The notes under the pieces were generated by a model. It was not told where the DNA came from, searched no databases, and saw only the letters and a program-made list of their open reading frames with translations. This document shows, one piece after another, positions 1 to 30,848 of a stretch of 30,848 bases of DNA (positions within the stretch are counted from its first letter, which is position 1; each line of letters begins with the position of its first letter). The stretch comes from a virus. The position numbers and the translations under genes were made by a program. The stretch spans positions 1 through 30,848 of IMG/VR virus record IMGVR_UViG_3300012919_001543. One strand, given 5' to 3'.

Positions 1-1
1 A

Positions 2-349
2 GCAACAGTTGATTCTATGATAAAACGAATGGGACTTGATAGAGTACAAATGATGCACGACAACGACCCAAAGGCTTTTGATAAAGCTATAAAGTATAAG
101 AGTAAACCCGGTCATAGATTCAGCGAAGACGAAACAATGAGCAGTGAAATGGCAACACTTAGAAGCATTGTAGATAATAAACAAGCAGAAAAAGTGCATG
201 GCATGATGGTTGACATGTTTACTGCAAGTGCAATGGTACAAGTATACGACAAAGTAAATGATGAAAACCAAGCAAAAATGAGAGAAATGCTTAAGACTCC
301 AAAAGGTTTTCAACGAATGGCTGATTTTGCACTAAGCAAAATATCATAG
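2..349 (+). CDS. Unknown phage protein, 5' end cut by window
   Basis: The reading frame is open to the left edge of the window, so only the C-terminal part of at least 115 residues is seen. The first in-frame ATG is at 17, but five sense codons precede it and nothing marks it as the true start. The protein is hydrophilic and rich in Met, Lys and Asp. Its last 50 residues (sequence around MMVDMFTASAMVQVYD, then a K-T-P-K-G-F-Q-R-M stretch) look like the conserved end of an uncharacterised protein of marine T4-like phages; that resemblance is from memory. There is no signal peptide or membrane segment. The next gene follows after a 12-nt gap holding a strong AGGAGAGG ribosome site, so the two are probably co-transcribed. 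Function unknown. Confidence 0.7.
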   Translation, partial: ATVDSMIKRMGLDRVQMMHDNDPKAFDKAIKYKSKPGHRFSEDETMSSEMATLRSIVDNKQAEKVHGMMVDMFTASAMVQVYDKVNDENQAKMREMLKTPKGFQRMADFALSKIS

Positions 350-361
350 AAGGAGAGGGCT

Positions 362-754
362 ATGTATATCACAGAAGCAATGATATCAAGCATGGAAGAC
401 ATGCAAAAAAACGCTAGTGAAATGGAAAAACACATCAAAGGCATGATGGAAATAGAAGCAAGATCACACGGTTTAGAATTAGACAGTAGACACAATGCTA
501 GAGATATGTGGGCACAATTAAGCGAACACATGGCTAGTATGCCTGTTGCTGACCCAATGGAACACACACATGCTGATACAGGTGTAACACACTCACATCC
601 AGGCGGAGACGTTCCACATTCACATGATGATGACGAAGTACACGTACACGAAGACATGGACGGACTACCAAGTGATGTTGAACCAGCACCAGCGCCAGCT
701 GGCGATGAAATGATAGACAATGGTGATGGTACTTTTACGAAAGTAGAAAATTAA
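362..754 (+). CDS. His-rich, acidic small protein (possible metal binder)
   Basis: A 130-residue protein with a good AGGAGAGG site just upstream of its ATG. The N-terminal half (residues 1-65) is Met- and Glu-rich and probably helical. Residues 75-105 hold four H-x-H pairs (HTH, HSH, HSH, HVH) in an Asp/Glu-rich, Pro/Gly-broken stretch. The C-terminus has a Pro-Ala run and ends in a G-D-G-T-F-x-K-V pattern. Clustered HxH pairs in an acidic background usually bind Zn, Ni, Cu or Co; that role is inferred, not shown. No signal peptide is seen, so it may be cytoplasmic or a virion component. It overlaps the next, Cys-rich, mini-gene by one base (TAATG), which suggests translational coupling and perhaps a shared metal-related job. 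Confidence 0.75.
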   Translation: MYITEAMISSMEDMQKNASEMEKHIKGMMEIEARSHGLELDSRHNARDMWAQLSEHMASMPVADPMEHTHADTGVTHSHPGGDVPHSHDDDEVHVHEDMDGLPSDVEPAPAPAGDEMIDNGDGTFTKVEN

Positions 755-870
755 TGGACACGAAGTGTAATAAATGTGGACACACGTCACACTGCGATAA
801 AGAATGTCCAGAGTGTGCAAATGATGTTTGTTACAGATGCGAATGTGCTCGCTGTACAGACAGTAAATAA
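754..870 (+). CDS. 38-residue Cys-rich mini-protein
   Basis: This ORF starts at the ATG of a TAATG junction with the His-rich gene. It encodes 38 residues, nine of them Cys (C5, C8, C14, C18, C21, C26, C29, C31, C34), plus two His. The CxxC pairs resemble a zinc-ribbon or metallothionein-like metal site, or a tight double knuckle. Nothing in it indicates DNA binding or enzymatic activity. The Cys spacing and tight coupling to a His-rich gene argue that it is real despite its size. Function unknown; metal binding is the only inference I would make. After its stop there are 42 bases without a recognisable promoter before the next gene. Confidence 0.6.
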   Translation: MDTKCNKCGHTSHCDKECPECANDVCYRCECARCTDSK

Positions 871-912
871 TTTTAAACAATATGGAAGCCCAACAGGGAA
901 ACCACTTTTAAA

Positions 913-1767
913 ATGGAAAAAATAATTTTTGTATTAGGTGCAGGTCATTGCAACAATGAATACGTAAGTTGGGTGCTTAATCACTCACCAGATACTGGAC
1001 CAAGACAACCATACACATACACAGAATATCACAGTATATGGGGAACACATTACAGGGCTCAAGACGAATGGATGCTTGAACAATATGATGGTGTTGAACC
1101 AGAACGCACTGATTTTGTAAAATCCTATTCACATAGTGGTTTGCGTAATCCTAAATATCCACATTTTTTTAAACGTGATCTATTTGAACAATGGTTACCA
1201 AGATTAATTAAATTACACAACTCACCAGCAATGTGTCTATATTTCAACATACTTGATGTAGAAGAAACCATAGATTATATCAAAAGCAAAGATTGGGGAG
1301 TTGATGTAAAATTTGTAACAAGTTATTGGGATTTTGCACATACACCCTACAGACATTACTACATAATGATGGAGTTTGATCCTGACAGCACAGATGACGT
1401 CAAACCTGAATCTATAGATTTAGATTTTATGTGTGCTTCAATGGTTGATCGGCACAACAATCAAAGTGAAATTGCAAATTATATAGAAAAATTAGATTTA
1501 GTAGCTTTTCAAAGCAGTGATCCTAGCACTTGGTTCGACAAGGTTGGATTAACAACACCTCCTAATCTAGATCTTGCACTCAAACACTATGAAGAAATAA
1601 ACAGCACAAAGCAAGATATCTTACTTAAACTAAACAATCTTTCCTGGCAAGAAATAGAAGAAGGATACAATCGTTCACAGCAATGGTGTGATTGGCAAAT
1701 GGCAATAAGCAGAAACAATGTACAATACATCAAGAAACTTATAAAGCCACGTCTAGTAGATAAGTAG
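913..1767 (+). CDS. Hypothetical protein, possible sulfotransferase-like P-loop
   Basis: 284 residues, rich in Trp, Tyr and His. The N-terminus reads IIFVLGAGHCNNEYVSWVLN: a beta-strand, then a Gly-rich loop, then a helix, which is the arrangement of the PAPS-binding P-loop of sulfotransferases. The usual S-G-T core is not present, so the assignment is weak. The later gene at 25548 has a similar start (VFFGAGCGGNFLVNLL) and may be a distant relative. The C-terminal third is charged and helical. No signal peptide or membrane span is present. No clear ribosome site precedes the ATG at 913. It lies between the metal-binding mini-genes and the endolysin, which gives no strong functional hint. Confidence 0.6.
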   Translation: MEKIIFVLGAGHCNNEYVSWVLNHSPDTGPRQPYTYTEYHSIWGTHYRAQDEWMLEQYDGVEPERTDFVKSYSHSGLRNPKYPHFFKRDLFEQWLPRLIKLHNSPAMCLYFNILDVEETIDYIKSKDWGVDVKFVTSYWDFAHTPYRHYYIMMEFDPDSTDDVKPESIDLDFMCASMVDRHNNQSEIANYIEKLDLVAFQSSDPSTWFDKVGLTTPPNLDLALKHYEEINSTKQDILLKLNNLSWQEIEEGYNRSQQWCDWQMAISRNNVQYIKKLIKPRLVDK

Positions 1768-1790
1768 TAAACTAGCTAGAGGAAATAATC

Positions 1791-2624
1791 ATGCAATTTA
1801 ATTATACAGTTGAAATGACCAGAGAACTGCTGAAAGGTAATTCAGAAGCAGATGAATGGCATGAACACATTGTTTACATGCTTCCCAAGTATGATATAGA
1901 TACTCCGGAACGTGTGGCAGGATTTATGGCACAATGTGGGCACGAAAGCAATAACTTTCGTGTGCTAAAGGAAAATTTAAACTATAGTGCAACTGCACTA
2001 GATAAAATTTTTCCTAAATACTTCAGACGTGCAGGCAGAGATGCACAACAATATCATAGACAACCTGAAAAAATTGCTAATGTAATCTACGCAAACAGAA
2101 TGGACAACGGAGACACAGCAAGTGGAGACGGATACAAGTTCAGAGGTAGAGGTATTATTCAACTTACTGGAAGATACAATTACACACAGTTTGCAAAAAG
2201 CATTAACACAGGATTGCGAGCAACTGTTGAATATCTTGAAACCAAACAAGGTGCATTAGAAAGTGCATGTTGGTTTTGGGACACCAATGGATTGAATGCA
2301 ATAGCAGATACACAAGATATTGTTAAAATGACGAAACGTATCAATGGCGGAACGATTGGACTTGATGATCGTAAAAAACACTACAAACATGCACTGGAAG
2401 TGTTTGGAGGTAGTTGGACACCACCAAAGATAACTCATACAACTGTAAGAAAAGGTAGCAAAGGTGCTACTGTTGAAGCAGTGCAAAAAGTATTGGGTAT
2501 TAAAGCAGACGGAGACTTTGGCCCTGGTACGGAATCAGCAGTCAAAGACTGGCAACGTAGACATGGATTAATACAAGATGGTATAGTTGGTCCTGCTACA
2601 TTGCGTGAAATGGGAATAATGTAA
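1791..2624 (+). CDS. Endolysin: GH19 chitinase-like lysozyme with C-terminal peptidoglycan-binding domain
   Basis: 277 residues with an AGAGGAAA ribosome site. Residues 40-210 are a glycoside hydrolase family 19 domain of the phage endolysin type. The catalytic acid is E52 in the CGHESNNF motif, and the family signature GDGYKFRGRGIIQLTGR spans about 112-128. Residues 219-277 form a peptidoglycan-binding domain of the PG_binding_1 type, with the typical LGIKADGDFGP and DGIVGPATL repeats. GH19 endolysins cleave the beta-1,4 glycan bond of peptidoglycan and release progeny at the end of infection. No signal peptide is visible, so export should depend on a holin. Two small membrane-protein genes directly downstream are candidates. 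The stop overlaps the next ATG (TAATG). Confidence 0.93.
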   Translation: MQFNYTVEMTRELLKGNSEADEWHEHIVYMLPKYDIDTPERVAGFMAQCGHESNNFRVLKENLNYSATALDKIFPKYFRRAGRDAQQYHRQPEKIANVIYANRMDNGDTASGDGYKFRGRGIIQLTGRYNYTQFAKSINTGLRATVEYLETKQGALESACWFWDTNGLNAIADTQDIVKMTKRINGGTIGLDDRKKHYKHALEVFGGSWTPPKITHTTVRKGSKGATVEAVQKVLGIKADGDFGPGTESAVKDWQRRHGLIQDGIVGPATLREMGIM

Positions 2625-2854
2625 TGTCTATAATAGAAACTAATTTTGGTCATAGAGTTGATCCAAAAAGAATAGCACTTGGCTCAGCTTCAAATATAAG
2701 CAAGCAAGGTGCATTTTATGTTTTTAGTATAAGAGTAGATAGTAACGACGTTAGAGAGTATTCATTTACAAATCACAGCCGAGCTGTTGCTATGAGAAAA
2801 GTTCTAATTGAACATTTGGAAAAGAAAATTAGAAGTAAGGTACGTGTAGCATAA
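2624..2854 (+). CDS. Small hypothetical protein in lysis region
   Basis: 76 residues starting at the ATG that overlaps the endolysin stop, and itself overlapping the next gene by one base (TAATG). It is basic, with a predicted beta-rich middle (QGAFYVFSIRVDSND) and a C-terminal amphipathic helix rich in Lys and Arg. There is no signal peptide or membrane segment. I do not recognise the family. Position in a tightly coupled chain endolysin - this gene - membrane proteins suggests expression at lysis time, but nothing in the sequence shows a lysis role. Confidence 0.65.
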   Translation: MSIIETNFGHRVDPKRIALGSASNISKQGAFYVFSIRVDSNDVREYSFTNHSRAVAMRKVLIEHLEKKIRSKVRVA

Positions 2855-3135
2855 TGTGGGAAATGATTGAAAGAATGGCAAGTGACAGGCTTTGGATATA
2901 CACTGCTATAGCAGGTAGTTTGTTCGGAGCCGCCTTTCTTGCCTACTTTCAAGGCACAAGAATAGGTTTGTGGGCATACAGTTGGTTTGATCGTATACTA
3001 GATCACCTCGTAGTGCGTTGGGGTTGGACCTGGTTTCAACAACCAGAAGACGCTTGGCGACAACGCTACCCTAAAATTACAGCAAAAATTGATGAACTAG
3101 AAAAAAGAATAAAAGAATTGGAATCTAATGACTGA
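2854..3135 (+). CDS. Small membrane protein with C-terminal coiled coil (lysis candidate)
   Basis: 93 residues. A hydrophobic stretch at about residues 14-32 (IYTAIAGSLFGAAFLAYF) is followed by a Trp-rich amphipathic region and a heptad-like C-terminal helix (residues 75-92, IDELEKRIKELES). This is a single-pass membrane protein that probably oligomerises. Its place two genes after the endolysin makes a holin, antiholin or spanin-like role possible. No lipobox or signal-peptidase site is visible, so a classic spanin is less likely. Its stop overlaps the next small ORF by eight bases (ATGACTGA). Confidence 0.65.
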   Translation: MWEMIERMASDRLWIYTAIAGSLFGAAFLAYFQGTRIGLWAYSWFDRILDHLVVRWGWTWFQQPEDAWRQRYPKITAKIDELEKRIKELESND

Positions 3136-3277
3136 TATTAATATCAAAGATTGGCTTACAAAGAAAATTAAAAAAGAGTCTAAAGAAGAACCTCTTGTTG
3201 TTAAACAACAAGTTAAAAAGAAACGTAGGAGAAAGACTGATGGAGACGATAAAAAAGTGGGCAAAACAAAGAATTGA
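3128..3277 (+). CDS. 49-residue Lys-rich protein
   Basis: The ATG lies in an ATGACTGA overlap with the preceding stop. The product has 49 residues, about one third of them Lys or Arg, with a K-K-K-R-R-R-K cluster in the middle and no hydrophobic segment. It overlaps the start of the following membrane-protein gene (ATG at 3240) in another frame. The overlap junction supports it as a gene, but its composition is simple and it could be a non-functional ORF. A nucleic-acid or membrane-surface interaction would fit the charge; this is guesswork. Confidence 0.45.
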   Translation: MTDINIKDWLTKKIKKESKEEPLVVKQQVKKKRRRKTDGDDKKVGKTKN

Positions 3278-3413
3278 AGAACATAGTACCTGGAATGGCT
3301 TAGGCTTTATACTGGTTGGACTTATTATCTTACTAGCAAAACCTTTTGCAACTATTGTAGCATATTTGGCTATTGCCTATGGTGCATATTCAATTTGGAA
3401 AAAGTGGCCATAA
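3240..3413 (+). CDS. 57-residue membrane protein, holin candidate
   Basis: The frame is open from 3195, but the best start is the ATG at 3240, preceded by GTAGGAGAAAG (a GGAG site with proper spacing); the upstream ATG lacks a site and lies inside the Lys-rich ORF. The product starts METIKKW, has a charged N-terminal helix (KQRIEEHSTW), then two hydrophobic segments around residues 18-34 and 36-50 separated by a Lys-Pro turn, and ends in a Lys-Lys-Trp-Pro tail. Small size, two hydrophobic helices, charged ends and position after an endolysin match class II holins by shape only. It is the last gene before a strong promoter, so it closes this block. Confidence 0.6.
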   Translation: METIKKWAKQRIEEHSTWNGLGFILVGLIILLAKPFATIVAYLAIAYGAYSIWKKWP

Positions 3414-3418
3414 AGTAC

Positions 3419-3447
3419 TTGACATTGTATATTATTAGTGTTACTAT
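3419..3447 (+). promoter_or_regulatory. Sigma70-like promoter in front of dsbA
   Basis: TTGACA at 3419-3424, 17-nt spacer, TACTAT at 3442-3447. Transcription would start near 3454, leaving a leader of about 22 nt with an AAAGGAGGG ribosome site before the ATG at 3476. The -35 is perfect and the -10 is four of six. It begins six bases after the preceding stop codon. Confidence 0.75.
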
Positions 3448-3475
3448 AAGAGAATATTAATCAAAGGAGGGCTGT

Positions 3476-3736
3476 ATGCCTACAAGAACGTATTCAAGCG
3501 ACGAAATCACGAAATTGAAACAACTTATCACAGAAGGTGTACAGGTTAATCAAGAACTTGACGCACTCAAAGAAGGTCTGCGTGAAACTGTAAAAGCAGT
3601 AGCAGAAGAATTAGATACAAAACCTAGTGTCTTAAACAAAGCTATTAGAACAGCATACAAAAGAGACCTAGCCGCAACACAAGATGATATGGCACAACTA
3701 GAAGATATTTTAGATGCCGTAGGACATTCTGATTGA
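3476..3736 (+). CDS. dsbA: DsbA-like double-stranded DNA-binding protein (late transcription)
   Basis: 86 residues, highly charged and almost entirely helical. An N-terminal helix pair (EITKLKQLITEGVQVNQELDALKEGL) is followed by a conserved LDTKPSVLNKAIRTAYKRD segment. T4 DsbA is a small DNA-binding protein that enhances late transcription; T4-like marine phages carry a version in which a helix leads into a K-P-x-x-L-x-K-A-I motif close to this one (recalled). The gene has its own promoter, a very strong AAAGGAGGG site and sits directly before gp43. An unrelated small helical regulator is possible. Confidence 0.65.
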   Translation: MPTRTYSSDEITKLKQLITEGVQVNQELDALKEGLRETVKAVAEELDTKPSVLNKAIRTAYKRDLAATQDDMAQLEDILDAVGHSD

Positions 3737-3761
3737 CAACTTTAACAAATAACTGTAAAAT
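3733..3761 (+). promoter_or_regulatory. Sigma70-like promoter abutting gp43
   Basis: TTGACA at 3733-3738 (overlapping the dsbA stop), 17-nt spacer, TAAAAT at 3756-3761. The -10 ends six bases before the gp43 ATG at 3768, so the expected transcription start is the A of the start codon or a neighbouring base. No Shine-Dalgarno is seen between 3736 and 3768. A leaderless mRNA is predicted. Confidence 0.7.
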
Positions 3762-3767
3762 TAATAC

Positions 3768-6413
3768 ATGAGTTACGTAGATGCATTTCACGATAAAGAT
3801 CGTGATGTTATTCAAGTAGTAGAAAGACGTGGCAGTGAACGCAGTTTTACTGAGTATCCTGCACGTTATACTTTCTATTACAAAGATGTTAAAGGTAGAT
3901 ATGTGAGTATCTATGGCGATAAACTCAATCGCATCAGTGTTAACACACTCAAAAACTTCCAAAAAGAAAAGAAGATACACGGACACAAACGACTGTTTGA
4001 AAGTGATATCAATCCTGTGTTCAAGTGTTTAGAAGAGCATTATATCAGCGAAGATGCTCCTAAACTGCACAAATGCTTTTTTGATATTGAGGTTGATTTT
4101 GACAAAGACAAGGGCTTTGCGGATCCGGCAGATCCATTCAATCCTGTAACAGCTATTGCTCTACATTTGGATTGGATAGGCAAAACTATATGTATAGCAC
4201 TAAAGCCAAACAAAATGGAAACAGAACGTGCCAAAGAAATAATGAGCAGTTTTCCTGACAGCATACTGATGGACAATGAATCTGAACTGTTGAGTACATT
4301 TTTAGATCTCATTGATGATGCAGATGTGCTTACTGGTTGGAACAGTGAAGGTTTTGATATTCCCTACATGGTGAATAGAATAGCAAGAGTTCTTGGTAAA
4401 GAGCATACAAGACGTTTTTGTTTGTGGAACAAATATCCACGGCAAAGAGATTATGAAAAGTATGGCAAAGATCAGGTAACATTTGATCTGTATGGCAGAG
4501 TGCATTTGGATTATCTTGAACTGTATCGCAAGTACACATATCATGAAATGCACAGTTACAGTTTAGATGCTATTGGTGAATATGAACTCAAAGAACGTAA
4601 AACAGCCTATGAAGGCACATTGGATCAACTGTACAACAATGACTTTGAAACGTTTATACAGTATAATAGACAGGACGTTGAACTGTTGGTAAAGCTGGAT
4701 GCAAAGCTACAGTTTATTGATCTTGCAAACGTTTTGGCACACTCCAACACAGTGCTACTTCCAACAACAATGGGTGCGGTTGCAGTTACAGATCAAGCTA
4801 TTGTAAATGAAGCACACAGGCTGGGCAAGATAGTTCCAGACAGAACTAGGCGTGGTGATGAATATGCGGCCGCTGGTGCTTATGTGGCAAATCCTAAACG
4901 TGGTTGGCATGAATGGATTGGCAGTATAGACTTGAACAGTCTGTATCCAAGTATTATTCGTGCTTGTAATATGAGTACAGAAACCATTGTTGGACAGATA
5001 AGACAAACTCGCACAAACGAAATGATTGAAGCATCACCAAGTCTAGCACAGGCTTGGGATGGTAAGTTTAATGCACTTGAATATGATCTTGTAATGAACA
5101 AAGACACAGTTGAACTTATGAACTTGGATTTTGATGATGGTAGGCACGTTGAAGGCACAGGTGCTGAATTATATGAACTTATATTCAACAGTGGACAGCC
5201 ATGGAACTTGACTGCAAACGGCACTATATTCAAGACTGACAGCAAAGGTATCATTCCAAATCTACTAGAACGTTGGTACAGTGAACGTAAAGAAATGCAG
5301 AAGAAAGCCAAAGACAATCAAGCTAGTGGCAACAAGATTGACTTTGAATATTGGGACAAAAGACAGTTAGTTAAAAAGATTAACTTGAACAGTTTGTATG
5401 GTGCTATTCTTAATCAAGGCAGTAGATTCTATGATCAACGTCTTGGACAAAGCACAACACTCACTGGTAGATGTATTGCAAGACACATGGCATCACAGTT
5501 GAATAAGATAATTGCAGGCGATTATGATCATCGAGGTGAAGCTATTGTATATGGCGACACAGATAGTGCGTATTTCAGTGCGTATCCGTTACTAAAAGAG
5601 CAAATCAAACAAGGCGAGATTCAATGGAACAAGGATACCGCGATTAAGTACTATGATGCAGTTTGTGAAGATGTCAACGATACATTTCCAGGATTTATGA
5701 AACGTGCATTTAATGTGCCAAAGTCAGTGGGCAAGGTTATTGCCGCAGGTAGAGAAACTTGTGCAACTGCTGGTATATTCATCAAAAAGAAACGTTATGC
5801 TATTATGGTATATGACAATGAAGGTTTTAGAGAAGACAGCGATGACAAGCCAGGCAAAGTTAAAGCAATGGGTTTGGATCTCAAACGCAGTGATACGCCT
5901 GACTTTATGCAAAACTATCTTATGGAACTATTGGTGCTTACACTCACTGGTGGTACAGAAGATCAGGTTATTGACAGCATCAAAGAGTTTAGAACTGCTT
6001 TTCGTGAAAGACCAGGTTGGGAAAAAGGCACTCCTAAACGTGTTAACAATCTTACAAAACACACAAAGGTGTATGAGAAAACAGGTAAGTGTAGCATTGG
6101 ACATGCACTTGCCGCCATTAACTGGAACAAGATGTTGAAAGTAAACAGTGATGCTTATAGTTTGCCAATCACAGATGGTATGAAAACTATTGTATGTAAA
6201 CTAAAAGACAATCCACTAAAAATGACAAGTATTGCATATCCAATTGACGAAGCACGTATTCCTAAATGGTTTCAGCAACTACCATTTGATCACGATGCTA
6301 TGGAAGATACTATCATTGACAACAAAGTTGAAAATCTTATAGGTGTATTGAATTATGATCTCAACAGAACAAAACTTAAAAATACATTTGAAAACTTGTT
6401 CAGCTTTGAATAG
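3768..6413 (+). CDS. 43: DNA polymerase, family B (gp43)
   Basis: 881 residues, close to the 898 of T4 gp43. It replicates the phage genome and proofreads. Exonuclease motifs: ExoI DIE at 106-108 (CFFDIEVDF), ExoII TGWNSEGFDIPY at 189-200, ExoIII YNRQDVELL at 299-307. Polymerase motifs: A, DLNSLYPSII at 388-397; B, K537 to NSLYG at 541-545; C, YGDTDS at 595-600 with the catalytic aspartates. All catalytic residues are intact and there is no split or intein. The clamp gene follows immediately behind its own promoter, as expected for a replisome block. The start at 3768 has no ribosome site, and its promoter predicts a transcript beginning at or next to the ATG. T4 gp43 represses its own translation through a leader hairpin; that leader is not evident here. 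Confidence 0.98.
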   Translation: MSYVDAFHDKDRDVIQVVERRGSERSFTEYPARYTFYYKDVKGRYVSIYGDKLNRISVNTLKNFQKEKKIHGHKRLFESDINPVFKCLEEHYISEDAPKLHKCFFDIEVDFDKDKGFADPADPFNPVTAIALHLDWIGKTICIALKPNKMETERAKEIMSSFPDSILMDNESELLSTFLDLIDDADVLTGWNSEGFDIPYMVNRIARVLGKEHTRRFCLWNKYPRQRDYEKYGKDQVTFDLYGRVHLDYLELYRKYTYHEMHSYSLDAIGEYELKERKTAYEGTLDQLYNNDFETFIQYNRQDVELLVKLDAKLQFIDLANVLAHSNTVLLPTTMGAVAVTDQAIVNEAHRLGKIVPDRTRRGDEYAAAGAYVANPKRGWHEWIGSIDLNSLYPSIIRACNMSTETIVGQIRQTRTNEMIEASPSLAQAWDGKFNALEYDLVMNKDTVELMNLDFDDGRHVEGTGAELYELIFNSGQPWNLTANGTIFKTDSKGIIPNLLERWYSERKEMQKKAKDNQASGNKIDFEYWDKRQLVKKINLNSLYGAILNQGSRFYDQRLGQSTTLTGRCIARHMASQLNKIIAGDYDHRGEAIVYGDTDSAYFSAYPLLKEQIKQGEIQWNKDTAIKYYDAVCEDVNDTFPGFMKRAFNVPKSVGKVIAAGRETCATAGIFIKKKRYAIMVYDNEGFREDSDDKPGKVKAMGLDLKRSDTPDFMQNYLMELLVLTLTGGTEDQVIDSIKEFRTAFRERPGWEKGTPKRVNNLTKHTKVYEKTGKCSIGHALAAINWNKMLKVNSDAYSLPITDGMKTIVCKLKDNPLKMTSIAYPIDEARIPKWFQQLPFDHDAMEDTIIDNKVENLIGVLNYDLNRTKLKNTFENLFSFE

Positions 6414-6415
6414 TG

Positions 6416-6444
6416 TTGACAAACACAAATTAATCAAGTATAAT
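6416..6444 (+). promoter_or_regulatory. Consensus sigma70-like promoter for the sliding clamp
   Basis: TTGACA at 6416-6421, exactly 17 nt, TATAAT at 6439-6444: both boxes are perfect consensus. It starts three bases after the gp43 stop codon. The predicted start near 6451 leaves about 20 nt of leader containing a CGGAGA ribosome site before the ATG at 6471. It is the strongest promoter in the window by sequence. Confidence 0.85.
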
Positions 6445-6470
6445 GAAACAATTACAAACCGGAGACAGAT

Positions 6471-7214
6471 ATGAAAGACACAATATTTGACATTGTTAAA
6501 CATACAGCAGGACTTGGATTTATCGAGCAGGTAAAAGTAACAGGTTCTGTTGAGGAAACAATTTTGCAGGCCGCTGATACAGATCGTACAGTGGTATTGA
6601 ATGCAAAACTACACAAGCCTGTAGCTGAATTTGAAGGTGAATTTGGCATGGGCAACTTGGGATTTTTAAATGGTATTTGTAGTTTGCCCAACTACAAGGA
6701 AGATGACGCAAGTGTAGAAGTTACAAGACGTGATCGTAATGGCACAGAACTTCCTGAAAGTTTAAAGTTCAAAGATGGACAAAGCAACAATGATACTTAT
6801 AGATTGATGAGCAAAGAAATCATTGAACAGACACTTAAAACACTCAAGTTCAAAGAACCTAACTGGGACGTGGTATTTGAGCCAAGCAAAGCAAAAGTAA
6901 GTGAACTTACACAGGTTGCTGGTATCTATGGTGGTATTGAACCAAACTTCAGTGTAAAAACAGAAGATGGTAATTTGATTATTACACTTGGTAGCAGTGA
7001 AGGTGGCTTCTTAGGCAAACGTACATTTGCAAACAATGTAGATGGTGAAATCAATGAAGGTTGGAGTTGGCCACTTAATCAAGTGTTGGCTATACTCAAA
7101 CTTGGTATGAGTGGTATATGCAACATGAAGATCAGCAGTGCAGGTGCATTGATGATTAGTATTGATAGTGGACTTGGTGTTTATGATTACATCTTGCCAG
7201 CAAATACAAAATAA
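6471..7214 (+). CDS. 45: DNA polymerase sliding clamp (gp45)
   Basis: 247 residues, slightly longer than T4 gp45 (228). The ring-shaped trimer tethers gp43 to DNA and, in T4, also activates late transcription. The sequence shows the alternating strand pattern of the clamp fold, with a conserved N-terminal half (VLNAKLHKPVAEFEGEFGMGNLGFL) and a C-terminal ISSAGALMISIDSGLGVYDYILPA stretch typical of marine T4-like clamps. The start is set by a CGGAGACAG site. It directly follows gp43 but has its own consensus promoter, which should allow a large excess of clamp over polymerase. The stop is TAATG-coupled to the next ORF. Confidence 0.9.
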   Translation: MKDTIFDIVKHTAGLGFIEQVKVTGSVEETILQAADTDRTVVLNAKLHKPVAEFEGEFGMGNLGFLNGICSLPNYKEDDASVEVTRRDRNGTELPESLKFKDGQSNNDTYRLMSKEIIEQTLKTLKFKEPNWDVVFEPSKAKVSELTQVAGIYGGIEPNFSVKTEDGNLIITLGSSEGGFLGKRTFANNVDGEINEGWSWPLNQVLAILKLGMSGICNMKISSAGALMISIDSGLGVYDYILPANTK

Positions 7215-7447
7215 TGGCTGGTGCAATTAACACACCGCTGAGGCAGTTGATAATGGATTGGACCGCACTACAGTTATTGGAAAAAGATCCAGACAATAAA
7301 ATACTAAAAAAACTACGCACTTGGCAACATCCTGAAACAATAGAGTTAGACAAACTATTGTCAACCTTTGAAAGGGATGGCAAATACCCTGAACATTATA
7401 ATTTAGATTGGGGTACAATCAACTATAAGGACTTTATCAAAGAATGA
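7214..7447 (+). CDS. Hypothetical protein between gp45 and TGT-like gene
   Basis: 77 residues, TAATG-coupled to gp45 and overlapping the next gene by four bases (ATGA). The N-terminal half is helical (LRQLIMDWTALQLLEKDPDNKILKKLRTW); the C-terminal half is rich in aromatic and acidic residues. It has no membrane segment and no motif I recognise. In T4 the clamp-loader genes 44 and 62 follow gene 45, but this protein is too short and too different to call gp62. Function unknown. Confidence 0.65.
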   Translation: MAGAINTPLRQLIMDWTALQLLEKDPDNKILKKLRTWQHPETIELDKLLSTFERDGKYPEHYNLDWGTINYKDFIKE

Positions 7448-8973
7448 AGCAACAAGTAAATTTAACTGAACGCAACAAAGACTACGCAGTATTCTTGCCT
7501 AGTATCAGTGGCTTCTATCAAACTTTTATCAGTAAACAACAGGAAACCGGAGACTATGTTCCACAAGATCGTATTCCTGCAGAGTTTGAAAATGGCATTG
7601 AAGGTTGCAACTTTTTAAACAAAGAACAAGCCTATTATGACTACAAATGGGCATTGTACAGTGCCGGGCATGCTCAACTTGATACTACAAAAAGCAATGT
7701 TGAAGAACGCATGATCCAGCTAAGAGATCGCCCAAACACATTTATATTGGGTGATAGTGGTGGTTACCAGATCGCTACAGGTGTTATAAAGTTTGATTGG
7801 CCAAACTTTTTTGAAACGCCAAATCAACCTAACTACGTAGGTGAAGCCGACAAACTGCGACAACGTATAGTTAACTGGCTTGAACATACTGCTGATTACA
7901 GTATGATACTTGATGTTCCCAGCTGGGCCGCCCGTCCTCCTCTCAACAAAAAGACCGGTCTAAGCAACATACAAGAATGCTTGAATGCAACTCAATTCAA
8001 CAGTGACTTTATACTACGCAATAGACAAGGCAAGACCAAATATCTAAATGTGCTACAGGGCAGTGATGATATTGAAGCAGATTTATGGTATGACGAAGTT
8101 AAACATCTGCCTTTTGAAGGTTGGGCAATGGGTGGTAATAACATGCAGGACATGAAACTGTTCTTGCGTAGAATGATCAACCTGCGAGACGATAAACTGT
8201 TGGAAAAAGGTGAGCGAGATCTTATACACGTTCTTGGAACCGGTTTGCTAGAATGGAGTGTGATGCTCACCGCAGTTAAACGTAAACTTCGCGAAACTGT
8301 CAATAGCGATCTGGAAATCTGCTTTGATTGTGCATCGCCGTTTTTGGCAACTGCATATGGACAAATCTACACACAACATGTGCATCAAAATGATAGGTTC
8401 AGTTATATCATGGACAAAGCATTAGATGACAAAAGACTAGCAGACAGTACAATACCATTGCCGTGGACTAGTCCTATTGCTGAGAGACTGAACATGGGTG
8501 ATATATGTTGGTACAAGCCTGGTATGTTAAATAAGTTAGGTAAAGAAGGCAAAACTAGTTGGGATAGCTTCAGTTATTTCTTAATGATGGCACACAACGT
8601 ATATCAACACATTGAAAGTGTACAACGTTCTAATGCATTAACTGATGCAGTGGTGGCCAGTTCTGATGTTGATTTGTATGATTGGCAAAAGAAACTAAAG
8701 CAAAAAAGCAAGATTGGCGAAGTGAATAAATGGGTTCCACGTAATTTGATTTACTTTTATGAACTAGTGGACAAAGTATTTGCAAGTGAAAAGCCAATGG
8801 ATGTAATCAACAACAATAGTGCATTGCTTGAAGAACTCAGCAAAAATAAAAGACACACCAGTACTAACACAATGCATGGTGCATTTTTTGAAGCTGAAGC
8901 AGTTGACAATGCTGATAGTACAATGGAGTTTGATGAACAAGAAGCAATGGATAAACTAAGTGAGGTTGTATAA
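7444..8973 (+). CDS. dpdA: tRNA-guanine-transglycosylase-like protein, DpdA-type DNA transglycosylase
   Basis: 509 residues with the order of TGT motifs: GDSGGYQ at 103-109 (TGT SDSGGFQ, substrate-binding Asp104), ILDVPS at 155-160, LNVLQG at 201-206, WAMGGN at 227-232, LGTG at 264-267 and FDCASP at 294-299. D295 sits where the TGT nucleophile is in FDCxxPTR. TGTs swap guanine for a 7-deazaguanine in tRNA; the phage paralogue DpdA does so in DNA. The TGT zinc motif CxCxxC is absent and the protein is longer than bacterial TGT, with a unique C-terminal 170 residues, both of which favour a DpdA-type enzyme. FolE, QueE and a QueD-like protein elsewhere in the window could supply its substrate. 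Confident of the TGT fold; the DNA target is inferred. Confidence 0.75.
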   Translation: MKQQVNLTERNKDYAVFLPSISGFYQTFISKQQETGDYVPQDRIPAEFENGIEGCNFLNKEQAYYDYKWALYSAGHAQLDTTKSNVEERMIQLRDRPNTFILGDSGGYQIATGVIKFDWPNFFETPNQPNYVGEADKLRQRIVNWLEHTADYSMILDVPSWAARPPLNKKTGLSNIQECLNATQFNSDFILRNRQGKTKYLNVLQGSDDIEADLWYDEVKHLPFEGWAMGGNNMQDMKLFLRRMINLRDDKLLEKGERDLIHVLGTGLLEWSVMLTAVKRKLRETVNSDLEICFDCASPFLATAYGQIYTQHVHQNDRFSYIMDKALDDKRLADSTIPLPWTSPIAERLNMGDICWYKPGMLNKLGKEGKTSWDSFSYFLMMAHNVYQHIESVQRSNALTDAVVASSDVDLYDWQKKLKQKSKIGEVNKWVPRNLIYFYELVDKVFASEKPMDVINNNSALLEELSKNKRHTSTNTMHGAFFEAEAVDNADSTMEFDEQEAMDKLSEVV

Positions 8974-9162
8974 GTGGATCTAAATGAATTGACGAATGAA
9001 GAACTAGAGCAACGATTTCATGATCTTAAAAAACAAGTGGCTAAAATGGAAAGAGAAAGACAACATACTCGAGATCCAGATCATAAAGCACAACTAAGAG
9101 ATCTAAAAAAATCTAAGCTATTGGTAAAAGATATGCTTGACAAAACTAAAAAACAGTGTTAG
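8974..9162 (+). CDS. Small coiled-coil protein, DUF465/YdcH-like
   Basis: 62 residues starting at a GTG that directly follows the stop of the TGT-like gene; a GAGG at 8962-8965 gives suitable spacing. It is one long charged helix ending in LRDLKKSKLLVKDMLDK, which resembles the LKKxKLxLKD end of DUF465/YdcH proteins. Those are small helical proteins of unknown function. No catalytic features are seen. It is translated in series with the TGT-like gene, which hints at a partner or accessory role; that is inference. Confidence 0.6.
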   Translation: MDLNELTNEELEQRFHDLKKQVAKMERERQHTRDPDHKAQLRDLKKSKLLVKDMLDKTKKQC

Positions 9163-9165
9163 GAT
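9137..9165 (+). promoter_or_regulatory. Possible weak promoter before the 9173 gene
   Basis: TTGACA at 9137-9142, 17-nt spacer, TAGGAT at 9160-9165 (four of six). It uses the same spacing as the better promoters in this window and would again place the start of transcription next to the ATG at 9173. The -10 overlaps what could instead be a TAGGA ribosome site, so the call is tentative. Confidence 0.35.
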
Positions 9166-9172
9166 AATAACT

Positions 9173-9703
9173 ATGATTACAGAAAGAACTTACAGTAAAG
9201 ATTCTTACAGTAATGTAAGAATGTTTACAGGCAAAGAAATTGAACATACTCCTGCACATGGCATGCAAACACTATTTGTGGTTGGATTGATGCCTTATGA
9301 TGCTATCATAAGTACTGCAAAACAACATAACTGTGAACACATCTATTTTGGTGCAAACATGAGTTATAAGCTCACAAAAGACTGGCCTGGTCCAAGTCAA
9401 GGATGGACACAATTAATCAAACGTGTGCTAGATGAAACTGATTATTGGGTTACACTTGATTATCCAAATCATGAAAGTAAGTTTGTGCTAGAACAAGGAT
9501 TTCAAGAATATGATAAATTTATACACATGATCAGTGTTCGTATTGCAAGAATAGATGATTATGGTGTAAATGCTTGTGTAAAACTTGATGATATAGGATT
9601 CAATGAAACAAACAGAGGTGTTTGGGTACACAACTTAAAAAAATTACAAACTGATGATGTTCTTACAACATGGTCGATGTATGAACAAGATGAACCTATA
9701 TAG
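9173..9703 (+). CDS. Hypothetical protein between TGT-like and QueD-like genes
   Basis: 176 residues from the ATG at 9173 (MITERTYSKD). The frame extends to an ATG at 9137, but that lies inside the previous gene without a ribosome site, while TAGGATAATAACT precedes 9173. The protein looks globular, mixed alpha/beta, with an N-terminal stretch ending in LFVVGLMPYDAI and a C-terminal strand-rich part (ISVRIARIDDYGVNACVKLDD). It has no membrane span or known catalytic motif. I do not recognise it. Its place between the transglycosylase and a T-fold protein makes a role in the same pathway worth testing. Confidence 0.75.
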   Translation: MITERTYSKDSYSNVRMFTGKEIEHTPAHGMQTLFVVGLMPYDAIISTAKQHNCEHIYFGANMSYKLTKDWPGPSQGWTQLIKRVLDETDYWVTLDYPNHESKFVLEQGFQEYDKFIHMISVRIARIDDYGVNACVKLDDIGFNETNRGVWVHNLKKLQTDDVLTTWSMYEQDEPI

Positions 9704-9712
9704 GAGAAAATT

Positions 9713-9913
9713 ATGGTTAAAAAAATTAGACTAGTAGACGCTCCAAAGACCGGAGATGAAAAAACAGGTTCCAGCGATGGCGGCGGAACCAGTCCAGAAC
9801 TAATGGAATTGCTAAAAAGCATGGATTGGAAACTGTGGGAACTACTCCAAATTGGCCAAAGACTGGAGAAAGAGCTAATGGATGCTGGATCAAACACGAA
9901 CAAATCTAAATGA
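9713..9913 (+). CDS. Small hypothetical protein
   Basis: 66 residues with a strong TAGGAGAAA ribosome site. Layout: a basic N-terminus (VKKIRLVDAP), a Gly/Ser/Asp linker at about 14-27, then an amphipathic helix (PELMELLKSMDWKLWELLQIGQRLEKELMDAG). The helix could mediate oligomerisation or binding to a partner. Its last 32 bases overlap the earliest possible start of the next gene. Function unknown. Confidence 0.65.
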   Translation: MVKKIRLVDAPKTGDEKTGSSDGGGTSPELMELLKSMDWKLWELLQIGQRLEKELMDAGSNTNKSK

Positions 9914-10364
9914 TCCAGAGCCCGAGCGTTACTATGATTGGATGCTTTGGAAAATGAGACAGGAGAAAAATATGGAGAATACTTTGCAAAAAGCAACTAG
10001 TATGATATGGGTAACTTTTAAAAAAGAAGGTATACACAAGTATCCTGCCGCACTAGAAGATCCAAAACTAGCAACTGGCGATGAATATGACGTAAGTTTT
10101 TTAGGCTATCCACACAGACATATATTTCATTTCAAAGTTGAAATAGAAGTGTTTCATGATGATAGAGACATTGAGTTTATACAGTTCAAACGTTGGTTAG
10201 AAAAATTGTACAGTGAAAAAACACTTGAACTAGACTATAAAAGTTGTGAAATGATCTGTGATGATCTTGCACAACAGATCAACAACAAATATCCAAAACG
10301 TAAAATTAATATTACAGTAAGCGAGGATGGAGAAAATGGCGCCACCATACAATACACGGTTTAG
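9882..10364 (+). CDS. Conserved phage protein, divergent QueD/PTPS-like T-fold candidate
   Basis: 160 residues from ATG 9882, or 130 from ATG 9972, which has the better ribosome site (AGGAGA, six bases before the ATG). The core runs: strand with GIHKYP at about 50-55, then GYPHRHIFHFKVEIEV with an HxH pair, then DIEFIQFKRWLEKL, then LDYKSCEMICDDLAQQI, then KINITVSEDGENGATIQY. This matches the order in QueD/6-pyruvoyl-tetrahydropterin synthases: first zinc His, HGH strand, DFxxLK helix, the PTxENLA helix, and a final WETxxxxAxY strand. QueD makes 6-carboxytetrahydropterin, the step between FolE and QueE. The fold match is by eye and the catalytic Cys/Asp/His set is not established. Confidence 0.6.
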   Translation: MLDQTRTNLNDPEPERYYDWMLWKMRQEKNMENTLQKATSMIWVTFKKEGIHKYPAALEDPKLATGDEYDVSFLGYPHRHIFHFKVEIEVFHDDRDIEFIQFKRWLEKLYSEKTLELDYKSCEMICDDLAQQINNKYPKRKINITVSEDGENGATIQYTV

Positions 10365-10686
10365 AAAGCCAAAACGTATTAGCCTGCAGGACATTAAATT
10401 TGACCTGTTAAAAATTATTGAACCATATGACGGCGTACTTTATGGTGAAACAACATACAAATTGGTAACAGATTTGTTTGAAAAATATCTAAACGATTTG
10501 AAATTCAGTAGGTTGATTGCTGATTATACTATGATGCACACAGAACGTGAAAACAGTATCACACTAGATGTTGCTGTAAAACTTAGTGCTGATCGTAGTC
10601 CTAAGAAGTTGAAAATACATGTAGGTCTTTACAAAAGTAATTGGCCAAATATCAATCCAAGAAGAGCGGAGGCCATATATGCGTAA
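10327..10686 (+). CDS. Hypothetical protein
   Basis: 119 residues, overlapping the end of the preceding gene by 38 bases. Two starts are possible, ATG 10327 (after GCGAGG) and ATG 10336 (after GGAG); the protein differs by three residues. It has a basic N-terminus (NTRFRKPKRIS), a helix pair around 20-65, and a beta-rich C-terminal half (SITLDVAVKLSADRSPKKLKIHVGLYK). No membrane or signal sequence is seen and no family is recognised. It overlaps the glycosyltransferase start by eight bases. Confidence 0.65.
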   Translation: MEKMAPPYNTRFRKPKRISLQDIKFDLLKIIEPYDGVLYGETTYKLVTDLFEKYLNDLKFSRLIADYTMMHTERENSITLDVAVKLSADRSPKKLKIHVGLYKSNWPNINPRRAEAIYA

Positions 10687-11842
10687 ACTGTTTTATATGG
10701 GTTTGGAGCCGTATGAAGGCAGATATACATTACAGTTAGAAGAATGGTCACGTCGAGCTTTTAATAAACGTGATCTTGATTGGGTTAGTGTACCTGGCAC
10801 AACTATAGACAACACAAAGTCAATACAGGTTGGTCAGGTCCTAGATGCACACGGGAGAAGTTTTTTTGCAATGTCGCAGATGATGAATCTCGTACAAATG
10901 ATGCGTAATGGTGAAGTTACAGGTGAAGACTGCATCTTTTTTGAAGATATGTTTCAACCTGGCATGGAGTCGTTGCCGTATATTATGGATCAAATACCAG
11001 CGGAGGATAGACCCAAAGTATGGATTCGTTGTTTAGCACAAGCAGTTGATCCAGATGATTTTGTGCATGTTTGGGGTATGAGCAAATGGATGAGCTTGTA
11101 TGAAGAAATGTGCAATGAATTTGTTACTGGCGTACTAGCAAGCAACGAAGAAATGGTTGCACACATGAAGATAGCAAATTGGAAGGCTCCAATTTACAAT
11201 GTAAGTGGTTTGGCATTTGATAAAACTGAAGTAAGACTCAGAGTTGGACAATTAAAAGAGTGGTCTGAAAGAGATCAACGTGTTGTATTTGCGGCAAGAT
11301 TTGATCAAGAAAAACAGCCAGATTTTTTCATGGACATTGCAGAGCAGTTAGCACCAACAGGCATTGAGTTTGCACTAGTTCAAGGTGGCCCACTGCGAAG
11401 CAACAATCAAAAGTATGTTGATAGAGCAAGAAATCTTGAAACTAGAGGCTTGTTGAAAATATATGAAAATCAAAAAAAGAATGACTACTATGAAATATTA
11501 AACAGTAGTAAGGTTATGTTTAATTGTGCATTACAGGATTGGACCAGCAATACTGTGAGCGAAGCAGATGCGTTAAACTGCAATGTTCTGTTTCCAGCTT
11601 ATAGAAGTTTTCCAGAAATATTTGCCAACTGTCACGAACGTATGTATGTGCCTTGGTCTAAAGATGATGCAATAAATAAGTTACAGAAGTTACTAGTCCA
11701 ACCACACAAGGATATGGGTAAGATAAGTGACTGGACAAGTTCCACTATCGATCGTTATGTTGATATAATGATGGGCAACGGAGAGCAGTGGCGAAGAGAT
11801 ACTAATCGCTATAGAGATTATGTAGCAGAGAGGAAATACTGA
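10679..11842 (+). CDS. Glycosyltransferase, GT-B fold (GT4-like)
   Basis: 387 residues with a GCGGAGG ribosome site. The C-terminal Rossmann domain is the recognisable part: RVVFAARFDQEKQPDFFMDIAEQL at about 201-224 is the GT4 strand-loop-helix, and YEILNSSKVMFNCALQDWTSNTVSEADALNCNVLFPAYRSFPEIF carries the acidic E-A-D segment that binds the nucleotide-sugar phosphate in GT-B enzymes. The N-terminal half is the less conserved acceptor domain. Such enzymes move a sugar from a nucleotide-sugar to an acceptor. Candidates here are phage DNA (as in T4), the 7-deazaguanine base, or a virion or host glycan. GalE two genes downstream could shape the sugar donor. Acceptor unknown. Confidence 0.8.
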   Translation: MRKLFYMGLEPYEGRYTLQLEEWSRRAFNKRDLDWVSVPGTTIDNTKSIQVGQVLDAHGRSFFAMSQMMNLVQMMRNGEVTGEDCIFFEDMFQPGMESLPYIMDQIPAEDRPKVWIRCLAQAVDPDDFVHVWGMSKWMSLYEEMCNEFVTGVLASNEEMVAHMKIANWKAPIYNVSGLAFDKTEVRLRVGQLKEWSERDQRVVFAARFDQEKQPDFFMDIAEQLAPTGIEFALVQGGPLRSNNQKYVDRARNLETRGLLKIYENQKKNDYYEILNSSKVMFNCALQDWTSNTVSEADALNCNVLFPAYRSFPEIFANCHERMYVPWSKDDAINKLQKLLVQPHKDMGKISDWTSSTIDRYVDIMMGNGEQWRRDTNRYRDYVAERKY

Positions 11843-12354
11843 TGAAGAAATACTTTTACGCAATTTTTTGTTTTGCTGTAGCAGGGTGTCATCCTGTGAA
11901 TGCTGAAACTCTTAGAACTGCAACAATTACACACATTGAACCAAACTACTATTGGGAAAAAACAAATATACCAGTAGAACAGTGTCAGGATGTACAAGTA
12001 CCAATTTATGGTAACGTACAAGGTGAAGGTGCATCTGCTGGGGACGTATTAAGTGGTGCAATCATTGGTGGACTACTAGGAAAAGCTCTTACAGGACAAG
12101 ACAATGGCGCCGGCTTTGGTGCATTGGTTGGTGCGATGGGTGCCGCTGAAAATAAAAAGCAAGGTAGCCAAAAAATCGTAGGCTATCAAACACAAAGGCA
12201 GTGCGGAACTTTCTACCAAGAAGAATCCGTGCGTAAAATTAAAAACTATAGAATCACATATGAATGGAATGGCGTAGTTGGTAGAAGTTATACTTACAAC
12301 AACTATAGTATTGGTACTCAGATTCCAGTTGGTGTTTCAATTAACGCAAAGTAA
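11842..12354 (+). CDS. Exported glycine-zipper (Rick_17kDa/SlyB-like) envelope protein
   Basis: 170 residues. An N-terminal signal (KK, then a hydrophobic core) ends in VAGC with C16, which fits a lipobox; cleavage after VNA at residue 20 is an alternative. Residues 62-95 are a glycine-zipper 2TM segment (GDVLSGAIIGGLLGKAL and GAGFGALVGAMGAAE), as in rickettsial 17-kDa antigens and SlyB. The C-terminus (YRITYEWNGVVGRSYTY) matches the usual YxVTYxYxG end of these proteins. They sit in the outer membrane or periplasm and affect envelope integrity. In a phage this could block superinfection or alter the host envelope; that is inference. Its ATG overlaps the previous stop. Confidence 0.8.
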   Translation: MKKYFYAIFCFAVAGCHPVNAETLRTATITHIEPNYYWEKTNIPVEQCQDVQVPIYGNVQGEGASAGDVLSGAIIGGLLGKALTGQDNGAGFGALVGAMGAAENKKQGSQKIVGYQTQRQCGTFYQEESVRKIKNYRITYEWNGVVGRSYTYNNYSIGTQIPVGVSINAK

Positions 12355-12357
12355 TAC

Positions 12358-13296
12358 ATGACAAATAAAATTTTAGTAACCGGTGCGTCTGGCTACATAG
12401 GCAGTATTGTATGCACTGAACTTCAAAGACGTGGACATCACGTAACTGGAATTGATAGAAATGTTCCCCGTATCGCGACTGATTGTGATTTTATACAAGC
12501 CAGTCATGACGACGATTATCAATTACAAAAAATTCTACTCAACATTGATACTGTAGTTCATATTGGTGCTACAAGTTTAGTAGGTCCAAGTGTAAAAGAT
12601 CCAAGTACGTACTATCAAAACAATGTAGTTGGAACCAAAATATTGTTGGATGCCTGTGTTGCACAAGGTGTAAAAAAGTTTATATTTGCTTCTAGTGCCG
12701 CCACCTATGGTGATGTAGACAGTGATAGTCTTACAGAAGACACAAATGAGTCACCATGTAATCCATATGGTTGGAGCAAGAGAATGACTGAAATCATGTT
12801 GCAGGATTATTATACTGCATATGGTTTATCAAGTATAAGTTTTAGATTTTTCAATGTAGCAGGTGCAGGCTATGGACTAGGACAAACAAAAAATGCAACA
12901 CATTTGATTGCAAGAATTATGGAAAATCCAAAATTAAAAGTATTTGGTGATAGCTATGATACACCAGATGGAACAGCAGTAAGAGATTATGTGCATGTAA
13001 AAGACATAGCTAGAGCTCATGCTCTAGCGGTAGACTACTTAAATAATATTTCAAACTGCGTAAGGTTAAACTTGGGCAGTGGGAGAGGTACTAGTGTACT
13101 TGATATTATTAAAGCAGTTGATAATCAAACCGACTTGAATGTTAAGTATACGGTTGAAGGACCACGTGCTGGAGACCCGGCAAAACTGGTAGCCAATATC
13201 AGTAAAGCCAAGGACGTTCTTGGTTGGGAACCAGATTACGGGTTGGATAAAATTATTCATTCTGCCTATAACTGGTACCACAACAAAGACGTATGA
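12358..13296 (+). CDS. galE: UDP-glucose 4-epimerase-like, extended SDR
   Basis: 312 residues. NAD-binding GASGYIG at 9-15; active-site SSAATYG and YGWSK (the YxxxK pair) in the middle; RFFNVAGA, then GTAVRDYVHVKDIARAH, then GPRAGDPAKLVAN near the end, all in the places expected for GalE. GalE interconverts UDP-glucose and UDP-galactose; related epimerases act on UDP-GlcNAc or UDP-glucuronate. It starts three bases after the previous stop, with no separate promoter. Together with the glycosyltransferase upstream and the nucleotide-sugar dehydrogenase at 22466 it indicates phage control of a UDP-sugar. Exact substrate not determined. Confidence 0.9.
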   Translation: MTNKILVTGASGYIGSIVCTELQRRGHHVTGIDRNVPRIATDCDFIQASHDDDYQLQKILLNIDTVVHIGATSLVGPSVKDPSTYYQNNVVGTKILLDACVAQGVKKFIFASSAATYGDVDSDSLTEDTNESPCNPYGWSKRMTEIMLQDYYTAYGLSSISFRFFNVAGAGYGLGQTKNATHLIARIMENPKLKVFGDSYDTPDGTAVRDYVHVKDIARAHALAVDYLNNISNCVRLNLGSGRGTSVLDIIKAVDNQTDLNVKYTVEGPRAGDPAKLVANISKAKDVLGWEPDYGLDKIIHSAYNWYHNKDV

Positions 13297-13328
13297 GACA
13301 TCCTCGTCTATAACTCGGAGAAACCTAA

Positions 13329-14003
13329 ATGAAAATTTCAGAAACTATTAGACAAAGACTTGTTGATGCCGGTCAACGATTTCATTCCAATGACAACATC
13401 AGTGAGTATATTCAAGAAGGTGAACTTGAACAATTACAAGAAGAAGTAATGGAAGCATTCCAAGACGTCTTGAAAACTCTTGTTATTGACACAAATAATG
13501 ATCACAACACAGAAGATACTGCAAAACGTATTGCAAAAATGTATGTGCGTGAAACATTTGGTGGTAGGTATGCACCTCCTCCTAAAGTAACAAGTTTTCC
13601 TAATATGGGATATAAATCTCTTTACACAAGTGGACCAATCAGTATAAGAAGTACATGTGCTCATCATTTCCAAAACATTGTAGGTAGATGTTGGATTGGT
13701 ATTGTACCAAATGGTGAAGTCATTGGACTTTCAAAGTTCAATAGAATTGTACATCACATAGCTGAACGCCCACAGATACAAGAAGAGATGACAACAGAAA
13801 TAGCAAATCAGCTACAGACATTTGCAAAAACACCACACATTGCTGTGGTAGTTAAAGCAGAGCACCACTGTATGACGCATCGTGGTGTAAAAGAACATGA
13901 ATCAGATATGACAACTGCAATCATGTTAGGTGCGTTTGAAAAAGATCCAGCACTCAAACAAGAGTTCTACAACATTTGTATGAGCATGAAGGGTCATGGA
14001 TAA
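13329..14003 (+). CDS. folE: GTP cyclohydrolase I
   Basis: 224 residues, the length of E. coli FolE (222). Zinc ligands fall at the E. coli positions: C110 and H113 in STCAHHF, C181 in HHCMTHRG. The segment GLSKFNRIVHHIAERPQIQEEMT is the FolE signature, and the N-terminal helical part is normal. It converts GTP to 7,8-dihydroneopterin triphosphate, the first step of both folate and 7-deazaguanine (queuosine/archaeosine) synthesis. With QueE and a TGT/DpdA-like gene in the same window, the 7-deazaguanine route is the likelier use. A CTCGGAGA ribosome site sets the start. A strong terminator ends the unit six bases after the stop. Confidence 0.95.
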   Translation: MKISETIRQRLVDAGQRFHSNDNISEYIQEGELEQLQEEVMEAFQDVLKTLVIDTNNDHNTEDTAKRIAKMYVRETFGGRYAPPPKVTSFPNMGYKSLYTSGPISIRSTCAHHFQNIVGRCWIGIVPNGEVIGLSKFNRIVHHIAERPQIQEEMTTEIANQLQTFAKTPHIAVVVKAEHHCMTHRGVKEHESDMTTAIMLGAFEKDPALKQEFYNICMSMKGHG

Positions 14004-14008
14004 GATCA

Positions 14009-14032
14009 GAAGGGGCCACTAGGCCCTTTTTT
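14009..14032 (+). terminator. Rho-independent terminator after folE
   Basis: Stem GGGCC (14013-14017), loop ACTA, GGCCC (14022-14026), then six T. Flanking A and T extend the stem. The hairpin core is identical to the one at 15179-15192, after the next gene. Confidence 0.9.
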
Positions 14033-14037
14033 AACGA

Positions 14038-14058
14038 TGAAACATAGGTTAAAGCACA
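14038..14058 (+). promoter_or_regulatory. Leader motif shared by both binding-protein genes
   Basis: TGAAACAT (14038-14045) and GTTAAAG (14048-14054) followed by ACA. The same two words occur in the same order after the second terminator at 15209-15216 and 15223-15229, spaced by six bases instead of two. It could be a promoter for a phage-modified or alternative sigma factor, or simply a remnant of a duplicated cassette. No TTGACA/TATAAT pair is seen in front of this gene. Confidence 0.35.
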
Positions 14059-14080
14059 TCAAAAAGAAAGGTAAACCACT

Positions 14081-15172
14081 ATGAAACTAATCCAATTACT
14101 TACTGCAACAATGCTTGCAGTTACAATGGCGTTTACTGCATACGCAGATGAACCCAAAGACAAAGTCACAGCAGGCTTTATATATGTAGGACCAACAGGT
14201 GATCACGGTTGGACTTATAGACATGATATTGGCAGACAAGATGTTGAAAAACATTTTGGTGATCGAGTAGAAACCATTTTCGTTGAGAGCGTAAAGTATG
14301 GTCCAGATGCAACTCGTGTGATGCGTCAAATGGCTATGAAAGGTGTTGATATTATATTTGCAACTTCGTTTGGCTACATGGACAGTATGTTAAAAGTAGC
14401 AGAAGAATTTCCAAATGTAAAATTTGAACACGCTACTGGATATAAAACTGCACCTAACATGGCGAACTATGGATTGAAACTTTATCAAGCAAGACACGTT
14501 CAAGGTGTTATTGCAGGTATGATGACCAAGACTAACAAAATTTGTTATGTTGCCGCCTATCCAATTCCTGAAGTTATCAGAGAAATCAACACTTATTACT
14601 TAGGTGCAAAGTCAGTAAATCCTGACGTTGATATTGACATTGTATGGGTAATGACTTGGTATGATCCAGGCAAAGAAGCAGATGCCGCCAAGGCATTGTT
14701 AAGCCAAGGTTGTGATATTATTGCACAACACACAGACTCTCCTGCTCCTATTCAAGTTGCAGAACAACAAGGTAAATTTGGTTTTGGGCAAGCAAGTGAT
14801 CAATATAGATTTGCTCCTAAATCACAATTGACCGCAACTATCGATAACTGGTCACCTTACTATATTGCTAAAGTACAAGCAGTACTAGATGGCACATGGA
14901 CAACTGGTACATACTTTGGTGATATTAGCGAGTGCGATGCAACAGGTTGTGCAGTAGGAATGGCACCGTTTACTAATATGCCAGATGATGTAAAAGCAAA
15001 AGCACAAGAAATTAAAGACGCAATTTCTAAAGGTGAGTACTTTGCATTTACAGGTCCTTTAAAAGACAATAGTGGAAAACTAAGATTAGCTGATGGCGAA
15101 ATTGCCGATAGAGCTCATCTTGATACAATGAACTACTATGTAGAAGGTATTGATGCAACTGTACCAGATTAA
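14081..15172 (+). CDS. BMP/PnrA-family periplasmic substrate-binding protein
   Basis: 363 residues. Signal peptide at 1-22 with an AYA cleavage site before D23; no lipobox, so a soluble periplasmic protein. The mature part is a basic-membrane-protein (BMP/PnrA) domain: VTAGFIYVGPTGDHGWTYRHDIG at the start, IIFATSFGYMDSMLKVAEEFPNVKFEHATG in lobe one, and IVWVMTWYDPGKEADAAKALLSQGCDIIAQHTDSP in lobe two. BMP proteins bind purine nucleosides for NupABC-type ABC importers. No matching ATPase or permease adjoins it, so it would have to use a host transporter. It is a single-gene unit between twin terminators, with an AGAAAGG ribosome site. Marine phages are known to carry another binding protein, PstS; a BMP protein is not one I know from phages. 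Confidence 0.92.
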   Translation: MKLIQLLTATMLAVTMAFTAYADEPKDKVTAGFIYVGPTGDHGWTYRHDIGRQDVEKHFGDRVETIFVESVKYGPDATRVMRQMAMKGVDIIFATSFGYMDSMLKVAEEFPNVKFEHATGYKTAPNMANYGLKLYQARHVQGVIAGMMTKTNKICYVAAYPIPEVIREINTYYLGAKSVNPDVDIDIVWVMTWYDPGKEADAAKALLSQGCDIIAQHTDSPAPIQVAEQQGKFGFGQASDQYRFAPKSQLTATIDNWSPYYIAKVQAVLDGTWTTGTYFGDISECDATGCAVGMAPFTNMPDDVKAKAQEIKDAISKGEYFAFTGPLKDNSGKLRLADGEIADRAHLDTMNYYVEGIDATVPD

Positions 15173-15174
15173 TT

Positions 15175-15197
15175 AAAAGGGCCACTAGGCCCTTTTT
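15175..15197 (+). terminator. Rho-independent terminator after the BMP gene
   Basis: AAAA, stem GGGCC (15179-15183), loop ACTA, GGCCC (15188-15192), then five T. The A-run on the 5' side makes it potentially bidirectional. It has the same stem and loop sequence as the terminator at 14009-14032. Confidence 0.9.
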
Positions 15198-15205
15198 CAA
15201 TTTCC

Positions 15206-15236
15206 GGGTGAAACATTTTTTAGTTAAAGAACACCC
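15206..15236 (+). promoter_or_regulatory. Leader of the ABC importer operon with a hairpin
   Basis: GGGTG (15206-15210) can pair with CACCC (15232-15236) across a 21-nt loop that contains the TGAAACAT...GTTAAAG words shared with the BMP leader. An AGAGGAGA ribosome site follows just before the ATG at 15262. No TPP or other known riboswitch consensus is recognisable. Regulatory function is unproven. Confidence 0.35.
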
Positions 15237-15261
15237 ATAAACCTAAGAGGAGATAAAAAAA

Positions 15262-16197
15262 ATGAAACTATTAAAATCACTAGCAGTTAGTGTGGTAGCA
15301 TTACTATTCGCAACTACTGTACACGCAAAAGAAGTTACACTTCTTATGGATTGGTTCCCCCAAGGTAACCAAAGTGTTTTCTGGCAAGCAATGTTAGATA
15401 ACGACGAACATGATCTGAAAATTATTGTAAAGCCAGGTGGTCCTGGTGTAAACACCGCCGCACAAACGGCCGCAGGTTCAGTTGAGTTTGGTCTTCAAGG
15501 ATCAGATTCGGTTATGTCTGCAAACGCCAAAGGTGCTGGTTTAGTTGCAGTATTTGCCAACTTAGATCACGTTCCATATACACTCGTATTCCATCCTGAT
15601 CAAGGAATCAAATCCATTAAAGATCTTGACGGCAGACGTTTTGCAGTCAAAATGGGTGTTACTTACTGGAAGTGGGTAAAGAAAGAGTATGGCGTAAGTG
15701 CTGATGAATTCCCGCTTAAAGGCGACTTGGGTCTATTCGCTAGAGAAAAAGAAATGTTTCAACAGGGCTATTCACTTTTCCTACCTGCTAGATTGGCCGC
15801 AAAAGGTGTAGAAACAGATCAAATCACACTAGAATCTTTAGGTTACAGACCTTATAGTGTGTTGTTCACTACACAAAAAATGATTGATGAAAATCCAGAA
15901 CTTGTACAACAGGTGGTGGATAGACTGAGAGCGGCTTTTGCCAAATCTTTGAACAATCCTGATCCAACTGCGGATCTAATTCTTTCAAAGTCTAAAAAAG
16001 TTACAAGAGACATTCACATGGGTGCTATTGAACTTATGAAAGCAGACTTCTTGCCTAAAGACTACAGCAAACTTGGCTGTATGAAATCAGCAAGATGGGA
16101 AGAGCTTTCAGCACAGTTGAAAGAAGTTGATATGGTGCCTGCAGATTTTGATGCATCATCGTCATACAATCTATCATTCCTTGGCAACTGCGAGTAA
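15262..16197 (+). CDS. NMT1/THI5-type (ThiY/TauA/SsuA-like) periplasmic substrate-binding protein
   Basis: 311 residues. Signal peptide at 1-22, cleavage after VHA before K23. The mature protein starts EVTLLMDWFPQGNQSVFWQAM, which matches the LDWxPNxxHxGxYxA opening of NMT1/THI5 proteins. GPGVNTAAQTAAGSVEFGLQGSDSVMSA and GIKSIKDLDGRRFAVKMG are the usual second and third motifs. It binds a small solute in the periplasm: thiamine pyrimidine (HMP), riboflavin, or sulfonates such as taurine are the family's ligands, and the sequence does not decide among them. It is the first gene of a full importer operon, followed by its ATPase after 12 bases and then the permease. Confidence 0.9.
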   Translation: MKLLKSLAVSVVALLFATTVHAKEVTLLMDWFPQGNQSVFWQAMLDNDEHDLKIIVKPGGPGVNTAAQTAAGSVEFGLQGSDSVMSANAKGAGLVAVFANLDHVPYTLVFHPDQGIKSIKDLDGRRFAVKMGVTYWKWVKKEYGVSADEFPLKGDLGLFAREKEMFQQGYSLFLPARLAAKGVETDQITLESLGYRPYSVLFTTQKMIDENPELVQQVVDRLRAAFAKSLNNPDPTADLILSKSKKVTRDIHMGAIELMKADFLPKDYSKLGCMKSARWEELSAQLKEVDMVPADFDASSSYNLSFLGNCE

Positions 16198-16209
16198 GGA
16201 GTAGAGCTA

Positions 16210-16926
16210 ATGATAAGAGTTTCCAAAGTAACAAAACACTTTGATGAAGTTCAAGCATTAGCAGAAGTAAATTTAGATATTGCCACAGGCGAGTTCATCA
16301 GTATAGTTGGACCTTCAGGCTGTGGCAAGTCTACTTTGCTTAGAATAATTGCTGATCTAGTTTCAACCAATGGTACAATAGAAAAGCCCAACAAAGGTGC
16401 TTTTGTTTTCCAAGACAGTGCATTGTTACCTTGGCGTACAGTGCAAGGCAATGTAGAACTACTAATGGAACTAGAAGGAACAGAAAACAAAAGAGCAAAG
16501 GCCTCTGTCGCTCTTAGACAGGTAGGTCTAAACGGCTTTGAACGTTCATATCCACATCAACTAAGTGGTGGAATGAAGATGCGACTTAGTCTAGCAAGAA
16601 GTCTCGTTTTAGATCCTGAATACATTTTACTAGACGAGCCATTGAGTGCAGTAGATGAACTTACCAGAGAAGTACTGCAAGAAGAATTATACGAAATGTG
16701 GAGCAGGGATAAATTCACTGCGATACTAGTTACACACAACATCGCTGAAGCAGTATACCTCAGCAACCGAGTTGTTGTAATGAGTCCACGCCCAGGTAAA
16801 ATCACAGACGTTGTAAACATTGGATCCAGTTTAGGTTTTAAAAAACGCACACCAGAAATTAGAACAACACCACAGTTCAGCAAAGTGGTTAATGAAATAG
16901 CAGGAAAGTTAAGAACATGGAAGTAA
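16210..16926 (+). CDS. ABC transporter ATPase, TauB/SsuB/ThiZ type
   Basis: 238 residues, standard length. Walker A GPSGCGKST at 34-42, Q-loop Gln68 in FQDSALLPWRTV, signature LSGGM at 118-122, Walker B YILLDEP at 138-144, and H-loop His176 in VTHNIAEA. The LLPW after the Q-loop and the DELTREVLQEEL segment are typical of the nitrate/sulfonate/taurine/thiamine-precursor importer group. It couples ATP hydrolysis to import through the permease encoded next. An AAGGAG site precedes the ATG. All catalytic residues are intact, so this is not a decaying copy. It overlaps the permease start by ten bases. Confidence 0.95.
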   Translation: MIRVSKVTKHFDEVQALAEVNLDIATGEFISIVGPSGCGKSTLLRIIADLVSTNGTIEKPNKGAFVFQDSALLPWRTVQGNVELLMELEGTENKRAKASVALRQVGLNGFERSYPHQLSGGMKMRLSLARSLVLDPEYILLDEPLSAVDELTREVLQEELYEMWSRDKFTAILVTHNIAEAVYLSNRVVVMSPRPGKITDVVNIGSSLGFKKRTPEIRTTPQFSKVVNEIAGKLRTWK

Positions 16927-17690
16927 AAAAAATTATACCACCCATACTGATACTTGCACTGTTTTTGGGAGGTTGGCATATAGGTGCACTGATTTACGAT
17001 ATGGCATTCCTATTACCAACACCATATGCAGTATTACAGATATTCATACAAGATTTTAATATTATTATGATAGGACTAAAACAAACTTTCCAGGCCGCCT
17101 TTACAGGTTACATTATTGCTACTGTACTTGGTATTGCTGTCGCAACTATAATGAGTTTGAGTAAAATACTTGAACGCAGTTTATATCCTTATGCGATACT
17201 GCTACAAACAGTGCCTGTGGTTGCAGTAGCACCTCTAATTGTGCTTTGGTTTGGATTTGAAATAAAAAGCATTATCATAATCAGCATTATTATTGCACTA
17301 TTTCCTATCATCAACAACACACTGCTTGGACTAAAGTCAACTCCAAAAACATTGGTAGAATTGTTTGACTATCACAAAGCCAGCAGAGTTACAAGTTTTT
17401 TTAAACTGCGTTTTCCTAGTGCAATACCAAACATAATTGCTGGTATGAAAATAAGTGCAGGACTTAGTGTTATAGGTGCTATAGTTGGAGAATTTATAAT
17501 TGGTTCAGGAAGTGAACAAGGAGGCTTGGGTGTACAGATTATCTATGCACAGGCAAATTTAGAAACATCATTGGTTATGGCGTTGATACTTACAGCAACT
17601 GGTTTAGGGTTTGCATTTTTTATGACAATACAAACTATAGGTTGGTATCTGATGCGTAAATGGCATGAATCAGAAATGAAAGCGAGTTAG
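16917..17690 (+). CDS. ABC transporter permease, TauC/SsuC/ThiX type
   Basis: 257 residues with about six membrane helices (first at about 5-27, last at about 222-248). LPTPYAVLQIFI after the first helix is typical of the family. The cytoplasmic EAA-like loop that docks on the ATPase is seen around residues 140-172 (VELFDYHKASRVTSFFKLRFPSAIPNI), followed by GAIVGEFIIGSGSEQGGLGVQI. It forms the inner-membrane channel for the solute captured by the 15262 protein. The start overlaps the ATPase gene, and the next gene begins one base after its stop, so all are one transcript. Confidence 0.95.
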   Translation: MEVKKIIPPILILALFLGGWHIGALIYDMAFLLPTPYAVLQIFIQDFNIIMIGLKQTFQAAFTGYIIATVLGIAVATIMSLSKILERSLYPYAILLQTVPVVAVAPLIVLWFGFEIKSIIIISIIIALFPIINNTLLGLKSTPKTLVELFDYHKASRVTSFFKLRFPSAIPNIIAGMKISAGLSVIGAIVGEFIIGSGSEQGGLGVQIIYAQANLETSLVMALILTATGLGFAFFMTIQTIGWYLMRKWHESEMKAS

Positions 17691-17691
17691 T

Positions 17692-18720
17692 ATGCAAACA
17701 ACTGTAGAAAGAAGAAAACTAGGACTCACACAATACGACAATAGAACAGCAGGTGGTTACACACTGTTTGCTCCACAAACAGGAGGTGGTCGAGTACCAC
17801 TCATTGATGATGGTGGTGAACTAGTACATGAATGGAATATGCCTGTTAGACCAGGTAGAGATGCAGTAATACTGCCCAATGACAATCTTGGTTACAACGG
17901 CAGTCATAGTAAAAGCGTTGATCTTTATCCGCCATGGGATATTTGGCACGGTGGACACTTTATGGAAGCAGATCGTAAAAGCAATATACTTTGGGAGTAT
18001 GAAGATCCTTATGCACATCATGATGCACAATGGTTAAATGACGGATTGCTTTACGTAGCGGCGGCTGATTACAAAGATGGTCGTTACAGTGATATTGTAC
18101 GAATAGTTGACAGACAAGGTAATGTCAAATGGGAATGGTGTGCATGGAAAAAACTTAGTGAAAAGAATTGGCCTGTACATGAAGGTATGCCTGACAATCA
18201 TTGGCCCATGATCAATGGAGTACATTTGCACGATAATATCGTATACATGAGTTTGAGAAATACAAGTGGTATTATTGGTGTACACATTGACAGCAAAGAT
18301 GTAGTTTGGTCTGTGAAATGGCCTGATGTTGCACAACAACATTGTCCTGTTGTTACTGATAAAGGAACACTGATTGCATTCTGCAATGGTAATATTCGAC
18401 CACCAGGTGTGCATCACAGTAGAATTGTAGAGTTTGATCTAGCAAGTAAAGAATGCGTTTGGAGTTATGTAGACAACATGCCTCCTAGTTTCTTTTCACC
18501 TTACATGGGTAGTGTACAAAGATTGTGGAATGGTAATACATTTATTTGTGAAAGTGCATTTGGTAGATTGTTTGAAGTAACGCCAGAAGGCGATACTGTT
18601 TGGGAATACGTTATACCTGAGTTTGAAGAATATCCAGCACCTTTGAACCAATTTATAACCGGCAAACAAAACTCGTGTTTCAAAGCACACAGATACAAGG
18701 AATGGCAATATGGTTTATGA
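17692..18720 (+). CDS. Arylsulfotransferase (ASST)-like beta-propeller protein
   Basis: 342 residues. The opening GGYTLFAPQTGGGRVPLIDDGGELVHEWNM is the ASST pattern of a Gly-rich loop followed by a D-x-x-G-x-x-V-x-x-W repeat. Similar W-E/W-x repeats recur (SNILWEYEDPYAHHDAQWLNDG, GNVKWEWCAW, KECVWSYVD, GDTVWEYVIPEF), as expected for propeller blades. The DPYAHHD segment may hold the active-site His. ASSTs move sulfate from aryl sulfates to phenols. Classic ASST is periplasmic; here no signal peptide is seen, so it should stay in the cytoplasm unless the start is wrong. It lies in the importer operon one base after the permease, which suggests it acts on the imported compound. Confidence 0.75.
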   Translation: MQTTVERRKLGLTQYDNRTAGGYTLFAPQTGGGRVPLIDDGGELVHEWNMPVRPGRDAVILPNDNLGYNGSHSKSVDLYPPWDIWHGGHFMEADRKSNILWEYEDPYAHHDAQWLNDGLLYVAAADYKDGRYSDIVRIVDRQGNVKWEWCAWKKLSEKNWPVHEGMPDNHWPMINGVHLHDNIVYMSLRNTSGIIGVHIDSKDVVWSVKWPDVAQQHCPVVTDKGTLIAFCNGNIRPPGVHHSRIVEFDLASKECVWSYVDNMPPSFFSPYMGSVQRLWNGNTFICESAFGRLFEVTPEGDTVWEYVIPEFEEYPAPLNQFITGKQNSCFKAHRYKEWQYGL

Positions 18721-18883
18721 TAAAACTACAGATCCAGATGCTGGACTTAGATTAGATTTTACATCCAGAAAACGTGAGGGCTTTATGTCCTCAACTGGTG
18801 ATTCAATGCGACATGAGATGCAGAGAATGGTTGATAAAATAAACGAACTTGAAAAAAGAATAATAGAATTGGAGAGAAAATGA
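18710..18883 (+). CDS. 57-residue coiled-coil protein
   Basis: ATG at 18710 overlaps the end of the ASST-like gene, and its TGA overlaps the next ATG (ATGA at 18880). The product has a polar N-terminus (DPDAGLRLDFTSRKREGF) and a C-terminal heptad helix (VDKINELEKRIIELERK). The C-terminal helix resembles the end of the membrane protein at 2854 (DELEKRIKELES). Both junctions are typical of coupled genes, which supports it as real. Role unknown; perhaps an oligomerisation or adaptor peptide. Confidence 0.55.
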   Translation: MVYDKTTDPDAGLRLDFTSRKREGFMSSTGDSMRHEMQRMVDKINELEKRIIELERK

Positions 18884-19740
18884 TACCAGTAATAGATTTA
18901 AAATCAGATACCGCTCTTAAAGAAATTGAAGATGCTTATACTTCAATAGGATTTGCAGTTTTTACTAATCATTTTAATGAGCAAGAACAACGCACATACA
19001 ATTTATGGTTTGATACTATGAAACAGTTTTTTGAACTTGATCAAGAAACTAAACTAAAGTATCCATACGAAGGTGATACAAATTTAGGATATTCAGTAAT
19101 GGGTGCTGAGAATGTTGATCCAACTGCTCCAAAAGATTTGAAAGAAAGTTTCAACTATAACAACGACAGAATGGGCGACCATTTGTGGCCTGATATTGAA
19201 GGATTCAAAACAACTGCTAGAGCCACAGTTGATATAGCAGATAGATTAACCATTAAAATTATGACCATGTTTGATAGGATTCTTAACAGACCTGATATGC
19301 CTCTTACACGTTGTCATAAAGAAAACTACAGTACAACAAGAGTTATTCACTATCCTGCTTACACAGGTCCTATTGAAAACAAACAAATGAGAATTGGAGA
19401 ACACAGTGATTATGGAACTATTACATTACTGTGGCAAATCAATGATGTACCAGGACTTGAAGTACAAGATTTAGATGGTGCTTGGCATCCTGTGCCTTAT
19501 GCTGAAGATGGTGTGGTCTGCAACATTGGTGATTTACTACAACGTTGGACAAACGATTATTTTAAAAGCACAAAACATCGTGTCGTAAATACTCATATAG
19601 ATCAAGAACGTTGGAGTATGCCTCATTTTGTAGATCCAAAACCTGGTACAATGGTAGAAAATTTAACTAGTGAAACTGCAAAATATGAGCCTATAGAAAG
19701 CCTTGCATATCTTAAATGGAGATTGGCACAAAGTTATTGA
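18880..19740 (+). CDS. 2-oxoglutarate/Fe(II) oxygenase, isopenicillin-N-synthase-like
   Basis: 286 residues. MIPVIDLKS at the start is the usual IPNS-like opening. The iron triad is H175 and D177 in EHSDYGTITLL and H233 in STKHRVVN; the 2OG-binding pair is R244 and S246 in RWSMPHF. The LEVQDLDGAWHPVP strand between them is typical of the family. These enzymes hydroxylate or oxidise small molecules using oxygen and 2-oxoglutarate. It is the last gene of the importer transcript. A binding protein, ATPase, permease and oxygenase in that order recalls tauABCD, but this oxygenase is not of the TauD family. Substrate unknown. A new promoter begins inside its stop region. Confidence 0.9.
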   Translation: MIPVIDLKSDTALKEIEDAYTSIGFAVFTNHFNEQEQRTYNLWFDTMKQFFELDQETKLKYPYEGDTNLGYSVMGAENVDPTAPKDLKESFNYNNDRMGDHLWPDIEGFKTTARATVDIADRLTIKIMTMFDRILNRPDMPLTRCHKENYSTTRVIHYPAYTGPIENKQMRIGEHSDYGTITLLWQINDVPGLEVQDLDGAWHPVPYAEDGVVCNIGDLLQRWTNDYFKSTKHRVVNTHIDQERWSMPHFVDPKPGTMVENLTSETAKYEPIESLAYLKWRLAQSY

Positions 19741-19765
19741 CAAGTGCAAAAAAATGTAATAATAT
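19737..19765 (+). promoter_or_regulatory. Sigma70-like promoter before the 19778 gene
   Basis: TTGACA at 19737-19742, 17-nt spacer, TAATAT at 19760-19765 (four of six in consensus order). It overlaps the oxygenase stop. The -10 ends 12 bases before the ATG at 19778, and the AAGGA at 19766-19770 would lie at or before the transcription start, so the leader is very short. Confidence 0.65.
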
Positions 19766-19777
19766 AAGGAAACAAAA

Positions 19778-20002
19778 ATGAAACATGAAGGACCATTAGT
19801 AGCAATGTTTAATAGAGATGATGACGGCGTAGTTATGAAAAAAGTAATTACATATAGAAAAAAAGACAATCAATTGATTATGGAAACTGCCACAAGAACT
19901 TATACTGACAGTGGTGATTATCATGATACAAGCAGTGTACAGCCTTTAGTTGATTTAGGTTTCACACTAGCAGACAAAGTGCCCGGGGCAACAGGCAAAT
20001 AG
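19778..20002 (+). CDS. Small hypothetical protein
   Basis: 74 residues, first gene of a new transcription unit. It is a soluble protein with predicted beta strands (VVMKKVITYRKKDNQLIMETATRTYT) and an acidic N-terminus. There is no signal or membrane segment and no recognisable family. The ATG at 19778 is preceded by an AAGGA. The next gene starts one base after its stop, so it is co-expressed with the phosphoribosyltransferase. Function unknown. Confidence 0.7.
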   Translation: MKHEGPLVAMFNRDDDGVVMKKVITYRKKDNQLIMETATRTYTDSGDYHDTSSVQPLVDLGFTLADKVPGATGK

Positions 20003-20003
20003 T

Positions 20004-20537
20004 ATGGCGATAAAAAAGAAATACTATAGCTGGCAAGACCTTGAAGATCAGGTACAGGATCTAGTATATCAACTGTACAAATGCCCGTGGAAACCGGACT
20101 ATATAGTAGGACTTACCCGTGGTGGACTGACTCCTGCAATAGTTTTAAGTAATAGATTAGCTATTCCAATGTACGCACTAGATGTACGTTTGCGTGATAC
20201 CACTGAAGATTACACTGCTGAAAGTAACAAAGGCATGGCACAAGATGCACTAGGTTATGATGATAGATCAGATGGTATAAAATGGAATAGTGAAAAACAA
20301 AAAAATATATTGATTGTAGATGATATAAATGATTCTGGTGCAACTTTTGAATGGATCAAACAGGATTGGCAAAATAATTGTGAACCACGCAACGAACGTT
20401 GGAAACATGTATGGCATCAGAATGTTAAGTTTGCAGTACTAACAAACAATCTTGGAAGTACGCAAGACGTTGACTTTTATGTTGACGAAGTTAACAAAAC
20501 GGAAAAACCAGTTTGGCTGGTATATCCATGGGAGTAA
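20004..20537 (+). CDS. Type I phosphoribosyltransferase, xanthine/guanine-PRT-like
   Basis: 177 residues. The PRPP-binding motif ILIVDDINDSGATF lies at about residues 100-113, with the two adjacent acidic residues in place. KPDYIVGLTRGGLTPAIVLSNRL near the N-terminus is the pyrophosphate-loop strand of type I PRTases. The C-terminal VWLVYPWE matches the hood end (VFPWE) of xanthine/guanine/hypoxanthine enzymes. Those salvage a purine base plus PRPP into a nucleotide. An inserted Asp/Ser/Lys-rich loop at about 68-95 is longer than usual. Its likely role is purine salvage for phage DNA or for 7-deazaguanine synthesis. The purine preference is inferred from sequence resemblance only. Confidence 0.85.
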   Translation: MAIKKKYYSWQDLEDQVQDLVYQLYKCPWKPDYIVGLTRGGLTPAIVLSNRLAIPMYALDVRLRDTTEDYTAESNKGMAQDALGYDDRSDGIKWNSEKQKNILIVDDINDSGATFEWIKQDWQNNCEPRNERWKHVWHQNVKFAVLTNNLGSTQDVDFYVDEVNKTEKPVWLVYPWE

Positions 20538-20540
20538 AAG

Positions 20541-21188
20541 ATGGCGAAATATTACACTGTATCTATTAGTGGTTATGGCGGTGAAAGTGTTTACGGCAAA
20601 ATAACCAAAGACCAATATGAGTTTTGGAGCAACGAAGACAAGGTGCTTGAAGCTGGGTTTGAAGACCATGATAGTGCATTGAGTGAATGGTTTTGGGAAC
20701 CAACAGACTGGGAAGACAAGGTTCCAGCTGAAGCTCAATTTGACTGCGATTGGCATGATTTAGATGATATTGAACACAGTAATGGATGTGAATTGAATTC
20801 AGCAATGCTTGAAATTTGTCAAGTAGAAAGCGAAGAGTATATGGCACCGCATGTTGCAGATGTTTGGGAAGGTGAAATCAAGCAATTGATAACTGAACAG
20901 GACATTGAAGTTACTGAGAACATTTTAGATCTAGATGAGTTTGCTACCAAAGATGGACACAATTATGTTTTTTATGGCTGTAGTGCTGAGAAAGGCAATT
21001 TTTATTTTGCAACAATTAAATTAAGTGACGATGAAGAATTTGATATTAAACAGCTTAACTTTGATATCTACGAAATGCCAAATGGTGATACAATCGTTCA
21101 TGATGTATCCTACAAAGGTGAGTTCTTGGATAATGAAGGCGGTGATACAACCGGTAAAGCTATGTATCTTGAAGTATGGGATTACTAA
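20541..21188 (+). CDS. Acidic hypothetical protein
   Basis: 215 residues, very acidic, starting MAKYYTVSISGYGGESVYGKI three bases after the previous stop. The pattern is of a small beta-rich N-terminal domain (1-80) with many Trp, then a linker and a second beta domain (150-215, HNYVFYGCSAEKGNFYFATIKL). No catalytic motif, signal peptide or membrane segment is seen. Proteins of this style are common as unknowns in T4-like marine phages (recalled). A hairpin with a T-run follows its stop, so it may end this transcription unit. Confidence 0.8.
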   Translation: MAKYYTVSISGYGGESVYGKITKDQYEFWSNEDKVLEAGFEDHDSALSEWFWEPTDWEDKVPAEAQFDCDWHDLDDIEHSNGCELNSAMLEICQVESEEYMAPHVADVWEGEIKQLITEQDIEVTENILDLDEFATKDGHNYVFYGCSAEKGNFYFATIKLSDDEEFDIKQLNFDIYEMPNGDTIVHDVSYKGEFLDNEGGDTTGKAMYLEVWDY

Positions 21189-21200
21189 GTATATAGGTAG

Positions 21201-21228
21201 GGTAGCAATAGCTACCAGTATATTTTTT
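21201..21228 (+). terminator. Possible Rho-independent terminator
   Basis: Stem GGTAGC (21201-21206), loop AATA, GCTACC (21211-21216), then AGTATA and six T. The stem is perfect, but the T-run begins six bases after it, so efficiency is uncertain. It sits just after the 20541 gene. Confidence 0.55.
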
Positions 21229-21234
21229 AACACG

Positions 21235-21531
21235 TTGTTTGGAGGATTAAACAATCAAACAGTTAGTGCTAGAAATTATGAACGCAGGAAACAAGGTCTA
21301 TCGAACCTGTGTTGGATTATTGACAGCATATTGGGTGAAGGGCATTGCAAACGTGCATGGGCTAAATGGACAGTTATCAACAATGCAATCAGCCATTATG
21401 ATGAAATTAACAGACAGCTCGAACTTGGAGATAAGACACCTCCACAAGCCTACTATCATGGACAAAGATTGTACCAAAGTTTATTTAGAAAAATGATAAA
21501 CTATACTAAAGGGTCCAAAAATGAGCGATAA
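21235..21531 (+). CDS. Hypothetical protein with uncertain start
   Basis: This frame is open from 21025 inside the previous gene, with no ATG after 21188. TTG at 21235 is the first usual start beyond the hairpin and gives 98 residues; a GGAGG at 21241-21245 has no fitting start codon in this frame. The product is basic and aromatic, with helices around NLCWIIDSILGEGHCKRAWAKW and HGQRLYQSLFRKM. Its stop overlaps the next ATG in the ATGAGCGATAA style common here, which favours this frame over a competing one (GTG 21266 to 21496). Function unknown. Confidence 0.45.
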   Translation: MFGGLNNQTVSARNYERRKQGLSNLCWIIDSILGEGHCKRAWAKWTVINNAISHYDEINRQLELGDKTPPQAYYHGQRLYQSLFRKMINYTKGSKNER

Positions 21532-21598
21532 AGAAAATGAACCAAAGCCAGAAGATGATGAAGACGATGATAAAGTTGCAGAACGTGGATATGATTAA
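21521..21598 (+). CDS. 25-residue acidic peptide
   Basis: ATG 21521 overlaps the previous stop, and its TAA overlaps the next ATG (TAATG at 21598). The product is 25 residues with a K-P-E-D-D-E-D-D-D-K centre. Both junctions fit the local gene-packing style, but the peptide is so short and simple that it may only be a coupling reading frame keeping ribosomes on the transcript. Confidence 0.4.
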   Translation: MSDKENEPKPEDDEDDDKVAERGYD

Positions 21599-22239
21599 TG
21601 TCTTATTTTGTTGAATTAGATCTTAAACAGTATAACTTTCAAGCAGATTTAGATTGGATGTTTGAAGATGGAAAAATATGGTGGACGATGGATCAAATCT
21701 GCATTAATGCACCAGCCAGAACAGTTTTACATAGCGATAGAGCTAAACTAAGAGCCCCTGATCCAGAACATCATATGGATTTTGCATTTGGAGTAGGCAG
21801 TTTGACTGTGGATTGGCGGCAGGTTAGTACCACACCTGTAAAAGACAAAGGCGGATACGAAATGGTAGATAAATTATCAGCACCTCCTAGAGTGCCGCCT
21901 TTAAAAGAAGAAGAATTTGATACATTATGCTCAGTATTTCGTGGAACAGATTTTGAACTAGCATACAATGAATTGAATGAAAGGTATAATCTTGGAAGAG
22001 TACGTCTTATGATGATGCAACCAAGAAGATGTTTAAGTTGGCATTATGATTATGAAAATAGAATACACTATCCAATAAAAACACAAAAAGGAAATTTTAT
22101 GGTAATTGAAGATGAAGTAAAACATCTTGAACAAGATCAATGGTATCTTACTAAAACAGGTTACAACAATCATACTGCTTTTAATGGCAGTAGTGAAAGT
22201 AGAACGCATCTTGTAGCAAATCTATTAGGAGAGAAATAA
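21598..22239 (+). CDS. Aspartyl/asparaginyl beta-hydroxylase-like 2OG oxygenase
   Basis: 213 residues. The C-terminal half is a double-stranded beta-helix oxygenase: H149 and D151 in LSWHYDYENRIHYPI, then H192 in NNHTAFNGSSESRTHLV with R202 for 2-oxoglutarate. HTAFNxSxxxRxHLVxxL is the typical end of the Asp/Asn beta-hydroxylase family. The N-terminal 110 residues are not recognisable and contain a Pro-rich segment. Family members hydroxylate Asp/Asn in proteins or free amino acids. It is the second 2OG oxygenase in this window and unrelated to the one at 18880. Its substrate cannot be told from sequence. Confidence 0.75.
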   Translation: MSYFVELDLKQYNFQADLDWMFEDGKIWWTMDQICINAPARTVLHSDRAKLRAPDPEHHMDFAFGVGSLTVDWRQVSTTPVKDKGGYEMVDKLSAPPRVPPLKEEEFDTLCSVFRGTDFELAYNELNERYNLGRVRLMMMQPRRCLSWHYDYENRIHYPIKTQKGNFMVIEDEVKHLEQDQWYLTKTGYNNHTAFNGSSESRTHLVANLLGEK

Positions 22240-22464
22240 ATGGCTTTTGAATGGCACCGAATGCATAAACACGAAGAACAAATTGAAAATGATATCTATG
22301 ACAGAGTTTGCACACAAGTTTGCGAACACTATGAAATAGAAGATGTAAGTGAACTTACCAAAGAACAGATTGCAGAAATAGAGCATTTTGTTGAAGAATA
22401 CATTAGCGAATATAGTCCAATACGCAGTGGATTCAGTGATTTATTTGATAACCTAGAGATCTAG
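22240..22464 (+). CDS. Small acidic hypothetical protein
   Basis: 74 residues, starting directly after the previous stop with a TAGGAGAGAAATAA ribosome site. It is almost all helical and acidic (HEEQIENDIYDRVCTQVCEHYEIEDVSELTKEQIAEIEHFVEEYI). No motif is recognisable. Its shape, a compact helical acidic protein, would suit an inhibitor or partner protein, but nothing shows that. The next gene starts one base after its stop. Confidence 0.7.
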   Translation: MAFEWHRMHKHEEQIENDIYDRVCTQVCEHYEIEDVSELTKEQIAEIEHFVEEYISEYSPIRSGFSDLFDNLEI

Positions 22465-22465
22465 T

Positions 22466-23233
22466 ATGAACGTAGCAATTTTTGGTTGCGGGTATGTTGG
22501 TGGTACTGTCGCTGACTGGTTAGAATCCCATTCTCACAACGTATATAGAATTGATCCAAAACTGCATCCAATGACAGATAAAGATGATGCATTGTTGAAA
22601 TGTACACATGTTATTATTGCAGTTCCGACACCAATGATGGATGACGGCACCTGTGATGATAGTGCAGTAGTAGATATTCTCAAAGATCCATGCATGGATT
22701 ATAGGCACAAGATATTATTAAAAAGCACAGTAACTCCAGATTTGATAAGCAAATATCCAGTTCAAGTATGTGTGAGTCCAGAATTTTTGCGAGCAAGACA
22801 CGCCAAGGAGGACTTTGAAAACAGTGAAGTTTTGGTGCTAGGACATCATTCAAATAATTCAACAGATGCAGACGAATGGATAGAATTGTTTGCACCATTG
22901 AACTGTCCTATTACCAAGTGTAGTAGAGAAACTGCTTCGCTTATCAAGTATACACACAATTCTTGGCTGGCTACAAAAGTTGCATTCTTCCACAAGCTAT
23001 TCAAAGAAAGCAGAAACATTAAAAATGTCAACTACAATGATCTTAGCATGACACTTTCAAGAATGAAGAACATTGGGCCTAGTCATATGATAGTTCCAAA
23101 CGAAGAAGGCGGATTGGGCTACACAGGACATTGTTTTCCTAAAGATATTGAAGCATTGACAAATTATATAAATCATAGTATACTAGAAGAAGTAAAAGCA
23201 ACAAATAAACAATTAAATAAGGATAGAGTGTAA
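22466..23233 (+). CDS. Short UDP-glucose/GDP-mannose 6-dehydrogenase-like protein
   Basis: 255 residues. NAD-binding GCGYVG at 7-12, IIAVPTPM at 50-57, KSTVTP at 86-91, SPEFLRA at 104-110, then K161 and N165 in LIKYTHNSW, and the catalytic Cys C223 in GLGYTGHCFPKD. These enzymes oxidise a UDP- or GDP-sugar twice to the uronic acid. Full-length ones have about 400-430 residues; here the protein ends shortly after the central domain, so the C-terminal nucleotide-sugar-binding domain is missing although all catalytic residues remain. No frameshift is seen. It may bind a shortened substrate, need a partner, or act on another compound. Confidence 0.82.
   Translation: MNVAIFGCGYVGGTVADWLESHSHNVYRIDPKLHPMTDKDDALLKCTHVIIAVPTPMMDDGTCDDSAVVDILKDPCMDYRHKILLKSTVTPDLISKYPVQVCVSPEFLRARHAKEDFENSEVLVLGHHSNNSTDADEWIELFAPLNCPITKCSRETASLIKYTHNSWLATKVAFFHKLFKESRNIKNVNYNDLSMTLSRMKNIGPSHMIVPNEEGGLGYTGHCFPKDIEALTNYINHSILEEVKATNKQLNKDRV
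23156..23184 (+). promoter_or_regulatory. Internal promoter for the queE unit
   Basis: TTGACA at 23156-23161, 17-nt spacer, TATACT at 23179-23184 (five of six). It lies inside the 3' end of the dehydrogenase gene, about 50 bases before the small membrane-protein genes that lead into queE. Confidence 0.65.
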
Positions 23234-23391
23234 TGGAACCAAAAGATCCAAGTGTAAAACATTTTCGCATAAGCATGGTAAAAAGTGCTGTAAGAATGGC
23301 AGGCTTTGTTGCATTGTGTACAGGCAATTTATTGACAGCAGGACTAATACTGATTGGTGCTGAACTGTTAGGTATATGGGAAGAACTGTAA
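23233..23391 (+). CDS. 52-residue single-pass membrane protein
   Basis: ATG in a TAATG junction with the dehydrogenase stop. A basic N-terminus (KDPSVKHFRISMVKSAVRM) is followed by a hydrophobic stretch at about 23-46 (GFVALCTGNLLTAGLILIGAELLG) and a short acidic tail. It is predicted to be a small inner-membrane protein with its N-terminus inside. No family is recognised. It is the first gene after the internal promoter at 23156. Confidence 0.6.
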   Translation: MEPKDPSVKHFRISMVKSAVRMAGFVALCTGNLLTAGLILIGAELLGIWEEL

Positions 23392-23588
23392 TGATAGCAA
23401 AAAATAATATACTACAACATGAAAATGGTAATAGTTTTGCTTTCCAAATATTACGAAGTAAAAATATTGCAAATGTTGATTGGTATATGAATGATAAATT
23501 GACACATCAATACAAAGATATTACAATAGAACATGCAAATAATTTATGGACAACTGCAATCAAAACAGGTTATGAGGTAGCTTTCTAA
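23391..23588 (+). CDS. Small hypothetical protein
   Basis: 65 residues. The frame has an earlier ATG at 23376, but the TAATG junction at 23391 matches the way neighbours start, so 23391 is preferred. It is soluble, mixed alpha/beta (SFAFQILRSKNIANVDWYMNDKL, then an amphipathic helix). The gene is TAATG-coupled to the next one as well. Function unknown. Confidence 0.6.
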   Translation: MIAKNNILQHENGNSFAFQILRSKNIANVDWYMNDKLTHQYKDITIEHANNLWTTAIKTGYEVAF

Positions 23589-23764
23589 TGAAAAGAAGTA
23601 TATTAAAAGATATGTGGATAGCATTTAGAAAAGATGATCGTCCACATTGGGAAGTAATGGCAGATGATGGAATGAATAAATTTTTAAAATTTTGTATATT
23701 CTGTGTATTTGCATTTTTCTCATATCATTTTATAGTTGCATGTATAGATAGGTTTTTTGGATGA
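23588..23764 (+). CDS. 58-residue membrane protein
   Basis: ATG in a TAATG junction; its TGA overlaps the queE ATG (ATGA at 23761). Residues 1-31 are basic and polar; residues 32-53 form one very aromatic hydrophobic segment (FLKFCIFCVFAFFSYHFIV) with three Cys in or near it. It is a small membrane protein upstream of queE in the same transcript. There is no family I recognise. Confidence 0.6.
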   Translation: MKRSILKDMWIAFRKDDRPHWEVMADDGMNKFLKFCIFCVFAFFSYHFIVACIDRFFG

Positions 23765-24657
23765 AACTAAGATACAGTGAAGCATTTTACAGTGTGCAAG
23801 GCGAAGGCAAGTTTGTAGGAGTACCAAGTGTATTCTTACGTACATTTGGTTGTAACTTTCGCTGTATGAATTTTGGTTTGAACAGAAACGAACCAATGCG
23901 TGACGTAAAACAAAAAGCTGGAATCAAACACAATCAAGAAGTACAAGGATTATTGGACAACAAAATACACGAAACTACAAAAGTATTTGAAGACTTGCCT
24001 ATCATACACACAGGCTGTGATACGTATGCAAGTATCTATCCTGAATTTAAACATTTTAATATGCTTAAAGAAGTAGATGAAGTAGTAGAACATTTAGTAA
24101 GTCTTTTGCCAGAGGGCAAATGGACATGCGATAATGGCCAGGACATACACTTAATAATGACTGGCGGTGAACCGTTGTTGGCGTGGCAACGACTGTACAT
24201 TGAATTATTTGAACATCCACGTATGCAGGATTTAAAAAATGTCACATTTGAAACAAACAGTACACAATTACTACATGATAATTTCCGAGACTATCTCAAC
24301 AACCACGACAGAATTACTTGGACATTTTCATGCTCGCCTAAACTATCCGTTAGCGGAGAACCTTGGGATACTGCTATCAAGCCTAATGTTGTTGCTGATT
24401 ACAATGATATACAAAACAGTGATCTTTATCTCAAATTTGTTGTTGCTGATCGTACAGATATTGATGAGGCTGGCAGAGCTGTCGATGAATATCGCCAAGC
24501 AGGCATTGAATGTCCTGTATATCTTATGCCATTGGGTGGTAGGTCTGAAGAGTACAACCTCAACGTTAAAGAAGTGGCAGAAATATGTATGGAAAAAGGT
24601 TGGCGGTTTACGCCCAGATTACACATCAGCCTCTTTGGAAATGCCTGGGGTACGTGA
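23761..24657 (+). CDS. queE: 7-carboxy-7-deazaguanine synthase QueE (radical SAM)
   Basis: 298 residues. The opening YSVQGEGKFVGVPSVFLRTFGCNFRC is the QueE signature. The enzyme turns 6-carboxytetrahydropterin into 7-carboxy-7-deazaguanine with a 4Fe-4S cluster and SAM. The usual cluster motif is CxxxCxxCDT. Here C31 and C35 are normal, but the third ligand appears only at C86 in HTGCDT, after about 50 inserted residues. The SAM-binding MTGGEPLL and the late RLHISLFGNAWG follow as expected. Variation of this loop is known in QueE proteins, so the insertion is probably functional. With FolE, a QueD-like protein and a TGT/DpdA-like enzyme nearby, the product most likely ends up in phage DNA. 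Confidence 0.93.
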   Translation: MKLRYSEAFYSVQGEGKFVGVPSVFLRTFGCNFRCMNFGLNRNEPMRDVKQKAGIKHNQEVQGLLDNKIHETTKVFEDLPIIHTGCDTYASIYPEFKHFNMLKEVDEVVEHLVSLLPEGKWTCDNGQDIHLIMTGGEPLLAWQRLYIELFEHPRMQDLKNVTFETNSTQLLHDNFRDYLNNHDRITWTFSCSPKLSVSGEPWDTAIKPNVVADYNDIQNSDLYLKFVVADRTDIDEAGRAVDEYRQAGIECPVYLMPLGGRSEEYNLNVKEVAEICMEKGWRFTPRLHISLFGNAWGT

Positions 24658-24727
24658 TAACAATCAATTAAAAAAGGCAATGAAAGCCGAGATCAATATA
24701 GAAGAAATTAGAAAAAGAGGATTTTAA
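24641..24727 (+). CDS. Possible 28-residue ORF overlapping queE end
   Basis: ATG 24641 lies inside the queE end in another frame and reads MPGVRDNNQ, then a Lys/Glu helix, ending one base before the next gene. It would fill the 70-base gap between queE and the DoxX-like gene. The ribosome site (GGAA) is weak and the peptide has no features, so it may be only the tail of an unused frame. Nothing else is seen in the gap. Confidence 0.3.
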   Translation: MPGVRDNNQLKKAMKAEINIEEIRKRGF

Positions 24728-25138
24728 ATGTTTAAAAATTTAGTAGCAAAGATACCAGAATTTTGTTTGAGTCACTGGCTTTTAAGACTACCAGTGTCTA
24801 TTGTTTTTATTCAACAAGGTTTGGACAAAATACCTGTTGATGTAGAAACTGCTGAATCATTTGGATTAACATATTTGGTTTGGTGGGTAGTTGCTTACGG
24901 TGAACTAGGCGCCGGTATTGGATTGCTAGTAGGTGGCTTGTTAGCCAGCTGGGAAAAGTTATATGAATACGGAGATATCATAACACGATTTTCTGGTATT
25001 ACTATAGCAAGTATCATGACAGGTGTGATATGGATTGGAGAACCTGAAAGTTTTTGGGACGTGGTTTGGTATGATAACTTGCATGTATTTTTATGGGTAG
25101 GTGGAATGTATTTTGCACTTAGAGGCAACAGGACGTGA
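24728..25138 (+). CDS. DoxX-like four-helix membrane protein
   Basis: 136 residues with about four hydrophobic segments (about 20-32, 48-75, 92-104 and 115-130). LLRLPVSIVFIQQGLDKIP at the start of the first helix is the DoxX pattern (R-L, then F, then G-x-x-K). The GELGAGIGLLVGGLL helix also fits. DoxX-family proteins are small inner-membrane proteins linked to quinone or redox reactions, often of unknown function. A phage copy might tune host respiration or protect the membrane. The gene ends in a GTGA overlap with the zinc-ribbon gene. Confidence 0.65.
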   Translation: MFKNLVAKIPEFCLSHWLLRLPVSIVFIQQGLDKIPVDVETAESFGLTYLVWWVVAYGELGAGIGLLVGGLLASWEKLYEYGDIITRFSGITIASIMTGVIWIGEPESFWDVVWYDNLHVFLWVGGMYFALRGNRT

Positions 25139-25305
25139 ATGACAAGGTTGTACACAAAGCCAGCATTGAAATACTTTGGCACTTCAACTGTGGTGCTTGC
25201 AGTAATTGGTGGAGTTATGCAACCATTGAAGGATACGAACCTACAAAAATGAAATGTCCACACTGCGGACAAGAAGGAGAAATAGCCGTTGAAGATAGTA
25301 GATGA
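25135..25305 (+). CDS. 56-residue zinc-ribbon protein
   Basis: GTG start at 25135, overlapping the previous stop (GTGA). The product has a CGAC pair at about 19-22 and a CPHCG at 41-45, a classical CxxC...CxxC zinc ribbon, with an amphipathic strand-rich stretch between them (NWWSYATIEGYEPTKM). Such ribbons bind nucleic acids or proteins in transcription and translation. An alternative ATG at 25139 in another frame gives a featureless 37-residue peptide and is rejected. Role unknown. Confidence 0.65.
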   Translation: MNDKVVHKASIEILWHFNCGACSNWWSYATIEGYEPTKMKCPHCGQEGEIAVEDSR

Positions 25306-25567
25306 TGTAAAAAAGTATTTTACAAAACGCAAAAGCACAAAAGACAAAAAGGTAGCTGATGAAATAAAAGCACCTTACATTAAAGTTATTAAAATTGGCT
25401 TTCAAGATGATGATCCAACAAAAGGTTTTTTTGAATTAGATTGGAACGATCTGTTTGTGCAACAATTACGTGATGCAGGCTATAGCGGTCAAACTCCAGA
25501 AGATGTTGTAAATCTTTGGTTCAATGATCTTTGTAGAAGTGTAGCATTTGAACAAGAAAACTCCTGA
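25289..25567 (+). CDS. Conserved phage hypothetical protein (TTG start)
   Basis: 92 residues from TTG 25289; an AAGGAGA at about 25274-25280 is correctly placed and there is no in-frame ATG. A basic N-terminus (KKYFTKRKSTKDKK) leads into a conserved body, FFELDWNDLFVQQLRDAGYSGQTPEDVVNLWFNDLCRSVAFE. I recall very similar short proteins in T4-like marine phages without assigned function. No membrane segment is present. It overlaps both neighbours. Confidence 0.75.
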   Translation: MKIVDDVKKYFTKRKSTKDKKVADEIKAPYIKVIKIGFQDDDPTKGFFELDWNDLFVQQLRDAGYSGQTPEDVVNLWFNDLCRSVAFEQENS

Positions 25568-26240
25568 TTGGACCTACATAGTATTACCAAGACTGTGTGT
25601 ATTTTTTGGTGCTGGTTGCGGAGGCAACTTTCTAGTAAACTTGCTGAAACAAAAGCACAAATTAAACACTGAAATAGACATTAATATCCCAGCAAATGAA
25701 TACTATACACATGGCGATGATAATATTGGTTGTTGTCATCTTAATCTAGTGTGGAGCTCAGCAGATAATCCTAACGGTAAATGGCTTGGCGGATGGGTTC
25801 CAAGTAGATGGAAACAATGGTTACAAATTGCAAAAAGATGTCAAACTAAATTTATAGTAATCAATAGCAGTGATCCTTACTATACTATGAACCTAAGCAG
25901 TGTCAAATATTTGTTGAAAAATAATTTACAGGTTAAAAACTTTCCAAGAGATATTCAATATTATAAATGGCACAAAAGATACAAATGGGCTTACGATTCT
26001 TTTTGCAAAAACAATATACCAGCTCAGTATTTTGAATATGAAGATCTATTCTACAACAATACCAAACACTGTTTAAAACAAATACTTGACGTCAATGATG
26101 TTGAAAGCTATGTACAACAAATAGAAGATTACAACAGAAAAAATAAAGATATCATGAACCAATACTGCAAAGGCTTAAATTTTGAAAAAGAGAGAAAACC
26201 ATTGACAATCAATACTAATTCTCGTACTATACATATATGA
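25548..26240 (+). CDS. Possible sulfotransferase-like protein
   Basis: 230 residues from TTG 25548, overlapping the previous gene by 20 bases; there is no ATG in frame nearby. The N-terminus has a strand and glycine loop, LCVFFGAGCGGNFLVNLL, similar in layout to the 5'-phosphosulfate loop of sulfotransferases and to the protein at 913. A later FIVINSSDPYYTM strand and YEDLFYNN (compare YEDL in sulfotransferases) support that fold. The protein is rich in Asn, Tyr and Lys. Catalytic residues cannot be placed. Its last bases contain the promoter for rnh. Confidence 0.55.
   Translation: MNKKTPDWTYIVLPRLCVFFGAGCGGNFLVNLLKQKHKLNTEIDINIPANEYYTHGDDNIGCCHLNLVWSSADNPNGKWLGGWVPSRWKQWLQIAKRCQTKFIVINSSDPYYTMNLSSVKYLLKNNLQVKNFPRDIQYYKWHKRYKWAYDSFCKNNIPAQYFEYEDLFYNNTKHCLKQILDVNDVESYVQQIEDYNRKNKDIMNQYCKGLNFEKERKPLTINTNSRTIHI
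26202..26230 (+). promoter_or_regulatory. Sigma70-like promoter abutting rnh
   Basis: TTGACA at 26202-26207, 17-nt spacer, TACTAT at 26225-26230. The -10 ends six bases before the ATG at 26237, the same geometry as in front of gp43, and no Shine-Dalgarno is visible. A leaderless transcript is predicted. The boxes are the same as those of the dsbA promoter. Confidence 0.7.
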
Positions 26241-27217
26241 CACATATTCTAGTAGACACCGCAAATATGTTTTTTCGTGCAAGACACGTTGTACGTGGAG
26301 ACAGCATTGATACCAAAATTGGTATGGCAATGCACATCATGTTCAACAGTATTAACAAAGCATGGAAAGACTTTGATGGCTCGCATGTGGTGTTTTGCTT
26401 GGAAGGACGCAGTTGGCGAAAAGATGTGTATGAGCCTTACAAACGAAATCGCAAAGTAACAGCTGATGCTAGAACTCCAAAAGAAAAAGAAGAAGATGAA
26501 GCTTTTTGGAAAGCATTTGATGAACTATATGAATATTTAGAAAAGAAAAGCAACTGCACAATACTTCAGCATCAACAGTGTGAAGCTGATGATTTTATTG
26601 CACGTTGGATACAAAATCATCCAAAAGACAAGCATGTTATTATCAGTTCAGACAGTGACTTCTATCAATTGATTTCTGAAAATGTGTCACAGTACAACGG
26701 AATCATGAATCAACACATCACAGTAGATGGTGTGTTTAATGATAAAAACCAACCTGTTATAGACAAGAAAACAGGAGAACAAAAACAAATAGGTGATCCA
26801 CAATATCTACTCTTTGAAAAATGTATAAGAGGTGATTCTTCTGACAACATTTTTAGTGCTTTTCCAGGAGCTAGAAAGAAAGGTACTAAAAACAAGATCG
26901 GTATGTTAGAAGCCTATGCAGATAGAACCAACAAAGGCTTTACTTGGAATAATTTTATGCTACAACGTTGGGTGGATCATGAAAACGTAGAACACAGAGT
27001 TCTTGAAGATTATCATAGAAACAAAACACTGATTGATCTTACTGCACAGCCAGATGATATTAAAGCCGTACTAGATGAGACAATCACAAACAAGGTAAAT
27101 ACTGTACCCAAGGGACAGATTGGGCTACACTTTTTGCGTTTTTGTGGCAAATGGGATCTACAACGTTTGAGCGACAAAGCCTCCGATCACAGCAAATATT
27201 TAGGTGCATCATACTAA
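26237..27217 (+). CDS. rnh: T4-type RNase H, 5'-3' flap nuclease
   Basis: 326 residues (T4 Rnh has 305). Acidic metal-binding motifs are in order: LVDTANMFFRARH at 5-17, FCLEGRSWRKDVYEPYKRNRK at about 53-73, CEADDFIARWI at about 114-124, ISSDSDFYQLI at about 135-145, and CIRGDSSDNIFSAFPGA at about 197-213. This is the FEN/5'-nuclease family that removes RNA primers and flaps on the lagging strand behind gp43 and the clamp. It is the third replication gene in the window and, like gp43, has a promoter directly at its ATG and no ribosome site. The ATG overlaps the stop of the preceding gene, so translational coupling is a second possible route. Confidence 0.92.
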   Translation: MTHILVDTANMFFRARHVVRGDSIDTKIGMAMHIMFNSINKAWKDFDGSHVVFCLEGRSWRKDVYEPYKRNRKVTADARTPKEKEEDEAFWKAFDELYEYLEKKSNCTILQHQQCEADDFIARWIQNHPKDKHVIISSDSDFYQLISENVSQYNGIMNQHITVDGVFNDKNQPVIDKKTGEQKQIGDPQYLLFEKCIRGDSSDNIFSAFPGARKKGTKNKIGMLEAYADRTNKGFTWNNFMLQRWVDHENVEHRVLEDYHRNKTLIDLTAQPDDIKAVLDETITNKVNTVPKGQIGLHFLRFCGKWDLQRLSDKASDHSKYLGASY

Positions 27218-27229
27218 AGGAGAGTAGAC

Positions 27230-27616
27230 ATGCGTATGACGATTATCGTACTGTTGGCCACGTTGTGGAGTGCGACAGCAAAAGCTGAAGAACAGCCACT
27301 ATTTCCAATACCTGGACCACAAGTGAACATGTATCTTGCAGTAAATGGTTACTGCAAACCAGAAAATTTTGGCTTCAATGCCGCCAGAGAATTAAAACAA
27401 GAACCATTATTCTACGGACAGTTTTTGATCAATATGGGTCCACACCCAAGTCAAAGTCAACCTGTTTGGACACAACTATGGTCCATGGTAAATCAAGACA
27501 CAGGACAATTTAGCATTTTTGTAAGAATGCCAGATGGTATGATGTGTCTATTGGGTTCAGGTGGAAATTTTGCACCATACACAGGGCCTTCGTTACAGGA
27601 TTTAGGCAAGAAATAA
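27230..27616 (+). CDS. Exported hypothetical protein
   Basis: 128 residues with a strong AAGGAGAG ribosome site. A signal peptide at 1-19 ends in AKA before E20. The mature protein has few Cys, is rich in Pro, Gly and Met, and shows MYLAVNGYCKPENFG and FSIFVRMPDGMMCLLGSGGNFAPY; the latter resembles small periplasmic proteins seen in marine phages and their hosts (recalled). The two Cys, one in each half, could form a disulfide. It acts in the periplasm or envelope. Function unknown. Confidence 0.75.
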   Translation: MRMTIIVLLATLWSATAKAEEQPLFPIPGPQVNMYLAVNGYCKPENFGFNAARELKQEPLFYGQFLINMGPHPSQSQPVWTQLWSMVNQDTGQFSIFVRMPDGMMCLLGSGGNFAPYTGPSLQDLGKK

Positions 27617-27633
27617 TTAAACACCACTAAAAC

Positions 27634-27662
27634 TCGCCATCATCGATAAATACTGTTATAAT
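27634..27662 (+). promoter_or_regulatory. Extended -10 promoter, with a late-promoter-like ATAAATA
   Basis: TATAAT at 27657-27662 preceded by TG (27654-27655), an extended -10. A weak -35, TCGCCA at 27634-27639, sits 17 nt upstream. Just before the -10 is GATAAATA (27645-27652), close to the T4 late promoter TATAAATA. The gene at 27676 may thus be read both early and late. Confidence 0.6.
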
Positions 27663-27675
27663 ACAGGAAACGACA

Positions 27676-27975
27676 ATGGCGAGACCTAAACCAGAATTAA
27701 TACTCGAACACGTAGACAAAAAAACTTTTAAAAGTGAACAGATACTAAAAGCAACTGCCATATACGCAGTTTACTATCAAGGACAACCTATCAATCTGCG
27801 TGTCAGCAACTATGCCGCAGATTATCCAGGACCTAAATATAAAAAGGTCAGTTTCAGCAATAGTGGTCATGCTTTTAATCTAGCGGAGAGACTAAACAAG
27901 AAGTTTAACACAAAAGAATTCACAGTACTAAAGTTAATAGATGGACAAACAATCCAGGAAACAGATATTACGTGA
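27676..27975 (+). CDS. Conserved hypothetical protein
   Basis: 99 residues with its own promoter region and a CAGGAAA ribosome site. Basic and soluble: ILEHVDKKTFKSEQILKATAIYAVYYQGQPINLRVSN and PGPKYKKVSFSNSGHAFNLAERLNKKF. I recall near-identical unknown proteins in T4-like marine phages, so it is a core gene of this phage group rather than an accessory. No known fold is evident. It overlaps the following gene by 35 bases in another frame. Confidence 0.8.
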   Translation: MARPKPELILEHVDKKTFKSEQILKATAIYAVYYQGQPINLRVSNYAADYPGPKYKKVSFSNSGHAFNLAERLNKKFNTKEFTVLKLIDGQTIQETDIT

Positions 27976-28285
27976 AAAACTTCTAGCTGAAGTACAAACA
28001 CTAGACGACAATAACAAACCAAATCCCAACAAATTTTTTTATGGTAAAAGTCTAAGACTTAAAAGTCACGGCTTGATGAATCTTGAAGCATTGTATAATA
28101 GCTATGAATTCAACGTTGAACAGGACTGGACCAAACGTGCAGGAACACTTATACGTTTGGATCGAGCTATGAATTGGCCTTACTATATTTCAAAAAAACA
28201 TTTGATATTGTTTGAAGAAGAAGCAAGTGCTTGGCTCAAAATGTACGGTGATGCAGATACCTGGTTAAATATCTTCAGTGAATAG
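27941..28285 (+). CDS. Hypothetical protein
   Basis: 114 residues, starting 35 bases inside the previous gene. The N-terminal helix (SRKQILREKLLAEVQTL) is basic; the rest (FFYGKSLRLKSHGLMNLEAL, then WPYYISKKHLILFEEEASAWLKMYG) looks globular and aromatic-rich. No signal peptide or motif is known to me. It ends two bases before the radical SAM gene. Confidence 0.7.
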   Translation: MDKQSRKQILREKLLAEVQTLDDNNKPNPNKFFYGKSLRLKSHGLMNLEALYNSYEFNVEQDWTKRAGTLIRLDRAMNWPYYISKKHLILFEEEASAWLKMYGDADTWLNIFSE

Positions 28286-28287
28286 CC

Positions 28288-29331
28288 ATGTTACCTGTAC
28301 AGTTTGAAATAGAATTAACAACAAAATGCAATGCTAGATGTCCAGGCTGTAGTAGAACAGTTGATGGTGAAACACATCCTAATCTAAGAATTACAGAAAT
28401 AAATTTTGATGAATTTGAGAATATTTTTCCTCCAATCTTTGTACGGCAAAGGCATTTTGGATTCAGTGGTGTATTTGGTGATCCATGCATGGCAAAAGAC
28501 CTATTACCCATCTGTGAATATCTACTACAACATGGTGCTGAAAGAGTGTATGTTGATACCAATGGAGGAATGCAAACACAGGCTTTTTGGAGCAGTCTAA
28601 GTAATATAAGTGCATTCTATGATAAAAAACTTACAGTAAATTTCAATGTAGATGGATATGAATCAACAAATCATATCTATAGAGTAAACGTAAATTGGAA
28701 CAAACTAGTAGATAATATGCGAGCTTATAGCAGTGGTAGTGGAAGAGCTGTTTGGCAGTACATTGAATTTGATCATAATTCAGCTGACGTAGAAGATGCC
28801 AAACAACTATCAAAACAGCTAGGATTTTATTTTCAGCTTCGCAAATCAACTAGAAATATTACACCTTGGATTTCAACTGTAAAAACAAAAAACAAAACTT
28901 CAACTCATAAAATAACCACAACTAAACAACATTCCCAGGCAAAAGAACAGATAAAAATTATAGATCAAATCAAAAATCTACAAACAGTCAGATTTGATGA
29001 TGTAAATTGTAGATTGATACATCAACGTCATGCTTACATCAGTCATGACCAAAAATTATGGCCATGTTGTTGGTATGGTGATATGTACAGTAACAATGTT
29101 CTAGAAACTGAAGGCTACAATAAGTTAAGAGAGCTTGAACAAATTTATGGTGTTGATTGGAACTGTTTGAAGAATAATTCAATTGACAAAATAGTTGAAC
29201 ATAATTATTATAAACAAGTGCTACAACAAAGTTGGGATCCTAGCCACAATCTACACATCAATAAATGTATTATACACTGTGGCGGACATGGAACAAGAAG
29301 GAACACAGAATATGCAACAGCCACCTCATAA
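28288..29331 (+). CDS. Radical SAM protein with SPASM-like C-terminus
   Basis: 347 residues. C14, C18 and C21 in TTKCNARCPGC form the radical SAM CxxxCxxC motif, in the usual place after the first strand. FSGVFGDPCMAKDLLPICEYLL and VYVDTNGG follow the partial TIM-barrel order. The C-terminus has two Cys clusters (WPCCWYGD at about 269-276 and NKCIIHCGGH near 330), as in SPASM domains that bind extra iron-sulfur clusters. Such enzymes mature peptides or modify small molecules. No small precursor peptide gene is evident beside it. The next gene, an SGNH hydrolase, starts inside its 3' end, so they may act together. Substrate unknown. Confidence 0.85.
   Translation: MLPVQFEIELTTKCNARCPGCSRTVDGETHPNLRITEINFDEFENIFPPIFVRQRHFGFSGVFGDPCMAKDLLPICEYLLQHGAERVYVDTNGGMQTQAFWSSLSNISAFYDKKLTVNFNVDGYESTNHIYRVNVNWNKLVDNMRAYSSGSGRAVWQYIEFDHNSADVEDAKQLSKQLGFYFQLRKSTRNITPWISTVKTKNKTSTHKITTTKQHSQAKEQIKIIDQIKNLQTVRFDDVNCRLIHQRHAYISHDQKLWPCCWYGDMYSNNVLETEGYNKLRELEQIYGVDWNCLKNNSIDKIVEHNYYKQVLQQSWDPSHNLHINKCIIHCGGHGTRRNTEYATATS
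29183..29211 (+). promoter_or_regulatory. Internal promoter for the SGNH gene
   Basis: TTGACA at 29183-29188, 17-nt spacer, TATTAT at 29206-29211 (five of six). It lies in the 3' part of the radical SAM gene, about 100 bases before the SGNH start. Being inside coding DNA, it could be a chance match, but spacing and both boxes fit the window's set. Confidence 0.55.
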
Positions 29332-30061
29332 TCCAAAATACAATATGGTAGCAGGTGATTGGGCTAACACGCCAAACAATTGGTTCAATGAAAAACCTAT
29401 ACTTGGTGACTGGACAGTAAATCGGAATCCGGATAACAATAAATGTCAGCCTTCAACTGTAACTGTGGAATATGAACTTGGAACTATAACATATAAAAAC
29501 AACAATCTTGGCTATAGAGGTGCTGATTTTACCGGCAATGGTGGAGTAATAGGCGACAGTTTTGTTTATGGAACAGGCGTAAAAAATCCTTTTGCACAAC
29601 AACTTAACATTGACAATTTAGGTGCACCAGCTAGTAGCAATGATGAAATAACCAAAACTGCAATACAATATATCAACAATTTTAAACCACCATTTGTAAT
29701 TGTATGTTGGACCTTTGCACATCGCAGAGAATGGGTCGATGAAAATTTTGATACTGTAAAGATATTTAGACGTGCAGATTGGCATAATAATTCTAGTATT
29801 AAACCAACTGATGTAGAACTTGCATTTGCTGAAATATCCAATAATGGATATAACTACTATACATGGCTCAAAAATAAAATGTTGTTAGAGCTTTTTTGTG
29901 ATAAAAATTTTGTTCAATTAATACAAGTACACAACAATATTATATGGCGTGAAAACATTGAATATGATCTAGGTCTTGCAGTGGATAATCTACACCCAGG
30001 ACAGGGCTGGCACGATGCAATGACAAAATATTTAAAAGAAAAATTAAAAAAAGATGCATAA
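29312..30061 (+). CDS. SGNH/GDSL-like hydrolase
   Basis: 249 residues from ATG 29312, preceded by AGAAGGA nine bases upstream. The frame is open to an ATG at 29195, but that part runs inside the radical SAM gene with no ribosome site. GVIGDSFVYGTGV at about 78-90 carries the nucleophile S83 in G-D-S; D225 and H228 in DNLHPG near the end complete the catalytic pair. The Gly and Asn blocks of the family are not obvious, so the subfamily is unclear. SGNH enzymes remove acyl groups from sugars, lipids or peptidoglycan. No signal peptide is seen. Confidence 0.75.
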   Translation: MQQPPHNPKYNMVAGDWANTPNNWFNEKPILGDWTVNRNPDNNKCQPSTVTVEYELGTITYKNNNLGYRGADFTGNGGVIGDSFVYGTGVKNPFAQQLNIDNLGAPASSNDEITKTAIQYINNFKPPFVIVCWTFAHRREWVDENFDTVKIFRRADWHNNSSIKPTDVELAFAEISNNGYNYYTWLKNKMLLELFCDKNFVQLIQVHNNIIWRENIEYDLGLAVDNLHPGQGWHDAMTKYLKEKLKKDA

Positions 30062-30066
30062 AGAGG

Positions 30067-30095
30067 TTGACCATTTAAGCAAGATGTCATACTAT
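30067..30095 (+). promoter_or_regulatory. Sigma70-like promoter before the MoxR-type ATPase
   Basis: TTGACC at 30067-30072, 17-nt spacer, TACTAT at 30090-30095; a shifted TATAAT at 30093-30098 would need a 20-nt spacer. The predicted leader is about 25 nt with an ATAGGAG ribosome site before the ATG at 30128. Confidence 0.7.
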
Positions 30096-30127
30096 AATAG
30101 TGTAGGTAGAAAAAATAGGAGTTGAAT

Positions 30128-30848
30128 ATGCCAGCAACAATGATAGAAGATCGCAGAACAGTAAACACTGTACAGTTGAAAAAGCAGGTTTTACGTGCTT
30201 TTAAACTGAAAAGACCACTGTTTATATGGGGTGGACCAGGTATTGGTAAATCTAACCTTATTGAGCAGATTGTTGATAGTGGCGATCTTGGCAAAGCATG
30301 TATGTTTGACATGCGATTAGGTTTGGTTGAGCCCACAGATATTCGTGGTGTTCCCTACTACAACAAAGAAACTGGAAAGATGGATTGGGCTGATCCAGTT
30401 GATCTTCCTAGTGAAGAAGTTGCTAAACAGTATGATACTATCGTATTGTTCCTAGATGAATTCAATCAGGCTGTACCAGCAGTACAGGCCGCAAGTTATC
30501 AGCTAGTTCTTAACAGACGTGTTGGACAGTACAAACTGCCTGACAATGTTGTTGTTATCGCGGCCGGTAACAGAGAAACTGACAAAGGTGTTTCTTACAG
30601 AATGCCAAAGCCGTTGGAGAATCGTTTTGGACACTTTGAATTGAAGTGTGAATTTGGTCCATGGTTGGATTGGGCTGTGAACAGATCAGTTCCTATTCAT
30701 TCTGATGTAGTTGGTTATCTTACTTGTCACAAGCAAGACTTGTATAACTTTGATCCAACTTCAAGTTCACGAGGCTTTGCTACTCCTAGAACTTGGGAGT
30801 TTGTAAGTGACAATCTTGAAGGTATTGAAGATACTGACTTTTCAGACA
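30128..30848 (+). CDS. MoxR-type AAA+ ATPase, 3' end cut by window
   Basis: 240 residues are visible before the window ends in frame. Walker A GGPGIGKS at 35-42, Walker B IVLFLDE at 105-111, and the sensor-1 region VVVIAAGNRETDKG follow the order of dynein-related MoxR/AAA_5 ATPases. PKPLENRFGHFEL is the arginine-finger region. MoxR ATPases act as chaperones, usually with a VWA-domain partner, to activate enzymes by metal or cofactor insertion. T4-like marine phages often carry this pair (recalled), so a VWA-protein gene is expected downstream. It has its own promoter and a clear ribosome site. Confidence 0.9.
   Translation, partial: MPATMIEDRRTVNTVQLKKQVLRAFKLKRPLFIWGGPGIGKSNLIEQIVDSGDLGKACMFDMRLGLVEPTDIRGVPYYNKETGKMDWADPVDLPSEEVAKQYDTIVLFLDEFNQAVPAVQAASYQLVLNRRVGQYKLPDNVVVIAAGNRETDKGVSYRMPKPLENRFGHFELKCEFGPWLDWAVNRSVPIHSDVVGYLTCHKQDLYNFDPTSSSRGFATPRTWEFVSDNLEGIEDTDFSD

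Follow-up and report, generated by a model that had tools for sequence, protein, structure and literature searches.

The gene for a BMP family binding protein at positions 14081 to 15172 (plus strand) of a 30,848-base virus record, the whole of which was analyzed and is referred to here as the window, appears to be part of a phage-encoded operon for the capture and salvage of nucleobases, a reading to which we assign a probability of roughly two in three. The evidence that we count for this operon comprises a base pocket in the BMP, a conserved linkage between BMP and 2OG-Fe(II) dioxygenase genes, neighboring genes for adenine phosphoribosyltransferase (APRT), and purine operons of similar content in bacteria. 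In the proposed mechanism, the secreted BMP would bind free guanine, free adenine, or a close derivative of these purine bases in the periplasm and would pass it on to a BMP-family type II ABC importer of the host, as is thought to occur with PstS for phosphate; a thymine-7-hydroxylase (T7H)-like dioxygenase would oxidize (e.g., demethylate) the imported base or one related to it, and the product would be converted by a phosphoribosyltransferase (PRT) to a nucleotide for phage DNA synthesis. The cargo of a type I importer with a THI5-type binding protein, also encoded in the window, is probably another N-heterocycle, which may be a pyrimidine. Among known systems, phage PstS (PMC10976474) and bacterial purine operons come nearest, and the combination seen here appears to be a variant of these known kinds.

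The BMP gene is intact, with an ATG start and 363 codons for amino acids, and residues 28-276 of its product match the Pfam Bmp domain (PF02608; E 2e-48, 165 bits against a curated cut-off of 24.1), which bears out the original prediction of a BMP/PnrA-type protein. Judged by reading the sequence, the N-terminus (MKLIQLLTATMLAVTMAFTAYADEP) resembles a Sec signal that lacks a lipobox cysteine. Compared with viral relatives, the gene has a pN/pS of 0.18-0.25, and values of 0.06-0.25 were obtained across the six genes from BMP through the dioxygenase. While 176 relatives of the BMP were found among IMG/VR candidate stretches, a search of the isolate phage collection identified no close homologue of the BMP, of the second binding protein, or of the dioxygenase, and the module thus apparently has not been seen in cultured phages; a search of a literature library of partial coverage found nothing relevant on BMP family importers in phages.

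With regard to the ligand, the solved proteins nearest to the window BMP are Brucella 3s99 (E 2e-116) and AtzT of Pseudomonas sp. ADP (E 1.5e-96; structures 6pi5, 6pi6, and 6pii), and PnrA (2fqw) was absent among its significant matches. AtzT was crystallized with guanine carried through purification and binds guanine and adenine with KD values of 0.11 µM and 2.5 µM, respectively, with no binding of GTP; the set of ligands assayed did not include nucleosides, and adenine has been modelled in the site of 3s99 (PMC6834077). AtzT residues were mapped onto the BMP by an offset that reproduced all nine residues named in that study (PMC6834077). The direct ligand positions of AtzT (Y45, S97, F98, E165, W194, N218, and N220) correspond to W44, S96, F97, E164, W193, H217, and D219 in the BMP; none of the seven varies across 31 viral BMPs, and 3s99 carries the identical W/S/F/E/W/H/D set. 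AtzT, 3s99, and the window BMP belong to the same BMP branch and share the aromatic sandwich, the Ser, the Phe, and the Glu of the purine site, whereas N218 and N220 of AtzT are H217 and D219 in the phage protein. Because D219 takes the place of N220 and second-shell residues also differ, the preferred purine of the phage BMP may not be guanine. AtzT further differs in that its operon includes its own importer genes, while no cognate permeases are encoded alongside the phage BMP.

Judged by these aligned positions, the BMP site would be a purine base site, with a base a likelier ligand than a nucleoside. Loss of the ligand-binding residues had been named in the original prediction as what would speak against purine capture; an alignment against AtzT, used in place of PnrA, showed no such loss, and the seven invariant positions support capture of a purine. 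The accompanying label of "nucleoside-type" is, however, probably wrong. A BMP that binds purine nucleosides in the manner of PnrA, in an operon for nucleoside salvage, would be in keeping with a Pfam family named after PnrA and with the adenosine deaminase found among the deaminases of related bacterial operons, but the closest solved relatives hold bases (guanine in AtzT and the modelled adenine in 3s99; PMC6834077) and the enzymes that recur in these loci are PRTs, which use bases; we thus regard nucleoside salvage as unlikely.

The most conserved partner of the BMP is the dioxygenase (18880 to 19740, plus strand; PF03171/PF14226), which the original prediction missed along with the module formed by the dioxygenase and PRT genes. 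When the 80 BMP loci in IMG/VR were grouped at 90% identity, the dioxygenase gene was found to start between -4 and +57 nt from the BMP stop in 27 of the 29 viral clusters, where its start codon often overlaps the BMP stop codon, and after 188 and 1,666 nt in the remaining two; in the window, an importer cassette separates the two genes. Among solved structures, the dioxygenase matches T7H of Neurospora (5c3p) best; the residues with which that enzyme binds iron, 2OG, and the free base have been described (PMC4787775). All of these are kept in the phage enzyme, which has an HxD..H iron triad (H175, D177, and H233), an RxS motif for 2OG (R244 and S246), and, for the T7H base set N87/E122/R190/Y217/F292, the residues N68, E89, R154, Y178, and F250. 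By contrast, overall similarity to T7H is distant, N294 of T7H is D252 in the phage enzyme, and the partners of the phage gene point to purines. A divergent second dioxygenase, encoded in cassettes of B/C type without a BMP, lacks three of the base-binding residues (N, R, and Y). We infer that the phage enzyme is a T7H-like dioxygenase with a putative reaction on a free base.

Downstream of the dioxygenase gene, the window encodes a PRT (20004 to 20537, plus strand) to which no base could be assigned. The PRT domain that had been predicted here is present (PF00156, E 9e-16), but its assignment to the xanthine/guanine type is not supported, with 40 bits on NCBIfam PRK09177 against a cut-off of 138. 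An APRT gene lies directly after the dioxygenase gene in about a third of the testable clusters (8 of 26), and, on one curated APRT model, the three members that were tested scored above the cut-off. Other viral loci have a xanthine-PRT-like gene before the BMP gene, or PurA, a second APRT, and a thymidine-kinase-like gene nearby; in L006, an adenylosuccinate synthase gene (12714-13916) is located between the BMP-dioxygenase pair and a PRT gene.

BMP proteins usually work with a double ATPase and a pair of type II permeases. A search of the window for these found no double ATPase and no BPD_transp_2 permease pair; the ATPase that is encoded has a single domain, and the one permease belongs to the BPD_transp_1 family. 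The description of the BMP as an orphan thus held with regard to a BMP-type importer in the window, but not with regard to any ATPase or permease beside the gene, as a type I importer is encoded directly downstream. This second importer was considered as the partner of the BMP and rejected, given the wrong permease type, a binding protein of its own, and its occurrence in several records without a BMP. A host importer that the BMP could use was sought through relatives of the BMP. Three SAR116 genomes each encode a second BMP, 50-53% identical and with the same ligand site, adjoining a complete type II importer, and the BMP gene of roseobacter SB2 is adjoined by genes for an ATPase, two permeases, and xanthine dehydrogenase. 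In a phylogenetic tree, the lone SAR116 BMP and the SB2 BMP nest within the viral clade (88/89 and 98/87). The type II importers of SAR116 and SB2 are candidates for the host importer, a finding that favors the docking proposed in the original prediction; that the phage BMP would act by docking on such a type II importer of its host is still the preferred proposal. A comparable role has been considered for cyanophage PstS, a periplasmic binding protein thought to feed the host phosphate ABC importer during infection (PMC10976474); PstS is likewise a phage-borne binding protein, but differs from the BMP in ligand class, and the BMP has a fixed dioxygenase partner, salvage enzymes, and, here, a complete second importer.

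Bacterial purine operons (L130, L134, L143, L150, and SAR116 L085) resemble the phage loci in that a BMP gene lies beside a related dioxygenase gene, together with genes for a xanthine PRT or purine deaminases. In the gammaproteobacterial locus L134, a related dioxygenase (~30%) follows the BMP in an operon that also encodes a double ATPase, two permeases, 8-oxoguanine deaminase, a xanthine PRT, and adenosine deaminase; in L130, as read from its sequence, the BMP and related dioxygenase genes are accompanied by a xanthine dehydrogenase gene and by other genes of purine metabolism. These gammaproteobacterial operons differ from the phage loci in the low identity of their dioxygenases (~30%) and in the presence of type II importer genes. 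The BMP-dioxygenase pair found in four SAR116 genomes, by contrast, is 72% and 67-68% identical to that of the phage and has no importer genes alongside; SAR116 L085 has the order BMP, dioxygenase, XPRT, and its PRT scores 245 bits against the cut-off of 138.

Positions 15262 to 17690 encode a complete type I ABC importer of the NitT/TauT/THI5 group in one operon, namely a secreted NMT1/THI5-type substrate-binding protein (15262 to 16197; PF09084, E 6e-21) with thiamin/HMP binders as its top folds, an ATPase (16210 to 16926; PF00005, E 9e-28) with readable Walker A, signature, and Walker B motifs, and a permease of the BPD_transp_1 family (16917 to 17690; PF00528, E 2e-25), all on the plus strand. 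The ATPase and permease genes overlap, and a gap of 1 nt separates the permease gene from a gene for an ASST-like beta-propeller of the arylsulfotransferase family (17692 to 18720, plus strand; PF05935, 52 bits against a cut-off of 24.2), which has Cpz4 and AssT as its top folds and no visible signal peptide. A 57-aa ORF (18710 to 18883, plus strand) that is conserved in L188 overlaps both the end of the ASST-like gene and the start of the dioxygenase gene; the gene overlaps, including this ORF, and the 1-nt gap suggest translational coupling. The 3' part of the 57-aa ORF (18836-18873) repeats positions 3085-3122 at 87%, inside the end of an ORF at 2854-3135. The ThiXYZ, Ssu, and Tau type I importers likewise have a binding protein, an ATPase, and a single permease in one operon, whereas the cassette described here belongs to T4-like marine phages and is accompanied by genes for an ASST-like protein and a dioxygenase.

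The importer trio was found in about 27 viral contigs. It occurs with a BMP in the window and in L078/L170, with a distant BMP that keeps most of the ligand site in the D-type group (L173-L189), and without a BMP in L162, L165/L188, L167, L169, L171, L172, and others; the Bmp domain was absent from the whole records of six BMP-less types. The slot between the dioxygenase gene and the upstream neighbor of the BMP, a gene for a FolE-like GTP cyclohydrolase I (13329 to 14003, plus strand; PF01227, E 3e-46) that forms the edge of the slot, is variable and is filled by a BMP, a type I importer, or both. Among the D-type loci, the importer cassette of L173 includes an aspartate carbamoyltransferase gene (12411-13301), and the dioxygenase gene of this locus is followed by a weak nucleosidase-like gene (15192-15671); in L175, a 377-residue membrane-like protein (8273-9406) that matches nothing in Pfam or NCBIfam is encoded between a PRT gene and the gene for the distant BMP.

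With regard to the cargo of this second importer, we lean toward a nucleobase-related compound, with thiamin, its pyrimidine, or a sulfonate as alternatives. That the importer and the ASST-like gene instead represent an unrelated cassette, dedicated to thiamin or its pyrimidine precursor or to a sulfonate or sulfate ester and inserted by chance beside BMP and dioxygenase, is a serious contender, to which we give somewhat less than even odds. Fold matches of the second binding protein (model mean pLDDT 70), which rank thiamin-bound 4nmy, Thi5, and ThiY ahead of TauA and SsuA, would suit such a cassette, as would membership in the ASST family and the presence of the cassette in only 1 of the 80 BMP loci. 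Chance insertion is harder to reconcile with the four arrangements in which the cassette recurs alongside PRT and dioxygenase genes and with its renewed pairing with a BMP in the separate D-type lineage. In addition, the closest annotated ASST homologue, a Salmonella gene (55%), lies upstream of a xanthine/uracil permease gene, and cellular relatives in two bacterial genomes (L252 and L253) place THI5/NMT1-type importer genes near genes for 8-oxoguanine deaminase or cytosine deaminase and a 2OG dioxygenase. A stricter search of 369 gammaproteobacterial genomes yielded no ASST homologue, and E. coli genomes yielded no DNA match. A tie between ASST and nucleobases through alphaproteobacterial homologues was also considered and rejected, as the contexts of these homologues were mixed and included no nucleobase context.

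The BMP gene is flanked by two 25-nt repeats, each consisting of a terminator hairpin and a T run; the first copy (GGGCCACTAGGCCC plus T run; 14010 to 14034, plus strand) has an RNA fold z of -3.6, and the second (15176 to 15200, plus strand) is 92% identical to it. A 14-nt palindrome occurs in the window only at these two repeats and was never found in shuffles. Another phage, represented by a single 80 kb contig (L165/L188), shares most of these genes at 93-98% identity but has no BMP; a single terminator copy is located between its FolE and binding protein genes. Given repeats on either side of the gene and a single copy at the empty site, the BMP behaves as a mobile single-gene cassette, apparently exchanged at the terminator repeats by either gain or loss. 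PeSL cassettes of T4-type phages (Comeau 2014, cited in PMC4503421) are similar in that repeated terminator stem-loops bracket a gained or lost gene; an early promoter within the repeat would be a further mark of such a cassette, and promoter-like sites in the BMP region are at chance level. Matches to the late-promoter motif TATAAATA were fewer than expected by chance. The near-identical phage without a BMP and the bracketing repeats are also what would be expected if the BMP were a moron, carried as passive cargo and playing no part in infection; the low pN/pS, the invariant ligand site, and a fixed partner gene across 29 clusters make this explanation most improbable.

Besides FolE, the window encodes QueE (23761-24657) and, at 7444-8973, what we take from sequence reading and prior knowledge to be a DpdA-like gene (no Pfam match), which suggests 7-deazaguanine DNA modification. 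The original prediction had offered this pathway as one purpose of purine capture. FolE and the DpdA-like gene do occur together, in the same 10 of 20 viral records that carry a BMP or the importer, and with QueE they would fit a BMP that mainly supplies purine for GTP and hence for the modification. Neither FolE nor DpdA was found, however, in viral records of 117, 96, and 133 kb with the BMP-dioxygenase pair; these are fragments, and the result argues against a necessary link without disproving it. A necessary tie was thus set aside as unsupported, and 7-deazaguanine supply as the main function is, in our view, quite improbable.

If the proposed capture and salvage operon functions as outlined, it would let infected cells tap the seawater purine pool for viral DNA. 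Purines are traded in the surface ocean, where they are exuded by Prochlorococcus, and their use is near-universal in SAR11 and extends to about half of the SAR116 genomes (PMC11698098). A more speculative extension, which we put forward as a rather doubtful possibility, is oxidative nucleobase salvage in marine phages, in which the BMP would capture methylated or otherwise modified purines from seawater via the host importer, the dioxygenase would strip the modification to yield adenine or guanine, the adjacent PRT would form the nucleotide, and some phages would add their own ABC importer for a second base. The phage module also makes the role of the BMP-linked dioxygenase in bacterial purine operons testable, and the window provides a case in which one phage encodes a complete ABC importer as well as a lone binding protein. 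With regard to the phage itself, the window encodes a T4-type DNA polymerase (3768-6413), the nearest relatives of which, at 46-49%, are those of the rhizobial jumbo phages Sinorhizobium phage Phosso and Agrobacterium phage Atu_ph07. Finally, a gene for a DoxX-family membrane protein is located at 24728-25138, and members of the same family are encoded near the BMP-dioxygenase pair in several viral loci.

Follow-up and report, generated by a model that had tools for sequence, protein, structure and literature searches.

A recurrent viral gene cluster combining a complete ABC importer with nucleotide-salvage genes suggests nucleobase import for new virus genomes

Virus genes that raise nutrient uptake, such as phage PstS and the ABC-transporter genes of viromes, have been described previously, and one virome study reports that ABC-transporter and nucleotide-synthesis orthologues are enriched in aphotic viromes (PMC5504273). 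The cluster analyzed here differs from these in holding all importer parts together with nucleotide-salvage enzymes. Its closest cellular counterpart is the plasmid operon INQ48_40215-40200 of Variovorax paradoxus VAI-C, in which the same four families are adjacent in the order arylsulfotransferase-like (ASST-like) protein, substrate-binding protein (SBP), ATPase, and permease; it contains the nearest cellular SBP found (43.5% identity) and an ASST-like protein with 47.4% identity. However, this putative importer operon is cellular, begins with the ASST-like gene, and, over the segment inspected, shows neither a phosphoribosyltransferase (PRTase) gene nor other salvage genes. The Salmonella STM3631-3632 type encodes an ASST-like protein with 55% identity, but its partner is a uracil-xanthine permease, a secondary transporter, instead of an ABC importer; within the literature searched, STM3631 comes up in one paper and STM3632 in none. 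A literature search covering titles and abstract openings returned no description of the phage importer cluster.

The window, the whole stretch of 30,848 nucleotides analyzed, is an IMG/VR virus record. The cluster, which is wider than the importer and spans about 14081-20537, contains the following features.

14081..15172, + strand: BMP-type periplasmic binding protein of the purine-base type, a relative of AtzT and 3s99 (PF02608, 165 bits)
15175..15196, + strand: terminator-like hairpin separating the BMP gene from the importer (9-bp stem, -14 kcal/mol, z -4.1; absent from the pattern-scan list)
15262..16197, + strand: NMT1/THI5-type SBP, 311 aa, with a hydrophobic N-terminus (PF09084, 75.7 bits; cut-off, 20.5)
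16210..16926, + strand: ABC transporter ATPase, 238 aa (PF00005 ABC_tran, 98.1 bits; cut-off, 25)
16917..17690, + strand: ABC transporter permease, 257 aa, with six predicted helices (PF00528 BPD_transp_1, 90.3 bits; cut-off, 26.4)
17692..18720, + strand: ASST-like protein, cytosolic (PF05935, 52.0 bits; cut-off, 24.2)
18880..19740, + strand: 2-oxoglutarate/Fe(II) (2OG) oxygenase, thymine-7-hydroxylase-like (PF03171, 73.0 bits)
19778..20002, + strand: small ORF, 74 aa, in the place of the adenylosuccinate synthase gene of a close relative (L053)
20004..20537, + strand: purine-type PRTase (PF00156, 58 bits)

The importer at 15262-17690 is complete and intact, which confirms the central claim of an earlier note on this DNA. 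Its three ORFs all start with ATG and have no internal stops; the SBP and ATPase genes are 12 bp apart, and the ATPase and permease genes overlap by 10 bp. The other details given in that note were also borne out: the ATPase contains all of the catalytic motifs (Walker A, Q-loop, LSGG, Walker B, D-loop, and H-switch), six hydrophobic segments of the permease pass the applied threshold, and the SBP has a single N-terminal hydrophobic segment, judged by eye to be a signal peptide. A crude pattern for the EAA loop gave no match in the permease, and the promoter scan found 24 promoters versus 24.4 expected by chance. The dN/dS values of the importer genes, calculated against five relatives, ranged from 0.039 to 0.179, which indicates that they are under purifying selection. 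Such selection and the recurrence of the same gene order in other contigs place these genes beyond chance.

The proposed search of viral contigs for the SBP-ATPase-permease trio showed that it recurs on related virus contigs. The resulting set of 29 contigs comprises the window, 27 other IMG/VR contigs (64-98% protein identity to the window), and one contig of a metagenome-assembled genome (MAG). The SBP and ATPase genes occur on all 29 contigs and the permease gene on 25, and the 4 contigs lacking it all stop within 272 bp of the ATPase gene. Six contigs were mostly covered and the rest at the locus only, so that counts involving absences are lower bounds, and the counts are not independent, with many contigs being related or near-duplicate (L015/L016/L027 and L025/L026/L040, for example). 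Outside this set, IMG/VR contig 3300023176_007983 (L087/L113) also has the SBP, ATPase, permease, and ASST-like genes. The many metabolic genes in the flanks, and the lack of detectable T4-type capsid (gp23) and tail sheath genes on 22 related virus fragments, the window not among them, might suggest a chimeric assembly or a host locus fused to a phage contig, which the earlier note had named as its refuter. However, besides the recurrence of an intact importer, in one relative (L006) the cluster ends 50-odd bases ahead of a terminase-like ORF, the window aligns with an 80-kb contig across both importer borders, and the G+C content of the importer (0.36-0.41) equals that of the phage genes (0.37-0.39). 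As far as can be judged from sequence, a chimera is therefore very unlikely, and we give it almost no weight.

The virus was previously described as a T4-like phage, a description that fits some of the relatives better than the window itself. T4-type genes are present on contigs carrying the cluster, including those for gp17 and gp4 (L006), gp46/47 (L023), gp43 (L021), and gp43 with RegA (L019), whereas the DNA polymerase of the window shares 49% identity with that of the jumbo phage Phosso and 30% with gp43 of HTVC008M, a T4-like pelagiphage. In a collection of 50,697 phages, no protein exceeded 22.5% identity with the SBP, and the permease had eight weak matches of no more than 34%. A scan of genome contigs for bacterial relatives, which needs near-exact 7-residue patterns and so does not reach distant hosts, matched 48 stretches, one of which was a true relative (L040). 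This contig is filed as Chloroflexi and is itself phage-looking. The kinship with HTVC008M, Phosso, and 3s99 allows no more than a guess at an alphaproteobacterial host.

The ligand is most strongly indicated by the purine-salvage neighborhood, which the earlier note overlooked. PRTase genes are present on 26 of the 29 contigs, and at least one gene for GMP reductase, PRPP synthetase, PurA, or an adenine-PRT-like protein is present on 19; among the 50,697 phage records, PRTase and GMP reductase had 10 and 75 matches, respectively. The gene orders, with gaps of mostly a few bases, are PRTase-BMP-SBP-ATPase-permease-aspartate carbamoyltransferase (ATCase)-ASST-2OG-nucleosidase-GMP reductase in L013 (likewise in L014, plus ribose-5-phosphate isomerase), GMP reductase-PRTase-SBP-ATPase in L020, PRTase-SBP-ATPase-permease-2OG-ASST-PRPP synthetase in L003, and SBP-ATPase-permease-ASST-2OG-adenylosuccinate synthase-PRTase in L053. 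One representative each of ATCase, RpiB, the adenine-PRT-like protein, GMP reductase, PRPP synthetase, and PurA scored above its NCBIfam cut-off, and the nucleosidase-like ORFs of L013 and L014 scored below theirs. The L053 synthase is assigned to PurA (549.8 bits; cut-off, 402), assignment to PurZ being rejected (138.8 bits; cut-off, 300). Its family is labelled "aminooxy adenylosuccinate synthetase" in PHROGs. The family profile of the window PRTase is nearest the archaeal purine PRTases 1vdm, 4trb, and 4z1o; only this wider kinship stands, as a xanthine PRTase assignment failed (NCBIfam, 40.4 bits; cut-off, 138). A membrane protein of L015 (8273-9406) beside the adenine-PRT-like gene was considered as a nucleobase permease and dropped, having no Pfam, NCBIfam, or PHROG match.

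The BMP-type protein also points to purines. It shares 54% identity with 3s99 and 46% with AtzT, and the guanine-pocket residues Ser97, Phe98, Glu165, and Trp194 of AtzT, which is reported to bind guanine at about 110 nM (PMC6834077), are retained in all 15 phage copies. Trp45 and Asp220 are as in 3s99, and positions 218 and 169 are variable. Unlike the AtzT/3s99 systems, the 23 phage records searched, window included, contain no BPD_transp_2 permease. Since no such permease was found, the BMP protein may scavenge purine bases and probably delivers them to a BMP-type permease of the host.

In the fold search, the SBP matched the pyrimidine binder 3ix1 (Z, 20.0) and the thiamin binder 4nmy (Z, 19.7) on top, ahead of SsuA (Z, 15.5), and its top solved relatives are thiamin-bound 4nmy (1.6e-14) and THI5/THI13. 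The fold ranking counts toward a nucleobase-like ligand. Both results would also suit an importer of thiamin or its pyrimidine precursor HMP, taken up as a cofactor missing from many marine bacteria and not as a nucleic-acid base. Nevertheless, identity to such ThiY-type/THI5-like binders is just 13-19%, the gene neighborhood is different, with purine enzymes as the importer's neighbors, and the annotated clusters showed no gene of the thiamin pathway. In seven sources, no Rfam family scored at or above its gathering threshold, so that riboswitches gave no ligand clue and, as weak evidence, no TPP riboswitch was detected. Thiamin or HMP is an unlikely candidate ligand. The import of 7-deazaguanine, a queuosine precursor, for DNA modification is quite improbable. 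Although the window encodes a QueE-like protein, GTP cyclohydrolase I (FolE), whose gene immediately precedes that for BMP, and the product of an ORF (7444-8973) resembling by eye a tRNA-guanine-transglycosylase/DpdA relative, this ORF has no Pfam, PADLOC, or PDB match, and the importer occurs without these genes, FolE being found on 7, QueE on 6, and the 7444-type ORF on 8 of the 29 contigs, mostly fragments.

An aromatic sulfate, sulfonate, or other aromatic acid, opened by the ASST-like protein and the oxygenase for its sulfur or carbon with the salvage genes as coincidental cargo, has a small chance of being the substrate. Of all partners of the importer, the ASST-like gene recurs most constantly: it is present on 24 of the 29 contigs, and conversely the importer accompanies it in all 23 testable contigs of the 27 bearing it, 4 that start <430 bases from the gene being set aside. 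In the encoded protein, His217 is invariant and lines up with position 436 of 3elq_A, presumably the catalytic His of arylsulfate sulfotransferase. SsuA_fam is also the top NCBIfam model for the SBP, but it and every Tau/Ssu model fall far below their cut-offs (SsuA_fam, 59.4/163.5 bits; TauA, 19.3/304.25; TauB, 183/357; TauC, 52.8/342; SsuC, 68.5/347), and SsuA/TauA folds score about 4.5 Z units under the pyrimidine binders. Sulfonate or taurine, suggested earlier among the candidate ligands, is therefore disfavored and was dropped as the best reading. Arylsulfate sulfotransferase is a periplasmic enzyme, whereas the ASST-like protein of the window has no hydrophobic N-terminus and hence no signal peptide, and its phage and cellular kin likewise lack one (N-termini of 19 proteins, by eye). 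The phage ASST-like proteins form one clade (100/100; tree of 19 rows). Nine cellular neighborhoods of the gene were opened, and in the eight that were annotated (that of Allorhizobium was not and was left out), it adjoins an SBP-ATPase-permease importer in four, a uracil-xanthine permease in three, and a tripartite-type binding protein in one. The uracil-xanthine permeases argue against an aromatic substrate, and these cellular neighborhoods count toward a nucleobase. Also in favor of a nucleobase, cytosine deaminase genes are adjacent to all three of the more distant rhizobial importers (28%) examined.

We consider, with a probability of about 0.62, that the importer supplies phage nucleotide synthesis with a nucleobase-like ring from outside the cell. 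The sequences establish the genes, their intactness, linkage, selection, and family membership, whereas the ligand, the transport, the reaction order, and the use of a host permease belong to the proposed model. In the proposed path, the SBP would catch the ring in the periplasm, a purine most likely and a pyrimidine possibly, and the ATPase and permease, both presumably dimers, would carry it into the infected cell, where the PRTase would join it to PRPP. Either the imported base or a modified one is the probable substrate of the ASST-like protein and the 2OG oxygenase. In the relatives, PRPP may be supplied by the phage PRPP synthetase, and GMP reductase and adenylosuccinate synthase may interconvert nucleotides for phage DNA synthesis. 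The packing of importer and salvage genes suggests that the virus makes its host import ready-made nucleobases for new virus genomes.

Several observations weigh against the nucleobase reading. The PRTase is the sole salvage enzyme of the window, the others being in relatives, and the BMP gene is missing from 14 of the 29 contigs, including one close relative. Neither the ASST-like protein nor the oxygenase has an established role in a salvage path. The top solved matches of the latter, thymine dioxygenase 5c3p (1.2e-26) and 3on7 (5e-26), are nearly tied, and ethylene-forming enzyme fits a second 2OG subfamily better than thymine hydroxylase does. Elsewhere, ASST-like genes lie beside the tripartite-type binding protein gene and near 6-hydroxynicotinate reductase in Comamonadaceae and near amino-acid ABC and flavin genes in Streptomyces. 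In the SBP tree, the phage importers are widely separated from those of Alloyangia, Salipiger, and Streptomyces, and a single phage clade was not supported (2 changes; bootstrap unsettled). The predicted SBP structure has intermediate confidence (mean pLDDT, 66), with a poor second domain. Purine and pyrimidine metabolism genes are also generally common in marine viruses, according to PMC5504273.

A broader reading of the nucleobase importer is more tentative, and we rate it somewhat below even odds. The cluster may be a portable viral nucleobase-feeding operon with which at least two phage lineages import an environmental base, probably modified, convert it with the ASST-like protein and oxygenase, and make nucleotides with their own PRPP synthetase, PRTase, GMP reductase, and adenylosuccinate synthase. 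In that case, the ASST-like protein would represent an undescribed utilization step common to phages, roseobacters, Variovorax, Burkholderia, Pantoea, and Salmonella. Phages are generally considered to draw most of their genome building blocks from the breakdown of host DNA and from fresh synthesis by the host; if the nucleobase reading is true, dissolved environmental nucleobases would be a direct source for virus production. The cluster also provides an entry point to a bacterial family that is conserved but unexplained, the cytosolic ASST-like proteins tied to nucleobase-type transporters.

The window, which derives from an IMG/VR virus record, carries at positions 15262 to 17690 the complete ABC importer described in the earlier note, consisting of three intact and closely packed genes for an NMT1-type substrate-binding protein (SBP), an ATPase that retains all its catalytic motifs, and a permease containing six hydrophobic segments. 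The gene cluster extends past the importer on both sides, as follows.

14081-15172, purine-base-type BMP binding protein, 5' of the importer
17692-18720, arylsulfotransferase-like (ASST-like) gene, beginning two bases past the permease
18880-19740, 2-oxoglutarate (2OG)/Fe oxygenase, downstream of the ASST-like gene
Between the oxygenase and phosphoribosyltransferase genes, ORF of 74 amino acids
20004-20537, phosphoribosyltransferase (PRTase), last of the downstream series

A terminator-like hairpin parts the BMP gene from the importer. None of the genes for PRPP synthetase, GMP reductase, adenylosuccinate synthase, and an adenine-PRT-like protein was found in the window.

Scanning of viral contigs with the SBP retrieved 28 loci on 27 contigs, which, together with the window and one contig (L040) of a MAG filed as Chloroflexi, formed a set of 29 contigs whose counts are partly nonindependent, with near-duplicates among them. 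The search of viral contigs for the trio, proposed earlier, found the SBP and ATPase genes on all 29 contigs and the permease gene on 25; the remaining four contigs terminate within the ATPase gene or no more than 272 bases past it. PRTase, ASST-like, and BMP genes were present on 26, 24, and 15 of the 29 contigs, respectively, and a 2OG oxygenase of either of two subfamilies was present on 18. A reverse scan using the ASST-like protein as the query yielded 27 contigs. All 23 ASST-bearing contigs with more than 1.2 kb upstream contained the permease and ATPase genes, and 22 contained the SBP gene, which in the exception falls across a contig gap. This reverse scan and the recurrence on 29 contigs make an artefact, for which the earlier note had named chimeric assembly, very unlikely. 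The dN/dS values of the SBP, ATPase, and permease genes ranged from 0.039 to 0.179.

Gene maps of the relatives place the importer set among nucleotide-salvage genes. In the locus L013, the order is PRTase, BMP, SBP, ATPase, permease, aspartate carbamoyltransferase, ASST, 2OG oxygenase, a nucleosidase-like ORF, and GMP reductase; L014 has the same gene set plus ribose-5-phosphate isomerase. PRPP synthetase then follows in L003, L004, L008, L019, L022, and L029, adenylosuccinate synthase is found in L053 and L012, and an adenine-PRT-like gene lies between the BMP and SBP genes in L015, L016, and L027. Representatives of the salvage genes exceeded NCBIfam cut-offs, and the PRTases fell below the xanthine-PRTase cut-off, their profile being nearest to archaeal purine PRTases. 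Of the 29 contigs, 19 carried one or more of the GMP reductase, PRPP synthetase, adenylosuccinate synthase, and adenine-PRT-like genes. Among 50,697 phage records taken as background, 10 had the PRTase and 75 had GMP reductase. In L053, a close relative, the window block 14045-15178 with the BMP gene is missing and adenylosuccinate synthase replaces most of the stretch holding the 74-amino-acid ORF, which indicates that parts of the cluster come and go singly. An isocitrate-lyase-family gene (345 bits) lies between the ASST-like and GMP reductase genes of the phage-like contig from the Chloroflexi-filed MAG (L040:11493-12770), and an insertion of an SbmA/BacA-like peptide transporter gene (388.5 bits) separates the ATPase and permease genes in L023 (L023:7518-8546). 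A protein with eight predicted membrane segments adjoining the adenine-PRT-like gene (L015:8273-9406) matched no Pfam, NCBIfam, or PHROG family and may be a new transporter type.

The window BMP protein shares 54% identity with 3s99 and 46% with AtzT, for which one study gives an adenine-modelled structure and a guanine affinity of about 110 nM, respectively (PMC6834077). Ser97, Phe98, Glu165, and Trp194 are conserved in all 15 phage BMP copies, positions 45 (Trp) and 220 (Asp) are the same as in 3s99, position 139 is Arg in all, and positions 169 and 218 are variable. The usual partner of BMP proteins is a BPD_transp_2 permease. Since none was found in 23 records, our guess is that the phage BMP protein uses a host permease.

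In fold, the importer SBP model (mean pLDDT, 66) most resembled 3ix1, which binds pyrimidine (Z, 20.0), and 4nmy, which binds thiamin (Z, 19.7), with weaker matches for NrtA (16.1), SsuA (15.5), and TauA (15.4). The window oxygenase is nearest to thymine 7-hydroxylase, with an unassigned oxidoreductase almost equal, and the second 2OG subfamily is nearer to an ethylene-forming enzyme. Cellular ASST-like genes adjoin a transporter in all eight annotated neighbourhoods: an SBP-ATPase-permease importer in four (Variovorax, Alloyangia, Salipiger, and Streptomyces), a uracil-xanthine permease in three (Salmonella, Pantoea, and Burkholderia), and a tripartite-type binding protein in one (Comamonadaceae). 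The ASST-linked Variovorax SBP is the closest cellular one found (43.5%), with long identical stretches in pairwise alignment with that of the window, and cytosine deaminase adjoins more distant rhizobial importers in the three inspected. Together with the BMP pocket, these clues point to a nucleobase-like ring as the importer ligand. The phage collection contains a Salmonella Infantis contig (L042:7971-10478) on which an ASST-like gene (STM3632 type) lies beside a uracil-xanthine permease, after a LacI-type regulator; STM3631 comes up in a single paper of the library searched and STM3632 in none.

The carrier had been called a T4-like phage, which holds for some relatives with T4-type genes beside the cluster, but the window DNA polymerase is nearest to those of jumbo phages (Phosso, 49%; Atu_ph07, 46%) and shares 30% identity with gp43 of the T4-like pelagiphage HTVC008M. 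Terminase and gp4 of T4 type lie near the cluster in L006, gp46/gp47 in L023, and gp43 in L021, and the L019 contig has gp43 and RegA. Judged from these sequences, the cluster is therefore carried by at least two phage lineages. No gp23 or sheath families were found on 22 related virus fragments, and no record in the 50,697-phage collection exceeded 22.5% identity with the SBP.

Elsewhere in the window, an ORF at 7444-8973 resembles by eye a tRNA-guanine-transglycosylase/DpdA relative and had no database matches. With GTP cyclohydrolase I (13329-14003) and a QueE-like protein (23761-24657), it may point to a 7-deazaguanine DNA modification. The 80-kb contig IMGVR_UViG_3300037991_002593 (L054/L055) encodes a TctA-family permease (PF01970, 268 bits) followed by two ORFs resembling exported binding proteins by eye (L054:9369-13837), the first having no real Pfam match; this near relative of the window may encode a second importer. 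Several long ORFs of the contig look by eye like radical-SAM/SPASM proteins.

PstS is a known phage gene raising uptake. The PHROGs profiles phrog_293 and phrog_6743 match the ATPase and permease, and thus phage relatives of single importer parts exist. No description of a phage with a complete importer and salvage genes was found among titles and opening parts of abstracts, a weak absence. One study reports that aphotic viromes are enriched in ABC-transporter orthologues (PMC5504273), and another describes a viral shift towards nucleotide synthesis (PMC4022391).

We infer the transport, the ligand, and the order of steps in the importer pathway. In the likeliest scheme, the SBP would catch a base, which the ATPase and permease would carry into the cell, where the PRTase may activate it with PRPP. 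The ASST-like protein and the oxygenase may convert the imported compound, and the nucleotides would be interconverted by phage enzymes.
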